From positions 1-64,000 of the forward strand of contig JACTVG010000007.1 of assembly GCA_015660965.1 (NCBI GenBank): a stretch of 64,000 nt of DNA, written 5' to 3'. Source of the stretch: Methanoregulaceae archaeon. Lineage in GTDB: Archaea > Halobacteriota > Methanomicrobia > Methanomicrobiales > Methanospirillaceae. The position numbers and the translations under genes are program-made. The notes below the pieces were generated by a model. It ran no database searches, was not told the DNA's origin, and saw only the letters and a program-made list of their open reading frames with translations. Of the stretch, positions 1-64,000 are shown piece by piece; position 1 is the stretch's first letter, and each line of letters opens with the position of its first letter.

Positions 1-1
1 A

Positions 2-490
2 ATTTCTCAACAGATAGAATTCACAAGGGATTACCAAGATATTGGTATCAATGCACCTCAGTGGTTTGATGTGAAAAAGATCATCGAGAATGCAATAAAA
101 ACTATTAAATTGGGTCCAGTTGATGTCTCCATAGAGTTTGATAAACTTGAAATCTTTGCAGATCCCCTGCTTGAAAGAGTCTTTTTTAACCTAATTGAAA
201 ATGCACTAAGACATGGAAAAAAACTTACGAAGATTATATTCTCTTATAAAGAATCTAATGATAATCTGATATTAATCTGTAAGGATGATGGAGGGGGAAT
301 TCCTTATAATGAAAAAGAGAATATTTTCAATCGCAAATTTTTCAAAAATACCGGTTTTGGTTTGTTTCTCTCCAGAGAAATTCTTTCTATTACTGGACTC
401 TCAATAAAAGAAACCGGCGAACCTGGGAAAGGTGCACGGTTTGAGATTTCAATTCCACATAGTGCATATAGATTTAGAACAATATCGTAA
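2..490 (+). CDS. Histidine kinase, C-terminal part (5' end outside window)
   Basis: The reading frame is open from the window edge (codons from base 2) to the TAA at 488-490, so the gene starts upstream. What is visible is the end of the dimerisation region (IEFTRDYQDIGINAPQW) and a complete HATPase_c domain: N box (FFNLIENALRHG), G1 box (CKDDGGGIP), the F box around IFNRKFFKNTGFGLFLSREIL and G2 (GEPGKGARFEI). The segment is closely similar to the ends of two other kinases in this window (11743-12912 and 23610-26402), so it is one of a paralogous methanogen kinase family. The sensor half and signal are unknown. It would phosphorylate a response regulator that is not seen here. Confidence 0.9.
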   Translation: MSQQIEFTRDYQDIGINAPQWFDVKKIIENAIKTIKLGPVDVSIEFDKLEIFADPLLERVFFNLIENALRHGKKLTKIIFSYKESNDNLILICKDDGGGIPYNEKENIFNRKFFKNTGFGLFLSREILSITGLSIKETGEPGKGARFEISIPHSAYRFRTIS

Positions 491-618
491 AGAGATCAAC
501 TTGAGCAGAAAGATTTGATAAATCGTATCCTGAATAATTGTTCTAATGGTTTTTAATTGTAAATGTCTTTAAGAGACGTTGTAATTAAAAAAAGTAAAAA
601 GTTTTGTGTTTTGTCCAA

Positions 619-786
619 TTAGAACCGAGGTTTCCTATGTTTTGGAAGGCAATCCTGACAATATACAGGTCTTCCCTCAGTTGGTTTAAATGGTACTTCG
701 CAATCTTTACCGCAGTCTGAACAGACTACCTTTGTCATTTCACGGGGTCCGAAGTTTCTCGGGCCACCAAAATTCGATCTATACAT
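619..786 (-). CDS. 55-aa zinc-ribbon protein (CxxC-x17-CxxC family)
   Basis: This short gene reads from ATG at 786-784 to TAA at 621-619. The product begins MYRSNFGGPRNFGPREMTK and has C22-x2-C25, then exactly 17 residues to C43-x2-C46, followed by a basic tail (PKHRKPRF). That spacing matches the small archaeal/bacterial zinc-binding 'CxxC-x17-CxxC' proteins with a Gly/Arg-rich N-terminus. The family's function is not established; RNA or nucleic-acid binding is an inference from the basic, RGG-like ends. A GGAGG-like stretch and a TATA-like ctatatag lie upstream around 822-835. It is transcribed in the same direction as aIF-1A upstream, 175 bp away. Confidence 0.8.
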   Translation of the reverse strand: MYRSNFGGPRNFGPREMTKVVCSDCGKDCEVPFKPTEGRPVYCQDCLPKHRKPRF

Positions 787-819
787 GATTTTTCTCAAAC
801 AGTCTTCGAAAAAACTGTA

Positions 820-836
820 TACTATATAGGAGGTTT
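820..836 (-). promoter_or_regulatory. TATA-like promoter of the 55-aa zinc-ribbon gene
   Basis: On the minus strand the sequence upstream of the ATG at 786 contains ctatatagtatac, an archaeal TATA-like element about 35-50 nt upstream of the start. No BRE was scored; this is pattern recognition only. Confidence 0.45.
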
Positions 837-961
837 CTGTATAATAACTACTGCATTATCGCAACGTTAATTTCCATTGAACCACTATTTCGATTAATTG
901 TCATTTGAAAAATGAAAGTATCGACTATAAAATTGAAAGGTTTCCTAACACAAAAAGGTAG

Positions 962-1300
962 TTAAATATAGCGATTTTTTCTTAACCAATCGACCTGGGG
1001 CGGTAGGTACCGGTAAGAAATATCGCACTTACCATCTTGGAAGCTCCAAGGTGTAACGATTAAGATATCTCCTTCTCGTATCCAGACCTTTTTCTTAATC
1101 TTTCCTTTGATTCTTCCCATGCGTGTGATGCCATCATAACATTTGACACGTATGTGATTTGCACCCATCATCAGTTCAGCACATGCAAATTGCTCTTTAT
1201 TCCATTTTTTCGGTAATCGGACACGAATCGTTGTAGTTCCATCAGGGTTTACTGCATTAACATCAAGATCGTCGTCACTATTATTGTTAGGATTCCTAAT
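962..1300 (-). CDS. Translation initiation factor aIF-1A, probable ATT start
   Basis: The protein carries the eIF-1A OB-fold: IRVRLPKKWNKE, then LMMGANHIRVKCYDGITRMGRIKGK, VWIREGDILIV and WSFQDGKCDI. aIF-1A binds the 30S A site and acts with aIF-1 and aIF-2 in start-codon selection. The nearest ATG (1171) would remove the first beta strand. Upstream of it the frame stays open for 43 more codons, encoding an Asn/Asp-rich tail plus the conserved IRVRLPK strand, to an in-frame TGA at 1303-1301. That stretch has no ATG, GTG or TTG. The first codon after the TGA is ATT (1300-1298), 8 nt after GGGAG (1313-1309). This gives 112 aa, a normal family length. The alternative is a sequencing or real frameshift near 1300. 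Confidence 0.85.
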   Translation of the reverse strand: MRNPNNNSDDDLDVNAVNPDGTTTIRVRLPKKWNKEQFACAELMMGANHIRVKCYDGITRMGRIKGKIKKKVWIREGDILIVTPWSFQDGKCDISYRYLPPQVDWLRKNRYI

Positions 1301-1308
1301 TCAAACAT

Positions 1309-1313
1309 CTCCC
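1309..1313 (-). promoter_or_regulatory. Shine-Dalgarno that selects the ATT start of aIF-1A
   Basis: GGGAG on the minus strand, 8 nt before ATT at 1300-1298. It is the only SD-like sequence near the 5' end of the conserved aIF-1A frame. An ATG at 1307-1305 lies even closer to it but opens a different, short frame. Confidence 0.55.
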
Positions 1314-1665
1314 GGGACTTATAACAATGGTGTATAAGACAATGAACATATCTATCAAATCAATGTTTAAGATTTTTTAAAAACCGTCATTAGATTATAT
1401 GAAAATTCCTATTTATCTCCCAATTCTAGGTAGGATTGAATGAAGGGATGGTTACATCATCTTAGAAAAACAATACTAATATGGTGATTCGTTCAGAAAA
1501 TAAGGTGACATTCTGTTGAGGGTTGTGCCTTTGGCCAACTATGTAGCAGAATGGGCTTATAAGTCCTATGATAAAGAGATGGAATAGTACGATTGCATCT
1601 TTGACCGGTTTATCATAGACTATATACGTCATCATACTCTGTTTTCAATATCACCAGGACGAAAA
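1314..1665. other. Gene-free stretch between aIF-1A and a small HTH gene
   Basis: About 350 bp. It holds the upstream region of aIF-1A on the minus strand and, near its right end, a TATA-like actatatacg (about 1618-1627) plus AGGA (about 1653) in front of the gene at 1666. A roughly 20-codon open stretch ending in a TAG near 1588 encodes VVPLANYVAEWAYKSYDKEM; it may be the tail of a decayed gene, but I do not recognise it. Nothing else is supported. Confidence 0.5.
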
Positions 1666-1932
1666 ATGGAAGACATTCTATTCGAAATTCCAAAGGCCTT
1701 CGTGCCTGAGCCTACTCATATTCAAATCCTGCAAGTAGTCGCAGATAATCCAAGTTGTCACATTAGTGATGTGGTTCATCAGTTACTTCCCGACCACAGT
1801 GAGAGTAGTGTTCGCTCCGGTATTCGCATTTTACTTTCCAAAAGACATCTCGATGCAGGCAGGTCCAACAATGAGATACGATTGAGGCTCACATCAAGTG
1901 GTCGCCTGGCACTCCAGCGGGCTACAATTTAA
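1666..1932 (+). CDS. Small winged-helix DNA-binding protein
   Basis: An 88-aa protein. Residues about 16-85 read as a winged helix-turn-helix: THIQILQVVADNPSCHISDVVHQL, a recognition-helix region SESSVRSGIRILLSK, and a wing NEIRLRLTSSG. It has no ligand or membrane domain. AGGACG lies 6 nt before the ATG and a TATA-like actatatacg lies about 40 nt upstream. The target is unknown. A local or global small transcription regulator is the likely role, by fold only. Confidence 0.65.
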   Translation: MEDILFEIPKAFVPEPTHIQILQVVADNPSCHISDVVHQLLPDHSESSVRSGIRILLSKRHLDAGRSNNEIRLRLTSSGRLALQRATI

Positions 1933-2147
1933 TCCATACCTATCAGCCCGGCACCGGATAGCTCTGAGCTACGAATGGCGAATGAATTTCACGCTGAATC
2001 TGTTCGAAATGGTCTTTGTAGAGCTTTGAGTCTGTGGCCATCTACCCGATAATCATTTTACCTTGGAAACATGTACCTGTGCTGGGGCTGTTTTGCCACT
2101 GCATTGAATGCAATGGTCTGGGTGCTGAATTAAAAGAGAAGGGCAGT

Positions 2148-2669
2148 ATGAGTGGCATGAACCTTGAGATCTTCGATGAGATGACCGGCAGAGACAAACG
2201 GGAGTACCTGGAATTCCTTCTCTGGCATTATCGTGTGGTAGATGCGTTCTGGTTCATTTATATTGCCGAACAATTTGGTGAACCCACTGCAGAAAAGGTC
2301 AATGAACAGGTGTGGGGCCGTGTTGCCTCGATGGCCGCAAAAGATATTGTAGAACGCTTCAATATTACGGAAAAGGGACTGAAAGGATTTGTCAAAGCAT
2401 TGAGGCACTTCCCTTGGGCCATGATTGTGGATTACGATATCGATGAACGGGCAGAGGAGGTTGTTATCTCGGTGCCCTCCTGCCCGACCCAAGAGGCACG
2501 ATTGCGTCGGGGTTTGGGGGAATACAGTTGTCGCGAAATGCATCAAGCAGAATTTACGAGTTTTGCCAAGGTGATCGATGAGAGAATATGTATCGAATGT
2601 TTGTTTGCTCCTCCAGATTCGCATCCACCCGACATGTTTTGTAAATGGCGATTTTATCTAAAAACATAA
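2148..2669 (+). CDS. Uncharacterised cysteine-containing protein (DUF6125-like)
   Basis: From the ATG at 2148 ([18 protein letters not shown]) the product is 173 aa and soluble. An earlier ATG at 2034 would add 38 residues of unconvincing sequence, so I prefer 2148. Residues include a helical segment ([20 protein letters not shown]) and a C-terminal half with spaced cysteines ([33 protein letters not shown]). This pattern recalls DUF6125 / L-2-amino-thiazoline-carboxylate-hydrolase-like proteins, but I am not certain. The cysteines could bind a metal or Fe-S cluster. It stands alone, 120 bp before the deaminase gene. Confidence 0.6.
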
Positions 2670-2788
2670 GGATCGCCGTTTCAACAAGTAAAAAACTATG
2701 GTTGTTAATGTGATCTACAAATATGGATAAAAATTCAATAATCTTAGACCGTTGTTCTTTAATAGGATGCTTCGATATATTTTCTTGA

Positions 2789-3274
2789 ATGCGAACCAAC
2801 AGGCACCAATATTTTCTTGACCTCGCACTGCGATGTGCTCATCAGGGCACATGTCTGCGACGCAATTTTGGGGCCATTATAATCGATGAATACAATACTA
2901 TTGTATCGACAGGATATACCGGAGCACCACGTAAACAAATGGACTGCACGGAACTGAAAACGTGCTGGAGAAAAGAGCATAATATTCCTTCGGGCTCGAA
3001 TTACGAACGGTGCAGGAGTGTCCATGCAGAAATGAACGCACTCATCCAAGCGGGTAAGAATGCGCGGGGGTGCACGCTCTATCTCGCAGGGTTTGATGTT
3101 GAGACAGAAGATCTGACACAAATCTGGCCTTGTTTTCTCTGTTCGAAAATGATTGTAAACAGTGGTATATCAAACGTCATTATGAGAATAGGAAAGAACG
3201 AATATCGCGAGATGAATCCTATGGTCCTGTATCAGATGCGGAGTAGGGAAGCGTTAGGGGAAGACACTAAATAA
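2789..3274 (+). CDS. Cytidine/deoxycytidylate deaminase family protein (ComEB-like)
   Basis: The 161-aa product has the zinc deaminase signature: H79-A-E81 (RSVHAEMNALIQAG) and P114-C-F-L-C118 (IWPCFLCSKMI), with GAIIIDEYNTIVSTGYTGAPR near residue 30. An additional Cys-rich insert (MDCTELKTCWRKEHNIPSGSNYERC, residues 51-75) is typical of the dCMP deaminase branch, where it can bind a second zinc. The likely reaction is hydrolytic deamination of dCMP to dUMP for thymidylate synthesis. The upstream region lacks a good SD, so it may be leaderless. The exact substrate is not provable from sequence. Confidence 0.85.
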   Translation: MRTNRHQYFLDLALRCAHQGTCLRRNFGAIIIDEYNTIVSTGYTGAPRKQMDCTELKTCWRKEHNIPSGSNYERCRSVHAEMNALIQAGKNARGCTLYLAGFDVETEDLTQIWPCFLCSKMIVNSGISNVIMRIGKNEYREMNPMVLYQMRSREALGEDTK

Positions 3275-3411
3275 CAACAAACTGTGGTCAATTCATTGAA
3301 TAATACGATAATAGGTTCGGTTGTTTTTAATCATCTTTTGGCGCTTGGAATACACGCAAATACTCTCTCAATTCCCGACCTTGATAGAAACGATCAAATG
3401 AGCGTGGACCG

Positions 3412-3882
3412 ATGACATTCAAGTGCACTCAGTGCGGGACTTGTTGCATGTATATGGGTGATTATATTGCAATTGAACGTCAAATTGGCCCATTTGAATT
3501 TGCATGCTGTTCAGTTTCAACCGGGACCCCGTTCATCGCAAGAGTCGATGAAGATAAGCGGGAACTTTTTTCGAATCCCACGTGGTCTGAGCAGCACTCC
3601 ACGGCCTGTCCGTTCCTCCGACCCTCTGGAGAGCGTATCCTGTGTACGATTCATGAGACAAGTCCTGGCCAGTGCAAATTCTATCGGTGTGTGGTTATGC
3701 GAATTTTTAATTCCAATGGGGGAATGGTCGGAAGAGTAACCGGTACCTTGGATCTTCATTCAGATGATTTGGATTTGAGAGCCGTTTGGGATGAAGCGAA
3801 GCGAAAAATTCCACAGTCGGATGATGTTGCAGAAAACCAGCTACAAAAATATTTAGAAAATAATGGTTACAGGGTCGAGTAA
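3412..3882 (+). CDS. YkgJ-type cysteine-cluster protein
   Basis: A 156-aa protein beginning MTFKCTQCGTCC, the N-terminal CxxCxxCC cluster of the YkgJ/CxxCxxCC family (UPF0153), followed by CPFLRPSGERILCTIHETSPGQCKFYRC, which supplies further Cys ligands. The family is predicted to bind zinc or an Fe-S cluster; its role is unknown. A paralogue with the same layout lies at 5305-5787. The two are separated by a divergent membrane-protein gene and a methyltransferase gene. The C-terminus (DEAKRKIPQSDDVAENQLQKYLENNGYRV) is also shared in pattern with the paralogue. Confidence 0.8.
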   Translation: MTFKCTQCGTCCMYMGDYIAIERQIGPFEFACCSVSTGTPFIARVDEDKRELFSNPTWSEQHSTACPFLRPSGERILCTIHETSPGQCKFYRCVVMRIFNSNGGMVGRVTGTLDLHSDDLDLRAVWDEAKRKIPQSDDVAENQLQKYLENNGYRVE

Positions 3883-3910
3883 TTCTTTCAAGAGCTAATA
3901 TTTTCCTTTT

Positions 3911-4411
3911 TTACACTTCTTTGATTTCATTGTAGAGGGATACTGTTGAGAGGGTGATTAGGTTCAGAGTCGTTGCAGCGTACCAGAGATATACTTCAAA
4001 CAGCGTGAGTTTTGTGATCCAGCCTGACCAGAGCATGAAACATATGATCAAAAAGGAAAGAAGAGTATCGATTGCGAGAAAAACCATTGGCACCCGGAAG
4101 ATACGACCCAACTGGGCGATGGTGCAGTACTCAAATCTGGCCGGCCTGTGGAAAATGTCGAGAATAACTCTTCCGGTGTTCATCAGTATGTCTGCTCCCG
4201 ACCACCCAATGACCAACCACCCAAAGACTATAAGGGAAAGATTTGATGGGGTCCCAATTCGGACTGCAGTTAGTCCAAAGAGCATCTTGAATATGCAGAA
4301 GGGAATACCGATGCTGAGACTTAAAAAAAATGGGCGTATAAAAAATTTCTGGAGTTTATCCGCTTTTCTCTCGTATCTACTTTTCTCGTTTATGCTGCCA
4401 TTAAGAGACAT
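3911..4411 (-). CDS. Uncharacterised four-helix membrane protein
   Basis: A 166-aa integral membrane protein. After a basic cytoplasmic N-terminus (NEKSRYERKADKLQKF) there are about four hydrophobic segments: PFFLSLSIGIPFCIFKMLFG, LSLIVFGWLVIGWSGADIL, MVFLAIDTLLSFLIICFMLW and LTLFEVYLWYAATTLNLITL. No catalytic motif is visible and I do not recognise a family. It lies convergent to the YkgJ-type gene at 3412 (28 bp gap). It could be any small inner-membrane protein. Confidence 0.6.
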   Translation of the reverse strand: MSLNGSINEKSRYERKADKLQKFFIRPFFLSLSIGIPFCIFKMLFGLTAVRIGTPSNLSLIVFGWLVIGWSGADILMNTGRVILDIFHRPARFEYCTIAQLGRIFRVPMVFLAIDTLLSFLIICFMLWSGWITKLTLFEVYLWYAATTLNLITLSTVSLYNEIKEV

Positions 4412-4560
4412 GGAATCAGTTGAAAATGTCGTTTTACTTATTTTATAGCGTGGAATTCATATATCAATAGCCTTAAGAGATTCTTGAAAGTCCCCATTTT
4501 TCATCAGGTTTTTCATCCATCGTTCCATAATACGTATCAGCAATTACAGCTGGAAAACCG

Positions 4561-5136
4561 ATGGACCCGGAACAACCGTCTTTGATTCGAATAATTGAAG
4601 AAGAGATAATCGATTATCTAATCCGCTCTCATTTTTTTCATCCGAAGTATGTCAGCACACTCGGCCTGAAAGGAAATGAACGTATCCTTGAATTTGGATG
4701 TGGTGGCGGAGCTATGTCCATAGCAATTGCTCATTCAATTCAACTGGGTGGTCATCTCACGTGTATCGACATCTCAGAATTCTGGATAAAAAAAGCACAA
4801 CAACGGTTGAAAAACTATGGTATGATTGAATTCCGTACCGGTGATATCACCAAGATGGATATACCGGAAAATTACTATGATGCAGTGATCATTCACTTTG
4901 TGCTCCATGACGTTGATCCGTCAATGAGAATTGATATAATGAATGCACTTGCAAAATCATTACGGCCTGAGGGAACTCTTTACATCCGCGAACCGTCGAA
5001 ACCTAGCCACGGTATACCCCTTTTAGAAATCCAAAATCTTATGCGGGATGTTGGTCTCCGGGAACACCAGGTAGACTGCGCACGATCGATACTCTGGAAA
5101 TCGATTTGTGATGGCGTATTCCTGAAAAGCTGGTAG
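4561..5136 (+). CDS. Class I SAM-dependent methyltransferase
   Basis: The 191-aa protein has the Rossmann-type SAM motifs in order: motif I ILEFGCGGGAMSIAIA (about residues 36-51), an acidic motif II end LTCIDIS, motif III-like FRTGDITKMDIPENYYD and motif IV DAVIIHFVLHDV, then LRPEGTLYIREPSK. No substrate domain is attached, so the methyl acceptor (small molecule, lipid or protein) cannot be named. It is flanked by the divergent membrane-protein gene and the second YkgJ-type gene. Confidence 0.8.
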   Translation: MDPEQPSLIRIIEEEIIDYLIRSHFFHPKYVSTLGLKGNERILEFGCGGGAMSIAIAHSIQLGGHLTCIDISEFWIKKAQQRLKNYGMIEFRTGDITKMDIPENYYDAVIIHFVLHDVDPSMRIDIMNALAKSLRPEGTLYIREPSKPSHGIPLLEIQNLMRDVGLREHQVDCARSILWKSICDGVFLKSW

Positions 5137-5290
5137 ATGATCGTTTTTGTAAATAGTATCCTCCGATAATTTGTCGTCAGTTATTATTTATCGGTGATTC
5201 TAGTGGAATTTTGAATATGAATAATTGATAAAAGATATTGGCATGATATCTGGTGATGTTAAAAACTGTAAATACAATAACCAGTAATCA

Positions 5291-5296
5291 GGAGGG
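5291..5296 (+). promoter_or_regulatory. Strong Shine-Dalgarno for the CTG-start YkgJ-type gene
   Basis: GGAGGG lies 8 nt before the CTG at 5305. No canonical start codon lies within range in the conserved frame. Confidence 0.6.
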
Positions 5297-5304
5297 TTCT
5301 TTCT

Positions 5305-5787
5305 CTGCCATTTGAATGCCAGCAGTGTGGGGAGTGTTGTAGCCATCTTGGTCTGGTTCACAAAATAAAAGAACACTTGGGGAATTACGAATTTTTAGTG
5401 TACAACCAATATACCGGGGAGGAAACTCTGGTGGTAGTTGACCCTGATAAGATCCATCTTTTTGAGGATAGAAGTATTTTTGAGGAACTTCCTGAAGCAT
5501 GCCCCTTTTTTAGACATGACCAAAAAACCGGGAAAGCATACTGTACCGTTCATCTCACACGCCCTGACATTTGTAGGGAATATGCCTGTTGGCGTTTACT
5601 AATTCTTGATTTTCGAGGACGACGAGCTGGGCGAATCATGTATCAGCGATACTTCATTTCTGATGATACAACTCTTACTCAGCTCTGGGAACAATGCATA
5701 AACAAAATAGACGAATCCGATGATGCGGTTTGGGAAGAGGAAATGATCCGAATCCTGACAAAGGCCGGTTACACGATACTGCGGTGA
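5305..5787 (+). CDS. YkgJ-type cysteine-cluster protein, probable CTG start
   Basis: A paralogue of the gene at 3412. The conserved N-terminal cluster FECQQCGECC (compare FKCTQCGTCC) is encoded upstream of the first ATG (5377), so a start at 5377 would delete the defining motif. After an in-frame TAA at 5278-5280 the frame contains no ATG, GTG or TTG before 5377. CTG at 5305-5307 gives (M)PFECQQCGECC, aligning residue for residue with MTFKCTQCGTCC, and sits 8 nt after GGAGGG (5291-5296). The 160-aa length then matches the 156-aa paralogue. Other Cys ligands follow (EACPFFRHDQKTGKAYCTVH, DICREYAC). Function unknown; predicted metal binding. Confidence 0.8.
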   Translation: MPFECQQCGECCSHLGLVHKIKEHLGNYEFLVYNQYTGEETLVVVDPDKIHLFEDRSIFEELPEACPFFRHDQKTGKAYCTVHLTRPDICREYACWRLLILDFRGRRAGRIMYQRYFISDDTTLTQLWEQCINKIDESDDAVWEEEMIRILTKAGYTILR

Positions 5788-5970
5788 TGCATCAATACAA
5801 ATAATCTTCCATGTTGAATAGCAGAGGGGGGTCTATGCAGCAGGGAAAAACAAAAAACTGTTAAGATTATCCGTATCAGCGAAGATCGTAGAAACTCCGA
5901 CGGTGTTTTATGTTTGTGGTAAAACTCTTTTAAATAAACTAGCCGGTAGTTTATCTCGTCGATTGTTGTC

Positions 5971-5994
5971 TATTCCAGTACTTCCGAAAGTAAA
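5971..5994. repeat. Left copy of a 24-nt direct repeat bracketing the accessory island
   Basis: The sequence begins tattccagtacttccgaaag and runs to 5994. It is identical over 24 nt to 10859-10882. It contains only the right half of the hairpin seen at 10842-10880. It lies in the 246-bp gap between the YkgJ-type gene and the first island gene. Confidence 0.85.
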
Positions 5995-6033
5995 CGTGGG
6001 AAGAATTTACTAATAAGAACAAAACCATCAACC

Positions 6034-6609
6034 GTGCATACGATTAATAATATATCTCTAAGAAAAAAATATCAAAATTTAATGGATGAAATAGAAACTC
6101 TTGATGATTTAATTAAGAAAAAAGACAAATTAATAACAGTTATCGGCGTATTTGGAGCGCTTGCAGCATTTTCAATTGACCTTAATTTTTACCCATTAAC
6201 ATATTCAGCTCTTGCTATCTTTCTCTTGTTAAGTTACGAATTATACCAAAATATTCCTCGTACAGATAAACCGATAGATCTTAATCAAAGAACAATTTTT
6301 TCAACTCTTGAAATATTCCAAATTTTATTTTTTGCATTTGTTACGATTATCTATGGTTATGTAGGGCATTATGCTTTTCAAGTACATCCTGATTTAAAAA
6401 TCTCCTTTATTTTATTCTTTATTGCCGCTCCAATTGCCAATTTGTTATGGATTATTATAACTGACTGGATGAAAAGTCCTGAAATAATTAATTTAAAACA
6501 AAACATACTAAAATTTCGGATTTGGATAATTTCCATGGTGATACTTATACCAATTTTATGGGCAGAAATTTGTTATTTTATAATAAAATTCTTTGAATAT
6601 GTAAAATGA
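6034..6609 (+). CDS. Uncharacterised membrane protein in the accessory island
   Basis: A 191-aa product from GTG at 6034; an ATG at residue 17 (MDEIETLDDL) is an alternative. It has a charged, possibly coiled-coil N-terminus (residues 8-33) and then about five hydrophobic segments, for example LITVIGVFGALAAFSIDL, LTYSALAIFLLLSYELY, ILFFAFVTIIYGYVGHYAF, FILFFIAAPIANLLWIIIT and IISMVILIPILWAEICYFII. The coding sequence is markedly AT-rich compared with core genes nearby, which suggests transfer. No family is recognised. Its position with R-M genes makes a defence role possible but unproven. Confidence 0.55.
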   Translation: MHTINNISLRKKYQNLMDEIETLDDLIKKKDKLITVIGVFGALAAFSIDLNFYPLTYSALAIFLLLSYELYQNIPRTDKPIDLNQRTIFSTLEIFQILFFAFVTIIYGYVGHYAFQVHPDLKISFILFFIAAPIANLLWIIITDWMKSPEIINLKQNILKFRIWIISMVILIPILWAEICYFIIKFFEYVK

Positions 6610-6650
6610 AAAAAAATATATTTTTTATTGGATCACTAGATAATCTTCCA

Positions 6651-7817
6651 TTAAATCAACAATTTTTCCGAGGTAGGGGGCGCCTTTTCTGTTTGGAATA
6701 CTTTGAGTAAAATTATCCCGAACAATTTTGCTGCGATAATTGGTGTCTTTAGATCAATTTGGTCAACTAAGGATAGAATGATATTCACGATTTCCCAGAG
6801 ATTATAGAGACAGACGGAGAACAGGAAATAAAATAACCTGATGATGTAATTCTTTGAAGTGGTTTTCGGCCTGAAATCATTCTTCACTCTGTATGCGGTT
6901 TCAATTCCCCATCTCTTTGAATATAGCTTCGACAGCATCCGAGTATTTGACCGATCAAGATCCATATTCGTCACAAAAGCTCGCTTTTCTTTTTCGATAT
7001 CGAGAACCATAACGAGATTTGTGGTAACAGATTTGGTGCGGCTATTCTGACTCTTGATTGTTATCGGGAGAATTTGGGGTGGGTAGAGGCCGCGTATCTG
7101 TCTGATAGTATTCGGATTCTGGACGGCTGGAATCAGGTACTTCACACCCAGATTATCTAGTGTAGTAAAAACGTCTACTGAATAGAATCCGCGATCAATA
7201 CAGAGAACCCCGATCTCAACCCGCTTTTTCGCGTAATTCACCAAGTCTGCAACAACTTCATGTTTCAGTGTGTCTGCGCTAACTGGAACAGCTCTGATGG
7301 TCAACCTACATTCTTTATCAGTAAGTGTAATCGTTGCAAACCGGTACGCTTTGCTAGTTCCCTTCTGCGGCTTGGTCCCGACAACCATCGGATCGGTCCG
7401 GTCGCCATAGTATAATTCATCCGTGAAATCGATAGCGCAATCCACCGAGCCTTTTAATAAGTCACGGTTCTTTGCCATTGAGATGACTTGATCGGTTATT
7501 CTCTCATATGATTCCAGCAACTCGCTAGTGCTGAACTTTTTAAGATGGTAAAGAAGTGTATCCCCATTGGGGCAACTCTCTTCGGAATAGAAATTCAGAT
7601 TATTTGCGCTGCCCTCAGCACATCCGTTATTAATTCCTGCATAGGTCAGCAGCTTGAAGAAATCGTTATAGGAGTACTTGCAGTTGTGATGGGTTTTTAG
7701 TTTCAGATTGGGTACGATAACTTTCTGAACGAGATCCCAAGTCTTATTGATGAGGCTGCTCCGCTGGAGGTTGGTTTTATTTCGCCTAAGTCCCCCCTTT
7801 GTAACAGCGGATGGCAT
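6651..7817 (-). CDS. ISH3-like DDE transposase
   Basis: A 388-aa protein with a DDE catalytic core: first Asp in VDCAIDFTDELYYGDR followed by the family-like VVGTKPQKGTSKAYRFATITL; second Asp in IGVLCIDRGFYSVDVF; Glu in YSKRWGIETAYRVKNDFR (the YREK-type region of IS4-related elements). The order and wording resemble the ISH3 family common in archaea. The reading frame is intact, so the enzyme may be active. A TATA-like palindrome (tatagtatatactat, 7838-7852) lies just upstream. The DUF2080 gene is transcribed away from it on the other strand. Confidence 0.85.
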   Translation of the reverse strand: MPSAVTKGGLRRNKTNLQRSSLINKTWDLVQKVIVPNLKLKTHHNCKYSYNDFFKLLTYAGINNGCAEGSANNLNFYSEESCPNGDTLLYHLKKFSTSELLESYERITDQVISMAKNRDLLKGSVDCAIDFTDELYYGDRTDPMVVGTKPQKGTSKAYRFATITLTDKECRLTIRAVPVSADTLKHEVVADLVNYAKKRVEIGVLCIDRGFYSVDVFTTLDNLGVKYLIPAVQNPNTIRQIRGLYPPQILPITIKSQNSRTKSVTTNLVMVLDIEKEKRAFVTNMDLDRSNTRMLSKLYSKRWGIETAYRVKNDFRPKTTSKNYIIRLFYFLFSVCLYNLWEIVNIILSLVDQIDLKTPIIAAKLFGIILLKVFQTEKAPPTSEKLLI

Positions 7818-7837
7818 TTTAAGTCACATTAGTGTGG

Positions 7838-7852
7838 TATAGTATATACTAT
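7838..7852 (-). promoter_or_regulatory. Palindromic TATA/operator of the transposase gene
   Basis: tatagtatatactat lies 21-35 nt upstream of the transposase ATG, where a TATA box is expected. It contains the 11-mer agtatatacta (7841-7851), repeated exactly at 7937-7947 in front of the DUF2080 gene. Confidence 0.5.
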
Positions 7853-7936
7853 GTATATACAAGTATTTAATAACTTCTAAAATGTATGGACAAAAACAAT
7901 ACCAAGTATATCCTTTTAAATACATTGAAAATACAA

Positions 7937-7947
7937 AGTATATACTA
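7937..7947 (+). promoter_or_regulatory. Second copy of the 11-nt agtatatacta motif, at the DUF2080 start
   Basis: An exact copy of 7841-7851, ending 3 nt before the ATG at 7950. It could be a repressor site shared by the two divergent genes. Confidence 0.45.
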
Positions 7948-7949
7948 AA

Positions 7950-8114
7950 ATGGAACCTATGGAAGTCTCTACAAAAGCCTACCAGGTGATAGACCGCCCA
8001 GTGAAGGCAATGGGAAATTCTGGCGGAATTTACCTACCGAAAGAATGGATTGGGAAGCAGGTAAAAGTCCTATTAATCGAGCCAATTGAGAAATCCGGGG
8101 ATAATCCGCAGTAG
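7950..8114 (+). CDS. DUF2080 family transposase-associated protein
   Basis: A 54-aa protein, MEPMEVSTKAYQVI to the TAG at 8112-8114. The core DRPVKAMGNSGGIYLPKEW and KQVKVLLIEP matches the DUF2080 family found beside archaeal transposases. The GNSGGIYLPKEW segment looks like an AbrB/SpoVT-type swapped-hairpin DNA-binding fold. A regulator of the neighbouring transposase is the natural inference, supported by the duplicated palindromic motif between the genes. M4 is an alternative start. Confidence 0.8.
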   Translation: MEPMEVSTKAYQVIDRPVKAMGNSGGIYLPKEWIGKQVKVLLIEPIEKSGDNPQ

Positions 8115-8160
8115 GATGATAGGAAAGTTTTTTATTTAGAGGATCTATAAATATCATCAA

Positions 8161-8234
8161 TGCCGGTGTGGGGACTCGAACCCCAGTCATTCGGGTGGTA
8201 GCCCGATTACATTACCTAACTATGCGACGCCGGC
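8161..8234 (-). tRNA. tRNA-like gene with 6-nt anticodon loop (would read Gly, ACC)
   Basis: On the minus strand the 74 nt fold as a cloverleaf: acceptor GCCGGCG/CACCGGC (one C-A mismatch) plus discriminator A; D arm GCAT/ATGT with G18G19-like AGTTAGGTA; T arm TGGGG-TTCGAGT-CCCCA perfect. The anticodon stem TCGGG/CCCGA is perfect but encloses only CTACCA (6 nt), with two unpaired A between D and anticodon stems. Taking the T as U33 gives anticodon ACC. Archaeal glycine tRNAs normally use GCC, UCC or CCC, so this is either a pseudogene or an unusual tRNA. Confidence 0.5.
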
Positions 8235-8247
8235 ATGGTTAATTTGT

Positions 8248-8318
8248 GGGCGTACGACGGGAATCGAACCCGTGTTCCGAGCTTACGAGGGCCAGACCCT
8301 GACCATCAGGCGTACGCC
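8248..8318 (-). tRNA. Degenerate tRNA-like sequence (possible Thr, CGT)
   Basis: On the minus strand, acceptor GGCGTAC/GTACGCC is perfect and a T arm ACGGG-TTCGATT-CCCGT is perfect, but one extra nucleotide separates them. The D arm (CCTG/CAGG) has only a 5-nt loop and lacks the usual features. A loop CTCGTAA would give anticodon CGT, but its stem has a C-C mismatch and two G-T pairs. The internal region is about 4-5 nt shorter than normal. It is probably a decayed or atypical tRNA, 13 nt upstream of the other one on the same strand. Confidence 0.35.
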
Positions 8319-8371
8319 ACATTAATTACTTGCCCATTTGGGGCTCACCCCTTTCCCTTGTAATTTGTTTA

Positions 8372-9145
8372 TTATCCATAGTCGTCTCCTCGTGGCAGTT
8401 TATCTTCTAGGGCGTTTAATAAAAATCTGGCAACCATGATTGAGGACGCATCCTTCACTTCAAATTTTATTCCACCAACATCCAGCGTTATTTTTGTGAA
8501 TGGTGTCCGTCCGACTGAACGCGGACGGCTTTGCGGAGTGCTTACCGTTTGACTTCGGTCATTTGGTATTTTTGATTGGAGAACATTTTTTTCTAGGGAT
8601 TTCTTAATTTTTAGTTTGGATGAAACCTTGAGATTTTTTTGCCTACCTAGGAGTGCAGATCCTCTAGAATATGGGGGTGTTTTAGTTATGCAACTAATAT
8701 CTTCCAAATATGCGTGCCACAAGCGGTCGAGATTTCTTTTTGAAATCGGTTCATTAAGATGGACGATTCTTTCAAACGCTTGTAAGAAAACCTTTCTATC
8801 TGGATTATTTCCAATTGCGTTCAATAACTGGTTCCAAAGAGGAATCGTTCGGATAATTTTTTCAATCGTAGCATTTTTTTCAACCCCTTCTCCATGAATT
8901 GCTGCCTTCCCTATGTCGGTAATTACGTACCCCCAAGTATCCTTTAACAACAAACCAAACTCGACCATGTCTTTTAATTTTTCAGCGGGGCCATTGCTTG
9001 TCGGAGATGCTCCAATCACATCTGTAAATTGCTTACGATCAAACGCCCCAGAATACTTCTTGTCGACGGCGGTCAAATGATCAAGGAGTATACCAAGGCG
9101 TGTGCCAGTAACGGCATACTCTCCATAACCTCTTTCCATTACCAT
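8372..9145 (-). CDS. Uncharacterised protein with winged-helix-like N-terminus
   Basis: A 257-aa soluble protein. Residues about 12-90 look like one or two winged helices (RLGILLDHLTAVDKKYSGAF, FTDVIGASPTSNGPAEKLKDMVEFGLL, WGYVITDIGKAAI), a pattern seen in DUF5343-like archaeal proteins. This is followed by a helical middle, a basic linker (residues about 165-215) and a short C-terminal unit ITLDVGGIKFEVKDASSIMVARFLLNALE. A perfect 14-nt palindrome covers the start codon and a TATA-like tttataa lies about 25 nt upstream, so the mRNA is probably leaderless and the gene may be autoregulated. The function is unknown. Confidence 0.6.
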   Translation of the reverse strand: MVMERGYGEYAVTGTRLGILLDHLTAVDKKYSGAFDRKQFTDVIGASPTSNGPAEKLKDMVEFGLLLKDTWGYVITDIGKAAIHGEGVEKNATIEKIIRTIPLWNQLLNAIGNNPDRKVFLQAFERIVHLNEPISKRNLDRLWHAYLEDISCITKTPPYSRGSALLGRQKNLKVSSKLKIKKSLEKNVLQSKIPNDRSQTVSTPQSRPRSVGRTPFTKITLDVGGIKFEVKDASSIMVARFLLNALEDKLPRGDDYG

Positions 9146-9152
9146 ATGGTAA
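9139..9152. promoter_or_regulatory. Perfect palindrome over the start of the 257-aa gene
   Basis: TTACCATATGGTAA is a perfect 14-nt inverted repeat that contains the ATG (9145-9143) and lies about 20 nt downstream of the minus-strand TATA-like tttttataatcc. That is the position of a repressor operator at the transcription start. Confidence 0.45.
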
Positions 9153-9337
9153 TACGGTTATCATTTGGATTATAAAAAGATTGTTCCGGATTCATTTGGA
9201 TGTGGTATTTGGAACCAAATGAGAGACAACCCCCCAACTTTCAAATTTTTCACAACTCCGACGTTAACTATACCCACCCTCCACACCGTGGAGGATATTT
9301 CAATAAGATTAAATACGATACTGGATAAAATAGCATA

Positions 9338-9880
9338 ATGCCGACGTTGGAAACTCAATCGAGTCATCAATCAAAAGCATCAAAAAGCGGAAGGAAATTC
9401 GAAGATGAAATATACCAACTGCTTATTGACCAAATAACAAATCCAGAAGTATCCATATTGCGACCAAGAACGCATGTTTATAAACCAAATATCAAGAAAT
9501 CGAGGAGAAGATACGCTTGTTTAACGCTTCATACTTCAATTGGTTCAATCATTGGGGATACCGATATCGTTATTTTTAATAAAAAAAAGAAAGAGCCGTT
9601 GGTTATTATAAGCTGTAAAACTTCGTTACATGGACGAATCACAGAATCGTTATATTATGCAAGATTTTATCGTGAAAAATATCCGCAACTGCCCCAGTTC
9701 TTTGTGACAAGCGATAATCATGGAGAGTTTGGATCTGAGGAAAAACCACGCAAATCGAGAGTTTTAGCGACCTATGAGAATATTTTTGTTTATTCATGGA
9801 ATCCAAAAACAATTCTCGGAGGGTGTATCAAATCAAAAGATTCATTTATTGACGATATTAAGCGAGTGATTGACGAATGA
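9338..9880 (+). CDS. Type II restriction endonuclease, PD-(D/E)XK fold (BsaWI-like)
   Basis: A 180-aa protein with a nuclease core: an N-terminal Glu helix (KFEDEIYQLL, residues 20-29), IIGDTDIVIF (D74/D76) and, after 16-18 residues, SCK (residues 92-94) in LVIISCKTSLHGRITESLYYARFY. This is the Asp...Ser-Cys-Lys version of PD-(D/E)XK. The SCKTSL context resembles BsaWI-family enzymes, but the recognition site cannot be read from sequence. It overlaps the methyltransferase by 4 nt (ATGA), so the two are translationally coupled. A TATA-like ttaaata about 25 nt before the ATG suggests a leaderless message. Confidence 0.8.
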   Translation: MPTLETQSSHQSKASKSGRKFEDEIYQLLIDQITNPEVSILRPRTHVYKPNIKKSRRRYACLTLHTSIGSIIGDTDIVIFNKKKKEPLVIISCKTSLHGRITESLYYARFYREKYPQLPQFFVTSDNHGEFGSEEKPRKSRVLATYENIFVYSWNPKTILGGCIKSKDSFIDDIKRVIDE

Positions 9881-10779
9881 AACAGCAATTTTTTAATGAA
9901 GATATCCTTGATGTTCCTATTGAAGATGAGAGCGTTCACCTAATTATTACATCACCTCCTTATAATGTCGGAATCAATTACGATAAACACGAAGATAATA
10001 AGCCATATCAGGAATATTTAAGTTGGCTAACGGAAGTTTTTGTCCATTTGAAGAAAAAACTTGTAAATGGGGGTAGATTATGTATTAATATCGCCCCAAC
10101 AGGAATAAAGAAGTTTACCCCGATTCATCACGATTTAATCACAAATCTTCGTAATGAAGATTATAATTTCGTTGGAGAAATCCTCTGGTATAAACAGAAT
10201 ATGAAATCAAGAACAGCATGGGGATCTTTTCGATCTCCTCGGCGACCTTATGTATTACCCTCTTGGGAATATATCTATGTTTTACAAAAAGGCACATTTC
10301 TTGAGAATGGCGAAAGTAAAAAAGAATTTGTGAAACCAGATATTACGTCTGACGAATTTGTCAGGTTTTCGGATGGCTTTTGGAACATCTCTCCAGAAAC
10401 TGCAAAGAAAGGGCACCCGGTTCCATTCCCAGAACAACTTATCTATCGGTTGATAAAACTTTACTCTTATCCCGGAAACACAGTTCTTGATCCTTTTGGG
10501 GGAAGTGGAACAGTAGCTGCAGTGTGTGCAAAAAACGGGCGTAATTCGGTTTACGTTGATATTTCGCAGAAATATCATGAGATGGCACAAAATAGAGTGG
10601 CCAACTTAAAATCAAAGTGTCCGTATTGTAAAAGTGAGCATTATATTAAAGATGGAAAACGGCGAGATCAAATATCGAAACCATTTGAGGATTACACTGG
10701 ACTACCATGTCCTTTTCTTACTCAGCGGTATCGTTGCAAATCGTGTAAAAAACAATTCACGCATCCGCTTGTCGAATAG
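9877..10779 (+). CDS. DNA methyltransferase of the R-M pair, with C-terminal zinc ribbon
   Basis: A 300-aa amino-methyltransferase of beta-type order: catalytic motif IV TSPPYN (residues 25-30) precedes SAM motif I DPFGGSGT (205-212). TSPPY enzymes modify cytosine-N4 or adenine-N6. It would protect the genome from the endonuclease encoded just upstream, with ATGA overlap. After the methylase core a separate module CPYCKSEHYIKDGKRRDQ...RYRCKSCKKQF (C248-x2-C251 and C287-x2-C290) forms a zinc ribbon of the kind seen at the N-termini of IS1-type transposases. It may help DNA recognition. Both R-M genes are AT-rich relative to core genes. Confidence 0.85.
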   Translation: MKQQFFNEDILDVPIEDESVHLIITSPPYNVGINYDKHEDNKPYQEYLSWLTEVFVHLKKKLVNGGRLCINIAPTGIKKFTPIHHDLITNLRNEDYNFVGEILWYKQNMKSRTAWGSFRSPRRPYVLPSWEYIYVLQKGTFLENGESKKEFVKPDITSDEFVRFSDGFWNISPETAKKGHPVPFPEQLIYRLIKLYSYPGNTVLDPFGGSGTVAAVCAKNGRNSVYVDISQKYHEMAQNRVANLKSKCPYCKSEHYIKDGKRRDQISKPFEDYTGLPCPFLTQRYRCKSCKKQFTHPLVE

Positions 10780-10841
10780 ATTAAAACGGAAAATTATTTT
10801 TTCGGATTATAATACCTCAAATAATTATTACAAAAAGAATC

Positions 10842-10880
10842 TACTTTCGGAACTACTGTATTCCAGTACTTCCGAAAGTA
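10842..10880. repeat. Long imperfect hairpin at the right edge of the island
   Basis: The arms TACTTTCGGAA and TTCCGAAAGTA (11 bp) are followed inward by one C-C mismatch and a 5-bp stem TACTG/CAGTA with loop TATTC. The right arm and loop form most of the 24-nt direct repeat. It lies between the convergent methyltransferase and HTH genes, so it could double as a bidirectional terminator, with a ttttt run on the minus strand beyond it. Confidence 0.8.
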
Positions 10881-10882
10881 AA
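10859..10882. repeat. Right copy of the 24-nt direct repeat
   Basis: Identical to 5971-5994. Here the repeat is the 3' part of the full hairpin; the 5' arm (10842-10852) is absent at the left copy. Confidence 0.85.
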
Positions 10883-10887
10883 ATAAA

Positions 10888-11307
10888 TTATTTATATTGC
10901 ACCCTTTCCCCAATTTGCCGGTTTGAGCAGTTTGAATAAATTTGATTTTTAACCCAACCTGATCCGTTCTTTTGAAAACCGTTTAAATTTAAATATCGGC
11001 AGATTTCCCTATGTGTGAAATTCACATTCTTTGAAATTTTTTGAGGTTGTAAAATTTCAGTAGGATGGGTAAAAATATATTTTTCAATCCGTTCAATTTT
11101 TGAAGGGGATTTTTTTCGTGGAATCGGATTTGCTACGAGTTCACAAAAAAACGGTTTTGGTTGTTCATATCCAAGTATCCATGTTACTTCAAGCAGTGCC
11201 AAAATCGGCACGCCCATTTTTTCTGCAAGAACTCTAAAGTCCACTGTTTTATTGATATGTTCGTTTGCGTATTTCGTTAAACGTTTTTTGAGTGTCACAT
11301 AACGCAT
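10888..11307 (-). CDS. Two-HTH protein, probable DNA-binding regulator
   Basis: A 139-aa protein. The N-terminal half has a helix-turn-helix-like TVDFRVLAEKMGVPILALLEV (about residues 20-40). The C-terminal half has a second one, IFTHPTEILQPQKISKN then FTHREICRYLNLNGFQKNGSGWV, reading like a winged helix. I do not recognise the family. A TATA box about 20-30 nt before the ATG implies a leaderless transcript, and a 24-nt palindrome lies directly upstream of it. The gene ends 6 nt outside the right direct repeat, so whether it belongs to the island is unclear. Confidence 0.6.
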   Translation of the reverse strand: MRYVTLKKRLTKYANEHINKTVDFRVLAEKMGVPILALLEVTWILGYEQPKPFFCELVANPIPRKKSPSKIERIEKYIFTHPTEILQPQKISKNVNFTHREICRYLNLNGFQKNGSGWVKNQIYSNCSNRQIGERVQYK

Positions 11308-11325
11308 GAAATAACTTTTAGCGGA

Positions 11326-11340
11326 TACTATATAAAATGT
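11326..11340 (-). promoter_or_regulatory. TATA box of the two-HTH gene
   Basis: On the minus strand acattttatatagta lies about 20-33 nt before the ATG at 11307, the spacing expected for a leaderless archaeal transcript. Confidence 0.55.
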
Positions 11341-11347
11341 GTGAACT

Positions 11348-11371
11348 TTTTTTCGGCAATTGTCGAAAAAA
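11348..11371. promoter_or_regulatory. 24-nt palindromic operator candidate upstream of the two-HTH gene
   Basis: Half-sites ttttttcggcaa and ttgtcgaaaaaa are inverted around the centre 11359/11360 with a single mismatch pair (G-T). It abuts the TATA region, a usual place for an archaeal regulator to act. Confidence 0.55.
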
Positions 11372-11742
11372 CAAAAACTTATGGGTTCTGGTTCGACTTA
11401 GTGACTTCGTGGCTTTTATCGCAGCACATACAGCGCGCCATTATAGAACCATTTTTTGGATTTTATGAAAATATTGCGCTTGTGGAACCAATCCGGTAAT
11501 TTAATAATCTTTTTATACCCCCCGATTTCCACTGCAGCGCGCCGCAAATATCGCACCAATCTCTTTATAAAGGCTAATATCACGAATGTTAAACCAAGTG
11601 GTTTCGATAGGTAATGGCTCAAGAGACCCGGAGAGGAAATGGTACCGTCTCCTCTCCAAAAACACTATTTAAATCAATTCCATCTTGAATATAATATCGT
11701 GACGGTCGTTTCTTCTGCTAGGGAATCTCTTACACTAGTAGA
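11372..11742. other. Gene-free stretch between the two-HTH gene and a histidine kinase
   Basis: About 370 bp. A 68-codon minus-strand open frame (11416-11622) has no recognisable domain, and its basic, Trp/Lys-rich product looks non-genuine. GCGCGCC occurs twice (about 11438 and 11538) without further structure. A pyrimidine-rich segment (about 11640-11660) precedes the convergent kinase end. I see no RNA gene. Confidence 0.4.
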
Positions 11743-12912
11743 TTAAACCGCATTTCGCATGATCCGGGAATCTTCGGCAGGTACGTTAATCTCAAAACAT
11801 ACACCCTTTCCAGGTTCACCAGTTTCAAATATAGTAATCCCCGTGATGCCGAGAATCTCCCTGCTAAGAAACATCCCAAGGCCAGTATGTTTACCAAATC
11901 CCCTGATAAATATATTGGCTTTATCAACCGTGGGTATTCCAATTCCATCATCAGTATATACAATCGTCACGCCATCTGGTGTTTTATGGTATGAAAATGA
12001 TATCGTGGTGACATGTTCGCCATGACGGATTGAGTTTTCCATGAGGTTGTAAAATACTCTCTCAATAAGCGTATCGGCATAGACTTGAAGACCTTTAATT
12101 TCAATATTAACGGTAATTTCTTTTATCCTAAGTAAATCTACCGCTTTCTGGATTGTTACTGAAACATCTTGCCATTCGGGTGCTCTAACCCCGACATCTT
12201 GATAGAACCGTGTAAACTCTATTTGTCGTTGGATTGCGTCTGTTATCTCGAGCTCTTTCCCGATATAGTCAAAAATGACAGAATTCTTTTCAGCTTTTTC
12301 CTTTGATAAATCCAAAAATGCGAGGAGTACCGTCAGTTTGTTCAAGATGTCATGTCGCGTGACCGATGACAAAATATTAAGTTTTTTGTTTGCCTGTCGA
12401 AGTGCATTTTCTGCCTTCTTACGTTGAGTGACATCATCTTTTAACTTTTCATTGACCTCGGATAACTCGCGGGTACGGTCAGTTACCCGTATCTCCAACG
12501 TATGGGTGAGATCTTCCAGTTTTTCCTGTGCAGTGCGACGCTCTGCAACTTCCAATTGGAGGTTTGCTTGATTGCTCTGTATTTCCCAGAGCAGAACTGA
12601 TACAATTGCAGCGTTTACGATAAAAATGGCTCGATCTAGGAGATCCGTTGTATTAACAATAATTCGGTTAGAAATAATACCGCCAAGCACAATAGCACCA
12701 GAAACGACCCATGTGGTGAAGAACGGAGAATATCGGTATGAGAGCCAAACCGACATGAGGAGCGGCACAAGGTAGAGAATCCAGATAACAAAGCCGAGCG
12801 GGATTAAAACGTCGGCAGCCAAAATCCCAACGACTAAGCAGATCATGGAAAGAAGGATAAGCATATCTTTCTCCTTCACGGTCTTGCCGAAATCCACGAG
12901 TTTCATAGTCAT
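11743..12912 (-). CDS. Membrane sensor histidine kinase
   Basis: The 389-aa protein has about four N-terminal membrane segments (MLILLSMICLVVGILAADVL, FVIWILYLVPLLMSVWLSY, FTTWVVSGAIVLGGIISN, AIFIVNAAIVSVLLWEI) and a coiled coil (about residues 112-178). An H-box follows in SSVTRHDILNKLTVLLAFLDLS, then HATPase_c with N box (FYNLMENSIRHG), G1 (YTDDGIGIP), the F/G region (IFIRGFGKHTGLGMFLSREIL) and GEPGKG. It has no PAS domain, so sensing is likely via the membrane part. No response regulator is adjacent. The catalytic half is closely related to the kinases at 2-490 and 23610-26402. Confidence 0.88.
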   Translation of the reverse strand: MTMKLVDFGKTVKEKDMLILLSMICLVVGILAADVLIPLGFVIWILYLVPLLMSVWLSYRYSPFFTTWVVSGAIVLGGIISNRIIVNTTDLLDRAIFIVNAAIVSVLLWEIQSNQANLQLEVAERRTAQEKLEDLTHTLEIRVTDRTRELSEVNEKLKDDVTQRKKAENALRQANKKLNILSSVTRHDILNKLTVLLAFLDLSKEKAEKNSVIFDYIGKELEITDAIQRQIEFTRFYQDVGVRAPEWQDVSVTIQKAVDLLRIKEITVNIEIKGLQVYADTLIERVFYNLMENSIRHGEHVTTISFSYHKTPDGVTIVYTDDGIGIPTVDKANIFIRGFGKHTGLGMFLSREILGITGITIFETGEPGKGVCFEINVPAEDSRIMRNAV

Positions 12913-13103
12913 TAAAAATTGTGATTAATCATAATATAATACATGATGAAATAAATACGGTAGTCATTTTTGCAGGAAGGTTCTGATTTCCAAGAACTAA
13001 CCTCTACATATGTTCATTTTTGGAATAAAAAGGCATTCAAATCACGATATTTTGAGAAAAGATAGGCTTCATATCGATGAATGGTGAACGGAATGTGAGT
13101 ATT

Positions 13104-13664
13104 ATGGAGAAGAAACGTTTGGGAAGTAATATCTTCATTTACCCAATGCCAGTGACCCTACTGGGGGTAAATATCAAGCAAAAACCAAACTTTATGACTT
13201 TGGGTTGGATATCTCGGGTGAATGCGAGCCCACCCATGGTTGGGTGCGGTGTCGGAAAACACCACTACACGCCACTAGGAATCGCTGAAAATAAAACATT
13301 TAGTGTCAATTTTCCCTCTGCAGAAATGGTTGAGAAAGTGGATTACTGTGGAATTGTATCTGGAAAAAATGTCGATAAGTCAAAGATATTCGATATATTC
13401 TACGGTGAATTGAAAACAGCACCTTTGATCAAGGAATGTCCACTTTCCATTGAATGTCGACTTGTGAATCTTGTCGAAAACCCCACAAATAATTTCTATA
13501 TTGGGGAAATTGTTTCGTCTTATATTGATGAGCAATGTCTCACAGATGGTAAACCGGACATTAAAAAGCTCAATCCGCTTTTGCTCACGATGCCAGATAA
13601 CCGATACTGGACGGTTGGGGAATATGTTGGCGATGCATGGAACATTGGTAAAACCCACAAATAG
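13104..13664 (+). CDS. Flavin reductase-like (FMN-binding split-barrel) protein
   Basis: I take ATG at 13104 (MEKKRLGSNIFIYPMPVTLLGV); an in-frame ATG at 13077 would add nine residues. The 186-aa product has the flavoredoxin/flavin-reductase pattern: PMPVTLLGVNIKQKPNFMTLGWISRVNASPPMVGCGVGKHHYTPLGI, NKTFSVNFPS and a C-terminal GEYVGDAW. It should bind FMN non-covalently and pass electrons to oxygen- or metal-reducing partners. It is followed 11 bp later by the aldo/keto reductase gene, suggesting one redox operon. Confidence 0.8.
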   Translation: MEKKRLGSNIFIYPMPVTLLGVNIKQKPNFMTLGWISRVNASPPMVGCGVGKHHYTPLGIAENKTFSVNFPSAEMVEKVDYCGIVSGKNVDKSKIFDIFYGELKTAPLIKECPLSIECRLVNLVENPTNNFYIGEIVSSYIDEQCLTDGKPDIKKLNPLLLTMPDNRYWTVGEYVGDAWNIGKTHK

Positions 13665-13675
13665 GGTGAGGTGCG

Positions 13676-14785
13676 ATGCTCTATAGGAATGTCCCAAAAA
13701 CTGGCGATAAACTTTCTATTCTCGGTTTTGGGTGTATGCGTCTCCCTACCACAAAGGTGGGGGGTGTCGATGAAGAACGTGCGATACGACAGATCCGTCA
13801 CGCTATCGACAACGGCATCAACTACTTGGATACAGCACCTCTATACCATCTCGGTAAAAGCGAACAAGTTCTTGGGAGGGCTCTAACTGATGGTTACCGA
13901 GAAAAAGTCCGGATCGCGACAAAACTTCCTCCTTGGTCGATCCACAACCGTGTAGATATGGATCGGATTCTGTCTGAACAACTCAGAACCTTGCACACGG
14001 ATCATATCGATTACTATCTGCTCCATAGTCTTTCAAAAGAAAGCTGGGAAAAACTCAAAAATCTCGGAGTACTTGAATTCCTCGATACTGCAAAAAAAGA
14101 TGGTCGAATAAAAAATGCCGGCTTTTCATTTCATGGCAATACTGCAACTTTAAAGGAGATCGTGGATGCTTATGATTGGGAGTTCTGCCAGATTCAATAT
14201 AATTATCTTGATGAACAAAATCAAGCCGGGACTGAGGGGTTGAAGTACGCCGCCGGAAAGCGACTCGCAGTGATAATTATGGAACCCCTTAGGGGTGGCA
14301 ATCTCGCAGGGAAAGTCCCGGAAGAAATACAAAAGATTTGGGATGAGGCACCGGTAAAACGGTCAGCAGCCGAGTGGGGTCTTCGCTGGGTCTGGAACCA
14401 CCCGGAGGCCACAGTAGTTCTTTCCGGTATGAACAACGAAGCTAATATTGATGAGAATTTACGTATCGCTAACTCAGTACTTCCGAATTCTCTATCTCAA
14501 GATGAATTGGAACTCATCAACAAGGTTAGGGATACGTATAAACGATTGATGAAGATTGAATGCACAGGATGCAGCTACTGTATCCCGTGTCCGTCAGGTA
14601 TTGATATTCCCGGTTGCTTTGCTCTATATAACACGTATTATTTATTTCCTCACGATCGGAGTGCGAGATTCCAATATCTCGGACGACATGGTGGAGTTCT
14701 CGCGGGGAAGTCGTACGCAGGATTGTGCAAACAGTGTGGCAAATGCGAAAAATCTGCCCCCAACATTTACCAATCCCTAAACTGA
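13676..14785 (+). CDS. Aldo/keto reductase with C-terminal [4Fe-4S] motifs
   Basis: The 369-aa protein starts MLYRNVPKTGDKLSILGFGC and has the AKR barrel: active-site Asp/Tyr region (GINYLDTAPLYHLGKSEQVLG), Lys strand (VRIATKLPPW), and HTDHIDYYLLHSL with its His. The C-terminus adds ferredoxin-like clusters: CTGCSYCIPCPSGIDIPGC and CKQCGKCEKSAP. This is the Fe-S oxidoreductase subclass common in anaerobes, so electrons may come from a cluster as well as NAD(P)H. The substrate is unknown. It probably forms an operon with the flavin-reductase gene upstream. Confidence 0.88.
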   Translation: MLYRNVPKTGDKLSILGFGCMRLPTTKVGGVDEERAIRQIRHAIDNGINYLDTAPLYHLGKSEQVLGRALTDGYREKVRIATKLPPWSIHNRVDMDRILSEQLRTLHTDHIDYYLLHSLSKESWEKLKNLGVLEFLDTAKKDGRIKNAGFSFHGNTATLKEIVDAYDWEFCQIQYNYLDEQNQAGTEGLKYAAGKRLAVIIMEPLRGGNLAGKVPEEIQKIWDEAPVKRSAAEWGLRWVWNHPEATVVLSGMNNEANIDENLRIANSVLPNSLSQDELELINKVRDTYKRLMKIECTGCSYCIPCPSGIDIPGCFALYNTYYLFPHDRSARFQYLGRHGGVLAGKSYAGLCKQCGKCEKSAPNIYQSLN

Positions 14786-15041
14786 TGAAAGAGGTATCAA
14801 AGACAATGGAGGGGAGGGGTATGGGTATGAAAGTTCAGGTAGTGAAAGGGACAATTTGGTGTATGGTTCAAGTGGGACGTATCAAAAGGAAATTTTCGAG
14901 AAAAAAATAATTAAAAAATGGATGGGATCGGAATAATCTTGGAACATGGCAAACAGGATATTTAATTTCATTACCCGAATGCAATAAAAGAAATAGGAGA
15001 AAGGAACTAATACCAATTTTGTCAAGTCAAGGAGGATAAGT

Positions 15042-15659
15042 ATGGAACCGACCAAGCTATATGCTTTACCAAAACTTCCGTACGAATATAAGGCCCTAGC
15101 GCCGTATATTTCGGAAGCGCAACTGACCCTGCACCACCAAAAGCACCACCAGGCATATGTCACTGGTGCGAACGCGATTCTCGAAAAACTCGACAAAGCA
15201 CGTAAGGAAAATTCGGATCTCGACATTAAAGCCACATTGAAAGAACTCTCATTTCATATCGGTGGATATAAGCTCCACAACATGTTTTGGGAGAACCTCG
15301 CACCCGCAGGGAAAGGTGGCGGAGTACCCAAAGGTGAGCTGGCAAAGGAAATTGATGCTGAATTCGGCAAATTCGACCGGTTCAAAAAGGAGTTCACTCT
15401 GGCTGCAACCAGTGTTGAAGGTTCTGGATGGGCGGCATTGACTTATTGTACGAAAACAGAGCGACCAATTATAATGCAGGTTGAGAAGCACAATGCAAAC
15501 ATTTACCCTGGATTTAGCATTCTTATGGTTTTAGATGTCTGGGAGCATGCGTATTATCTTGATTACAAGAACGACCGGGCAAAATTCGTTGAGGCTTTCT
15601 GGAACATTGTGAATTGGGATGAGGTGAACAAACGACTTGTAATGTTATTGAAAAAATAA
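15042..15659 (+). CDS. Superoxide dismutase, Fe/Mn type
   Basis: The 205-aa enzyme converts superoxide to H2O2 and O2. The four metal ligands are visible: H31 in [12 protein letters not shown]79 in [11 protein letters not shown], and D165 and H169 in [21 protein letters not shown] is the usual second-shell region. AAGGAGG about 6 nt before the ATG is one of the best SDs in the window, consistent with high expression. It follows two redox genes, making this a small oxidative-stress neighbourhood. Iron is the likelier metal in methanogens, but sequence does not prove it. Confidence 0.95.
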
Positions 15660-15682
15660 TTTAAAATCCAAAAATTATCCTG

Positions 15683-15690
15683 TTTTTTTT
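15683..15690 (+). terminator. Poly-T terminator after superoxide dismutase
   Basis: A run of eight T followed by cttctgttagcattttt lies 24 nt beyond the sod stop codon, fitting intrinsic archaeal termination at T-rich tracts. Confidence 0.5.
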
Positions 15691-15769
15691 CTTCTGTTAG
15701 CATTTTTATGTTTGAATGTACGGGTTTACCCCACCCTTTTATCTCCATCCTCAACCAAAACCACCAATA

Positions 15770-16672
15770 ATGGATCAAGACCCGCATGAAGATCTCCTTG
15801 AGATAATACGATCCCATAGCCCTGACACAAAAAAACCGATGCCTATAGTACGGAAGGAGTTCTCTGCATTTTATCAAGAAGTGCAAACAGAAGTAGAAGA
15901 ACCTCCATTTTTAGAGCGGGTGATGATTGGGAATGAGGGTTTACAAGGTTTCTGGATTCGTGTGCCGGAATCGTTATCGGATTGTACTGTACTCTTTTTC
16001 CACGGCGGTGGTTTCAGTCTTGGTTCGACTGCTGATCATTTAGGGCTTTGCACAAGAATTGCGCGGGCTGCTCGAGCACGAGTCTTTTCTGTAGATTACC
16101 GATTGGCTCCAGAGAATCTCTTCCCTGCTGCAGCTGAAGATGCGGTCGCAGCTTATCAATGGCTTATCTCTCACGGATACCCCTCACATCGGATCGTGCC
16201 GGTCGGTATTTCCACAGGTGGAACGCTGGTAATCGATCTTCTCCTGTTAGCACGGGAACGTATGATGCTGCTTCCGCCAGCAGCGGTTTGTATCTCCCCT
16301 GCCGTGGATATGATGTTTGGAGGTAAATCGGTGGAGAAAAATCGAGACTATGACTGGATTAGCTCTGCTCGACTCGACTCGATTCGTACGACATACCTTG
16401 GGGGGCACAATCCAAATGACCCGCTCGCATCGCCTATTCATGCAGACCTTCGCAGGTTTCCTCGTCTCTATATCCAAGCAGGGACGCACGAACTCTTGTT
16501 TGATGGAATATTAGATTTCGTGAAAAAGGCAAGATGGGCGGGTGTTCCAGTTCAGTTTGAAATATGGCAAGATATGTTCCACTGCTGGCAAGTATTTGCT
16601 GACCATGTGCCCGAAGGTCTAGAAGCGATTGATCATATCGGTAAATTTGTGCAAGACGTGCTTAGCCGGTAA
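15770..16672 (+). CDS. Alpha/beta hydrolase (hormone-sensitive-lipase-like esterase)
   Basis: Starting at ATG 15770 (MDQDPHEDLLEIIRSH) the product is 300 aa; an upstream in-frame ATG at 15716 adds 18 Pro-rich residues and is less likely. The fold is clear: oxyanion motif FFHGGGFSLGS, nucleophile elbow GISTGG (Ser), Asp near QAGTHELLFDG and His in WQDMFHCWQVF. These are features of the HSL/Est family that cleaves short acyl esters. No signal peptide is seen, so it is cytoplasmic. It appears monocistronic, after the sod terminator. Confidence 0.82.
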   Translation: MDQDPHEDLLEIIRSHSPDTKKPMPIVRKEFSAFYQEVQTEVEEPPFLERVMIGNEGLQGFWIRVPESLSDCTVLFFHGGGFSLGSTADHLGLCTRIARAARARVFSVDYRLAPENLFPAAAEDAVAAYQWLISHGYPSHRIVPVGISTGGTLVIDLLLLARERMMLLPPAAVCISPAVDMMFGGKSVEKNRDYDWISSARLDSIRTTYLGGHNPNDPLASPIHADLRRFPRLYIQAGTHELLFDGILDFVKKARWAGVPVQFEIWQDMFHCWQVFADHVPEGLEAIDHIGKFVQDVLSR

Positions 16673-16856
16673 ACTGCCAGATATCTCTTAAATTGACCAA
16701 TATTATTTTAAAACGGGAGAAATATTCCGTCACTGAATTATTGTCTCATTCTCAAACATTATTTACCAAAAACACTTATCGATTTGCAGTGTGACATCAG
16801 AGAATTTCGGATTTTGCGCACAAATATTTGACCAATCGCAGTTATAGTATACCGGC

Positions 16857-17720
16857 ATGAGTGATGCGCATATCCTTATCGGGAGTGTTACCCTAGAAAA
16901 TTTTATCATTTTTATTCTCGCGTGTCTTGTTGTTATCTTCTCGGCATACATCAGTTACAAAATAGTAAAAATAATCCTTCTGCATTACACTTCTGATTCA
17001 GTTGCTCGTTGGGCAGCTCGCTTTGCTGGATATCTCGTTGTTGGGCTGGGATTATATGGTATCGATCTTGCATTTCTTGGTCTCGATATTAACGCCACCA
17101 TTGCATCGCTAGGTATAATCAGTATTGCTCTTGCGTTTGCATCCCAACAGATTGTATCTAATCTGCTCGCGGGGTTCTTGATCACGATTAACAGAACGAT
17201 AAGGCTGGATGATTGGGTGGAGTTGGGTGGGGATCCAACTACTGGTATTTCCCGAGTAAAAGATTTGACGTTTACCCGTTCGGTTCTCAAAGATCGGGAC
17301 GGAAGGGTGTACCTCGTGCCCAACGCCACTCTTCTTTCTTCCAAAATCGTTAACTATTCGAAATCCGGGTTTATCGAGATTCCTGTTATGATTACACTAC
17401 CATTCAAAATCCCCTTTGATGAAGCACGTACTGTTATCCTATCGGTGTTAAATTCACATCCAGATATTTTACCAAATGGTAAACCGGCAGATCACTCCGT
17501 TCGATCTGGCATAGCCTCATCTTTCTTCTTTCAAGGATATACTGGACGAAAAGCAAAACCAGATCAGCTCGTGTCGCGGGTACTATTTACCGGGATCACT
17601 GCCCAAGGAAATACAATTAGTATCCGATTTTGGATCTCTAATATAACCCGAAGAGAGGAGATTACTTCAGAAGTACTTTCTGATATCTCAAAACGATTGA
17701 ATATACCAGAAAAAATGTGA
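16857..17720 (+). CDS. Small-conductance mechanosensitive channel (MscS family)
   Basis: A 287-aa membrane protein with about three TM helices (FIIFILACLVVIFSAYISYKI, FAGYLVVGLGLYGIDLAFL, then the pore-lining helix IASLGIISIALAFASQQIVSNLLAGFLI). The MscS beta domain follows (RLDDWVELGGDPTTGISRVKDLTFTRSVLKDRDGRVYLVPNATLLSSKIVNYSKS). It opens on membrane tension during osmotic downshift. The gene downstream starts 33 bp later in the same direction. Confidence 0.9.
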   Translation: MSDAHILIGSVTLENFIIFILACLVVIFSAYISYKIVKIILLHYTSDSVARWAARFAGYLVVGLGLYGIDLAFLGLDINATIASLGIISIALAFASQQIVSNLLAGFLITINRTIRLDDWVELGGDPTTGISRVKDLTFTRSVLKDRDGRVYLVPNATLLSSKIVNYSKSGFIEIPVMITLPFKIPFDEARTVILSVLNSHPDILPNGKPADHSVRSGIASSFFFQGYTGRKAKPDQLVSRVLFTGITAQGNTISIRFWISNITRREEITSEVLSDISKRLNIPEKM

Positions 17721-17753
17721 GTCAATAAACAGGATTTACATGAATTCTAAAAT

Positions 17754-18179
17754 ATGGTAAAAACTCATATGACGACGGATGCTTATAGTGCATTAATTGG
17801 AACAACACCGGCAGAAAAACTTGCCTCGCAAGATATAATTCCAGGAAAGAGTGTCAATATTAACGACTTAGCTTCAGTGGCGTTACGGTTTGATATCGCG
17901 GTATATTTGTTCTTTGAAAACGACTTAGTGCGAAACCAACCGCTTGAGGTGGTAATACATAAGTACAAGGATATACCAGAATTTGAGCGTCCCTATGTTC
18001 GTGTTGAGGCATTCCTAAGATTCGTCAAGGATAATGATCCATCATTTGAAACTGTGATGCGAGAACGCCCAATTATGGTTGAAATCGTGAAGATTGATGA
18101 AATAGATGCTGATCCTAAAATACCCCCCTTGGTCTATGTTACAGCACTCATGCCATTTTCAGATGAATTAAACCTATGA
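17754..18179 (+). CDS. Hypothetical protein, 141 aa
   Basis: A soluble, acidic protein with no recognised family; an alternative start is M6. The C-terminal half (VRVEAFLRFVKDNDPSFETVMRERPIMVEIVKID) looks alpha/beta. It sits between mscS and the HMCES gene, all on the plus strand with gaps of 33 and 14 bp, so it may be co-transcribed. I cannot assign a function. Confidence 0.6.
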   Translation: MVKTHMTTDAYSALIGTTPAEKLASQDIIPGKSVNINDLASVALRFDIAVYLFFENDLVRNQPLEVVIHKYKDIPEFERPYVRVEAFLRFVKDNDPSFETVMRERPIMVEIVKIDEIDADPKIPPLVYVTALMPFSDELNL

Positions 18180-18193
18180 TTGGCTGATCACAT

Positions 18194-18862
18194 ATGTGTG
18201 GACGGTATTCGCTCCTTTGTATAGATGATCTCGGAAAACGTTTTCGTGTTACAAACCCCGTAATTGGATTTCGGTCTCATTTCAATATTGCACCTACATC
18301 AGAGCAACCTGTTATTGTTAATGACAATGGGAATACTATTGTTCGGATGCGTTGGGGACTTATTCCTTCGTGGGCGAAGGATTCAACGATTGGACAGAGA
18401 TTAATTAATGCACGGGCAGAAACAATCGTAGAAAAACCAGCATTTCAGTCGCTTGTAAAGAACCATCGTTGTCTTGTTCCCGCAAGTGGTTTTTTTGAAT
18501 GGAAAAAGGAAGGCGTTCACAAGATACCATATTATATTAGATTAATAGGAGAATCCCAATTTTCTTTTGCTGGACTTTTTGATTCATGGAAGGCTCCTGA
18601 TAATACCATTATTCGATCCTATACCATCATCACCACCCAACCTAATGAGCTAGTTGCACGGGTGCACAACAGGATGCCAGTGATACTTCTCAAAGAATAT
18701 GAGGATCGTTGGGTTACACCAATCCCTCTCAATCCTTCTGATCTCTCTGCACTCCTTGTTCCATATCCCAATAATGCAATGGAAATGTATCCTGTATCAG
18801 ACCGAGTGAATGCTCCATCGAATGATACTCCGGATGTGATTGAACCAGTGGAGCGTTTATAA
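18194..18862 (+). CDS. HMCES/YedK-type abasic-site DNA crosslinking protein (SRAP domain)
   Basis: The 222-aa protein begins MCGRYS, so Cys2 becomes the N-terminal residue that forms a thiazolidine with abasic sites in single-stranded DNA. Other SRAP residues are present: the Asn in FNIAPT, MRWGLIPSWA, INARAET, CLVPASGFFEW (catalytic Glu), and ARVHNRMPVIL (His). HMCES/YedK shields abasic sites at forks. Endonuclease IV and OGG in this window act in related base-damage repair, but they are not in the same operon. Confidence 0.93.
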   Translation: MCGRYSLLCIDDLGKRFRVTNPVIGFRSHFNIAPTSEQPVIVNDNGNTIVRMRWGLIPSWAKDSTIGQRLINARAETIVEKPAFQSLVKNHRCLVPASGFFEWKKEGVHKIPYYIRLIGESQFSFAGLFDSWKAPDNTIIRSYTIITTQPNELVARVHNRMPVILLKEYEDRWVTPIPLNPSDLSALLVPYPNNAMEMYPVSDRVNAPSNDTPDVIEPVERL

Positions 18863-18925
18863 TCAAATAACTGATAAAATTAAAAAACATTGAGGATGAC
18901 GGGCGGTTCCAGCATTCTCCTTTGC

Positions 18926-20758
18926 TTATCTCCCACCGGCACCGCCGCCTCCAAAGCCTCCGCCACCGCCAAACCCACCGCCGCCAAAACCGCCGCCTCC
19001 AAAGCCTCCGCCACCGCCACGACTCGGCGGCATAAAGCTGATGAGCGGGATAAATGCATAGCTCATAGCGACAGCCCCCAATGGGACCCCGGTGTCTGCG
19101 ATGTGAATATTGAGCACTTTCATTGCCCGTTCCACGTTTTTACCGACGCCCAGCGCCGTGCCATACACCAGCCAGTCTCCCCACATGGAGAGATCGGCAG
19201 GCGCGTATTTCTGTATCATGGCCAGATCAGAAAGGAAGTGGGTAAATGAGTCCCATTCGAGTTTTTCCTTGTAGTGATCATCTTTCCAGTGGCCGAACAG
19301 GGTGGAGGGGGTTACAAGCGCAAGGATTACCTGAACAACGACAATACCCCAGAGCACAACTGCCGGGTAAAGGATGGAGGACTGCATAGACGCCACAACG
19401 GCAATGATGATGGTGATCCCGCATGCGACGATGCTGGTCAGAAGAAGCGGGATGATGTGATCCTTTCCGTCAACGATATACTGCACGGGAAGGGATGCAT
19501 CAGCACGGCGTGTAATATCGGTGAGCATCCGCTGGAATCTCAACGCCTTTTCTTCTGCAGCATACTGTGTCTGTGCATTTCGTGCCAGTTCTCCGATTTT
19601 GGCGGTATCCAATACACCGTTCTCGGAGAGCTGTTGAATAAAGGCAACAACCCGCCGTTCGTAGGGGTCAGCGGTCGCGGACGAGAGCAACCGGATCTCA
19701 ATGCCTTTTCCCCCATCTTTTTCAGTCATCGTGATGATCTTTCGCCGGTGTAGATCGAGCAGGGTTGCATAAAACCCGTCCTCGTCAAATTCCAGTGCAT
19801 CATCCTTAAAAAGCAGATTCACCTGCCATGGTTTGAGTGCCAAATTCGGTATGGTGCTGAGATAGGCAGGGATGGTAAATCCTTTTTCCCGTCCATACCG
19901 GTTGTAGATGATAATAAATAGGAACGGTACCAGAATTACCGCTGCTTTTCCGAGGTAATTGAGGAACCACGCACCCCAGTACGGTAGATCGTACCAGAAG
20001 CTTCCCGAAGCGGTTTTTCCCGAAAGATCCGTTACTTCGTTCCTGAAGGCTGGGATCTGGCTAAGACCTCCAGATGTTGTCAGGATTTCCACCGCGATAT
20101 TCTCATCCGCTGCGGCGTTCCCGGTGAGAACATAGGTATCACCGGTTATTTTCGTGGTCAAGGTCGGGGGATATGCATATACATGCACAATATGATCAGC
20201 GGGGACAGTGATTTTTACCGAATGATACGGTATATGGCTCCTGCCAGCCAGCTTGAGATTCAGGTGATCATCTATCGAATCATATTCAACTGGCGGATGG
20301 ACCACGTATGTGTATCCAACCGTGTACGTTCCCGCTGCAAAGTAATCCGGTTTGTAGATCCCGACTTCATTGGTTTTAGCGAGTTTATTAATCTGGAATT
20401 TTAAGGATTCGGCGGACTTGGAATCCGTCATGGACACATTTCCCTGAGCGTCCTTGGCATAGCCAACCGTGCCAACCGGTGATTCGATCGAGACCAGTTG
20501 TATGGAGGAACTGTTAATGCTATTAAACACTAGCGGCGCTTCCCAGCTCCGGTAGAGCATCCGGTACTCTCCAGATACCCCTACGTTATAGATATATTGT
20601 TCATGGAACGTACCGTTCTGGTAAAGTGTCGCCTCATAGGAACCGATCACCAGATCGCCCTCAAATAGTGGCGGGACTGTTACGACAAGAATAAGCCCGA
20701 TGATGCCGATGACCAACGCGGCGATGACGAGAACGGCCAGCTGTTTTGTTTCGCCCAT
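18926..20758 (-). CDS. DUF2207 membrane protein with glycine-rich tail
   Basis: A 610-aa protein: an N-terminal membrane segment (LAVLVIAALVIGIIGLILVV), an extracytoplasmic beta-rich DUF2207 domain (about 30-260), a TM near 275 (WFLNYLGKAAVILVPFLFIIIY), a cytoplasmic region, and TMs near 430-480. It ends in a long Gly/Phe repeat (GGGGGFGGGGFGGGG type) with terminal GGR. This is the YciQ-like family usually found next to LemA, as here: the LemA gene lies 11 bp upstream on the same strand. The function of the pair is unknown. The tail is low-complexity and may mediate assembly. Confidence 0.88.
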   Translation of the reverse strand: MGETKQLAVLVIAALVIGIIGLILVVTVPPLFEGDLVIGSYEATLYQNGTFHEQYIYNVGVSGEYRMLYRSWEAPLVFNSINSSSIQLVSIESPVGTVGYAKDAQGNVSMTDSKSAESLKFQINKLAKTNEVGIYKPDYFAAGTYTVGYTYVVHPPVEYDSIDDHLNLKLAGRSHIPYHSVKITVPADHIVHVYAYPPTLTTKITGDTYVLTGNAAADENIAVEILTTSGGLSQIPAFRNEVTDLSGKTASGSFWYDLPYWGAWFLNYLGKAAVILVPFLFIIIYNRYGREKGFTIPAYLSTIPNLALKPWQVNLLFKDDALEFDEDGFYATLLDLHRRKIITMTEKDGGKGIEIRLLSSATADPYERRVVAFIQQLSENGVLDTAKIGELARNAQTQYAAEEKALRFQRMLTDITRRADASLPVQYIVDGKDHIIPLLLTSIVACGITIIIAVVASMQSSILYPAVVLWGIVVVQVILALVTPSTLFGHWKDDHYKEKLEWDSFTHFLSDLAMIQKYAPADLSMWGDWLVYGTALGVGKNVERAMKVLNIHIADTGVPLGAVAMSYAFIPLISFMPPSRGGGGGFGGGGFGGGGFGGGGGFGGGGAGGR

Positions 20759-20769
20759 GGTACTACCCT

Positions 20770-21339
20770 TCAGAAATCAATTTTCGGGGGGGTTGCAATC
20801 GCTTCCTCAAACTGTAGGTACTCGAGTTTTAAAAGACCGGTTAGCTGCCCAATAAACTTCGATGGGATGGTATCCATCATAATATTGAATTCCTGCGAGA
20901 TGTTGTTGTAGGTGTAGCGCTGGCGTGCAATCTCCTCCTCAATACTTTTTATAGAATCCATAAGCGAGGTTACTGTGGCCGATGTCTTGAGGTTGGGATA
21001 GTTTTCCGCCACTGCAAACAGGCGCCCGAGAAGGGAGCGTGACTCCGCTTCGACCTTATTGAGATCCCCGGGTCCTGCAGTCGCAACTGCAGCCCGCATT
21101 GCCGTCACTTTTTCAAACGTCTCTTTTTCAAACTTCGCATAGCTCTTTACCGCCCCGAGGAGCTGATCAATCATGTCCAGTCGTTTTTTCATGGCGACGC
21201 GGATCTGCCCCAGCGTCGCTTCAGATGAATTCTTCAGGGAGTAGAACCGGTTGTAAATACCTATGGCCCTGAAAATGAGAATGACAATGACCAGGATAGT
21301 AATGCCCGGTACAAGCCATCCAAGAATATCCTCAAACAT
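20770..21339 (-). CDS. LemA family protein
   Basis: I use the ATG at 21339 (MFEDILGWLVPGITIL), 4 nt after GGGAG, rather than the more upstream ATG at 21387. The 189-aa product has one N-terminal TM (GWLVPGITILVIVILIFRAIGIY) and the LemA helical bundle: FYSLKNSSEATLGQIRVAMKKRLDMIDQLLGAVKSYAKFEKETFE, AENYPNLKTS, QRYTYNNISQEFNIMMDTIPSK. It forms an operon with the DUF2207 gene. The family's function is unresolved; an envelope role is inferred from topology. Confidence 0.92.
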   Translation of the reverse strand: MFEDILGWLVPGITILVIVILIFRAIGIYNRFYSLKNSSEATLGQIRVAMKKRLDMIDQLLGAVKSYAKFEKETFEKVTAMRAAVATAGPGDLNKVEAESRSLLGRLFAVAENYPNLKTSATVTSLMDSIKSIEEEIARQRYTYNNISQEFNIMMDTIPSKFIGQLTGLLKLEYLQFEEAIATPPKIDF

Positions 21340-21540
21340 AGTTCTCCCTGTACAGATGATCGCACCACTACATAAGACATGATGCATCTAAAAGAGGGGG
21401 GGGAAACCGATGAAAAATGCAGAGAAAAAACCGGGGATATACAATTGGGAAGATTTCATTTAACACAGCCTGGTAGCACAACCGTTAACAATCAGATCAA
21501 AAATCCTAAAAATTTGGAAAATTAAAAAAATGCTAAGATC

Positions 21541-22041
21541 TTAAGGAAGCGAAATAATTTCAGCCCGACGATTTTCGGTATTCACGATGGCAATCGTACT
21601 CTTACCCGTAAGATATCCATACACCTCTCCAGGATTGACTATAAGCATTTTACCATTCGTGCGTATATCCGCTTGGTGGGTATGACCATATACAAGAAGA
21701 TCGAATCCACCGCTTAACATAAGGGTGTTTAGCAGTTCAAGATCGGAACCGTGGATAAGCCCTACTGATGTCTTGCCTGCGGTTAAACGTGTAAATGTGC
21801 CTTGGAAGGAAAGATGCGGGTACTCAGCACACTTTTTTTCAAGAAGTACGCGATCTCCGTCATTGTTACCAAATACCCCCACCATTTTTGTGTTGAGATC
21901 TTTAAGCACACCAATCATAAATGGAGAGATAATGTCCCCGGCATGAAGCACGAGTTCCACATTTTCTGTATTAAATCGTGACACCGCTTCCCGTGTCCGT
22001 GACAGATTGTCATGGGAATCTGACATAATCCCAATGAGCAT
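21541..22041 (-). CDS. Metallophosphoesterase (YfcE/MJ0936 phosphodiesterase family)
   Basis: Start at ATG 22041 (MLIGIMSDSHDNLSR), preceded by GGTGG 5 nt upstream; a longer frame back to 22134 would add an unlikely extension. The 166-aa protein has the calcineurin-like metal motifs D-x-H (SDSHDN), GD (LHAGDI), GNND (VGVFGNNDGD), LIHGSD and YGHTH. MJ0936-type enzymes hydrolyse phosphodiesters with Mn/Ni; the natural substrate is unknown. It diverges from the Mth938-like gene across about 110 bp. Confidence 0.9.
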   Translation of the reverse strand: MLIGIMSDSHDNLSRTREAVSRFNTENVELVLHAGDIISPFMIGVLKDLNTKMVGVFGNNDGDRVLLEKKCAEYPHLSFQGTFTRLTAGKTSVGLIHGSDLELLNTLMLSGGFDLLVYGHTHQADIRTNGKMLIVNPGEVYGYLTGKSTIAIVNTENRRAEIISLP

Positions 22042-22153
22042 TAAAACCACCAAGGTTGCATCATCATAAACACTGATAAGGATTTCTTTGTTCTGCAAAG
22101 TATTTCGCGAAATGTTCATTATCCTGTATTGCAATCATTGCGTAGGTCGATAT

Positions 22154-22501
22154 ATGAAAACCGGGTTTGGCTGGATCGAGGTGGGGGGAGTACGCTATGA
22201 CCACGACATTATCATTCACACTGATCATAAGATCACCAAACGCAAGAAAAAGTTATCCAAGGATCAAAAGGGACAGTACGGACACACCCCACTTACAAAT
22301 GCTGAGCTTGAATTTCTTTCTGATGAGAGACCAAAGGTAGTTTTTATTGGAACGGGACAGTATGGGGATCTTCCAATAACACCGGAAGCAGCTAAAACTC
22401 TTCAAAAATATTCGCCTGTAATCATGAAAACAACGGAGATTCTATCTTTAATCGAGAAAGAAGAAAGGATATTTACAGCATTACTTCACGTGACATGTTA
22501 A
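22154..22501 (+). CDS. Mth938-like domain protein (MTH938/NDUFAF3 family)
   Basis: Start at ATG 22154 (MKTGFGWIEVGGVRYDHDIIIHTD), giving 115 aa, the usual size for this single-domain fold. The diagnostic parts are FGWIEVGGVRY, VVFIGTGQYGDLPITPEAAKTL and an alternation toward VIMKTTEIL. The family binds no known cofactor and its archaeal role is not defined. The human homologue assists complex I assembly. The earlier ATG at 22088 overlaps the promoter region of the divergent gene. Confidence 0.8.
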   Translation: MKTGFGWIEVGGVRYDHDIIIHTDHKITKRKKKLSKDQKGQYGHTPLTNAELEFLSDERPKVVFIGTGQYGDLPITPEAAKTLQKYSPVIMKTTEILSLIEKEERIFTALLHVTC

Positions 22502-22636
22502 CGGTATTGATTTCGCAACAGATGCAAAAAAATAAATTGTAAATATTTTTGGTAATTTGAACTAGATCGCAATTCCATAATATCAAAGATGCACTTACAA
22601 TAATTTGATATTCATGTTCAGAAGGAGTTTCCTAAA

Positions 22637-23476
22637 ATGGTAAGGGTTGGAGTCCATGTTTCAATCGCTGGTTCACTCGATCAAGCAGTAGACCGTGCTC
22701 AAGAGACTGGGTGTGACGTATTTCAGATGTTCTCACGCAACCCAAGAGGCTGGATGTTCAAGCCTTTACGAAGTGAAGATTGCATTGAATTTACTAAAAA
22801 AATCAAAACAACGGGTCTATTTCCGGTTGACCACATGCCATATCTGCCCAACCTTGCATCCCCAAAAGAGGAGGTTTATGAGAAGTCAATCGCCACACTC
22901 ACAACCGAACTGAACCGCTGTAGGGAACTTCGTATACCTTATCTTGTCACACATCTCGGGCATCATTTGGGTGATGGGATCGCTGGCGGGAGAAAACGGG
23001 TGATTGCGGCAATTAACCAATCACTCTCATCGTCAAATAGTGATGCGATGTTGCTCTTAGAGAACACTGCCGGGGAGGAGAATAGTGTTGGTAGCACCTT
23101 TGAACATATCCGTTCAATCATGGATGGGATTACAGACTTAGCACGGATTGGTCTTTGTTTTGATACTTGTCATGCCTTTGCCGCCGGCTACGAGCTGCGT
23201 ACTGATGAGGGTATTAAAAATACATTACAACAATTTGATGAGATTATCGGGATGAAACATCTAAAAGTCATTCATCTGAATGATTCAAAAGGCGATCTAG
23301 GTAGCGGTCTCGACCGTCATGAGCATATCGGTCTGGGAACAATTGGTGAAAAGGGATTCCGTAGCATTCTTCATCAGTCTGTATTTCGCGATTTACCATT
23401 TATCTGCGAAACCCCTGTTGACGCTCGAAGAGACGATGAAGGCAATCTAAAAAAGGTTCGGGAGCTCGCGAAATAA
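22637..23476 (+). CDS. nfo: Deoxyribonuclease IV (AP endonuclease, Nfo)
   Basis: The 279-aa TIM-barrel enzyme cuts the backbone 5' to abasic sites in base excision repair. Metal ligands are spread over VGVHVSIAGSLD, YLVTHLGHHLG, LLLENTAGEENSVG, GLCFDTCHAFAAGY, VIHLNDSKGDLGSGLDRHEHIGLGTIG and FICETPV. GAAGGAG lies upstream of the ATG. With the OGG glycosylase at 34050 and HMCES at 18194 it makes up a base-damage repair set, though scattered. Confidence 0.95.
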   Translation: MVRVGVHVSIAGSLDQAVDRAQETGCDVFQMFSRNPRGWMFKPLRSEDCIEFTKKIKTTGLFPVDHMPYLPNLASPKEEVYEKSIATLTTELNRCRELRIPYLVTHLGHHLGDGIAGGRKRVIAAINQSLSSSNSDAMLLLENTAGEENSVGSTFEHIRSIMDGITDLARIGLCFDTCHAFAAGYELRTDEGIKNTLQQFDEIIGMKHLKVIHLNDSKGDLGSGLDRHEHIGLGTIGEKGFRSILHQSVFRDLPFICETPVDARRDDEGNLKKVRELAK

Positions 23477-23609
23477 TTTACTTAAAAAACAGAGGTTTCG
23501 TTTTGATACTTTTATCTGTAAGGCGTACATTTATTGGTTCTTTATCAGATATTTATTCAAATAATCTCCCGATGACTGCCGAAATTCTTTGGTTAAAGGT
23601 ACAAAATGC

Positions 23610-26402
23610 ATGATCTCGGTCCTCTATGTTGACGATGAAGAGGCTTTCCTTGAATTATGTAAGCAATTTCTTGAAAAATCGGGCGACCTAAATGTCGAAA
23701 TAAGCACCTCTGCCAAGAGCGCACTTGATCTGATTACTTCGAAAAGATTTGATGCAATTATATCTGACTATCAAATGCCGGAGATGGATGGAATTGAGCT
23801 TTTAAAGGAGGTCAGATCGCGATATTCCGACTTACCGTTTATTCTTTTCACTGGGAAAGGTAGAGAAGAAGTGGTTATTGATGCGATAAATAATGGTGCG
23901 GACTTCTATTTACAGAAAGGTGGCGACTCGAAATCTCAATTTGTTGAGCTGGAACATAAGGTAATTCAAGCGATCCGTAGGCGACGGGCAGAGAGACTAT
24001 TAAAAGATAGCCAGGGTGCTCTTGCAGAATCGAAGCAAATTTTACAATCGGTTCTTGATACTATTCCCGTTCGGGTATTTTGGAAGGATTTGAATTTAAA
24101 TTATTTAGGATGTAACCGCCAATTCGCTCATGATTCTGGTTTTGTATTCCCCGACGATTTAATAGGAAAATCTGACTATGAGATGGGATGGAGAGATCTA
24201 GCAGAACTATATCGAGCTGATGATCGTGCGGTGATTACAAGCGGCACTCCAAAGCTCAATTACGAAGAACCTCTGACAACGCCTGATGGTAACAGGAAAA
24301 TCTGGGTGCGAACAAGTAAGATGCCTCTAAAAGACGCAAATGGAAATATCCAGGGGGTTTTGGGAACCTATGAAGATATTACAGATTGGAAAGAAGCACG
24401 GGAAAAGATCGATACTCTTGCCCAGTTCCCAGAACAAAACCCGAATCCTATTTTGAGGATTGATGCAGAGGGTATTTTATGCTACAAAAATCCTGCATCA
24501 AATCACTTGCTTAATCACTTAGCATTGGAGGAGGGCAAATCTGTTCCCTTAGAATGGCATCAGCGAGTTAATGATGTGCTTAATACGGGGAAAGTCGGAT
24601 CATACGAGCAAAAGATCGATGGACAGACCTACTCTATCACCCTTGCGCCATTTGCTGATCACAAATTCGTGAATTTTTACTTTGTGGACATAACGCAACG
24701 ATTGCAAGTCGAGCAAGAAAACCTAAAAAAGAGCGAGGAGCTCCGTGCAGCTTATGAGCAACTCAAATCCACGAATGCCATTTTACAGGACAACTTCCGA
24801 ATGGCCATTGAAGCGAGAAGGGCAGAAGAAATTAAAAAGGATCAGGCTGAGCGGTCTATAGAGTATCAGAAGGCTTTAGTGAACCTTGCTATCAGTGATG
24901 CCCCTAAATTACGAGATGCAATAAACAATATAACTGAAACGGGCTCGACTGTTCTTAAAGTTGAACAAGCAAGTATCTGGTTTTTCTCACCTGATGGGCA
25001 GTCTCTTGAATGCAAAGACCTGTATATAAATAACCAGCGCATCCATAAATCAGAGCAGACTATTTTCAGTCAAGATTATCCACAATATTTTGCCGCATTA
25101 CATGCCAACCGTACAATTGTTGCAGATGATGCACGGACAAATGAAAATACACGTGAATTTACAACCAATTATTTCGAACCATTGGGTATAACTTCAATGC
25201 TTGATGTACCAATCAGATCAGGCCGACACGTTGTCGGCGTTCTTTGCTTTGAGCATATTGGCTTTCCCCGCATTTGGGAAGTTGAAGAGCAGGATTTTGC
25301 GGCATCGCTTGCTGACTTTACCGTAATTATACTTGAAAAAGCACGCCGACGTCTTGCAGAGAAAGATTTACAGAAAAGCAGGGACAGGTCACGAATTACT
25401 CAGTTTGCTGTTGATCATGCAGCGGAGGGGATTATTTGGATTGATTCGGATGGAAAGATGGTGTATTCCAATACCACTTTCTCTACTATGCTTGGTTATA
25501 CAAGCGATGAACTGTTTGAGATGACTATTTTTGCTATTGACCCCTCGATGACAAAAGAGAAATGGAATTTAGAGTTTGCTCAAAAGAAAGCGGTTGGTTC
25601 CTTAACTATTGAAACGAATTATACGAAAAGAGGGGGAGAACACTTCCCGGTTGAGGTCACAAGCGATTATTTTGAGTATGGGGGGACAGGCTATATCTGT
25701 TCATTTGCCCGAGATATCAGCGAACGAAAGCGAGCCGAAAAGGCCCTCCGCCTTGCAAACGAGAAATTGAACCTTCTGTCGAGTGTTACGCGTCATGATA
25801 TCCTAAATAAATTGACAATTGTGCTCGGTTATCTCGGACTTTCGAAAATAACACATGACAGGGATAAATTAGAGGACTTCATTAAAAAGATCGATGAAAC
25901 TATTCAGGTTATTGAGGGCCAGATCCAGTTCACTCGAGACTATCAAGATATGGGGGTAAAGGCACCTGAATGGCAGGATGCTAAATCAGTATTTATCAAA
26001 GCAATTTCCCAGCTCGATCTAGATACAGTCCATATTCAGAATGATCTTTTAGGTCTAAGTGTCTTTGCCGATCCTCTGTTGGAGCGTGTGATATACAACA
26101 TTGTTGATAATGCATTACGATATGGGGAAAGAGTAACTACCATTCGAACTCGTTACATTAAAAATGATGATGAACTTGTTTGGATTATCGAAGACGATGG
26201 TGTTGGGATCCCTGCAAAGAACAAGAGCCTGATTTTTAACAAGGGATTCGGTAAACATACAGGATTTGGACTATTCCTCGCTCGAGAAATTCTATCAATA
26301 ACAGGAATAAGTATCATGGAAACTGGGTTCCCTGGTAATGGAGCACGGTTTGAGATCCATGTGCCCGTTGGTGAATATCGTATCACTGAAAAATCTGTAT
26401 GA
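23610..26402 (+). CDS. Receiver-PAS-GAF-PAS histidine kinase
   Basis: Start at ATG 23610 (MISVLYVDDEEAF); an ATG seven codons upstream is less likely. The 930-aa soluble protein has an N-terminal receiver domain (phospho-Asp in AIISDYQMPEMDG, Lys in LQKGGD), a PAS domain (TIPVRVFWKDLNLNYLGCNRQF), a second PAS-like unit (NPNPILRIDAEGILCY), a coiled coil, a GAF domain (about 430-585, FSPDGQSLECKDLY), a third PAS domain (GIIWIDSDGKMVYSNTTFS), an H-box RHDILNKLTIVLGYL and HATPase_c ending in GFPGNGARFEI. It is probably a hub accepting phosphate from, and passing it to, other proteins. The input is unknown; no TM segments. Confidence 0.92.
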   Translation: MISVLYVDDEEAFLELCKQFLEKSGDLNVEISTSAKSALDLITSKRFDAIISDYQMPEMDGIELLKEVRSRYSDLPFILFTGKGREEVVIDAINNGADFYLQKGGDSKSQFVELEHKVIQAIRRRRAERLLKDSQGALAESKQILQSVLDTIPVRVFWKDLNLNYLGCNRQFAHDSGFVFPDDLIGKSDYEMGWRDLAELYRADDRAVITSGTPKLNYEEPLTTPDGNRKIWVRTSKMPLKDANGNIQGVLGTYEDITDWKEAREKIDTLAQFPEQNPNPILRIDAEGILCYKNPASNHLLNHLALEEGKSVPLEWHQRVNDVLNTGKVGSYEQKIDGQTYSITLAPFADHKFVNFYFVDITQRLQVEQENLKKSEELRAAYEQLKSTNAILQDNFRMAIEARRAEEIKKDQAERSIEYQKALVNLAISDAPKLRDAINNITETGSTVLKVEQASIWFFSPDGQSLECKDLYINNQRIHKSEQTIFSQDYPQYFAALHANRTIVADDARTNENTREFTTNYFEPLGITSMLDVPIRSGRHVVGVLCFEHIGFPRIWEVEEQDFAASLADFTVIILEKARRRLAEKDLQKSRDRSRITQFAVDHAAEGIIWIDSDGKMVYSNTTFSTMLGYTSDELFEMTIFAIDPSMTKEKWNLEFAQKKAVGSLTIETNYTKRGGEHFPVEVTSDYFEYGGTGYICSFARDISERKRAEKALRLANEKLNLLSSVTRHDILNKLTIVLGYLGLSKITHDRDKLEDFIKKIDETIQVIEGQIQFTRDYQDMGVKAPEWQDAKSVFIKAISQLDLDTVHIQNDLLGLSVFADPLLERVIYNIVDNALRYGERVTTIRTRYIKNDDELVWIIEDDGVGIPAKNKSLIFNKGFGKHTGFGLFLAREILSITGISIMETGFPGNGARFEIHVPVGEYRITEKSV

Positions 26403-26544
26403 ACTATCTGTTTTGAAACAATGAATGACAAAAAGAGTTATTATACCATCTTTTTTATGAGTAGGGTTTAAACGATAACAATTCTATGCTGCCTCTATCT
26501 CCTCCCCTTTCTCTTATTACCGAGCAGTACCCATATTATGAGCA

Positions 26545-27552
26545 GTGAAAGCTGCATTTGACGGTACAACCGTGCGTTGCGGACAAGATGGCCTTACATT
26601 GTATGACCAAGCAGGATTTGGGCGAAAAGAGGGAAATGGTCTCAAGCTTGCCCCACAGGAAGCGTTATATCTTTTGCAACGCGGGAAGATTAAAATCGAC
26701 GATTATGATTTTGACAAATTACTCGCGGTTTTTGCTGAACAACCCAATATTGTTCGTAGTTATTTTGTCTATCGTGATCTCCGTGAACGTGGATATGCTG
26801 TACAAACAGGCCCACACGATTTCCGTGTTTTTAAAAGAGGGCAACGTCCAGGAAAAGGAGAATCCTTATATTTCATTCGGGTAATTTCAGAGCGTGATCC
26901 TATCCAGTTTAGCTCTATTATAAAAGAGGTAAATACCGCTCACAACATGCGCAAGCAATATGTGCTTGCAACAGTCGATGACGAGAATGAACTTACTTAT
27001 TATGAGATTAAACTCCAGACACCGCCTCATTTAGAACCTTTTCCAATATTTCCATCAATTAATGGAACAATTGTGGGTAAATCAACAATAATTCATGTCC
27101 CCCCTAAATCCCAATTTGAGGAAGCATGGTTTGGAAGTCGGCTTGATGATAATCGCTTATTGCTTTCGCCTTTCGAAACGATCTACCTCGCTGGGATCGG
27201 AGATCTCTCTCTCAAGATAGATATGAGAATTATCTCCGTAGAAGATCTTATTCAAAGGGCACAAGAGACCGATACTGAATTCTTACATAAGTTGAAGGTA
27301 TACGAAGATTTGCGGAAGAGAGGGTACATCCCCAAAACCGGATACAAGTTCGGGCACCATTTCCGTGTTTACTCCGGACAGAAACCTCACTCTGAAATGC
27401 TTGTCCATGCTATTGAGGAAAATGCCGAAATGCCAATGATCACCATATCACGCTCGGTTCGATTAGCTCATAGTGTCAAAAAGAAGATGTTGTTTGGCTG
27501 TGTATATTCCACCGGCATTCAGTACATCGAATTTGCAAGAATCAAATTGTGA
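26545..27552 (+). CDS. endA: tRNA-splicing endonuclease EndA
   Basis: A 335-aa enzyme from GTG at 26545, of the fused two-repeat (alpha-2) form. The N-terminal repeat is degenerate (YFVYRDLRERGYAVQTGPHDFRVFKRG), while the C-terminal repeat carries the catalytic Tyr/His/Lys (KVYEDLRKRGYIPKTGYKFGHHFRVYSG and LAHSVKKKMLFGCV). It cuts bulge-helix-bulge introns from pre-tRNA. It heads a tight plus-strand cluster with trpS, pheS and pheT (9 bp to trpS), linking tRNA processing and charging. Confidence 0.93.
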   Translation: MKAAFDGTTVRCGQDGLTLYDQAGFGRKEGNGLKLAPQEALYLLQRGKIKIDDYDFDKLLAVFAEQPNIVRSYFVYRDLRERGYAVQTGPHDFRVFKRGQRPGKGESLYFIRVISERDPIQFSSIIKEVNTAHNMRKQYVLATVDDENELTYYEIKLQTPPHLEPFPIFPSINGTIVGKSTIIHVPPKSQFEEAWFGSRLDDNRLLLSPFETIYLAGIGDLSLKIDMRIISVEDLIQRAQETDTEFLHKLKVYEDLRKRGYIPKTGYKFGHHFRVYSGQKPHSEMLVHAIEENAEMPMITISRSVRLAHSVKKKMLFGCVYSTGIQYIEFARIKL

Positions 27553-27561
27553 GCGCTCAAC

Positions 27562-28818
27562 ATGGTACCCGATATCAATCCTTGGTCGAGCAACCAAACT
27601 ATCGATATCGATAAACTCTTCTCAGAGTTTGGCATCGAATCCATCTGCTCCGTTCTATCGGAAATCCCTGAGATTCCCTATTTCATGCGACGAGGTATTG
27701 TTGTAGGACACCGAGATTACCACCAGATTGCTTCAGCTATCCGAAATAAAACACCATTCCATATATTGACTGGTTTCATGCCAAGTGGACACCCTCATTT
27801 GGGGCATCTCATGGTAATGAAAGAAGTGGTATGGCATGTGCAACAGGGTGGTAACGGCTATGTTACAATTGCTGACCGCGAGGCTCATGCTGTCCGTGGA
27901 ATTTCTTGGGAAAAGTGCGGGGAATTGGGCAAGGAATACCTCTCTTGTCTTTACGCATTAGGGTTTGAGGGAACGACATATTATCAAAGTAAAAACGAAC
28001 GCCTCAAGGATCTTGCTTTTGAAGCAGCGACTAAGGTTAATTTTTCAGAACTAACCGCCATTTACGGTTTCTCACCGGAAACCGATCTTGCCCATGCGGA
28101 AAGTGTGATCATGCAGGTTGCAGACATTCTGTATCCTCAGATCGACCGAGTACCGGCACCGACCCTCGTTCCTGTAGGTATTGACCAGGATCCACACATC
28201 AGACTTACTCGGGGTGTCGCTCATAAGATGAGGATGTTTACTGTTGAAGAGCGTGATGGGTACATCAGTGTCAGATCGAAAAATGCTCCTGAAGAAGCAC
28301 TTAAAGCGGTTCACAAATCCTTTTCCGGTTCGAAAAAGTACGAGGGACACGTGGATATCAAAGGGATGCCTTGTGCCGATGTCAGTCAGAAGGTTCGTGA
28401 AATCGAATTAGCACACGGTGGATTTGGATTTTTCACACCATCTTCAACATACCATATTTTCATGCCAGGTCTCACTGGGGGAAAGATGTCAAGTAGTATC
28501 CCAGAAAGCACTATCGGATTTTTTGAACCTGAAGCAACGGTTCGAAAAAAAGTAATGAATGGTATTACCGGTGGTAGAATGACACTTGAAGAACAAAAAA
28601 GACTTGGCGGTGAGCCCGATAAGTGCTCGTTGTATCTTCTCAATCTTTTCCATATGGTTACTGATGATAATGACTTACAAAAAATCCGTCAGCGATGTGA
28701 ACAGGGTGATATCACGTGCGGACAATGTAAGAAGGAAACGGCCGATCGCGTCATCTTGTTCCTCAAAGTGTTTCGCGAAAAAATGGATGCAGCTTCTGAG
28801 AAGATTGGGGTGCGGTGA
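27562..28818 (+). CDS. trpS: Tryptophanyl-tRNA synthetase
   Basis: A 418-aa class I synthetase charging tRNA-Trp. The signature HIGH-type motif is PSGHPHLGHLMV and the KMSKS motif is GGKMSSS. A long archaeal/eukaryotic-style N-terminal extension precedes the Rossmann core (FHILTGFMPSG). The ADREAHAVRG and VPVGIDQDPHIRLTR segments are typical. The stop overlaps the pheS start (TGATG), so the two are translationally coupled. Confidence 0.95.
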   Translation: MVPDINPWSSNQTIDIDKLFSEFGIESICSVLSEIPEIPYFMRRGIVVGHRDYHQIASAIRNKTPFHILTGFMPSGHPHLGHLMVMKEVVWHVQQGGNGYVTIADREAHAVRGISWEKCGELGKEYLSCLYALGFEGTTYYQSKNERLKDLAFEAATKVNFSELTAIYGFSPETDLAHAESVIMQVADILYPQIDRVPAPTLVPVGIDQDPHIRLTRGVAHKMRMFTVEERDGYISVRSKNAPEEALKAVHKSFSGSKKYEGHVDIKGMPCADVSQKVREIELAHGGFGFFTPSSTYHIFMPGLTGGKMSSSIPESTIGFFEPEATVRKKVMNGITGGRMTLEEQKRLGGEPDKCSLYLLNLFHMVTDDNDLQKIRQRCEQGDITCGQCKKETADRVILFLKVFREKMDAASEKIGVR

Positions 28819-30272
28819 TGGTAGAACTCACATATAACGAAAAAAGGCTACTTAATTCGCTTGCAGGTAAAAAAGAAACTGACGCAATCTCTCTTGCTTC
28901 CGCACTAAATTCAACAGAAGCTGCGGTAGTTCAGTGGGCACACCTAGCTGCAGATAAAGGGTTGGTGAGCGTTGATCGGATTGTTAACAAAACCTATGTT
29001 CCGACTGATGAAGGGAAGGTGTACTGGGATAAAGGACTACCCGAAACTCAAATCTTCAACAATTTCGATACGAGTATAGAAGTTTCAAAACTCCAAAACC
29101 ATCCCTTGTTTAAAATTGGATTCGGTCAGCTGCGGAAGAAAGGTTTAGTACAGGTAAAAGATGGGATTATTTTCAAGGTGAGTGGTGTCTCTACCCAAGA
29201 TGATGAAAAGGCCTTTAAATCTCCTCAATTATCAGGCACTCGAGAAAAAGAACTTGTTAAACGCGGTATTTTAGAAGAGGTTGAAAGTGTAACCTACCGC
29301 ATTGCCATTACCCTACAGGGTGCTAACCTTGTCGCACAAGGACTTGACTTTCGTGAAGAAGTAGGTACACTAACCCGGGAACAGATTATATCGGGTTCTT
29401 GGAAGTCAATACCCCTCCATAAATATCAGGTCGATAAGCTCCCACGAGTTGTGTATATCGGCAAAACCCACCCGTATCAGCAACTAATCGATGAGATGCG
29501 ACAGATCTTTCTTGAGATGGGCTTTACAGAAATCCATGGGGGTATCGTTCAGAGTGCGTTCTGGAACTTCGATGCACTTTTCCAGCCACAGGATCACCCT
29601 GCTCGTGAAATGCAGGACACATTTTATCTAAAGGAATGTATTCCGCTTCCGAACGGTTGGGATCGAGTACGAGATATGCATGAAAAAGGAGGGGATACCT
29701 CGTCTTCCGGTTGGGGCGGCACTTGGAACCGTGATAAGGCCGAACAATGTGTTCTAAGAACACATACCACTAGCATTTCCATCCAGCATCTTGCCTTGCA
29801 TAAACAACCGCCAGTTAAAGCATTCTGCTTGAATCGTGTATACCGTCGAGAAACAATTGATCCTACACACACTCCGGAATTTGAACAACTCGAAGGGATT
29901 GTTATGGACGAGGGTGTCGGGTTCAGACATTTGCTCGGTTTTTTAAAAGAGTTTTATGGGAGAATGGGTTTTGAAGGTATTCGCTTCCGTCCAGGTTACT
30001 TCCCATACACTGAACCGTCTGTTGAGCCCGAGGTGTTTGTTGACGGCCTAGGCTGGGTAGAGATGGGCGGTGCCGGTATATTCCGTGAAGAAGTCACCGC
30101 ACCTTTTAATATTAAATATCCGGTTCTTGCATGGGGACTTGGTGTGAGCCGACTTGCGATGCTCAAGCTTGGACTCAAGGATCTCCGACTTTTATACAGG
30201 AGCGATATCGGATGGATACGGGAAAGTCCAGTGCATCGAACTGGTAAAGCTGGATCAAGGGGGTCTACGTAA
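28818..30272 (+). CDS. pheS: Phenylalanyl-tRNA synthetase alpha subunit
   Basis: A 484-aa class II alpha subunit, archaeal/eukaryotic type, with N-terminal winged-helix repeats (about residues 1-200) that contact tRNA. The catalytic core shows motif 1 near [20 protein letters not shown], motif 2 in [24 protein letters not shown] and motif 3 [23 protein letters not shown] at 28818 overlaps the trpS stop; a GTG three bases earlier is possible. pheT follows after 2 nt. The product works as an (alpha-beta)2 tetramer. Confidence 0.96.
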
Positions 30273-30274
30273 AT

Positions 30275-31915
30275 ATGGCAATCATAACTCTGCCTTTCCG
30301 ATACTTAGAGCAGCTTACGAAGACAGACAGGACAACAATCCTCGATCGCCTTCCGATGATCGGGTCAGAAGTTGAGCGGATACAAGATGACCATGCTGAT
30401 GTAGAGTTTTTCCCAAACCGCCCCGATCTTTTCTCGGTAGAAGGTGTTGCTAGAGCAATGCGGGGTTTTCTAAATATCGAAACAGGTCTTCCTACCTATC
30501 ATGTTAAACCGTCTGGTATCACGTTCACCATCGACCCAAAACTGGCGAAAATACGTCCATTTTTGGGCACGGGGGTTATCAGAAATATATCACTGGATGA
30601 AGAATCGATTCTTTCCCTTATGGGGTTACAGGAAGCTCTTCATTGGGCTGTTGGAAGGGGGAGAAGTAAGGTTGCTATCGGCATACACGATTTAGATTCG
30701 GTTAAACCACCGTTCCATTATATCGCCTCTCCACGAACGCGTTCGTTTATTCCTCTTGATTTTAACAAATCCATGACAATGGATGAGATTCTCGCGGAAC
30801 ACCCCAAAGGTAGAGATTATGCTAAGATTGTCAAGGATTTCCCTCTTTTCCCATTAATTGTTGATAATAATGATAATGTTCTCTCGTTTCCTCCAATCAT
30901 CAACGGTGAACTTACACGAGTAACTGAAAGAACGAAAAATATTCTACTTGATACAACGGGAACCGATCAAAAAGCGGTGAACGTAGCTGTGAATATTATC
31001 TGTACCGCTATGATTGAAGCCGGGGCAACTATCGAAAGTGTTGAAATTAACAGTAAAGAAGTTCCAACACTCGCCCCATCTGAACGTACTGTTAGTGTCC
31101 ATGAATGCTCTAATCTTCTAGGTGTTACTCTATCCGCTGGAAAGATATCAGAGCTCCTCAAACGAATGCGATTTGGTGCTGTACCTGAAGGAAAAGATCG
31201 CGTGCGGGTGCAGGTACCATGTTACCGTGCTGATATCATGCATGATTGGGATATATTTGAAGACGTTGCGATCGCGTATGGATATGAGAATTTCAAAGCT
31301 GAAATTTCGAAAACGTTTACAATTGGTAATCCGCATCAAGTGAGTGTTCTTGCAAGGCAGGTTCGTTCAATTCTTACGGGGCTTGGATATTTAGAAATGA
31401 TGCCGTTCACTCTTACGAATGAGCGAGTGATGTATGATATGATGCAACGCCAGCGTTCTACAAATGCTCTTGCTGTGATGCTCCCGATCAGTGAGGATCA
31501 TACTGTAGTACGCACGTGTATTTTGCCCCTCCTCATGGAGATGCTTCAAGTAAACAAGCACAGAGAGCTTCCCCAAAAAATGTTCTCTACTGGGGATATA
31601 GTTCAGGGAATTAAAACCTTCCAAAGTATTGCAGCTGTAAGTTGTCATGCAATGGCAGACTTTTCAGAGGCTTATGCCGGAATTGACGCGGTTACGTCAG
31701 AGTTATCACTGAAATACACGGTGAAAGAATCTGATGATCCGACGTTCATTGAAGGAAGACGTGGGGATATCATGATTGATGGAACCAAAATGGGTGTTTT
31801 CGGGGAGATCCATCCGTTAGTTTTGAATGCTTTCGAAATTGAACACCCAGTTGCAGCGTTCGAACTCGATCTTAGAGGCGTACCGGGATATTGCGTTCCC
31901 GAAGATATTCTTTAA
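30275..31915 (+). CDS. pheT: Phenylalanyl-tRNA synthetase beta subunit
   Basis: A 546-aa beta subunit of archaeal length (shorter than the bacterial form, without the EMAP-type tRNA-binding domain). Recognisable parts are [22 protein letters not shown] (B3/B5-type domains), [17 protein letters not shown], the class II-like pseudo-catalytic domain ([23 protein letters not shown]) and [26 protein letters not shown]. It overlaps the 3' end of convergent hisF by 44 nt, so the two transcripts have complementary ends. Confidence 0.96.
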
Positions 31916-32678
31916 CATCTCTAACTGTAAATTCACCGTAGTGAAAAATGCTTGCCGCAAGACATGCGTCTGCATTTCCCGCTGTAAATCCCTCATAGAA
32001 GTGATCGAGTGTACCTACTCCACCACTTGCAATGACTGGAATGCTAGCGGATTTTGATATAGCTGCGGTGATAGGTATGTCAAACCCTTTCTTTGTTCCA
32101 TCAGTCTCCATACTGGTGAGAAGGATTTCACCTGCTCCGCGTTGTTCAACTTCTTTTGCCCAACTGATTGCATCGATACCTGTCGGTTTACTACCTCCAT
32201 AAATTACAACTTCATACCAACAGGTCTCTCCATTTGGAAGAGATATCGGTGTTCCATTTGGGTTTGGCGAATTGTTTCGTTGGACATCCATTGCAACAAC
32301 GATACATTGAGTCCCAAAAGATTCCGATCCCTTCGTGATTAAATTAGGATCGTGAACAGCGCTTGTGTTGACACTCACTTTGTCAGCACCAGCACGCAAG
32401 ATTTGTTGGATATCTTCAAGTGAACGGATACCACCGCCAACTGTAAGTGGCAGAAAAAGACGATCGGCTGCACGCCTAATGAGTTCGATGATAATTCCGC
32501 GTTTCTCCTTCGATGCTGTGATATCCAAGAAGACTACCTCATCTGCACCCTGCTCATTGTACCGCTGGGCAAGTTCGACAGGATCACCGGCATCACGCAG
32601 TTGAAGAAAATGCGTGCCTTTCACCACCCTGCCATCTTTTAAATCGAGGCACGGGATGATGCGACGTGTAAGCACCAT
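31872..32678 (-). CDS. hisF: Imidazole glycerol phosphate synthase subunit HisF
   Basis: A 268-aa TIM-barrel cyclase that uses ammonia from HisH to close the imidazole ring in histidine synthesis. Catalytic Asp residues lie in [16 protein letters not shown] and VAMDVQRNN; phosphate-binding strands are [11 protein letters not shown] and [12 protein letters not shown] short insert ([16 protein letters not shown]) after the second Asp lengthens a loop compared with typical HisF. No other his genes are adjacent. It is convergent with pheT, overlapping by 44 nt. Confidence 0.96.
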
Positions 32679-32815
32679 TACTTAAAGACTGAGAATCCTA
32701 TACGCATCTAATTTTCCCCGCTCAAGTGAGAGTTTTTATGTATTGCAGCATGCTCATTGTTATGGTACGATAATAACGGTAAGCGTTAATCGTTCTACCT
32801 TCGTATGGTGCAAAA

Positions 32816-34042
32816 ATGAAATCAGGGCAACTGAAAATTGATTGGGCGGCGCAGTTTATGCCCGTGCTCGCTGCCATCAAAAAACAATTCGCTCGGGAAA
32901 AACCGTTTGCTGGAATGACAATAGGGATGGCACTCCACGTTGAGGCAAAGACGGCAAACCTTGTTATAGCACTTGCGGCGGGTGGTGCAGAAGTACATAT
33001 CACTGGCTGCAACCCGCTCTCAACACAGGATGATGTTGCAGACGCATTGAACGGAGTTAAAGGGGTGCATTGCTATGCGAAACGTGCCTGTTCGGTAAAA
33101 GAATACTATATAGCAATCGAGAAAGTGTTGAAAGCATCGCCAGTTATTACAATCGATGATGGAATGGACTTGATCCATTATCTACACACAAAACGTCGCG
33201 ACCTCCTTCCTCCTATTATTGGCGGATGTGAAGAGACAACTACTGGTATCCATCGTCTCCGAGCGATGGCAGCTGAGGGAAAGCTTGAGTTTCCAGTCAT
33301 CGCAGTGAATGATACTCCAATGAAGAGATACTTTGATAACGTGCATGGTACTGGCGAGAGTGCTTTGTCATCAATCATGATTACGACCAACACTCTTATT
33401 GCAGGAAAATACATTGTTATCGCCGGCTATGGTTTTTGTGGCAGAGGATTAGCACGGAAGGCGCACGGGTTAGGGGCAAAGATTATTGTCACCGAGATTG
33501 ATCCACGCAGAGCACTAGAAGCCCACATGGATGGGTTCTTAGTTATGCCGATGGAACAAGCAGCAGAGATCGGAGATATTTTCATTACAACAACAGGAAA
33601 TACGAGTGTCATTACTGCACGACACTTTAAAAAGCTAAAAGATGGTGCAATTTTAAGCAATGCCGGTCATTTCAATGTCGAGATTGACATGACTGTTCTT
33701 GCAAAGCATGCCGACAAGGTTATTCAAAGGGAGGGAATTGAGACGTTTATTATCAATGGTAAATCAATACACGTTCTTGCTGAAGGTCGATTGGTCAACC
33801 TGGCAACTCCCAAAGGTATGGGGCATCCGATCGAAGTGATGGATCTTAGCTTTGCATTACAGGCACTCTGTGCTCGCTATATTGCGTATAACGGAAAATC
33901 TCTCGCCGCTGGTGTGTATGACGTACCTCAAGAGATCGATGAAGAGGTCGCTCACCTCAAACTCGCTTCCCTCAATCTTTCAATCGATAAATTAACAGAA
34001 AAACAAAAATCCTATCTCTGTAGCTGGGATATCGGAACCTAA
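32816..34042 (+). CDS. ahcY: Adenosylhomocysteinase (or S-inosylhomocysteine hydrolase)
   Basis: The 408-aa NAD-dependent enzyme splits S-adenosylhomocysteine, the product of SAM methylations. Typical segments are AQFMPVLAAIKKQFA, the active-site region VITIDDGMDLIH, PVIAVNDTPMKRYFDN (Lys/Asp), Rossmann GYGFCGRGLARKAHGLGAKIIVTEIDP, ATPKGMGHPIEVMDLSFALQAL, and a C-terminus ending shortly after Lys-rich LTEKQKSYL. In some methanogens this orthologue prefers S-inosylhomocysteine; sequence alone does not settle the substrate. It diverges from hisF across 137 bp. Confidence 0.93.
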   Translation: MKSGQLKIDWAAQFMPVLAAIKKQFAREKPFAGMTIGMALHVEAKTANLVIALAAGGAEVHITGCNPLSTQDDVADALNGVKGVHCYAKRACSVKEYYIAIEKVLKASPVITIDDGMDLIHYLHTKRRDLLPPIIGGCEETTTGIHRLRAMAAEGKLEFPVIAVNDTPMKRYFDNVHGTGESALSSIMITTNTLIAGKYIVIAGYGFCGRGLARKAHGLGAKIIVTEIDPRRALEAHMDGFLVMPMEQAAEIGDIFITTTGNTSVITARHFKKLKDGAILSNAGHFNVEIDMTVLAKHADKVIQREGIETFIINGKSIHVLAEGRLVNLATPKGMGHPIEVMDLSFALQALCARYIAYNGKSLAAGVYDVPQEIDEEVAHLKLASLNLSIDKLTEKQKSYLCSWDIGT

Positions 34043-34049
34043 TCGTTTT

Positions 34050-34898
34050 TTATTTTTGACGTGCTGCATACAGATATTCTTGTGCATAACCACAATACTG
34101 ACCGAAATGTTGGCGTGCAAATCGCCGAATCATATCGTACTCCCATCCAGTGAGCATAGAATTAGGACTTTGATTCTGAATGTAATGTTCATTTATAATA
34201 CGTCGTATCCAGACATCAACGGGAAACGATTCGTATTTCTGGAAAGCGAACAGGAGAATACAATCAGCAGCTTTTGGGCCCACACCCTGTAATTTCATTA
34301 GTTCATGTCGTGCTTTTTCGTAAGGTAGAGAATTAATATACTTCTGCCATTGTTTTTCGTCAGAAATTTCGCATGCAGTTTCGAGCACGTATGGTGTCCG
34401 GTATCCCAATTTGCATTCGGTTAAACTTTCTGAACATGTATTCGCAAGAGAAGAAGGATCGGGAAATGAAAAAAATTGACGACTTTCAAAATCAAGAACG
34501 TGTCCGAATCTTTGAGCTATATTCGCGATACGTCGTCGAATCATTGGAATATTGGAATTGGTCGCACAGATATACGAGACTAGGCATTCCCAAGCAGGTT
34601 GACGAATGAGACGGAGGCCGTGGCACTGTGTAATGGCAGCATGTATGTGCGGATCACAGTCAAAAGATTGAGTAATTGAATTCAGATCAGTTTCTAAAGA
34701 AAAATAATGTTCGATAAAATGTTCTGGAACGCCTTCAAATCGAAGAGTACTCTCGTCCTGACGAATTTTTATAACGTGATTTCCAACAACGCCATACCAC
34801 CACCCATCAGGATTCCTATCCCATCGGAAAACCTGTCCACAGTTTAGCGTTAGATCCAACGAAAAAGGTTGATCGGTGCGAAGGTGAATTACAGGCAT
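34050..34898 (-). CDS. 8-oxoguanine DNA glycosylase (OGG1 family)
   Basis: The 282-aa bifunctional glycosylase/lyase removes 8-oxoguanine. It has the OGG N-terminal domain (FSLDLTLNCGQVFRWDRNPDGWW, close to eukaryotic OGG1), and a helix-hairpin-helix-GPD motif LQGVGPKAADCILLFAFQKYESFPVDVWIRR with catalytic Lys209 and Asp228. Cys residues near the C-terminus lack an Fe-S pattern. The gene ends 7 bp from the convergent ahcY stop. Confidence 0.92.
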   Translation of the reverse strand: MPVIHLRTDQPFSLDLTLNCGQVFRWDRNPDGWWYGVVGNHVIKIRQDESTLRFEGVPEHFIEHYFSLETDLNSITQSFDCDPHIHAAITQCHGLRLIRQPAWECLVSYICATNSNIPMIRRRIANIAQRFGHVLDFESRQFFSFPDPSSLANTCSESLTECKLGYRTPYVLETACEISDEKQWQKYINSLPYEKARHELMKLQGVGPKAADCILLFAFQKYESFPVDVWIRRIINEHYIQNQSPNSMLTGWEYDMIRRFARQHFGQYCGYAQEYLYAARQK

Positions 34899-35070
34899 GG
34901 TAAATCTTCTCTATATTTTTTAAGATGGGTATATTTAGCGTTCACAGATTACTCATATATTAAGACCAAGGGGTTGTCTATTTCTCTGTATTTAGCTTAG
35001 GCATGAAAAACAATTAGTATCTTGGGTTTTACCGAATAGCCTTTTAATATATAAATCATAAGTTGTTTGT

Positions 35071-35400
35071 ATGGAATTGACGGAACAACTAAAAACATTT
35101 ATCGAAGACGGGCAAGACTGGGAACGAAAAGCAACTACTGTGAAAGGCGTTTCTATTATCCGATTGCCAAAGACAAAAAACCGGTCTGCATCACTTGCAA
35201 TTGATATTAACCCAATAAATGAACATGGTGCCCCAATGAAAAAGAAGGGCATTATGATCATGAATTCGGCAGAACTTGCCGCGTTCCGCGCGACGTTCAA
35301 CAATGAAAAAGTTGACAATTTAGTTAAAGCACTCGAAGACGTACTACCAGAGCGTAAAGTTGCCTCATCTCCGGCCAAACGTGATGTCCTTCAAATCTGA
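35071..35400 (+). CDS. Conserved hypothetical protein, 109 aa
   Basis: A small soluble protein (MELTEQLKTFIEDGQDWERKAT) with a central beta-rich half (VKGVSIIRLPKTKNRSASLAIDINPINEHGAP, KKKGIMIMNSAEL) and a helical basic C-terminus. I recognise no catalytic motif or named family. Divergent from the OGG gene across 172 bp with a probable TATA in that gap; followed 26 nt later by the lipoprotein gene. Confidence 0.65.
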   Translation: MELTEQLKTFIEDGQDWERKATTVKGVSIIRLPKTKNRSASLAIDINPINEHGAPMKKKGIMIMNSAELAAFRATFNNEKVDNLVKALEDVLPERKVASSPAKRDVLQI

Positions 35401-35414
35401 GATGTCTTAGAATT

Positions 35415-35420
35415 GGAGGA
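35415..35420 (+). promoter_or_regulatory. Shine-Dalgarno pointing to the ACG start
   Basis: GGAGGA, 6 nt upstream of ACG 35427 and about 60 nt from the first canonical start (TTG 35481). Confidence 0.6.
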
Positions 35421-35426
35421 TACAAT

Positions 35427-35888
35427 ACGAACTCAAAAATATCCTATACACATTTAATTAAGACCTCCTCGATCATCATCTTGATCATCGGAATAGTCAC
35501 TGCGGGATGTATCGGTGTTAAAACTCCTCCTATTTCACATACCCCAGCACCAGCGCTCTTCATTGATTATTATCGCACTGGCGGAATCGCTGGATTAAAC
35601 GACCGACTGGTGATTTTTGACAATGGGGTCGCGGTTGTGTCTACGAAAACCTCAAGTAAGGAAATGGTACTAAATACATCGGCGATTGATAGACTAACGA
35701 ATATATTTACCCAAGCTCAGTTCTCGATTCTACAAGAAAATTATCCAGCCCCTCGCGGGGGTGCAGATTTGATCAAATACACAATCAACTACCATGGGAA
35801 AACCGTTACAACTGAAGATTCTGCAATTCCGCCTTCACTCTTACCCGTAATAGACGAGCTGAATGGGTATATAAAAACTGCAACTTAA
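35427..35888 (+). CDS. Lipoprotein-like secreted protein, probable ACG start
   Basis: A start at TTG 35481 gives MIIGIVTAGC, with no basic n-region. The same frame continues upstream as (M)NSKISYTHLIKTSSIIILI then IGIVTAGC, a textbook lipoprotein signal: Lys-containing n-region, hydrophobic core, lipobox TAG-C. That stretch has no ATG, GTG or TTG. ACG at 35427 lies 6 nt after GGAGGA (35415-35420), an excellent SD with no other plausible target. The mature part (about 125 aa) has no recognised domain. ATA at 35439 is a weaker alternative; if the ACG is a sequencing error for ATG the protein is unchanged. Confidence 0.65.
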   Translation, partial: TNSKISYTHLIKTSSIIILIIGIVTAGCIGVKTPPISHTPAPALFIDYYRTGGIAGLNDRLVIFDNGVAVVSTKTSSKEMVLNTSAIDRLTNIFTQAQFSILQENYPAPRGGADLIKYTINYHGKTVTTEDSAIPPSLLPVIDELNGYIKTAT

Positions 35889-35905
35889 CATCCAAAAAAA
35901 TTTTA

Positions 35906-36799
35906 TTAGCCTTTGCCGTATATGCAGGACTGGACATCGTGCCCCAGTCTTCCGATTGCATCAGCACGACAGCGCTGGCAGTGTCGCATCTGCCTTACAT
36001 ATTTTGCACAGGCATCTTGCATTTTACGTTTCATTTCGGGTGTTGGTGGAGTGACATCTGCAAACTTGTATTGGGCAATTAACGGAATGACATTGAACGT
36101 ATAAACTCCCATCTCACCAACTTTTTTTGCAATTTGGGGGATGTGGTCTTCATTAATCCCTGGAATATAGACCGTATTTATTTTGACTATCATATGGCGT
36201 TCGATTGCCATCTCAATTCCTTTCATCTGTTGAGAGAGCAGGAGTTTTGCAGCTTCAATCCCCGTATACCGTTTCCCTTTATAATCTACAAATTGGTAGA
36301 TCTTGGCACCTATCTTAGGGTCAATTGCGTTTAGTGTTACGGTGATATTCCCCACATCGTATTTTTGTAATAAATCAATTTTTTCTGGGAGAAGCAGACC
36401 ATTGGTGCTGATGCATTTAATCACATTGGGGAACTCTTCATGGAGGCGACGGAGTGTCTCAAACGTTTCTTCATTGGCAAGTGGTTCACCAGGACCTGCA
36501 ATGCCGATAACTTTAATGTAATTATACTTCTCCATCACCTTTTTGACCATTTCAATGGACTCATTAGGGTTGAGTACTTTTGTGGTTACACCAGGCCGGC
36601 TCTCATTCACACAGTCAAAGTCCCGAATGCAATAATTACATTGAATATTACATTTTGGTGCGACGGGGATATGGCAGCGCCCAAATGCATGACACGCTTT
36701 TTCAGAAAAACAAGGGTGGTCTTGGATTTTTCTCATCTGCTCTGGGTCCCACTGAACCTTTTTTCCTGCAACGTCAGCTACCCTAATCTCTTCTGACAT
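35906..36799 (-). CDS. nifB: NifB-type radical SAM protein
   Basis: Start at ATG 36799 (MSEEIRVADVAGKKVQW); an ATG (36808) and a GTG (36811) just upstream are possible. The radical SAM cluster motif CNIQCNYC (CxxxCxxC) sits in KCNIQCNYCIRDFDCVNESRPG, diagnostic of NifB, with further conserved Cys (HPCFSEKACHAFGRCH, HCQRCRADAIGRLGHD). NifB makes NifB-co, the Fe-S-C precursor of nitrogenase cofactor. It lacks the C-terminal NifX-like domain, as in archaeal NifB. No nifHDK gene is in the window, so the cofactor pathway would be completed elsewhere. Confidence 0.92.
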   Translation of the reverse strand: MSEEIRVADVAGKKVQWDPEQMRKIQDHPCFSEKACHAFGRCHIPVAPKCNIQCNYCIRDFDCVNESRPGVTTKVLNPNESIEMVKKVMEKYNYIKVIGIAGPGEPLANEETFETLRRLHEEFPNVIKCISTNGLLLPEKIDLLQKYDVGNITVTLNAIDPKIGAKIYQFVDYKGKRYTGIEAAKLLLSQQMKGIEMAIERHMIVKINTVYIPGINEDHIPQIAKKVGEMGVYTFNVIPLIAQYKFADVTPPTPEMKRKMQDACAKYVRQMRHCQRCRADAIGRLGHDVQSCIYGKG

Positions 36800-36914
36800 A
36801 TTCAACATCACTCAATGGGTTTTTTATGTATAAATACAGTGCAATAGTGATAGTGTAGAGAACTCAGTGATTGAACTCTGAAGAATAAAGGATTGGGCAT
36901 ACAATTTGACTTAT

Positions 36915-38057
36915 TTAACGCCGGTCAATTCCAGAGGATCCGACATGCTGGAAATAACCTGTGATTATCTTGATCATCTGTTCATCAAGGATAACAGAAA
37001 AGTCAGGATTAACAATAAATACCGGGAATAAACCGTATATATCCCTAACTTCGACATGATAGATTTTTGACTTTAATAGACCACTAGTCACTTCACGTAT
37101 TTCATCGGTAGATGGTGATTGGTTCTCTAGAGAACCATTCGAGGTTGAAGGTGTAGCGGGATACCCCTTTTGGAGTAATTGTAAATGACCGATCTTTGCG
37201 TCGGAAAATTGTGTGGCCATTCGTTCACTTGAAATGCCATGAAAAAATCGCACGACAAAGTATTGGCTCATTATTAAGATTACGATGAGAAAAACAAAAT
37301 TTCCCAGATTTTCAAGCCCAGTGAGAGTTAGTAGTGTTTTAACGGTAAATCCAGGAAGCAAAATAATTGTTGAAAGAATAGCAAATAGCAGTAACAATGC
37401 AGCAGTACTAAACGTGAGAGTGATGATCCATGCGGGATATCGTCTATTAATAAACATATCCTTTAATCCTTGAACCCCCGTTTGGAATTTCGTAGAATAG
37501 GGTTCGAACCTCCAAACTAAAAAATAAAATAGAATAATGGAAATGGATTGGAACATAATTACAACTGTTGTCCATGTTGAAAAATCTCCTTTAATAAATG
37601 CAATAGTTGCAAAAACCAAATCGCACAAAAAAACTATTAAAAATCCTTGAAATAAGACGCGACTATTAATTAAAAAAACATCGAGAAAGATATGAGTAAA
37701 CCGGTCTGTTGTTGAGATGATACCGTTGTGGTAAAGAGTTGAAAAAAATTGCCGGATTCGTTCAAGACGGAAACTCTGTACCCCTGCACCAATCGGAACG
37801 AGGAGTGTGATGAAATAAATCATAAACATGTAAAAGCTTGCAGTAATAAAAAGTGCAAAGTAATCCTTTAGCATGAGAAGAAACGCGACATTGAGGAAAA
37901 TACAGAGAAGCAAAATGATAATTGTGATGTACCCTGTCTGGCCTTGTGTTCGGAGCTCTCGTTGCTGTTCATGGACGGCATGAATTTCGTTTTTAATAAG
38001 TTGTTGAATAGCAGCAGTCTCCTGCCATAACGTATCTGCTGTGCCACGTCCAATCAA
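36915..38057 (-). CDS. Uncharacterised membrane protein, 380 aa
   Basis: About six TM segments (YITIIILLLCIFLNVAFLLML, ALFITASFYMFMIYFITLLV, VLFQGFLIVFLCDLVFATIAF, TVVIMFQSISIILFYFLVW, ITLTFSTAALLLLFAILSTI, VFLIVILIMSQYFVV) follow a charged N-terminus that could be coiled coil (TAAIQQLIKNEIHAVHEQQREL). A soluble C-terminal portion (about 300-380) comes last. No family recognised and no catalytic residues evident. It lies alone between nifB and the FKBP gene. Confidence 0.65.
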   Translation of the reverse strand: MIGRGTADTLWQETAAIQQLIKNEIHAVHEQQRELRTQGQTGYITIIILLLCIFLNVAFLLMLKDYFALFITASFYMFMIYFITLLVPIGAGVQSFRLERIRQFFSTLYHNGIISTTDRFTHIFLDVFLINSRVLFQGFLIVFLCDLVFATIAFIKGDFSTWTTVVIMFQSISIILFYFLVWRFEPYSTKFQTGVQGLKDMFINRRYPAWIITLTFSTAALLLLFAILSTIILLPGFTVKTLLTLTGLENLGNFVFLIVILIMSQYFVVRFFHGISSERMATQFSDAKIGHLQLLQKGYPATPSTSNGSLENQSPSTDEIREVTSGLLKSKIYHVEVRDIYGLFPVFIVNPDFSVILDEQMIKIITGYFQHVGSSGIDRR

Positions 38058-38190
38058 GAATTGCGCTCCCTGTTTTTTATACGATTTCTTTGGTCAAGAG
38101 GATATCTCATTTTACACCAACAAACACCTGCAGAGACTTTTTTTCGTTCAACTGCAAGAGACTTATCAGTAAACGGCAAAGATCACTGAG

Positions 38191-38754
38191 ATGAAGAAAT
38201 CAGAGAAAGTAAAGGGAAAAGAGAAGATCGCTACCAGAAAACAGAAATATCTGCAATTTGGGATTATTGCGGCAGTAATCTGTATTATCGCGGCTATAAG
38301 TCTGGTTGTTTTATTCAATCCTTTCGTGGCAAAGAATGGAGACATCGTACAGATCTATTATACTGGTTCTCTTGACGATGGCACAGTTTTTTATTCAAAC
38401 GTAAACAGTTCACCCGTTGTCTTTAAGCTTGGTGACCATACGGTGATCCCCGGATTAGAAGAGGCTATTCTTGGCATGAGTGTACATCAAACAAAATTAG
38501 TTTATATTCCTTATGACAAAGCATATGGACCGTATCGTCCTGAATTAGTAGGTGTAATTAACAGGTCAACGTTTCCATCGAATATAACACCTGAAGTCGG
38601 AACATTGTTGCCTATTCGCAGAACAAGTGATGGGTCGACTATTGTGGTTAAGATCCTTAATGTTACTTCATCAACGGTGACTTTGGATGAGAATCATTTG
38701 CTTGCAGGAAAGAACCTGACATTCGAGATTAAGCTTGCAGGATTCTCAAGTTGA
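38191..38754 (+). CDS. Membrane-anchored FKBP-type peptidyl-prolyl isomerase
   Basis: A very basic N-terminus (KKSEKVKGKEKIATRKQK), one TM (FGIIAAVICIIAAISLVVLF), then an external FKBP domain: GDIVQIYYTGSLDDGTVFYSN, VVFKLGDHTVIPGLEEAILGMSVHQTKLVYIPYDKAYGPY and the long-type insert region after it. It would catalyse prolyl isomerisation or act as chaperone on proteins outside the cytoplasmic membrane. The anchor plus external domain distinguishes it from the cytoplasmic FKBPs of archaea. Confidence 0.88.
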   Translation: MKKSEKVKGKEKIATRKQKYLQFGIIAAVICIIAAISLVVLFNPFVAKNGDIVQIYYTGSLDDGTVFYSNVNSSPVVFKLGDHTVIPGLEEAILGMSVHQTKLVYIPYDKAYGPYRPELVGVINRSTFPSNITPEVGTLLPIRRTSDGSTIVVKILNVTSSTVTLDENHLLAGKNLTFEIKLAGFSS

Positions 38755-38847
38755 ACACAATAGTTGTAGAATAAAAAAAGTGATAGTTCTTTTACTTCCT
38801 CTTTTTGAAATCTGAAAAGAGTTTTAAAAAAATAACTTATCAGATAA

Positions 38848-38919
38848 TGGGCCCGGCCGGATTCGAACCGGCGACCTCCGCCGTGTAAGGGCGACGTCAT
38901 ACCGCTAGACCACGAGCCC
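38848..38919 (-). tRNA. tRNA-Val (anticodon UAC)
   Basis: A canonical 72-nt cloverleaf on the minus strand: acceptor GGGCTCG/CGGGCCC with discriminator A, D arm with AGCGGTA, anticodon loop CTTACAC (UAC), and T loop TTCGAAT. CCA is not encoded. It reads GUA/GUG valine codons. Confidence 0.96.
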
Positions 38920-39015
38920 GATAACCTACTAATGTCCCCGTTAAGTAATAATAACGTTGCTGGTTTTCATTCCAATTGTCATGTGAAGTATTATTAAAAA
39001 ATTAAAAAGTTCTTT

Positions 39016-39912
39016 CTATTCTTTTTTAAGTTTGATATCAATACCATACTTTTCTGCATTTTTGTCAGCGATAGACTGGATATGAGCAATTTCAGCATCT
39101 TGTCGCGTTGGTTTGAAGAGATGACGGAATCTCTTTTGAGTCTTGAGATACTCTTCAACTGGTTTCCTCACTACTTTTTTTACTTTTGATACCTTACCGT
39201 CAACCATCTCATAGTTAACCCAAAGACCCGTTTCGATGGCGAGCTTGGCGATTGCAATTGTTTGTTCTCCTTCAAAACCCCATCCGGTACAACAGGGTGC
39301 ATGTACTTGTACATAACAAGGTCCTTTTGTGCGTACCGCTTTTTCGATTTTCTGCATTAAATCAGCAGGGTAAGCAATCGATGCTGTCGCGACATACGGG
39401 GCGCCATGTGCCGCTAAGATTTGAGGCATATCCTTTTTCGGAAGTTTGTTACCAAAGGAACACGAACCGGAAGGACTTGTCGTGGTGCTTGCGTCATACG
39501 GTGTTGCTCCAGAACGCTGGATTCCTGTGTTCATGTACGCCTCATTGTCATAACAGATGTAGGTAAAATCGTGACCACGTTCGAAAGCACCGCTGATACA
39601 GATCATTCCAATATCAAATGTTGCCCCGTCACCTGCCATAATTACAACCTTTTCCTCTCTTCCCTGCATTTTAAGTGAGGCTTCGATTCCCGATGCAACT
39701 GCAGAAGCGTTCTCGAAAAGGGAGTGGATCCACGGGACTTTCCATGCGGTCTCTGGATAGGGAGTCGAAAATACCTCCATACAACCCGTGGCTGAAACCA
39801 CGATTGTATTTTTTCCGGCCCCTTTCATAACCAACCTTGCTGCGAGAGCAGCCCCACATCCACCGCATGCTCGGTGGCCGCAATCAAAGAGTTCAATGGC
39901 CTTATCAACCAT
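39016..39912 (-). CDS. porB: Pyruvate synthase (pyruvate:ferredoxin oxidoreductase) beta subunit
   Basis: Start at ATG 39912 ([20 protein letters not shown]), with AAGGAG upstream; the frame is open further back inside porA but that is not coding. The 298-aa subunit binds TPP and a [4Fe-4S] cluster: [49 protein letters not shown] (TPP motif GDG...N), and APCCTGWGF. It makes pyruvate from acetyl-CoA and CO2 with reduced ferredoxin. It is the last gene of the porC-D-A-B operon; porA lies 1 nt upstream. Confidence 0.93.
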
Positions 39913-39913
39913 C

Positions 39914-41068
39914 TTACAACAACTCCTTACGCAATCCAAAGAATTGATCGCCAATACCTTTCTCCACGAGCGATACGATTTCCTTGATATCTTTCTTACG
40001 CACGTCTCTTCCGCCAAGTCCGAGAATATACCCCTTCACCGGAATACCCGTTTTGTATAGGGCATCTCTGACTTCAAGTGCAACAGCCCCTTTGGAACCT
40101 AGGGAGATATCCTTGTCGAGCACCGCAACACGTTGCACTTTTGAAAGTGCCTGTGCAATTTCATCATCTGGGAACGGGCGGAAGACACGGATCTTGAGTA
40201 ATCCCACTTTTTTCCCTGCATCTCGCATCTCATCGATCGCATCTTTGACGGTCCCACAAATAGAACCCATAGCAACAATAGCGGTTTCGGCATCATCGAG
40301 CCTGTATCCCTCAACAAGGGCACTGTAGTCCCGCCCAAACATAGTGCCAAATTCTTTTCCTACTTTTTGGATGACGCCTTTTGCCCTCTTCAGAGCACAA
40401 TCGGTCTCGTATCTAAACTCAAGATAGTAGTCCGGTGTAGCATACATACCAAAACTGATTGGGTCGGCTGCGTCAAGTCGTTGGTATGGGGTAAATTTCG
40501 GTAAGAACTTGTCGACATCTTCTTGAGAGAGGATATCTATGGGTTCATACGTGTGTGAGAGGATGAACCCATCAAAGCAAACAAATGCAGGAAGCAAAAT
40601 TGAAAAGTCTTCGGCAACACGGTATGCAATGATATGCAGGTCTGTCGCTTCTTGGTTGTCTTCAGCATAGAACTGTATCCAGCCAGAATCGCGGAGGGAG
40701 ATGGAATCTTGCTGATCGTTCCATATCGAAAGCGGAGCGCCAAGTGCTCTGTTAGTAATTGACATGACAATCGGCAATCGCATACCCGCAACATTGAAAC
40801 AGACCTCAAACATGAGTGCAAGTCCTTGGGAAGTAGTCGCAGAATACGTGCGGGATCCAGCAGCACTCGCCCCAAGACATGCAGAAAGTGCAGAAAATTC
40901 GCTGTCAACTGTTATGTAGTCTGCATCAAGTTTGCAATTAGCTACCATATCGGCAAGCGCTTCAACAATGTGGGTCTGCGGAGTGATTGGATACGCGGCG
41001 ATGACTTGAGGACGGCAGAGTCGGACAGCTTCTGCCACAGCATGTGACCCTTCAGTAATCTCCATCAT
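39914..41068 (-). CDS. porA: Pyruvate synthase alpha subunit
   Basis: The 384-aa alpha subunit begins [32 protein letters not shown] and has the POR domain I ([31 protein letters not shown]) and domain II (the C-terminal transketolase-like part, [13 protein letters not shown]). It pairs with PorB to form the active site. In this operon it directly follows porD with no gap and precedes porB. Confidence 0.93.
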
Positions 41069-41329
41069 CTATTTTTCCTCCTGTTTCATCTCGATTGCTT
41101 CACTTGGACATTCTTCAGAACAGAGCCCACAACCCTTGCAGTAAGTATAATCGGGGTTGAGAAACCCTTCCTCCTCTTCATGAATGCATCCTTCCGGGCA
41201 TATAGTCTGGCACAATCCACACTGCGAGCATTTCTCATGATTAAAAATTGGTTTAAAAACACGCCACGATCCGGTTTTATTATCGCGAGACTTACCGGGT
41301 TTTGCCCGGCACCCAATTGCGAGTGCCAT
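41069..41329 (-). CDS. porD: Pyruvate synthase delta subunit (ferredoxin-like)
   Basis: An 86-aa protein with two [4Fe-4S] ferredoxin motifs: CSQCGLCQTICPEGC and CKGCGLCSEECPSEA. It carries electrons between the POR active site and soluble ferredoxin. The N-terminal TGSWRVFKPIFNHEKC is typical of PorD. It is tightly packed between porC and porA. Confidence 0.95.
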   Translation of the reverse strand: MALAIGCRAKPGKSRDNKTGSWRVFKPIFNHEKCSQCGLCQTICPEGCIHEEEEGFLNPDYTYCKGCGLCSEECPSEAIEMKQEEK

Positions 41330-41872
41330 TTATATCGACCTCTTGACGGTATCGAAAGCCTGTCTTGCGGCTTCAATGTTCTTAACTGCAAGATCTTTTG
41401 GGAAACGGTGGTTGAGTGCATTCTCTAACGCCGAGAACTTAATCTCACCAGTTGCAGCGGCAAACGCTCCCATCAACGAAGTGTTGGTAATCGGAAGCCC
41501 AAGCGCCTTTAAGGCTATTGAGGTGGCGTCGATTGTAATCAGCTTTACTCCTTCAGGTACCTTATAGTCCGGTTTCTTCTCTGTATTGACAATTACAATA
41601 CCGCCTTTTTTCACACCCTGAAACACGTTTACATCTTTAATCAGGCTGCTATCCTGCACAATAATATAATCCGGTTCATAGACCTGACTTCGTTTCCGGA
41701 TTTTTTTATCATCAAATCGTACAAATGCTTGAACAGGTGCCCCGCGTCGCTCTACACCGAATGCTGGGAATGCCTGGACATAGACACCTCCCTCAAAAGC
41801 GGCTATAGCAATCAGTTCAGCAGCGGTAACGGATCCCTGCCCGCCCCTGCCGTGGATACGCAGTTCTCTCAA
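41330..41872 (-). CDS. porC: Pyruvate synthase gamma subunit
   Basis: A 180-aa subunit from TTG at 41872 (MRELRIHGRGGQGSVTAAELIA), preceded by AGGGA about 7 nt upstream. The GRGGQG motif and GVERRGAPVQAFVRFDD, plus LMGAFAA, identify the CoA-binding gamma domain. First gene of the por operon; stop and porD start abut. A TATA-like atttatatt lies at 41900-41913. Confidence 0.93.
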   Translation of the reverse strand: MRELRIHGRGGQGSVTAAELIAIAAFEGGVYVQAFPAFGVERRGAPVQAFVRFDDKKIRKRSQVYEPDYIIVQDSSLIKDVNVFQGVKKGGIVIVNTEKKPDYKVPEGVKLITIDATSIALKALGLPITNTSLMGAFAAATGEIKFSALENALNHRFPKDLAVKNIEAARQAFDTVKRSI

Positions 41873-41899
41873 GAAAAATCCCTAGTAATTTTGCATGAT

Positions 41900-41913
41900 T
41901 AATCAATATAAAT
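41900..41913 (-). promoter_or_regulatory. TATA-like promoter of the por operon
   Basis: On the minus strand gatttatattgatt lies about 30-40 nt before the porC TTG, immediately after the stop codon of the marker-12 gene, so the por operon probably has its own promoter. Confidence 0.5.
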
Positions 41914-42786
41914 CTACAGATCTACACCGAGTCCGAGGATCTGAGGTGTGCCTGAAAACACGTCTTGAGCAATTCGAGCAAGACCTCGTGACGCGCACCA
42001 TTCATCATAAACAGCAACTTTTCGATTGAGGTGGGCTTCAACTGCGTTAGCAATAGTAGGTGCAAGAGTACCTGCCAATGCGATTTGTGCATCTGGATTC
42101 AATACCAGCATCGCTGCACATTCCATCGCAGCAAACATTGCAACTGTATTCATTCGTTCTTCTGCTGGCATAGAAAAGTCTACACCCGCATGTTGGAATG
42201 CTTCATTGGCCGTCCACCCACCTGCGTCGATTTTACGTATTGCATTCACATCGATAGCACCGTGTCTAGTACCAGGTGCAAATATGCAAGCGTCAAATGC
42301 ACCAATAATGATTCCGTTGCTAACAAGAAGTGTGACCGTATTGGAGCTAACATCAGAAATTATTACATTATCACCAAGTGTGTGACAAATTTCATACGCA
42401 ATTCCAATTTTTTCTGGACTGGATTGGTGTGAGTATACTTTGAAGCGGGGATCAGTTGGTGAATTGCGATGAAGTCCCGGTATGACAAGAGCTGGAACGC
42501 CGCTTTTTGCCACTTCATCAAACACTTGCGTCCCTCCGCCAATATGTTTACCAGCTCCTTCGCGACTCACAAGGCCGCGGTTTTTTACCTTGTGAATCGA
42601 GGTTATTTTTGAAATATTATCACCCATCGAATACGATAGAGCGATCCCCTTAATGTCAGAGATGGGGCAGAGTTTAGAAAGATAAGAAAAAGAGAAGGAC
42701 GTTGCCTCTTCCCGTGAGATTTTGAACTCTCCCAATTCACAGGCAAAACGCATGGCTGTCGTGCCATGGTCGATCCCGATGAACAT
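41914..42786 (-). CDS. Methanogenesis marker protein 12
   Basis: A 290-aa ASKHA-fold protein (MFIGIDHGTTAMRFA phosphate-loop-like start; GDNVIISDVSSNTVTLLV second phosphate site) matching methanogenesis marker 12, found in methanogens and a few relatives. SREGAGKHIGGGTQVFDEV and DAGGWTANEAFQHAGVDF are family-like. Its reaction is not established. It is placed between por and surface-sugar genes and is divergent from the epimerase gene (36 bp). Confidence 0.9.
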   Translation of the reverse strand: MFIGIDHGTTAMRFACELGEFKISREEATSFSFSYLSKLCPISDIKGIALSYSMGDNISKITSIHKVKNRGLVSREGAGKHIGGGTQVFDEVAKSGVPALVIPGLHRNSPTDPRFKVYSHQSSPEKIGIAYEICHTLGDNVIISDVSSNTVTLLVSNGIIIGAFDACIFAPGTRHGAIDVNAIRKIDAGGWTANEAFQHAGVDFSMPAEERMNTVAMFAAMECAAMLVLNPDAQIALAGTLAPTIANAVEAHLNRKVAVYDEWCASRGLARIAQDVFSGTPQILGLGVDL

Positions 42787-42822
42787 AGCAGTAATCCTAT
42801 AGCATTGATTACATAATTAGAT

Positions 42823-43758
42823 ATGATGTTTGATATCGTAACGGGCGGTGCCGGGTTTATCGGATCCCATCTCGTTGATACTCTTGTAAAGCGGGGAGAC
42901 CAAGTTACGGTAATCGATTCGTTAAGTGCGGGATCAAGGAACAATATCTCATCTCATCTGGAAAAGTCCAGTATCGAATTTTTAAGTGCCAACCTCCTTT
43001 CTGATGGGTGGCAGAAAACATTTGATGGTGCAGACAGGATCTATCATCTGGCAGCCGATCCTGACGTGAGGCAAAGTGCACTTGCGCCCGAAGGTCCTTT
43101 GAATCACAATATTTTTTCAACATTTAGGGTTCTTGAAGCGATGCGTCTCTATAACGTTCCAGAGATTGTGTTCACCTCAACCTCAACCGTTTATGGTGAT
43201 GCAACAATTTTCCCAACTCCAGAAGAATATACCCCGTTGGAACCGATCTCTGTGTACGGGGCAAGCAAACTCGGTTGTGAGGCGTTGATCGCCGCATACT
43301 GTCACTCGTTTTCAATGAAATCATGGATTTTCCGCTTTGCCAATATTGTTGGACAGAGAAGTAATCACGGTGTCATTCCGGATTTCATTACAAAATTAAA
43401 AGAAAATTCTCGTGAGATGGAGATTCTTGGGGACGGTAAGCAGACAAAATCGTACCTTGGTGTGCAGGAATGCGTTGAAGCGATGCTCTTTGTAGTCGAA
43501 AACGCACATAGACCTGTCAATACCTTCAACATTGGTTCAGAAGATTGGATTGATGTAAGGACCATTGCAGACATTGTGGCTGACGAAATGCATCTAAAAG
43601 GGGTCCGCTATCGATTCACTGGTGGCGAGCGCGGTTGGATCGGTGATGTTCCTAAAATGCACCTTTCACTAAAAAAAATAAACGCACTGGGTTGGAAACC
43701 GAAACGCGGATCAAAGGATAGCGTTCATATGGCAGTTCGAGCGATGCTCGGTAATTGA
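42823..43758 (+). CDS. NAD-dependent sugar-nucleotide epimerase/dehydratase (GalE-like)
   Basis: The 311-aa short-chain dehydrogenase has the NAD motif TGGAGFIGSHLVD, DRIYHLAADPDVR, the Ser/Tyr/Lys catalytic set (TSTSTVYGDA ... SVYGASKLGCE), and IFRFANIVGQRSNHGVIPDFITKL. It resembles UDP-glucose 4-epimerases that feed surface glycan synthesis, but the sugar is not determinable. It is followed by apgM with a 15-nt gap. Confidence 0.87.
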   Translation: MMFDIVTGGAGFIGSHLVDTLVKRGDQVTVIDSLSAGSRNNISSHLEKSSIEFLSANLLSDGWQKTFDGADRIYHLAADPDVRQSALAPEGPLNHNIFSTFRVLEAMRLYNVPEIVFTSTSTVYGDATIFPTPEEYTPLEPISVYGASKLGCEALIAAYCHSFSMKSWIFRFANIVGQRSNHGVIPDFITKLKENSREMEILGDGKQTKSYLGVQECVEAMLFVVENAHRPVNTFNIGSEDWIDVRTIADIVADEMHLKGVRYRFTGGERGWIGDVPKMHLSLKKINALGWKPKRGSKDSVHMAVRAMLGN

Positions 43759-43773
43759 TAGGTGGGTAATTTT

Positions 43774-44925
43774 TTGAAATATATCGTTATTCTCGGTGAC
43801 GGAATGGCGGATGAATCCCTTCCGGAACTCGGTGACAAGACTCCTCTTGAGTACGCAAAAACCCCGAATCTTGATAGGTTAGCAAACGACGGGGCATGTG
43901 GTATGCTACGTACAATTCCAAAAGGATGTGAAGCGGGTAGTGACATTGCAAATATGTCAATTCTTGGGTACGATCCGAAAAAATATTATACGGGACGGGG
44001 TGCTCTCGAAGCAATGAGTATGGGAATTGATCTGAAAAAAACTGATATTGCCTACCGATGTAACCTTGTAACAATCCAAGACGGAATTATGTATGACTTT
44101 TCTGCAGGGCACATTTCAAGCAACGAAGGGGAACAGCTTCTCACATCTTTGCAAAAGGAAATTCCTGAGGTAATGATCAAATCTGGGATAAGTTATCGTA
44201 ACCTACTTGTGATCCCTAATGGGAAAGGGAGCACATCGATACCTCCCCACGATATTGTAGGAAAGTCAATCACGGGTTATTTACCCGCGGGCGGAGACGC
44301 ACAGTTTCTTATACATTGTATGGATACTAGTCGTAAGGTGTTTGCCAATCATCCGGTGAACGAAGTTCGAAAAAGTTCTGGTAAATCTTTGGTGACCCAA
44401 ATATGGCCGTGGAGTGGTGGAAAAAAACCCAGTCTCCCACAGTTCACGAAGAAATTTGGGAAACGAGGTGGAATAATATCTGCGGTCGATTTGCTAAACG
44501 GTATCGGACGATGCATCGGAATGGAGATCATTAAAGTCCCCGGTGCAACTGGTTATCTTGATACTGATTACCAAGCCAAGGCGCGATACGCACTCAATTC
44601 GATCCGGAATCTCGATTTTCTCTATCTTCATGTTGAAGCACCAGATGAGGCTGGGCATTTAGGGAGTATTGAAGAAAAAGTAAGGGCGATTGAACAAGTT
44701 GATGGGCTTGTCGGAACGATCCTTGATGGATTTGATGGTGTTGTTGCAGTATTACCAGATCACCCCACACCAATTAGAGTAAAAACCCACACGACCGATC
44801 CAGTGCCGTTTGTGGTGAGGGGAAAGGGTATTGATGCGACCAAACGATTTACAGAAAAAGAGGCCCAGAAAGGGATGTTCGGGATAAAAAATGCAGTTGA
44901 TTTTCTGCCTTTCATCTTTAGTTAA
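43774..44925 (+). CDS. apgM: 2,3-bisphosphoglycerate-independent phosphoglycerate mutase, archaeal
   Basis: TTG at 43774 (MKYIVILGDGMADESLPEL) is preferred to GTG 43762 because it matches the family's MKY start and sits 6 nt after GGTGGG. The 383-aa alkaline-phosphatase-superfamily enzyme interconverts 2- and 3-phosphoglycerate using metals held by GDGMAD, ANMSILGYDP (Ser nucleophile), HVEAPDEAGHLG and VLPDHPTP. It works in gluconeogenesis downstream of pyruvate synthase. Confidence 0.93.
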   Translation: MKYIVILGDGMADESLPELGDKTPLEYAKTPNLDRLANDGACGMLRTIPKGCEAGSDIANMSILGYDPKKYYTGRGALEAMSMGIDLKKTDIAYRCNLVTIQDGIMYDFSAGHISSNEGEQLLTSLQKEIPEVMIKSGISYRNLLVIPNGKGSTSIPPHDIVGKSITGYLPAGGDAQFLIHCMDTSRKVFANHPVNEVRKSSGKSLVTQIWPWSGGKKPSLPQFTKKFGKRGGIISAVDLLNGIGRCIGMEIIKVPGATGYLDTDYQAKARYALNSIRNLDFLYLHVEAPDEAGHLGSIEEKVRAIEQVDGLVGTILDGFDGVVAVLPDHPTPIRVKTHTTDPVPFVVRGKGIDATKRFTEKEAQKGMFGIKNAVDFLPFIFS

Positions 44926-44970
44926 GAATATCCCGTAATTATTAACAAAGTACTGTAGGAATTGAATAAG

Positions 44971-46095
44971 ATGAAAAAGAACCTGCTGATGTGGGACGAG
45001 ACGCTGTTTCGTGATCCCGAGGTTTTCGAATTCGATTATGTCCCAGAGCAGTTTCAATTCCGAGATAATCAGATGCGAGAGCTTGCGTTTCAAATTCAAC
45101 CGGGACTGCGGGGGGGTCGTCCCTTAAATAGTATTTGTAAGGGACTCCCTGGTACCGGAAAGACAACCAGTGTCAGGAAACTATTTTCTGAGATTGAAGA
45201 TACAACGAAAAAATTGGTGCCCGTTTACATCAACTGCCAAATTGATAATACCAAATTTGCGATTTTCTCCCAAATTTATCGCAAACTTACTGGGCACTTG
45301 CCCCCTGCATCGGGGACATCTTTTAAACAATTGTTTGATGCCATTGCTCGAATCCTGCAGAAGGATGCAATCATCCTGTTAGTCGCTCTCGATGATGCGA
45401 ATTACCTTCTCTATGAAAATGAAATCAATAAAGTCCTCTACACGCTTTTACGTGCTCATGAGACCTATGAGAACATCCGAATTGGAGTAACTGTGATCAT
45501 CAGCGATCTTGATGTTGATCTTGCCAAAGCAGTTGATCCGCGTGTTACTTCTGTGTTTAGACCCACGGAGATCTATTTCCCCCCATATAATATCGAAGAA
45601 ATTCGTGAGATTATGCAGATGCGGGTGATGCAGGGACTCTATCCAGGCATTTTGAGTAATGAGATGCTGACATTGGTTGTCGATCAAACACAGGAAAGCG
45701 GAGATCTACGTGTTGGGATCGATTTATTAAAAAGGGCAACTCTAAACGCCGAACGAGCAGCACGACGAACTATTGAACGGGATGATATCTGTGGAGCTTA
45801 CATAATTTCCAAATATTTGCATCTCTCGTTTACTATAAAAACACTGAAAGACGAGGAGAAAAACGTTTTAAAAGCTCTTGCTGAAGCAAGTCTTCGAGAC
45901 AAAGAGATGAATGCAGGGGATGTTTATAAGAGCATCAAGGAATCGGTTGAAATTGGCTATACACGGTTTTATGAAGTGATAAAAAAACTCGATGCTCTGC
46001 GCCTTGTCAATCTTCAATATCGTGAGGGAAAAGGAAGGACACGTCTCATTAGCCTTCGATATGAACCCCAGAAACTACTCGAGCACCTTTCCTGA
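44971..46095 (+). CDS. Orc1/Cdc6 replication initiator
   Basis: ATG 44971 (MKKNLLMWDETLF) is favoured over TTG 44962 by spacing to AGGA. The 374-aa AAA+ ATPase has Walker A GLPGTGKTTSVRKLF, Walker B ILLVALDDANYL, sensor region VIISDLDVD, FPPYNIEEIREIM, and a C-terminal winged helix (MNAGDVYKSIKESVEIGYTRFYEVIKKLDALRLV). It binds origin repeats and loads MCM. Only 45 bp precede it and no origin-box repeats were seen in the flanks, so an adjacent origin is not supported. Confidence 0.94.
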   Translation: MKKNLLMWDETLFRDPEVFEFDYVPEQFQFRDNQMRELAFQIQPGLRGGRPLNSICKGLPGTGKTTSVRKLFSEIEDTTKKLVPVYINCQIDNTKFAIFSQIYRKLTGHLPPASGTSFKQLFDAIARILQKDAIILLVALDDANYLLYENEINKVLYTLLRAHETYENIRIGVTVIISDLDVDLAKAVDPRVTSVFRPTEIYFPPYNIEEIREIMQMRVMQGLYPGILSNEMLTLVVDQTQESGDLRVGIDLLKRATLNAERAARRTIERDDICGAYIISKYLHLSFTIKTLKDEEKNVLKALAEASLRDKEMNAGDVYKSIKESVEIGYTRFYEVIKKLDALRLVNLQYREGKGRTRLISLRYEPQKLLEHLS

Positions 46096-46161
46096 AATTT
46101 AATCATTTAAAAAGAATTATTTATTCCCCAACCATGTTGTATGGTACAGGTGGTAAAAAAC

Positions 46162-47109
46162 ATGCTCAGTGTGAATGAACTGGCATTAGAGATTTTTGAT
46201 AATCTTGCCGAACTTTCAGAGGAATTTAACGCGACTTACCATGAATTGGACAATGGTGCACGCATCGTTGATTGTGGTGTAAGTACCCGTGGTGGATATG
46301 CAGCAGGCCGAGCTTTTACTGAGATCTGTATGGGTGGTCTAGGTGAAGTTAACTTCCGAATGGGACACATCAAAGAATTTCCGCTTCCGTTCATTGATAT
46401 TAATACGGATTTTCCATCCATCGCTTGTCTGGGGGCACAAAAAGCTGGGTGGACGATAAAAGTCGGTAATTACTTTGCAATGGGGAGTGGACCTGCCCGG
46501 GCACTTTCGCTCAAACCCAAACACACGTACGAAGTGATTGAATACGAAGATGATTATGACTGTGCAGTAATTTGTCTTGAAAGTGATCACCTCCCGAATG
46601 GGGAGGTTATGGAAAAAATTGCTCAAGAGTGCGATGTTGATGTTGCAAATGTCTGCGCCGTTATCGCTCCAACAGCGTCTCTTGTCGGTTCAATACAAGT
46701 ATCAGGACGTTGCGTTGAAACGGCTGTCTATAAATTAAACGAACTCGGGTTTGATACTAAAAAGATTACTGCTGCAATAGGTACCGCACCGGTACCACCA
46801 GTCAAAAAGGATGCGACTAAAGCTATGGGTACAACCAACGATGCAACTATCTATCACGGCAGAATCATGCTCACAATGAAGGCTCCTGAAATTAAAGATT
46901 ACCTCGAAAAGATCCCGAGTAACAAATCTAAAGGTTACGGAAAACCGTTCTATGACATTTTCAAAGAAGCAAAGTTTGACTTCTATAAGATTGATACCTC
47001 CCTTTTCTCCCCCGCAGAAGTTGTCATTAATGAACTCACCGAAGGTGTTGTATACCATGCAGGGGCCGTCAATCCAGATGTGACACTTAAATCGTTTGGG
47101 TTGATCTAA
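46162..47109 (+). CDS. mch: Methenyltetrahydromethanopterin cyclohydrolase
   Basis: Start at ATG 46162 (MLSVNELALEIFDNLAEL), 8-9 nt after AGGTGG; seven upstream in-frame residues from 46141 are the leader. The 315-aa enzyme interconverts 5,10-methenyl- and 5-formyl-H4MPT in methanogenesis from CO2. Family segments: DNGARIVDCGVSTRGGYAAGRAFTEICMGGLGEV, CLGAQKAGWTIKVGNYFAMGSGPARAL, VCAVIAPTASLVGSIQVSGRCVETA and a C-terminal VVYHAGAVN. The strongest single marker of the methanogen identity of this window. Confidence 0.97.
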   Translation: MLSVNELALEIFDNLAELSEEFNATYHELDNGARIVDCGVSTRGGYAAGRAFTEICMGGLGEVNFRMGHIKEFPLPFIDINTDFPSIACLGAQKAGWTIKVGNYFAMGSGPARALSLKPKHTYEVIEYEDDYDCAVICLESDHLPNGEVMEKIAQECDVDVANVCAVIAPTASLVGSIQVSGRCVETAVYKLNELGFDTKKITAAIGTAPVPPVKKDATKAMGTTNDATIYHGRIMLTMKAPEIKDYLEKIPSNKSKGYGKPFYDIFKEAKFDFYKIDTSLFSPAEVVINELTEGVVYHAGAVNPDVTLKSFGLI

Positions 47110-47148
47110 TCTTTCAATAAATTTTCTTTTAAAGAAATTTCAAAACAA

Positions 47149-47772
47149 TTACCCTCTTCTTCTGAATGTTATGATGAAGGGCAGTAAGGCTGCAATAGCA
47201 ATTACAATCCAAATATTTCCGAAAAAGTAGAGAAGTGTTTCACGATTCTTATCATAAAATCGAAGATCAAACGACATCGTTTGGTTCCAACGTAATGTTG
47301 TTGAATTATCAGTATTACTAATAATATCCGCTCCATGACTTATTTCCGCGAGGAGTGGATTGTGAACATCGTAATCCGGTGGGAGTGTAATATTGACACT
47401 ATATGGGGTTTCAAATGTTCCTTGAAGGTGGTAATCCCGAGACGGTGCTATATAAAAGATGGTGTAATTGCCAAGAGGAAAAGTAATTTTAAAAGGTCCA
47501 CTTTCATTGAATGAGCATGGAGAGCAATTACCAGTAACTTGGATATTTCCAACATTTAGCGGTATGCGTTCTCCAAGCATACCTGCCTCATAGAACTCAT
47601 ACTTATCCACATTAGCAACATCGATAGATGCATTATACGCAGTACCGTTTTGGTATACCTGGTACTCTGCACGTAGAGCTGCGCAGGGATTAATGATTAT
47701 TAGAGAAACTATAACTGCAATGCAGAGAGCAGCGATGGCAGATCGGCATCGATTTCGGTGGGTGGTTCGCAT
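47149..47772 (-). CDS. Secreted membrane-anchored protein (DUF5803-like)
   Basis: A 207-aa protein: signal peptide (basic RTTHRNRCRS then AIAALCIAVIVSLIIINPCAALRA), an external beta-rich domain with several N-x-S/T sites, and a C-terminal TM (YFFGNIWIVIAIAALLPFIITF) with basic RRRG stop-transfer. It resembles the archaeal DUF5803 group, not confidently. Its first 64 nt overlap the end of thrC in another frame, an unusually long same-strand overlap. Confidence 0.7.
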   Translation of the reverse strand: MRTTHRNRCRSAIAALCIAVIVSLIIINPCAALRAEYQVYQNGTAYNASIDVANVDKYEFYEAGMLGERIPLNVGNIQVTGNCSPCSFNESGPFKITFPLGNYTIFYIAPSRDYHLQGTFETPYSVNITLPPDYDVHNPLLAEISHGADIISNTDNSTTLRWNQTMSFDLRFYDKNRETLLYFFGNIWIVIAIAALLPFIITFRRRG

Positions 47773-48914
47773 TGTTTGATCACCGTATCTGGGTCTTTTA
47801 GGAGATGACCGGTAACAACACAGACTATTCTTTCTGAACGGTCGATTGCGCCGATCTCTACTAATTTTCTTACACCTGCAACAGAAGCCGCAGACGCTGG
47901 TTCCACGCCGATACCCTCCTTTCGTGCAAGGTCTCGCTGCATACGTAAAATTTCATCGTCGGTTACCCATTCTGCACACCCTCCAGTCTTCCGTATTGCG
48001 ATAAGGGCCTTTTCGGCATTGACAGGCGCACCAATCCTAATAGCAGTTGCTACAGTTTCAGGGTGGGTTTCAGGAATCACCTCAGGAAGATTCTCACGAA
48101 TTGCCCTGACTATGGGACTGGAACCCTGTGCTTGGATTCCAGTCATCATCGGCAAGGAATCAATAAATCCGAGATCCTTGAGTTCGAGGAGACCTTTATA
48201 CACAGCTGAAATGTTTCCCGCGTTACCAACTGGAAGAACAAACCGGTCAGGTACTTCACCTAGTTGATCGATAGCCTCAAAACCGATCGTTTTCTGTCCT
48301 TCAAGACGGTATGGGTTGATAGAATTGAGTAGGTAAAGTCCATGGGAGAGGCAGAGCTCATGCACCATCTCAAGTGCACGGTCAAAATTACCGCGGATCG
48401 AGATAACACATGCACCATGCATTAGCGCCTGTGCCACTTTTCCCAGTGCAACTTTTCCTGCTGGTAAGAGAACGACTGCTGGGATTCCGGCCTTTGCCGC
48501 ATACATCGCAAGACTTGCTGAAGTATTACCTGTACTAGCGCAAGCAACACTACGTTTTTTCAACTGTAGTGCCATTGAAACCCCAACGGTCATACCCCGG
48601 TCTTTAAACGAGCCAGAGGGGTTCATGCCTTCGTGTTTTGCATAGAGTTCCTTTAGCCCAATCTCATCACCGAGACGTTTCAAATGATAAAGAGGAGTTC
48701 CGCCTTCTTGCATAGTTACTGGTTCAATATGAACTGGTAATAGCTCGCGATATCGCCAAACGGAGAGCGGTCGCTTATTCCACACTTTTTTTGTTACTTT
48801 TATTTTATTAAGGTCATATTGAACTGCGAGTAAATGGCCACATGCAGTACAATTATACAAGATTTGTTCAGCTGGATAGGCAGCACCGCAATTTACGCAT
48901 ACGAGCCGCTCCAT
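47709..48914 (-). CDS. thrC: Threonine synthase
   Basis: A 401-aa PLP enzyme making threonine from O-phosphohomoserine. An N-terminal zinc-ribbon-like CVNCGAAYPAEQILYNCTACG precedes the fold type II core: PLP lysine in NPSGSFKDRGMTVGVSMAL, CASTGNTSASLAMYAAKAGIP, VLPVGNAGNISAVYKGL (phosphate loop). The family is the archaeal class I-like type with the short zinc ribbon. Its 3' end overlaps the DUF5803-like gene by 64 nt. Confidence 0.94.
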   Translation of the reverse strand: MERLVCVNCGAAYPAEQILYNCTACGHLLAVQYDLNKIKVTKKVWNKRPLSVWRYRELLPVHIEPVTMQEGGTPLYHLKRLGDEIGLKELYAKHEGMNPSGSFKDRGMTVGVSMALQLKKRSVACASTGNTSASLAMYAAKAGIPAVVLLPAGKVALGKVAQALMHGACVISIRGNFDRALEMVHELCLSHGLYLLNSINPYRLEGQKTIGFEAIDQLGEVPDRFVLPVGNAGNISAVYKGLLELKDLGFIDSLPMMTGIQAQGSSPIVRAIRENLPEVIPETHPETVATAIRIGAPVNAEKALIAIRKTGGCAEWVTDDEILRMQRDLARKEGIGVEPASAASVAGVRKLVEIGAIDRSERIVCVVTGHLLKDPDTVIKQCEPPTEIDADLPSLLSALQL

Positions 48915-48951
48915 ACAATACAGTTTGTGCCCTTTATAGATATAGACGGCG

Positions 48952-49746
48952 CTAGTCCTCTTTTTCGTGCAATTTTTGGTATAGGTCTGTTCTTATATCT
49001 TTGTGGGCAGGAAAATTCTGTCGCGTATTCTCAACGCTATTTGCATCCAAATCTGAGATCAGAAGTTCTTCGACTTCACCAGCTTTTGCGATAACGGATC
49101 CTTTCGGATCCACGGTCATTGATGATCCTAAATATTCATCAACCGGTGTCTTACCAACAGTATTGACACCGATAATATACATCTGGTTCTCAACTGCTCT
49201 GGCTTTAATAAAAAGTTCCCAATGTTCGATTCTGCTTGCGGGCCAAGCTGCAGGTATAAAAACGCCATGAACACCTTGTTTTGCATAAATCTGAAACAGT
49301 GATGGGAACCTAAGATCGTAACAGATTGCAATGCCAAATTTCATTTTATCAATATTGAAAATAGCAATGTTATCCCCGGCACTATACCTCCTCTCTTCAT
49401 GTGCTGGCGTAAAAGGATGCATTTTCGCGTACACGACCTTAATCGAACCTTCACCATCAATCACAACGGCCGTATTATGAGGGAGTGGATGGTGTTGTTC
49501 GCGGAACGAACCGAGAAGGGCAATAGAATACTCTTTTGCATATTTTTTTAGTGTTGATACAATAGATCCTGAACGGTTCTGAATGAACTTATGGGAACAT
49601 GGATCCCAACCGGTTGCAAATTGTTCTGGAAAAACAATGATAGAAACTTCAAGAGAAGCCGCTTTCTCTATGAAAAGCTTTGCTTTTTTTAGAGTTTTTT
49701 CCGGATTCTCCCAGCAACTTGCTAATTGTGCACTACAGCATTTCAT
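48952..49746 (-). CDS. Carbon-nitrogen hydrolase (nitrilase superfamily)
   Basis: The 264-aa enzyme has the Glu-Lys-Cys triad: E41 in VFPEQFATGWD, K107 in VVYAKMHPF, C141 in GIAICYDLRFPSLF. The form is close to omega-amidase/deaminated-glutathione-amidase or carbamoyl-type hydrolases; the amide substrate is not identifiable. It reads toward thrC with a 37-bp gap. Confidence 0.9.
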   Translation of the reverse strand: MKCCSAQLASCWENPEKTLKKAKLFIEKAASLEVSIIVFPEQFATGWDPCSHKFIQNRSGSIVSTLKKYAKEYSIALLGSFREQHHPLPHNTAVVIDGEGSIKVVYAKMHPFTPAHEERRYSAGDNIAIFNIDKMKFGIAICYDLRFPSLFQIYAKQGVHGVFIPAAWPASRIEHWELFIKARAVENQMYIIGVNTVGKTPVDEYLGSSMTVDPKGSVIAKAGEVEELLISDLDANSVENTRQNFPAHKDIRTDLYQKLHEKED

Positions 49747-49864
49747 ACTTGGATCAAGGTTTGGATAAACTTATTTGCCGTCGGATTTCCTTAACATTGA
49801 GAATGAACAAAACAATGAAAATCCGGTAAATCACTTTTCGTTGATATATGATACTATTCACGTA

Positions 49865-50518
49865 TCAAACCCCTTTTGTCAATAATGGAAATGCAATCTT
49901 TAACCCGTTAATAATAAATTGCACAGCGATAGCGATTAGGAGCATTCCCATGAGTCTGTTAATAGCTCTGTATTCCCGCTGTCCGATCTTTGTTATAATA
50001 AAATCGGAGTGTCGCATCATGATGTAAGTGACCAGTATCGAAATTATAATCGATATGAAAACAATTACAAATGCTATCGGTGTCATGATTGAAGCCTCGT
50101 TCATGAGCACGATAGTTGTTGTTATTGCCCCTGGCCCCGCAATCATCGGAATTGCAATAGGCATGAGTGCAATATCATCGGTATCTCTGGACTCGTATCT
50201 CTCAGTAGCGGTAAGCTTTGTACGCGAGGTCCTTGCATATACCATCTCCATACCTATACCAAAAAGAAGGATCCCGCCAGCGATCCTAAATGCCTCAAGG
50301 CTTATTCCGAAAAGTTGTAGTATCCAAGCTCCAAGCACCGCAACAAACAACAACACAATTAAAGCAAACCTGCATGCGTCTTTAGCGATTACGTCTTTCT
50401 GTACTCGATCGAGGTTTGTGGTGAGGGACACATAAATGAGCGTTGCACCCAGCGGGTTGACAATAATAATAATTGATGAAAGGGCCAGCAATGTGAAAGT
50501 AATTAGGTCCCCTTCCAT
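49865..50518 (-). CDS. MarC family integral membrane protein
   Basis: A 217-aa protein with six TM segments in the MarC/NAAT pattern: LLALSSIIIIVNPLGATLIYVSLT, FALIVLLFVAVLGAWILQLFGISLEAFRIAGGILLFGIGMEM, ALMPIAIPMIAGPGAITTTIVLM, IAFVIVFISIIISILVTYIMM and INRLMGMLLIAIAVQFIINGL. The function of MarC proteins is unclear despite the old multidrug-resistance name. Monocistronic by position. Confidence 0.9.
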   Translation of the reverse strand: MEGDLITFTLLALSSIIIIVNPLGATLIYVSLTTNLDRVQKDVIAKDACRFALIVLLFVAVLGAWILQLFGISLEAFRIAGGILLFGIGMEMVYARTSRTKLTATERYESRDTDDIALMPIAIPMIAGPGAITTTIVLMNEASIMTPIAFVIVFISIIISILVTYIMMRHSDFIITKIGQREYRAINRLMGMLLIAIAVQFIINGLKIAFPLLTKGV

Positions 50519-50575
50519 GAGCGGTACTGGAGCAGGAAGAGATAAAGAATTTATGGTTTTTTATTAAAAAAAGGA

Positions 50576-51031
50576 TTAATACTCGTAAATTACCGGTTCG
50601 TCAATTCGAGTATACGAGAAAAGTTCGTGTGATTTAAAATGAATCGCAATTTCACGCTCAGCACTATCAGGTGAATCGGAAGCATGAATTACATTTCGTC
50701 CGATATCGATACCGAAGTCTCCCCGGATAGTTCCAGGAGCCGCTTCCTGCGGATTAGTTGCACCGATAACCGTTCGCACAATTGAAACAACATTTCTTCC
50801 TTCCCAGACCATCAGAAAACATGGGCCACCCATAATGTATTTTTTTAGCGAAGGGAAGAATGGTTTTTCGAGATGTTCCGTATATTGTTCATTGACACGC
50901 TTTTCTGATAAAACTTCAAACCGAGCTGCAATAAGTTTGAGGCCTTTCGCCTCAAATCGAGAAACGACCTCACCAATGATACCGCGTTGGACACCGTCTG
51001 GTTTAACCATGACAAAGGTGCGGTCCATCAT
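50576..51031 (-). CDS. ndk: Nucleoside diphosphate kinase
   Basis: A 151-aa enzyme transferring the gamma phosphate between NTPs. It shows [38 protein letters not shown]-type ([11 protein letters not shown]) and the catalytic His in [24 protein letters not shown] sits 6 nt before the ATG. It is co-directional with rpl24e, rps28e and rpl7ae just upstream (3 nt from rpl24e), a conserved archaeal ribosomal cluster. Confidence 0.97.
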
Positions 51032-51034
51032 TAA

Positions 51035-51226
51035 TTACTCCTTACCGAGTGCTTTTCTTCCTGCGTTAGTCCATTGGACACGCCTTGGGACCCGGCCAAG
51101 TTTGTGATTATTCTGGCACTTAGAACTGCAAAAATAGTAAATAGTTCCGTCTTTTTTGACAAACATCTTTCCAGTACCTGGTTCGAGGATATTACCACAA
51201 AAGTTACAGATATATTGTTCGACCAT
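51035..51226 (-). CDS. rpl24e: Ribosomal protein eL24
   Basis: A 63-aa zinc-ribbon large-subunit protein: [31 protein letters not shown], with paired CxxC and CxxxC ligands. The order rpl7ae-rps28e-rpl24e-ndk is typical of archaea. Confidence 0.97.
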
Positions 51227-51232
51227 TCGGGT

Positions 51233-51442
51233 TCACCGCCGTGATAGTTTCTTTGCCTCGCGTTCGGTCTCGAGAAGCATCACAATATCACCCTCACGAA
51301 TTGGACCGACTGTATTTCGGGTGATGATACGACCCTTGTTATTACCATCAAGGATTCGGCATTTCACCTGCATCGCTTCACCATGCATTCCGGTGGAACC
51401 GACAACTTCTATAACTTCTGCTGGCGTTGCATCGTCTGCCAT
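51233..51442 (-). CDS. rps28e: Ribosomal protein eS28
   Basis: A 69-aa OB-fold small-subunit protein: [29 protein letters not shown] and [27 protein letters not shown]. It lies 7 bp after rpl7ae and 6 bp before rpl24e. Confidence 0.97.
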
Positions 51443-51449
51443 GAGAACC

Positions 51450-51818
51450 TCACGCCTTCAGGGCAACCAGCTGTTTTGTCAGATCATCGATGACGTCTTT
51501 TGCCTTACCGGGTTTTATAATTGCTGCCGCAGCCGAACCAACATCAAGACCACTAGCGGCGCCAATATCGTTCTGTTTGTTGATGAAAATGTACGGAACC
51601 TTTTTTTCCTCACAAAGGGGTGCGAGGTGCATCACAATCTCTTCAGGTTCGACATCAGCACCGATTAAAACAAGCTGTGCGATACTACGTTCAATTGCCT
51701 TTGTTGCTTCGTTGGATCCTTTTTTGATCTTTCCTGTATCACGTGCAACTTCGAGAGCTTCAAGAGCCTTGTTCTGTAGCTCATCTGAAGCCTGTGTTTT
51801 TACATAACCTTTTGCCAT
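51450..51818 (-). CDS. rpl7ae: Ribosomal protein eL8/L7Ae
   Basis: A 122-aa kink-turn binding protein: [68 protein letters not shown]. In archaea it is part of the 50S subunit and of box C/D and H/ACA RNPs and RNase P. First gene of the rpl7ae-rps28e-rpl24e-ndk set; AGGTGAG precedes the ATG. Confidence 0.97.
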
Positions 51819-51974
51819 AAACTCACCTCATTCAGGAGTGGAGCACTCCTTCATTACTCATCAGTCAGTTGAAGATGTGCCATATGACATCGACAAGAAG
51901 AGCAATAAAGGTTATTACAGCACGTATTACGCTACCGCCTTTCTGTATGTTTTTTTTATCAAAAAGAGAATGTC

Positions 51975-53984
51975 TTAAATTCGATAAATTTCAGTTCCAT
52001 CCTGGGAGAAGATACGCTCGAGACCTGAAGATGATACATTGACACGATACCGGTTCCTTTCCGGTTCCCCGACAATTAGAAATGTAGCGTTGTATTTTTG
52101 CATCAATGGGCGTGTATTCTCTGGTTGTTCGTAAATGGCCCGAACATCAGAGATCCTTTGGTTATACCACCCTGTATCATCTCCTCGCCACATGTATTCA
52201 TGAAAAGGCATTCCGATTATAGTAGGGATACCGGTAAACGAAGAAATTCGGGAGTAATATGTGTAGTCCCCTCCTTCCGCTTCGATGATACGTATATCAT
52301 CAGGTAATCCCCGAAGGTATGCTACTGCAGCAGCATCACCGGGATGTGCAATCCTTAAATATTCAAGGCCGTCGAGAGATTGACTTCCATAATTCAAGTT
52401 TAGTGGGACATAAAATGGTGCGATAAACAAAATTGCAAGCAAAGCAATTGCGATCACCGCATTAAACTGGCGAGAGAGTATGGGTATTTTTCCCCAGCGC
52501 AAAAGTGCTTGTCCTGCCATTGTAAATGCTGATATACCTAACAACAACCAAGCGGCGATATAGCATTTGAAGACCGTGTTCATCCGAAAATAAGTATCAC
52601 CCATATTGTCTTTGAGGTAAACAAGTTCACAGAATGTAATAAGAAAAAGTCCTAATAACGCGAGAATTTCTGAAATTTTGTGATCTTTTTTTAACATCAA
52701 GTAGACTAAAGGAACGATCGCAATAGCAGCAGCAGTATATCCTGCAAGGATAAAAGGAACGGCTGCAACCAAATAGTACGGTTTTTTGATAATATCTTTT
52801 AAGAGGAGTGCTAGTAATATCGCAATAAAAAACCCATGGACGAGAAAAAACTGTGTAGGATCGGATGGCAATTGAACGAGTGCAAAACCGCCGGTGTTGG
52901 TTTTCAATTCGAGATAAAAAGGCAAATAAATTGCAATGGAGAGGGGAGGAACAACAAGTAGGGGTCGGACTGCATGTGAAAGGGGTTCAATCGACCGGTT
53001 TTTCCACCAGATAAGAACTCCAAATAACACCGTAATTGGTGCATATATCAGCACATCCCACGTGTTAAAAAGCGGCATGGATCCAAGACTTATTGATGTA
53101 ACAATACAGAGAATCCATTTTGACCTTGAAGAAAGGGAACGCCATGTTTTGAACGCATAGATGAGAACAAAAATTAGGAAGATTTGGTTAAATATGCCGA
53201 TAACATGAGGGTGAACATCACCCCAAATGAACGAAAATAGTGGATATTCGTTAATCGTGTTTGTGATTGTTCGGGTACTATCCCAGAGAACAGTATTGAT
53301 CCCTTTACTTAGAATTATTTGATAAAAAAAAGATGGGTTTGGTAACAACAGGGTTATCAGAGGGAGCCAGCGGAACCGTTCAAGTAACAAGTCTCCGATT
53401 GCATACAGGTTTAATGCTGAAAGCCCCAACACTGTCGGAAGTGCGAGATTGAACGCAATATTAGAAGGCACTCCACTTGTAATTGCAAGAGCGCCAAACA
53501 TCCAATAACCGAGGTAGTAATAAATATTTAAAAAACCGCCGGAAAACCATGGATCGAGCGGGGGGACCACCGGCTGTCGTATCACAGATGCGAGGAATGC
53601 ATGATCCATAAATTTTTCCGCATATGAAATGGTTGGGTTGAAATATCGTACATCAAGCATTAGGAAGAAAAAGATGAAAAAAATCAGTTCCCAGCGCCAT
53701 TGCTCTTTTAAATCGGAAAATGTTAGGTTTCGGTGCAATATATGATAAAATAACAAAATTAGAAATGGAATTATGGCAATTTGCACAGGGAGTCTACAAA
53801 GTCCGCAGTACCATGAAATCAACGTAAAGAGAAGTAACGATGCAGTGAATGATACTGGAAATGCATATCGTGAAAATGTCTTTTTTAGGGAGGGATAGAC
53901 CGATAGAGACAGTACCGAAAGGAGACAAAGCCAGCTTACTACAGAAAAAACTTGTATTTCACTGATCAGTGGTACTACCCCCAT
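51975..53984 (-). CDS. Polytopic membrane protein DUF2298 (TIGR03662-like)
   Basis: Start taken at ATG 53984 (MGVVPLISEIQVFSVVSWL); an ATG at 54065 is further back inside the flippase-like gene. The 669-aa protein has a dozen or more TM helices and the external motif PPLDPWFSGGFLNIYYYLGYWMFGAL, with a C-terminal soluble domain (AYLRGLPDDIRIIEAEGGDYTYYSRISSFTGIPTIIGMPFHEYMWRG). This is the Chlor_Arch_YYY/DUF2298 family of predicted GT-C-like glycan enzymes, which tends to occur with TIGR03663 proteins; one of those lies at 59469. It overlaps the upstream gene by 26 nt. Confidence 0.85.
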   Translation of the reverse strand: MGVVPLISEIQVFSVVSWLCLLSVLSLSVYPSLKKTFSRYAFPVSFTASLLLFTLISWYCGLCRLPVQIAIIPFLILLFYHILHRNLTFSDLKEQWRWELIFFIFFFLMLDVRYFNPTISYAEKFMDHAFLASVIRQPVVPPLDPWFSGGFLNIYYYLGYWMFGALAITSGVPSNIAFNLALPTVLGLSALNLYAIGDLLLERFRWLPLITLLLPNPSFFYQIILSKGINTVLWDSTRTITNTINEYPLFSFIWGDVHPHVIGIFNQIFLIFVLIYAFKTWRSLSSRSKWILCIVTSISLGSMPLFNTWDVLIYAPITVLFGVLIWWKNRSIEPLSHAVRPLLVVPPLSIAIYLPFYLELKTNTGGFALVQLPSDPTQFFLVHGFFIAILLALLLKDIIKKPYYLVAAVPFILAGYTAAAIAIVPLVYLMLKKDHKISEILALLGLFLITFCELVYLKDNMGDTYFRMNTVFKCYIAAWLLLGISAFTMAGQALLRWGKIPILSRQFNAVIAIALLAILFIAPFYVPLNLNYGSQSLDGLEYLRIAHPGDAAAVAYLRGLPDDIRIIEAEGGDYTYYSRISSFTGIPTIIGMPFHEYMWRGDDTGWYNQRISDVRAIYEQPENTRPLMQKYNATFLIVGEPERNRYRVNVSSSGLERIFSQDGTEIYRI

Positions 53985-54930
53985 CAAGTCGTGTATTGAG
54001 CGCTTTTCTGATACTGGGCACGACCCAATCCCCAAACAGATAGACCGAAATAATTCCACCCACAAGGGTAATTAAATTTTTAATTAAGTGATCAATGACC
54101 GCTATAAGCACTGCTACAGCGGGAGTAACACCCGCGAGTTCAAAGGTAAGTGCCACCGAGAGTTCATAAGTTCCAATGCCTCCTGGTGTGATAGGTATGG
54201 CTTTCACAAGGTTACCGATGACTATTCCTAGCACTATAACTGCAAATGGAATCTTTTGTTCAAACATCATCACGACTGAGACGCAGACCAATACGTCTAA
54301 TAACCATATGACAAGTGAAGAGAGGGAAAGAGAAACTATTGACCTAATTGTGAGGGATGCTCGTCGGATCTCATGGAGCATTGTAAGGACAATCCGAATA
54401 TACCTGTTTTGAGCTTGTAATCGTCCGCATAGGATGAGAAACACAAAAAATATTGCCCCGGCAAGAAGTGGTAGAACAATTATCGTGTAAAACCAAGGGG
54501 GGACGTTCAGGACAAATGGAAGTGAAACAGCACCAAGCAAAGCGACAATGACGATATCAAAGACACGCTCTACAACAAGTGACGAAATGCCTTCGGAATA
54601 AGTGGTCTGATACTCATGGTTTAGAATAAATACTCGTACAAAATCTCCGAGCCTTGCGGGAACAATCAGGTTTGCAGTCTGGCTTACAAAAACACTTGCT
54701 GTCGAGATTGTAAGGCGAATATTGTAGTTTAGGCGTTTTAAAATGATTTGATAACGCCATCCTCGCAATACCCATGCACATATACAGATAACCCCCCCAA
54801 CGATGAGATACCCGGGAACCATATGCTGGATCGCAATGAGGAGATCTCCCCAGACCTGAAGGAGCATATACGCAATAATACCAATCGCAATAATTGTCGG
54901 TATAACAATGGCGCTTACCTTACGATACAT
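53959..54930 (-). CDS. Flippase-like membrane protein (LPG synthase TM / UPF0104 family)
   Basis: ATG 54930 (MYRKVSAIVIPTIIAIGI) has GGTGG 6 nt upstream and overlaps the GT2 gene by 11 nt; the frame extends back to 54972 but that is inside GT2. The 323-aa protein has about eight TM segments with family motifs RLGDFVRVFIL, VVERVFDIVIVALLG and PITPGGIGTYELSVALTFEL. In haloarchaeal AglD a GT2 domain is fused to such a membrane domain; here they are two coupled genes. It probably handles dolichol-phosphate-linked sugar. Confidence 0.88.
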   Translation of the reverse strand: MYRKVSAIVIPTIIAIGIIAYMLLQVWGDLLIAIQHMVPGYLIVGGVICICAWVLRGWRYQIILKRLNYNIRLTISTASVFVSQTANLIVPARLGDFVRVFILNHEYQTTYSEGISSLVVERVFDIVIVALLGAVSLPFVLNVPPWFYTIIVLPLLAGAIFFVFLILCGRLQAQNRYIRIVLTMLHEIRRASLTIRSIVSLSLSSLVIWLLDVLVCVSVVMMFEQKIPFAVIVLGIVIGNLVKAIPITPGGIGTYELSVALTFELAGVTPAVAVLIAVIDHLIKNLITLVGGIISVYLFGDWVVPSIRKALNTRLDGGSTTDQ

Positions 54931-55636
54931 GGATCTGCCACCACAGGCGTAGAATAGATGTCCCCATCTCAAATATATCTTTTAATTTCACGGTCGTTCC
55001 TTTACCAGCTCGCCAGTGAACCGGGAATTCCTTGAGCTTGCATCTATACCGTTGACACCGAACAAGGAGTTCAGTATCCCAAAACCAGTGATTTGATTTT
55101 ATTGTCGGAATTATTGACTGGATTCGCTGCTTGTTGAATGCTTTAAAACCGCACTGATGATCATTAACCGAACTACCGAGAATAATCCGAACGAGGAGAT
55201 TATACGTTCGACTTGCAACTTCTCGGCCACCAGTTCTTTTAATATCACTTCCGGGTAAAAGCCGCGAACCCGTTGCAACATCATAGCCGTCACGAATCGC
55301 ACTAATAAGTTCAGGTAGGTGTTGCATATCAGTTGCTAGGTCGACATCATAATAACAAACAATAGATCCCGCAGCTTGATTGATCGCTTGGTTTAGTGCC
55401 CGTCCACGACCAAGTCGTTCATCGTTATGTAAAAGGTGTATTCTTGGATCTTTTTGTTGATATTGACGTACAAACTCAGCACTGCCATCGGTACTTCCAT
55501 CTTCGGCAATAATCAATTCAAAATTTTTTGAGAGATTAGATAATGCCTTTATCGATTGAGGAATTGCTTGTTCTAATGCTAATCTATCATTAAAAACCGG
55601 AATGATTGCAGTCACCTCAATATCACTCACGGTCAT
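54920..55636 (-). CDS. Family 2 glycosyltransferase (dolichyl-phosphate glycosyltransferase-like)
   Basis: A 238-aa cytoplasmic GT-A enzyme: VTAIIPVFNDRLALEQAIPQ, IIAEDGSTDGSAEF, GRGRALNQAINQAAGSIVCYYDVDLATDMQHLPELI (DxD-type DVD), TGSRLLPGSD and KSNHWFWDTELLVRCQ. It likely moves a sugar from a nucleotide to dolichyl phosphate. It overlaps the FAD-oxidoreductase by 14 nt upstream and the flippase-like gene downstream. Confidence 0.9.
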   Translation of the reverse strand: MTVSDIEVTAIIPVFNDRLALEQAIPQSIKALSNLSKNFELIIAEDGSTDGSAEFVRQYQQKDPRIHLLHNDERLGRGRALNQAINQAAGSIVCYYDVDLATDMQHLPELISAIRDGYDVATGSRLLPGSDIKRTGGREVASRTYNLLVRIILGSSVNDHQCGFKAFNKQRIQSIIPTIKSNHWFWDTELLVRCQRYRCKLKEFPVHWRAGKGTTVKLKDIFEMGTSILRLWWQIHVS

Positions 55637-56855
55637 TCACCTTAGTAATCCGTTCTGCAACTTCAACCCCCGCTCTGACCGCTCCATCCATGCTCCGTTC
55701 AGGATAATTCGGAAATGAGAACATACCAGACATAAAGAGTCCGTTTTGTTCGTAGGTTGGGATCAAAGATCGATAACCCAATGTGTAAATAGGTCCCGCC
55801 CAAGGATCAACTGCCATTCTCGTCCAATGGATCTCCTCTTTTTTAACTGAAAACCGATGACAGAAATCAGCAAACATCTGCCGATCGATATTCTGTGGGA
55901 GTTTACCACTGTAATATGAAGCGAGGTATACAATATGTTCGCCGTATCTTTCAGGAGGGATGAAGTTTGTATGAGAAATTATTGCTCCATAGGGTGCTGG
56001 GTCCTTCATGTTTAGCCAATAAATTCCCTGGGTAACTTCCCTATCAAGACCAATTGTCATACATGCTGCGCCTTGATATGGAATATTTGTGCATTTTGGC
56101 CCACCAATTCTCTCGAGTTCCTGAGGTGGTATCGTCGAAATGATAGTATCATACGTTGTACCATCAACGTCCCAGGCCTCATTTAAGTGACGTATTTTTG
56201 AAACTGGCGATTTTAATTGTATCTTACCTCCTTTTGTTTGAATCGATCCTTCTAATGCTTCGATAAGTTGATGGAAACCTCCTTTGAGATACCCCAGATG
56301 TTCTCCTGAAATCCCCCGGTTAGACCGGATCGCAATCCGGCTCAGTAACCATGCAGCTGATATGGTTTTCCGGTTCTCACCGAATTTGCTATTGAGTAAG
56401 GGTTCAAAAAACGAAGTATAGACCGTTTTACCGAGTGATTCTGTTATAAATTGTTCAGCAGAAACGTGATCAAGTTCATTGACATTGATATTTTTTGATC
56501 TGATAGTTAACATTGCCAATTTCATTTTGTCAAATAGTGAAAGGTACGGGTACCGTAAAATTTGAGTGGGGGTGTTGAGCGGATAAATGGTATTCTCAAC
56601 GTAATACCCGCTCGTTGCATTAATCCATTCGAGTTGGTCTTTTAGGTTAAGAGTTGCCAGCAGTGAAAATAAAAAATTATCACTAGAAAAACAATGATGG
56701 TAATACTCTTCAATCCAGTAATTATTGATGTGATACGAGGAAAGACATCCACCAGCCTGTATTTTTTTTTCAAAGAGGTTGACATCGCACTTGCTGGAAA
56801 GTAAATGAGCAGCAACAAGGCCGGTGAGACCCCCGCCGATAATACAGATTTTCAT
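55623..56855 (-). CDS. FAD-dependent amine-oxidase-like oxidoreductase (protoporphyrinogen-oxidase type)
   Basis: A 410-aa flavoprotein with a dinucleotide motif CIIGGGLTGLVAAHLLSSKCDVNLFEK and a C-terminal FAD contact region NGLFMSGMFSFPNYPERSMDGAVRAGVEVAERI. Such enzymes in glycan loci often act on UDP-sugars or isoprenoids; the substrate is unknown. It opens a three-gene overlapping series with GT2 and the flippase-like gene and diverges from the CetZ-like gene across 185 bp. Confidence 0.85.
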   Translation of the reverse strand: MKICIIGGGLTGLVAAHLLSSKCDVNLFEKKIQAGGCLSSYHINNYWIEEYYHHCFSSDNFLFSLLATLNLKDQLEWINATSGYYVENTIYPLNTPTQILRYPYLSLFDKMKLAMLTIRSKNINVNELDHVSAEQFITESLGKTVYTSFFEPLLNSKFGENRKTISAAWLLSRIAIRSNRGISGEHLGYLKGGFHQLIEALEGSIQTKGGKIQLKSPVSKIRHLNEAWDVDGTTYDTIISTIPPQELERIGGPKCTNIPYQGAACMTIGLDREVTQGIYWLNMKDPAPYGAIISHTNFIPPERYGEHIVYLASYYSGKLPQNIDRQMFADFCHRFSVKKEEIHWTRMAVDPWAGPIYTLGYRSLIPTYEQNGLFMSGMFSFPNYPERSMDGAVRAGVEVAERITKVNDRE

Positions 56856-57040
56856 GATTGATATCTGTAGTATTTTTTGGCTGAAATGAAAAAGGCTCCG
56901 ACATATCTCGTTATTTTTTCAAAATCTCCTCGTGGCCTTATAAGAAAGTTTTTCAACTGTTGAATTAAACTTCTTTAAAACAAAAGGACTTAAAAGCAAT
57001 ACTCATAATAATACATTGACCCCTTTGGTGGTGTCTTCGA

Positions 57041-58216
57041 ATGAAGGTATTTTTTATAGGGTTTGGTCAAGCGGGTGGAAAAATTGTCGATATGTTTATT
57101 GAACAAGACAGAAAGCTTGGCACAACCAGTTTCCGAGGTATCGCCGTTAATACTGCTCGTACTGATCTGATGGGGTTAAAGCATATAGAAATGAAGGATC
57201 GTATTCTCATCGGACAGACTTTAGTTAAAGGTCATGGCGTTGGAACTGATAATGTCACGGGTGCACGGGTTACAGCAGATGAAATCGATAGCATCATAAC
57301 AGCAATCGATACCAGAGGAACCCACGATGTCGATGCTTTTGTTATTGTAGCTGGTCTAGGTGGAGGTACTGGTTCTGGGGGATCCCCGGTTCTTGCACGA
57401 CATCTAAAAAGAATCTACCGTGAACCGGTATACACTCTTGGCATTATCCCCGCTCCAGAGGAAGGGCGGTTATATTCTTACAACGCTGCCAGAAGTCTTA
57501 CTACTCTGGTCAATGAATCGGATAACTGTTTTATTTTCGATAATAGTGCTTGGAAGAACGAGGGAGAGAGTGTAAAAAGTGCATTTCATCGCTTAAATAA
57601 TGAGGTGGTTAGAAGGTTCGGGGTTCTCTTTCGTGCCGGAGAAGTCACTCGCATGGGTGTTGGGGAGATGGTTGTTGACTCAAGCGAAATCATTAATACT
57701 CTTCGAGGCGGGGGTATATCTTCAGTTGGATATGCAATTAGCGAAGTAATGAGCAAACAAACCAAAAAGAAACGTGGAATTTTGGGTGGATTGAAGGATA
57801 AATTCCAAAAGCGAGAAATGACTGAAGAAGTCCTTCTCGGAGAAGACAAATCCGCAAAAATTGTTGCCCTTGTTCGGCGGGCCATGCTTGGAAGGTTAAC
57901 AATGCCTTGTGATTATTCAACGGCGGAACGAGCATTGGTTCTTATCGCCGGCCCCCCCGATCAAATGGACCGGAAAGGTGTTGAGAAAGCAAAAAGTTGG
58001 GTTGAGGAGAATATCGCGGGTGTCGAAGTTCGTGGTGGAGATTATCCCGTTGACAGTGAGTATATCGCTGCGGTAGTTATGCTCGCAACAGTTGGCAATG
58101 CACCTAGGATTAAAGAATTACTTGATATCGCCAAAGAGACAAAGGAAGATGTTATTAAGTCAAAGGAGAAAAAATCGACTATGTTCGATGAGGGAATCGA
58201 ACCGTTATTTGAGTGA
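57041..58216 (+). CDS. CetZ-like tubulin/FtsZ family GTPase
   Basis: The 391-aa protein has the tubulin-superfamily fold: N-terminal FFIGFGQAGGKIVDMF, the GTP signature LGGGTGSGGSP (about 106-115), GIIPAPEEGRLYSYNAARSL, a region after it with SDNCFIFDN, and a C-terminal activation domain. A basic insert (KQTKKKRGILGGLKDKFQKRE, residues 239-259) is unlike bacterial FtsZ. It is related to archaeal CetZ-type proteins that shape cells rather than divide them; the exact role here is unknown. GGTGGT lies upstream of the ATG. Its stop overlaps the leader of the next gene. Confidence 0.88.
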   Translation: MKVFFIGFGQAGGKIVDMFIEQDRKLGTTSFRGIAVNTARTDLMGLKHIEMKDRILIGQTLVKGHGVGTDNVTGARVTADEIDSIITAIDTRGTHDVDAFVIVAGLGGGTGSGGSPVLARHLKRIYREPVYTLGIIPAPEEGRLYSYNAARSLTTLVNESDNCFIFDNSAWKNEGESVKSAFHRLNNEVVRRFGVLFRAGEVTRMGVGEMVVDSSEIINTLRGGGISSVGYAISEVMSKQTKKKRGILGGLKDKFQKREMTEEVLLGEDKSAKIVALVRRAMLGRLTMPCDYSTAERALVLIAGPPDQMDRKGVEKAKSWVEENIAGVEVRGGDYPVDSEYIAAVVMLATVGNAPRIKELLDIAKETKEDVIKSKEKKSTMFDEGIEPLFE

Positions 58217-58221
58217 GGATC

Positions 58222-59364
58222 ATGATGAAGTGGATCAGTAGAGTCCTGTTATTAAGTTTTATAATTATCTGTTGTGTTCCATTCGTTTCTGCTTATGCTG
58301 TATCAAATATGAACATTAACCCATCAGGTAGTCTTACACCTGGTCAGAGAGTATCAATATCTTTTGGTCTTGATTTTCCTATTGTCAATGGATACACGTT
58401 TCCAGGTGACGATACTTTAGATATGTACACTGACCTTACAGATGCAAAATGGTCTGTGGTTAAAGTTGAAACATATTCAGGGGTGGCTCCCATTGAATCA
58501 TCGTTAGGAAATGCTGGTGGGCCACGTGATCAAGTAAGTGGTTGGATATTAAGTTATAAAGACCGACAACTTAGTTTACGCGTTAATCTCGATGGCGTAG
58601 CACCTGCTGTTGATCAGACTCAAAATAAAACACTGATAAAGATAAATGAACTTGACTCTTATGGTAACCCACTTTCGACATCCGGTAACGTATGGACCGC
58701 ATTAATTGTAAATGTAGCCGATATTAATACTGCTATATCTACTAGCGACTCTAATTTAGCTGTTTTTCGAACACATATTGACGAAAAAGCTGCAATGGAG
58801 GCCGATACTTCAGCTGCCGAGGGAAAGTATAGTGATGCAAAAGCAGCAATTGACAACGCAAGATCTCAACCCTCAACGCAATATGCTGCAGCTTTGTCAA
58901 GTCTTACAAACGCCCAAAATCTCATTACTGACGGAGAAACGTTATTAGATAAGGCATGGGCGGAAAAAGCTGTTGCTGATGCGCAAATCCCAATTAATAA
59001 TGTTGATCAAGTCATTAACTTTATTAAACCAAATTTAAGTAGCAGTGATGCTAGGTTAGCTCCAATTATCTCAGAAAGAGAAGTTGCGGCCGGATATATC
59101 TCCGATGCTAACGATGCTATCTTTTCCGGAACCTATGATCACGCTCGAGATAAGGCCCAGCAAGCCTTTGATAAAGGAAATCAATCATACACTGAAGCGC
59201 TTGCATTAAAGAGCCAAATTACTGGAGGGTTTAATCCCTTGGGAGCAATCGGGAAGTTGTTTGGTTCAGGGACGCTTATTATAGTCGGCGTTGTTGCAGT
59301 TGTATTGATTGTCGTCGGTATCATTATTTATCGCAAGCGTACTCAATGGGATGAGTTAGGTTAA
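58222..59364 (+). CDS. Secreted, membrane-anchored coiled-coil protein coupled to the CetZ-like gene
   Basis: ATG at 58222 or 58225 follows GTGAGG; an upstream GTG (58213) overlaps the CetZ stop. The about 380-aa protein has a signal peptide (MKWISRVLLLSFIIICCVPFVSAYA), an external beta-rich domain (about 30-180), a helical coiled-coil stretch (SAAEGKYSDAKAAIDNARSQ, YAAALSSLTNAQNLI, about 195-330) and one C-terminal TM with basic cytoplasmic end (LIIVGVVAVVLIVVGIIIYRKR). No family recognised. Coupling to a tubulin homologue suggests a surface partner. Confidence 0.75.
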   Translation: MMKWISRVLLLSFIIICCVPFVSAYAVSNMNINPSGSLTPGQRVSISFGLDFPIVNGYTFPGDDTLDMYTDLTDAKWSVVKVETYSGVAPIESSLGNAGGPRDQVSGWILSYKDRQLSLRVNLDGVAPAVDQTQNKTLIKINELDSYGNPLSTSGNVWTALIVNVADINTAISTSDSNLAVFRTHIDEKAAMEADTSAAEGKYSDAKAAIDNARSQPSTQYAAALSSLTNAQNLITDGETLLDKAWAEKAVADAQIPINNVDQVINFIKPNLSSSDARLAPIISEREVAAGYISDANDAIFSGTYDHARDKAQQAFDKGNQSYTEALALKSQITGGFNPLGAIGKLFGSGTLIIVGVVAVVLIVVGIIIYRKRTQWDELG

Positions 59365-59468
59365 TTTTTTCAAACAATCCTCATTCAATCTTTTTTGAAA
59401 ACAATATATTAAAACGTGAATGCCAATTTTTTTTAATAATAATGAAAAATTATCAAATTAAAATAGTC

Positions 59469-61100
59469 TCAAATGCTATTTTTTGTGAAGACATCAAGAT
59501 TCATACTTCCCATCTTCCCATCGCGGTGGATATAGTAATCTAATAACCTATTTTGATTATCATAAAACGAAAACCAATAATCCAGCTTGTACGTGTTTTT
59601 GGTATAGCCATCTAACGAATCATAGCTATCCGCATCGTATAGAATAATTACATCTGGATGCGTATCAGTCAGGGTCTTTTCATCCTGTTTATCTGCATAG
59701 AACGTAATTTTATTCCATCGATCACCCCGATAATACCATGGGAGTGGCCAGTAATTTTTCGATGCAAGCGTTACATGATTGGCGTGATCGATGACGGTCA
59801 TTACCTGCCGTAAATCCTCTGAATTTTGGACCTGCACAATTGGTTCGTTAATATCGATTGGAATAAATGCAACATGCCATGTTATTACGGCAAGAAAGAT
59901 CATCCCGACAAGGGCAAATACAACTTTCTGCCAATTCAGTTTATAAACTGCAACGAAAATTATTGGTAGTAACTGATGGATGAGCAGCCACGGAACTTTT
60001 TCCTGTACATACCCATAAAATGCCATCGAAAGCAGCATCCACCAGATGCATAATCGGAAGAATTCATCGGACTTTGAATGAATTTGCGTTTGTGCATTGA
60101 GTTGGCGAATGCTTATTTCTGTAAGATCTTTTGTCGAGAGTGCGAATGTTCTGTTAAGGATTACGTTTTTTATCCGTTTATAGAAGGATGTGAAATCAAG
60201 ACCAGATAAGAGGAATTGCAGGATCCCAATGATCGCGAGAATAAATATTGGTAGCTCATAGAGCAAAAGCAAAGGAATATAGAAGAACCAAGGTCCACCA
60301 AGTCGTTGCTCATTGTGCATCGCTATCCAATGATCTATCGCCTGATACCATCCCGTACTATTTATTAAAAAATTATTGCCAACGAGAGTCTCAATATGGG
60401 CCCCAAATGCAGAATAGAGTACACTCATGATAGCGACTACAATAAAAGTACTAATGAGCAAATCCGTCTTCCAGCGTGAGGGAAGATGCATCCGTCCTCT
60501 CCATATTGAAAATATGAAAAAAGACGCAAAGATCAACAGAATAACTGGCATTTCCTCTTTACAAGAGAGGGCTCCCGCTGTTGCGATGGCCGCGATTATT
60601 GCAAACCTTAATTGTCCGCGTTCGAAGTAATAGAGAACCGCTACAAGGAGTAGCAATGTAAAAAAAAGCATAAAAATATCATGCCGGAGGAACCGGGAGA
60701 AATACACCATATCGGGAGATATAGCGATGAATAATGCAGCGACAAGCGTCTGTTTTTGGTCAAGATATCCTAATCGATAGATGCAATAAACAAGAGGAAT
60801 CAGGAGTGTTCCGAAAAGTGCGGGTAACAATCGTGCAACGAGATCGGAATCCCCAAACAATGCAAACATTCCAGCTGTGACATAATAGAGAAAAGGACCA
60901 TGGTAACTCGGATCGTAAACCCACGATCCTTTCAATAATAATTCATACGAGAACCATGAATGTATTGCTTCATCATGATGAAAGAGCTTAAGATCGAGAA
61001 AATAAAATCGGAGAATAATTCCGATCAAGAGGATGAGGAAAAAAGTCCGCTTAAAAGTAAATATTTTTTTGATCGTTTCAGAAAAACCAGCGGCAGACAC
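59469..61100 (-). CDS. Flippase activity-associated protein Agl23 (TIGR03663 family)
   Basis: A 543-aa polytopic protein (about 11 TM). The N-terminal DDL/HDEA loop LKLFHHDEAIHSWFSYELLLKGSWVYDPSYHGPFLYYVTAG is the GT39/ArnT-like signature of TIGR03663. It then has a long Lys/Arg loop (about 285-330) and a C-terminal external domain (TLASKNYWPLPWYYRGDRWNKITFY). It is predicted to use dolichyl-phosphate-sugar at the membrane and is a usual partner of the DUF2298 protein encoded at 51975. It lies 9 bp from rpsJ on the same strand, probably separately expressed. Confidence 0.88.
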   Translation of the reverse strand: MSAAGFSETIKKIFTFKRTFFLILLIGIILRFYFLDLKLFHHDEAIHSWFSYELLLKGSWVYDPSYHGPFLYYVTAGMFALFGDSDLVARLLPALFGTLLIPLVYCIYRLGYLDQKQTLVAALFIAISPDMVYFSRFLRHDIFMLFFTLLLLVAVLYYFERGQLRFAIIAAIATAGALSCKEEMPVILLIFASFFIFSIWRGRMHLPSRWKTDLLISTFIVVAIMSVLYSAFGAHIETLVGNNFLINSTGWYQAIDHWIAMHNEQRLGGPWFFYIPLLLLYELPIFILAIIGILQFLLSGLDFTSFYKRIKNVILNRTFALSTKDLTEISIRQLNAQTQIHSKSDEFFRLCIWWMLLSMAFYGYVQEKVPWLLIHQLLPIIFVAVYKLNWQKVVFALVGMIFLAVITWHVAFIPIDINEPIVQVQNSEDLRQVMTVIDHANHVTLASKNYWPLPWYYRGDRWNKITFYADKQDEKTLTDTHPDVIILYDADSYDSLDGYTKNTYKLDYWFSFYDNQNRLLDYYIHRDGKMGSMNLDVFTKNSI

Positions 61101-61109
61101 GCCGCACCT

Positions 61110-61418
61110 TTAGCTCTCTAAAACAATTTCAATTCCAATATCTTTTGGCACCTGAATACGCATTAATTGGCGAAGTGCACGTTCATCGGCATCAATGTCA
61201 ATCAATCGTTTGTGAACACGCATCTGCCACCGATCCCACGTCGCTGTTCCTTCACCATCGGGGCTCTTTCGGATTGGGACGATCAATCTTTTTGTCGGGA
61301 GTGGGATTGGACCAGCCAGATTCACACCTGTGCGTTCTGCTATCTCCCGAATTCTCATACAGACCATTTCAACTTTATTGAAATCGGTTCCTGTCAGGCG
61401 GATTCTGGCTTTTTGCAT
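61110..61418 (-). CDS. rpsJ: Ribosomal protein uS10
   Basis: A 102-aa small-subunit protein: [99 protein letters not shown]. Adjacent to tuf (18 bp), the classic archaeal tuf-rpsJ pair. Confidence 0.98.
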
Positions 61419-61436
61419 TTACAATCACCAAAAATA

Positions 61437-62714
61437 TTATCTCATCTGTTTTTTGATGATTGCGATACACATACCGGCAGCAATTGTCGAACCCATATCA
61501 CGGATGGCAAATCTACCGAGCTGAGGCAGTTCTTTTACGTTCTCAATTACCATGGGCTTGCTCGGTTTGATCTGAACGATCGCTGCATCACCGGTCTTAA
61601 GGAATGTTGGATTTTCCTCTTTGGTCTCACCGGATCTTGGATCAAGCTTCTTTTTTAGCTCGACAAAGGTGCAGGCAGTTTGTGTCGTGTGGCAATGGAA
61701 AACTGGCGTGTAACCAACAGTGATCGCACTTGGGTGTTGCAGGACAACAATCTGGGCGGTGAATTCGTCAGCAACAGTTGGAGGGGCTTCAATCGGACCA
61801 CATACGTCACCGCGACGAATATCGCCTTTACCGATACCACGGACGTTAAAGCCGATATTGTCACCTGGGACAGCCTGTGGAATCTCTTCGTGGTGCATTT
61901 CGATGGATTTAACTTCACCATCCTTGTTTGCTGGCATGAAAGCGATCTTCATTCCCTTTTTCATGATGCCAGTCTCAACCCTGCCGACAGGTACTGTTCC
62001 AATACCACTAATGCTGTAGACATCCTGGATGGGGACACGGAGCGGCTTATCGACTGGTTTCTCTGGTTCCTTAAAGGTATCGAGTGATGGTATCATCGCT
62101 GGACCTTTATACCAGGGTGTTTCAGAACCAATGCTCTTGATGTTTACACCGTTCAATGCACTGATCGGAATAAAAAGAGTTTCTTCAGGTTTATAACCGA
62201 CCACTTTGATGAGATCGGAAAGGTCTTTTTTCACTTCATTGAAGCGTTTTTCATCAAACTTAACAGTATCCATCTTGTTAATAGCAATAATTATCTGGGT
62301 GATGCCGAGCGTTCGTGCAAGAAATACATGCTCCTTTGTCTGCTCCATTACACCATCTGCTGCAGCAACAACAAGAATAGCTGCATCTGCCTGAGAAGCA
62401 CCGGTGATCATGTTTTTAACAAAGTCTCTATGTCCCGGGCAGTCGACAACCGTGAAGTAATATTTCGGGGTATCAAACCGTTTATGGGCAATATCGATCG
62501 TAATACCTCGTTCACGTTCCTCTTTTAAATTGTCCATGACCCAAGCAAATTCAAAGGTGGCCTTACCCTTCGATTCCGCCTCCTTTCGGTAACCTTCGAT
62601 GATGTGTGCCGGTACTGCTCCGGTCTCGAACATCATCCTTCCCACGAGAGTTGACTTCCCGTGGTCAATGTGTCCAATAATAGCAAGATTCATGTGGGGC
62701 TTTTGAGATGCCAT
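61437..62714 (-). CDS. tuf: Elongation factor 1-alpha (EF-Tu)
   Basis: A 425-aa GTPase delivering aminoacyl-tRNA. Motifs: G1 [15 protein letters not shown]2 [10 protein letters not shown]3 [22 protein letters not shown]4 INKMD, G5-like ISAL; then [30 protein letters not shown] lies 7 nt before the ATG, matching high expression. It is cotranscribed with rpsJ. Confidence 0.98.
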
Positions 62715-62786
62715 TTTATTCCTCCAATAAATGCTGAAACTGTATATTTACAGTCAGATTATGCGAGTATTACATATAGGAAAGCC

Positions 62787-62800
62787 ATCTATATAAATCA
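62787..62800 (-). promoter_or_regulatory. TATA box of the tuf operon
   Basis: On the minus strand tgatttatatagat lies about 73-86 nt before the tuf ATG, with an A-rich BRE-like aaaa just upstream, giving a leader of roughly 50 nt that contains the strong SD. Confidence 0.55.
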
Positions 62801-62885
62801 TTTTGAGTATACCGTATCGTAAATTACGGGGCAAATATTTTGATCGAAAATCCCTTATCACATGATATTAAACAATTCTCGTACG

Positions 62886-63182
62886 ATGAAGACACTTGAA
62901 TTCCATCGGGATGAAAAAAAGGATCGAGTAACTGTAGCCTGCGCGGATGGTGAAGTCTCGGTGTATACCCACTGTGAATATTGCAAACATTGCAAAGGGA
63001 TCTGGGTTAAAAAACGTATGGTACCGAACCCACAAACACAAGCGTACTCTGATATTCGTAGAGGTTCTGGATCAGATGAGAACCTTATGAATGCCGCAAT
63101 GATGTTTAATACACTTATAAGGGATGGTTCTGCAGTTGAATGCGATGACGATGCAAATGGGGGCTACCGTTCTCGGTATTAA
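62886..63182 (+). CDS. Small protein with C-x2-C-x2-C motif
   Basis: I take ATG 62886 (MKTLEFHRDEKKDRVTV); an ATG at 62862 adds eight residues. The 98-aa product has HCEYCKHCKGIW (Cys pattern C-x2-C-x2-C) near residue 33 and a final Cys (VECDD). It may bind zinc or an Fe-S cluster; no family is recognised. It lies divergent from tuf and convergent with the sulfite-reductase-like gene (21 bp). Confidence 0.65.
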   Translation: MKTLEFHRDEKKDRVTVACADGEVSVYTHCEYCKHCKGIWVKKRMVPNPQTQAYSDIRRGSGSDENLMNAAMMFNTLIRDGSAVECDDDANGGYRSRY

Positions 63183-63203
63183 TTGAAAATTAGATTTTTT
63201 TAG

Positions 63204-64000
63204 TTATTTTTTGATATTTTTAACAATCTCATCTTTAAATTTTTCAAACTGAATATCATCCATTTGATCGGAGAGAAGACGACCGCTCCATGCTCTACGA
63301 AAAACCCACGTTACGATTTTTTCTACTATTGATATAACCTGATCTGCGTTTTCCACAGAGACAAGTTCCCTTCCAATGTGAGGGTGTCTCCCTCTTCGTC
63401 CTCCCACAAGAATGAGATAATGGCGGTGCTCTGCTTGGATAATATCAAAAGGACACGATTGTATGCAAACCCCGCACTGGACACATTTTTTAGGATCAAG
63501 GACGCTTATTCCGTTTTTAATAAGAATTGCATTTTCCTTGCAGTACTGAACACATGTGCCACACCCTGTGCATTCACCCGGCAATCGTACTGGGCGAACT
63601 CTTCCCATGATCCCGATCTCGTTAAGCATTGGACTGGTGCAAGCGTTCGGGCACCCCGATATTGCGATACGGATTTTAACAGGCATCTCTTTTCCGAACA
63701 GTTTTGAATCAATGTTTTGTGCTAAAGTAATGGTATCGATATTTGCAAACTTGCACCTCTCTATTCCTGGGCATGCAAGAATGTTAACAACCTCATCCCG
63801 TTCTGATCCTATCGGTGTTCCATTTTTTTCAAGAGCTTTTTCAATTTTAAGCAATGAAGACGGCAAAATATGAGGTATTTCGATGGACTGCCTTGTCGTA
63901 CAATGAACAACACCGGATCCGTATTTTTTTGCGATGAGAGCAATACCACGAAGTTGTTCGACCGAGATTTTACCAGCGGGTAATCTTATACGAACCGTAC
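63204..64000 (-). CDS. Sulfite/nitrite reductase-family protein with ferredoxin domain (5' end outside window)
   Basis: The frame is open across the right window edge; the upstream part (VRIRLPAGKISVEQLRGIALIAKKYGSGVVHCTTRQSIEI) is the ferredoxin-like half domain of sulfite/nitrite reductases. Then come siroheme/4Fe-4S ligand motifs CPGIERCKFA and SGCPNACTSP, and two [4Fe-4S] clusters CTGCGTCVQYC and CVQCGVCIQSCPF. This layout matches small dissimilatory-sulfite-reductase-like proteins (Fsr/Dsr-LP) of methanogens, which reduce sulfite or act on related sulfur substrates; the substrate here is unproven. The C-terminus (VSIVEKIVTWVFRRAWSGRLLSDQ type) is normal. Confidence 0.88.
   Translation of the reverse strand, partial: TVRIRLPAGKISVEQLRGIALIAKKYGSGVVHCTTRQSIEIPHILPSSLLKIEKALEKNGTPIGSERDEVVNILACPGIERCKFANIDTITLAQNIDSKLFGKEMPVKIRIAISGCPNACTSPMLNEIGIMGRVRPVRLPGECTGCGTCVQYCKENAILIKNGISVLDPKKCVQCGVCIQSCPFDIIQAEHRHYLILVGGRRGRHPHIGRELVSVENADQVISIVEKIVTWVFRRAWSGRLLSDQMDDIQFEKFKDEIVKNIKK

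Follow-up and report, generated by a model that had tools for sequence, protein, structure and literature searches.

A probable ISH3-type transposon with a predicted BsaWI-like restriction-modification system in a Methanoregulaceae archaeon

Positions 5976-10858 of the window (the whole 64,000-nucleotide stretch of Methanoregulaceae DNA analyzed here) very probably constitute a passenger-carrying DDE transposon of the ISH3 type, inserted with a 5-bp target duplication beside an older relative and perhaps subject to palindrome-directed stacking. A first-pass annotation had described this region as an island bracketed by a 24-nt direct repeat. Its notion of a mobile unit bounded by the repeat and containing an ISH3-like transposase and a BsaWI-like restriction-modification (R-M) system stands, whereas the reading of the repeat as an attachment site or a 24-bp target duplication does not.

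The repeat itself is real: the identical 24-mer TATTCCAGTACTTCCGAAAGTAAA occurs on the same strand at 5971-5994 and 10859-10882, and chance is a negligible explanation, as had been claimed (by arithmetic, about n^2/2/4^24, of the order of 1e-5 exact pairs in 64 kb; the longest repeat in 30 shuffles had a mean of about 16 nt and a single, anomalous maximum of 22). Its first 5 bp (TATTC) are a target duplication, the next 17 bp (CAGTASTTCCGAAAGTA) one terminal inverted repeat of the element, and the last two are additional matching bases. The right copy forms half of a 39-nt hairpin at 10842-10880 (TACTTTCGGAACTACTG-TATTC-CAGTACTTCCGAAAGTA; fold z-score -6), in which an inverted copy of the motif lies directly to the left of the 24-mer; the left 24-mer copy lacks such a partner. 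This inverted copy (10842-10858), overlooked in the first-pass annotation, is the true right end of the element, which measures 4883 bp, has inverted ends identical at 16 of 17 positions, is flanked on both sides by TATTC and has a GC content of 0.379 (0.422 for the window). The features of the element and its borders are as follows.

5934-5954, no strand: palindrome ATAAACTAGCCGGTAGTTTAT, separated by 16 nt from the outer side of the left target duplication and proposed as target signal
5971-5975, plus strand: left target site duplication TATTC, identical to 10859-10863 and exactly outside the inverted ends
5976-5992, plus strand: left terminal inverted repeat CAGTACTTCCGAAAGTA, consensus of 39 ends from Methanoregulaceae and Thermoplasmatota
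6034-6609, plus strand: passenger membrane protein, 191 aa, without Pfam family
6651-7817, minus strand: ISH3-like DDE transposase, 388 aa, uninterrupted (PF01609, 1.6e-12)
7950-8114, plus strand: DUF2080 "putative transposon-encoded protein", 54 aa (PF09853, 1.9e-8)
8160-8235, minus strand: degenerate tRNA with a 6-nt anticodon loop and an acceptor mismatch
8247-8316, minus strand: second tRNA-like sequence, poor except for its T arm and acceptor stem, which are good (T-arm match, relaxed threshold only)
8372-9145, minus strand: passenger protein, 257 aa, possible N-terminal winged helix-turn-helix (by eye)
9338-9880, plus strand: passenger BsaWI-type restriction endonuclease, 180 aa (PF18643 RE_BsaWI, 4.6e-12)
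9877-10779, plus strand: passenger N6/N4 DNA methyltransferase, 300 aa, with a Cys-rich C-terminal extension (PF01555, 4.4e-42)
10842-10858, minus strand: right terminal inverted repeat, reading CAGTAGTTCCGAAAGTA, 16/17 identical to the left end
10859-10863, plus strand: right target site duplication TATTC, also the outer duplication of the neighbor
10864-10880, plus strand: left end of an abutting decayed neighbor, which makes the second 24-mer copy

A matching right end of the neighbor was not found within the window. The original insertion site would consist of position 5970 joined to 10859 and onwards, with one TATTC 16 nt from the palindrome followed by CAGTACTTCCGAAAGTAAA. The material compared consisted of metagenome assemblies; no empty site was recovered from it, since congeners have not kept the order of the flanking genes, and a single copy of the element is known, so that there is no direct sign of movement.

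The transposase is best matched by the ISH3 model among NCBIfam families (168 bits, 1.9e-49; runner-up 38 bits), and as this score lies under the equivalog cut-off of 225 the protein is regarded as a divergent ISH3 member. The D, D and E residues are conserved and the Y-(2)-R-(3)-E-(3)-R motif is present as YSKRWGIETAYR at residue 299; the gene is adjoined by that of the DUF2080 protein. Relatives that are 34-53% identical over their full length, or fragments, are located near the same ends in further loci (L053/L115, with two, L055, L056, L060/L126, L063/L127, L161, and L162); none was found in phages. The transposase encoded at 6651-7817 presumably acts on these ends.

A check of the contents given in the first-pass annotation found the membrane protein, the ISH3-like transposase, the BsaWI-type nuclease, the N6/N4 methyltransferase and the tRNA-like pair. 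The last is not a trait of the family, since no tRNA genes were called in its other loci. The 257-aa protein has no family in Pfam, PADLOC or NCBIfam and is a putative regulator. The nuclease and its partner methyltransferase, called a type II enzyme by PADLOC, have the composition of BsaWI-type systems (a PF18643 nuclease next to an N6/N4 methyltransferase), the recognition sequence of which is WCCGGW, and this predicted R-M pair may be active. No solved structure is related to the nuclease by sequence, and no relatives of it were found in plasmids.

The element belongs to a family that recurs in two archaeal groups. Searches with the exact 24-mer and 22-mer gave no matches in public genome and viral collections; informative matches came from a shorter motif and from a hairpin pattern in which the loop was left free at 3-9 nt. 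Another contig of the same genome has additional copies of the motif, and the 17-mer core (one mismatch allowed) was detected in 17 of 108 genomes of the family, compared with two for a reversed control pattern. The first-pass annotation had named a common dispersed repeat unrelated to the island as a refuting observation; the motif is indeed dispersed in the family, but as the terminus of a group of related transposons. Hairpin matches comprised a deposited Methanoregula contig (L061) and five genomes of Thermoplasmatota, and the loop measured exactly 5 nt in every case. Two hairpins 1.4 kb apart in L059 share the loop AGCCA and display the pattern of inverted ends with a 5-bp target duplication. 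Methanoregulaceae and Thermoplasmatota both have these ends, in many loci together with this transposase clade; the ends can be searched as CAGTASTTCCGAA, and 37 of 39 start with CAGT. Between loci the ends are constant and the outer 5-mers variable. Pairing of ends with identical outer 5-mers retrieved four complete elements with exact 5-bp duplications, that of the window and the following three.

L115, 3801-12335: 8.5 kb, duplication GACAA, ends 24/25 identical
L126, 7637-15402: 7.8 kb, duplication CCTCT
L124, 6599-7972: 1.4 kb, duplication AGCCA

The ends in L161 and L162 read CAGTAGATCCGAAAGT; those of L161 (8046 and 12070) are bordered outside by CAATT and ACAAT, so the duplication is either 4 bp (CAAT) or has drifted.

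Defense-type cargo is frequent in the family and not universal. The L115 element encodes an unknown protein with a PIN protein (a toxin-antitoxin-like pair), a radical SAM protein, TcmP in two frames, an Mrr-like protein and an N6/N4 methyltransferase in two ORFs. Among loci with one known end, for which the assignment of cargo is likely, L055 (left end only) includes a HEPN protein and a type IIG restriction-methylation enzyme, while TcmP accompanies a radical-SAM-like gene in L056 and in units of L126 and L127 (right ends only). The complete L126 element carries a dCTP deaminase-like protein and a secreted beta-propeller protein, and that of L124 a serine hydrolase and no transposase, like a mobile insertion cassette. 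Several candidates were discarded: a hairpin at 59278 of contig C114 (genome G001) seemed to close a cassette around the toxin-antitoxin-like pair, which the full contig places in the 8.5-kb element to its right; bacterial and viral hairpin matches (L062, L064-L068, L071) show no other part of the end consensus and were taken as chance or terminators; and motif matches in coding regions (L029-L031) are chance codon matches.

That the 24-mer is the attachment core of an island moved by a tyrosine or serine recombinase in trans, as the first-pass annotation had proposed, agrees with the exact direct repeat and with the four tyrosine recombinases encoded elsewhere in the genome, yet it is very improbable: an inverted partner adjoins the right copy and not the left, the 5-mer differs by locus while the remainder is constant and inverted as in transposon ends, and the four end pairs with exact 5-bp duplications contradict it. 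Nor is a recombinase in trans required, the transposase being inside the element, and a site-specific integrative element is further disfavored by the lack of an integrase within it. Integron-like cassettes with folded recombination sites would account for a hairpin on one side and a half site on the other, for the varied cargo and for the arrays, but are scarcely credible, as each hairpin is made up of two transposon ends, complete elements are bounded by inverted ends and 5-bp duplications, and neither an integron integrase nor an attC core is present in the window; the likeness is confined to array behavior. The same inverted end pairs with 5-bp duplications led to the dismissal of attachment sites, integron cassettes, REP or IS200/605 hairpins, and a terminator between convergent genes. 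It is also improbable that a short ISH3 insertion sequence sits within an unrelated R-M island and that the 24-mer stems from something else. Classical ISH3 elements are indeed 1.2-1.5 kb long (PMC2266710) and the low GC content is island-like, but the transposase has no nearer pair of ends around it in the window, so the passenger genes belong inside the element; the ISH3-like gene, listed in the first-pass annotation as an ISH3-like element among the contents of the island, has no inverted repeats of its own there and is not a bystander insertion sequence. In L115, L126, L056 and L161 the transposase likewise belongs to a unit of several genes with ends of this type, L115 and L126 being complete with exact duplications, and no short transposase copy with different ends was seen in a relative.

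For the passenger-carrying transposon, then, the following course of events is proposed. The transposase would recognize the 17-bp inverted ends and make a 5-bp staggered cut, leaving TATTC on both sides. The new element would have entered directly next to one end of an older family member, itself already bordered by TATTC, so that duplication plus end would remain at both places and give rise to the hairpin and to what looks like a direct repeat of 24 nt. The palindrome seems to direct insertion to a spot of 5 bp at a distance of about 16 nt, and re-use of this spot would stack elements, the cargo being in this case the BsaWI-like R-M system, the membrane protein and the putative regulator.

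Five independent insertions have a palindrome of the type ATAAACY-N7-RGTTTAT at 15-19 nt beyond the duplication, namely those of the window (16 nt), L051 (15 nt), L049/L050 (19 nt, one orthologous event), L115 (16 nt) and L162 (18 nt), and degenerate versions are found at 17 nt in L055 and L161. It is otherwise rare (0-3 places per genome in eight genomes searched), and hence five coincidences within 20 nt are not due to chance. The palindrome is missing from half of the ends compared, most of these with only one readable flank; it is absent on the single readable flank of L056, L116, L117, L013 and L054, and nothing beyond weak analogues was seen in Thermoplasmatota (L123, 19 nt). These associations suggest that the palindrome directs insertion.

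Eight end-5nt-end junctions occur in seven genomes (the window, L115, L124 twice, L126, L127, L128, and L129), and the spacing is exactly 5 nt in all eight although 3-9 nt were allowed. The same 5-mer recurs in 4 of 4 comparable arrays (TATTC in the window, AGCCA in L124, CCTCT in L126, and GACAA in L115, where one copy reads AACAA, a 4/5 match). Of the stacked elements in the window, as in L115, the one closer to the palindrome is better preserved and the one farther away is decayed, the order expected if newcomers enter the same 5-bp spot near the palindrome; the palindrome-proximal copy would thus be the newest. It may be, at somewhat less than an even chance, that an archaeal ISH3-type family finds an operator-like palindrome, inserts 15-19 nt away and re-uses the 5-bp spot, so that its DDE transposase builds integron-like arrays of units with differing, often defense-type, cargo in methanogens and Thermoplasmatota. 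A real though doubtful possibility is that the same transposon stacks through a preference for resident ends or through end-joined intermediates, independently of the palindrome, as in IS30, which has such a dual target preference (PMC9333248); the eight junctions agree with it, and the element order that opposes it comes from two cases (the window and L115), while the fixed distance of the palindrome in five insertions also argues against it.

ISH3-type elements that bear R-M, toxin-antitoxin-like and radical-SAM/TcmP cargo in widely separated lineages of archaea represent a concrete route by which archaeal defense genes could spread and cluster, and the palindrome rule predicts insertion sites beforehand. 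In 2008, IS231 was the only case of passenger genes known in this part of insertion sequence space (PMC2266710), and a 2019 paper stated that archaea had yielded no composite DNA transposons carrying such genes (PMC6563490); passenger-bearing ISH3 or similar archaeal passenger transposons are not reported in these two open-access papers, which is weak evidence of novelty. The window element apparently represents a new, passenger-carrying, seemingly target-selective, tandem-stacking and divergent branch of ISH3.

With ISH3, the hallmarks of which are CRGT ends, 4-5 bp duplications, the Y-(2)-R-(3)-E-(3)-R motif and a typical size of 1225-1500 bp (PMC2266710), the element shares the transposase clade, the motif, the ends, the duplication length and archaeal hosts. 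It differs in its 4.9 kb (1.4-8.5 kb in the family), 3-4 times the usual 1.2-1.5 kb, its passengers, the palindrome-linked insertion and stacking, and a transposase under NCBI's strict cut-off; size is a typical, not a defining, trait of ISH3, and the element is therefore called a variant. IS231-type elements and mobile insertion cassettes likewise have insertion sequence ends around passengers, with some units devoid of a transposase (here L124), but they belong to the IS4 family, occur in Bacillus and generate duplications of 10-12 bp vs. 5 bp here (PMC2266710). Casposons are also archaeal, with inverted ends, re-use of one target and stacking with shared target duplications; unlike the window element, which encodes no Cas1-type integrase, they have Cas1, polymerase genes, gene-end targets and no DDE transposase (PMC6563490). 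IS30 likewise uses near-palindromic targets and inserts next to inverted repeats of its own, producing end-to-end junctions, but has an unrelated bacterial transposase and no passenger genes (PMC9333248).

The gene for TcmP (three-Cys-motif partner) and a radical-SAM-like gene, a candidate defence pair, are recurrent cargo of the transposon family of the window element (loci L056, L115, L126, and L127), both among methanogens and among Thermoplasmatota. Two other features occur in locus L115:

L115:1449-3795 (G001 C114:56948-59294), degraded element of the family
L115:9740-12097, minus strand, DNA methyltransferase in two ORFs

The degraded element, which is flanked by the 5-mers AACAA/GACAA, contains a transposase fragment and a complete gene for ketol-acid reductoisomerase (ilvC), possibly an instance of a core biosynthetic gene as transposon cargo. 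The methyltransferase may harbour an intein or intein remnant, since it is split and one of its ORFs weakly matches the PI-PfuI endonuclease subdomain (PF09062).

Genes are also associated with family ends at the following loci:

L013:9550-10214 (G000 C105:47549-48213), a pair of left ends that point the same way, with a spacing of 648 bp
L059:5920-6594, HTH-type protein gene (Thermoplasmatota)
L069:1930-2742, the same
L126:7636-8304, the same
L118:9536-10204, the same

The paired left ends, located in the window's own genome, enclose a DUF1673-like membrane protein gene; a right end for them was looked for and not found, and they are probably remnants. The Thermoplasmatota HTH-type genes repeatedly terminate within the terminal repeat, in a reading frame that differs between loci, and their product may be an element-encoded DNA-binding accessory.

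The window itself contains:

8160-8316, minus strand, two degenerate tRNA-like sequences within the element
2-475, histidine-kinase-like region
11746-12912, the same
25713-26399, the same

Of the two tRNA-like sequences in the window element, one has a 6-nt anticodon loop; tRNA gene calling returned none in the other loci. The three histidine-kinase-like regions are paralogous, with a mutual identity of about 52%.
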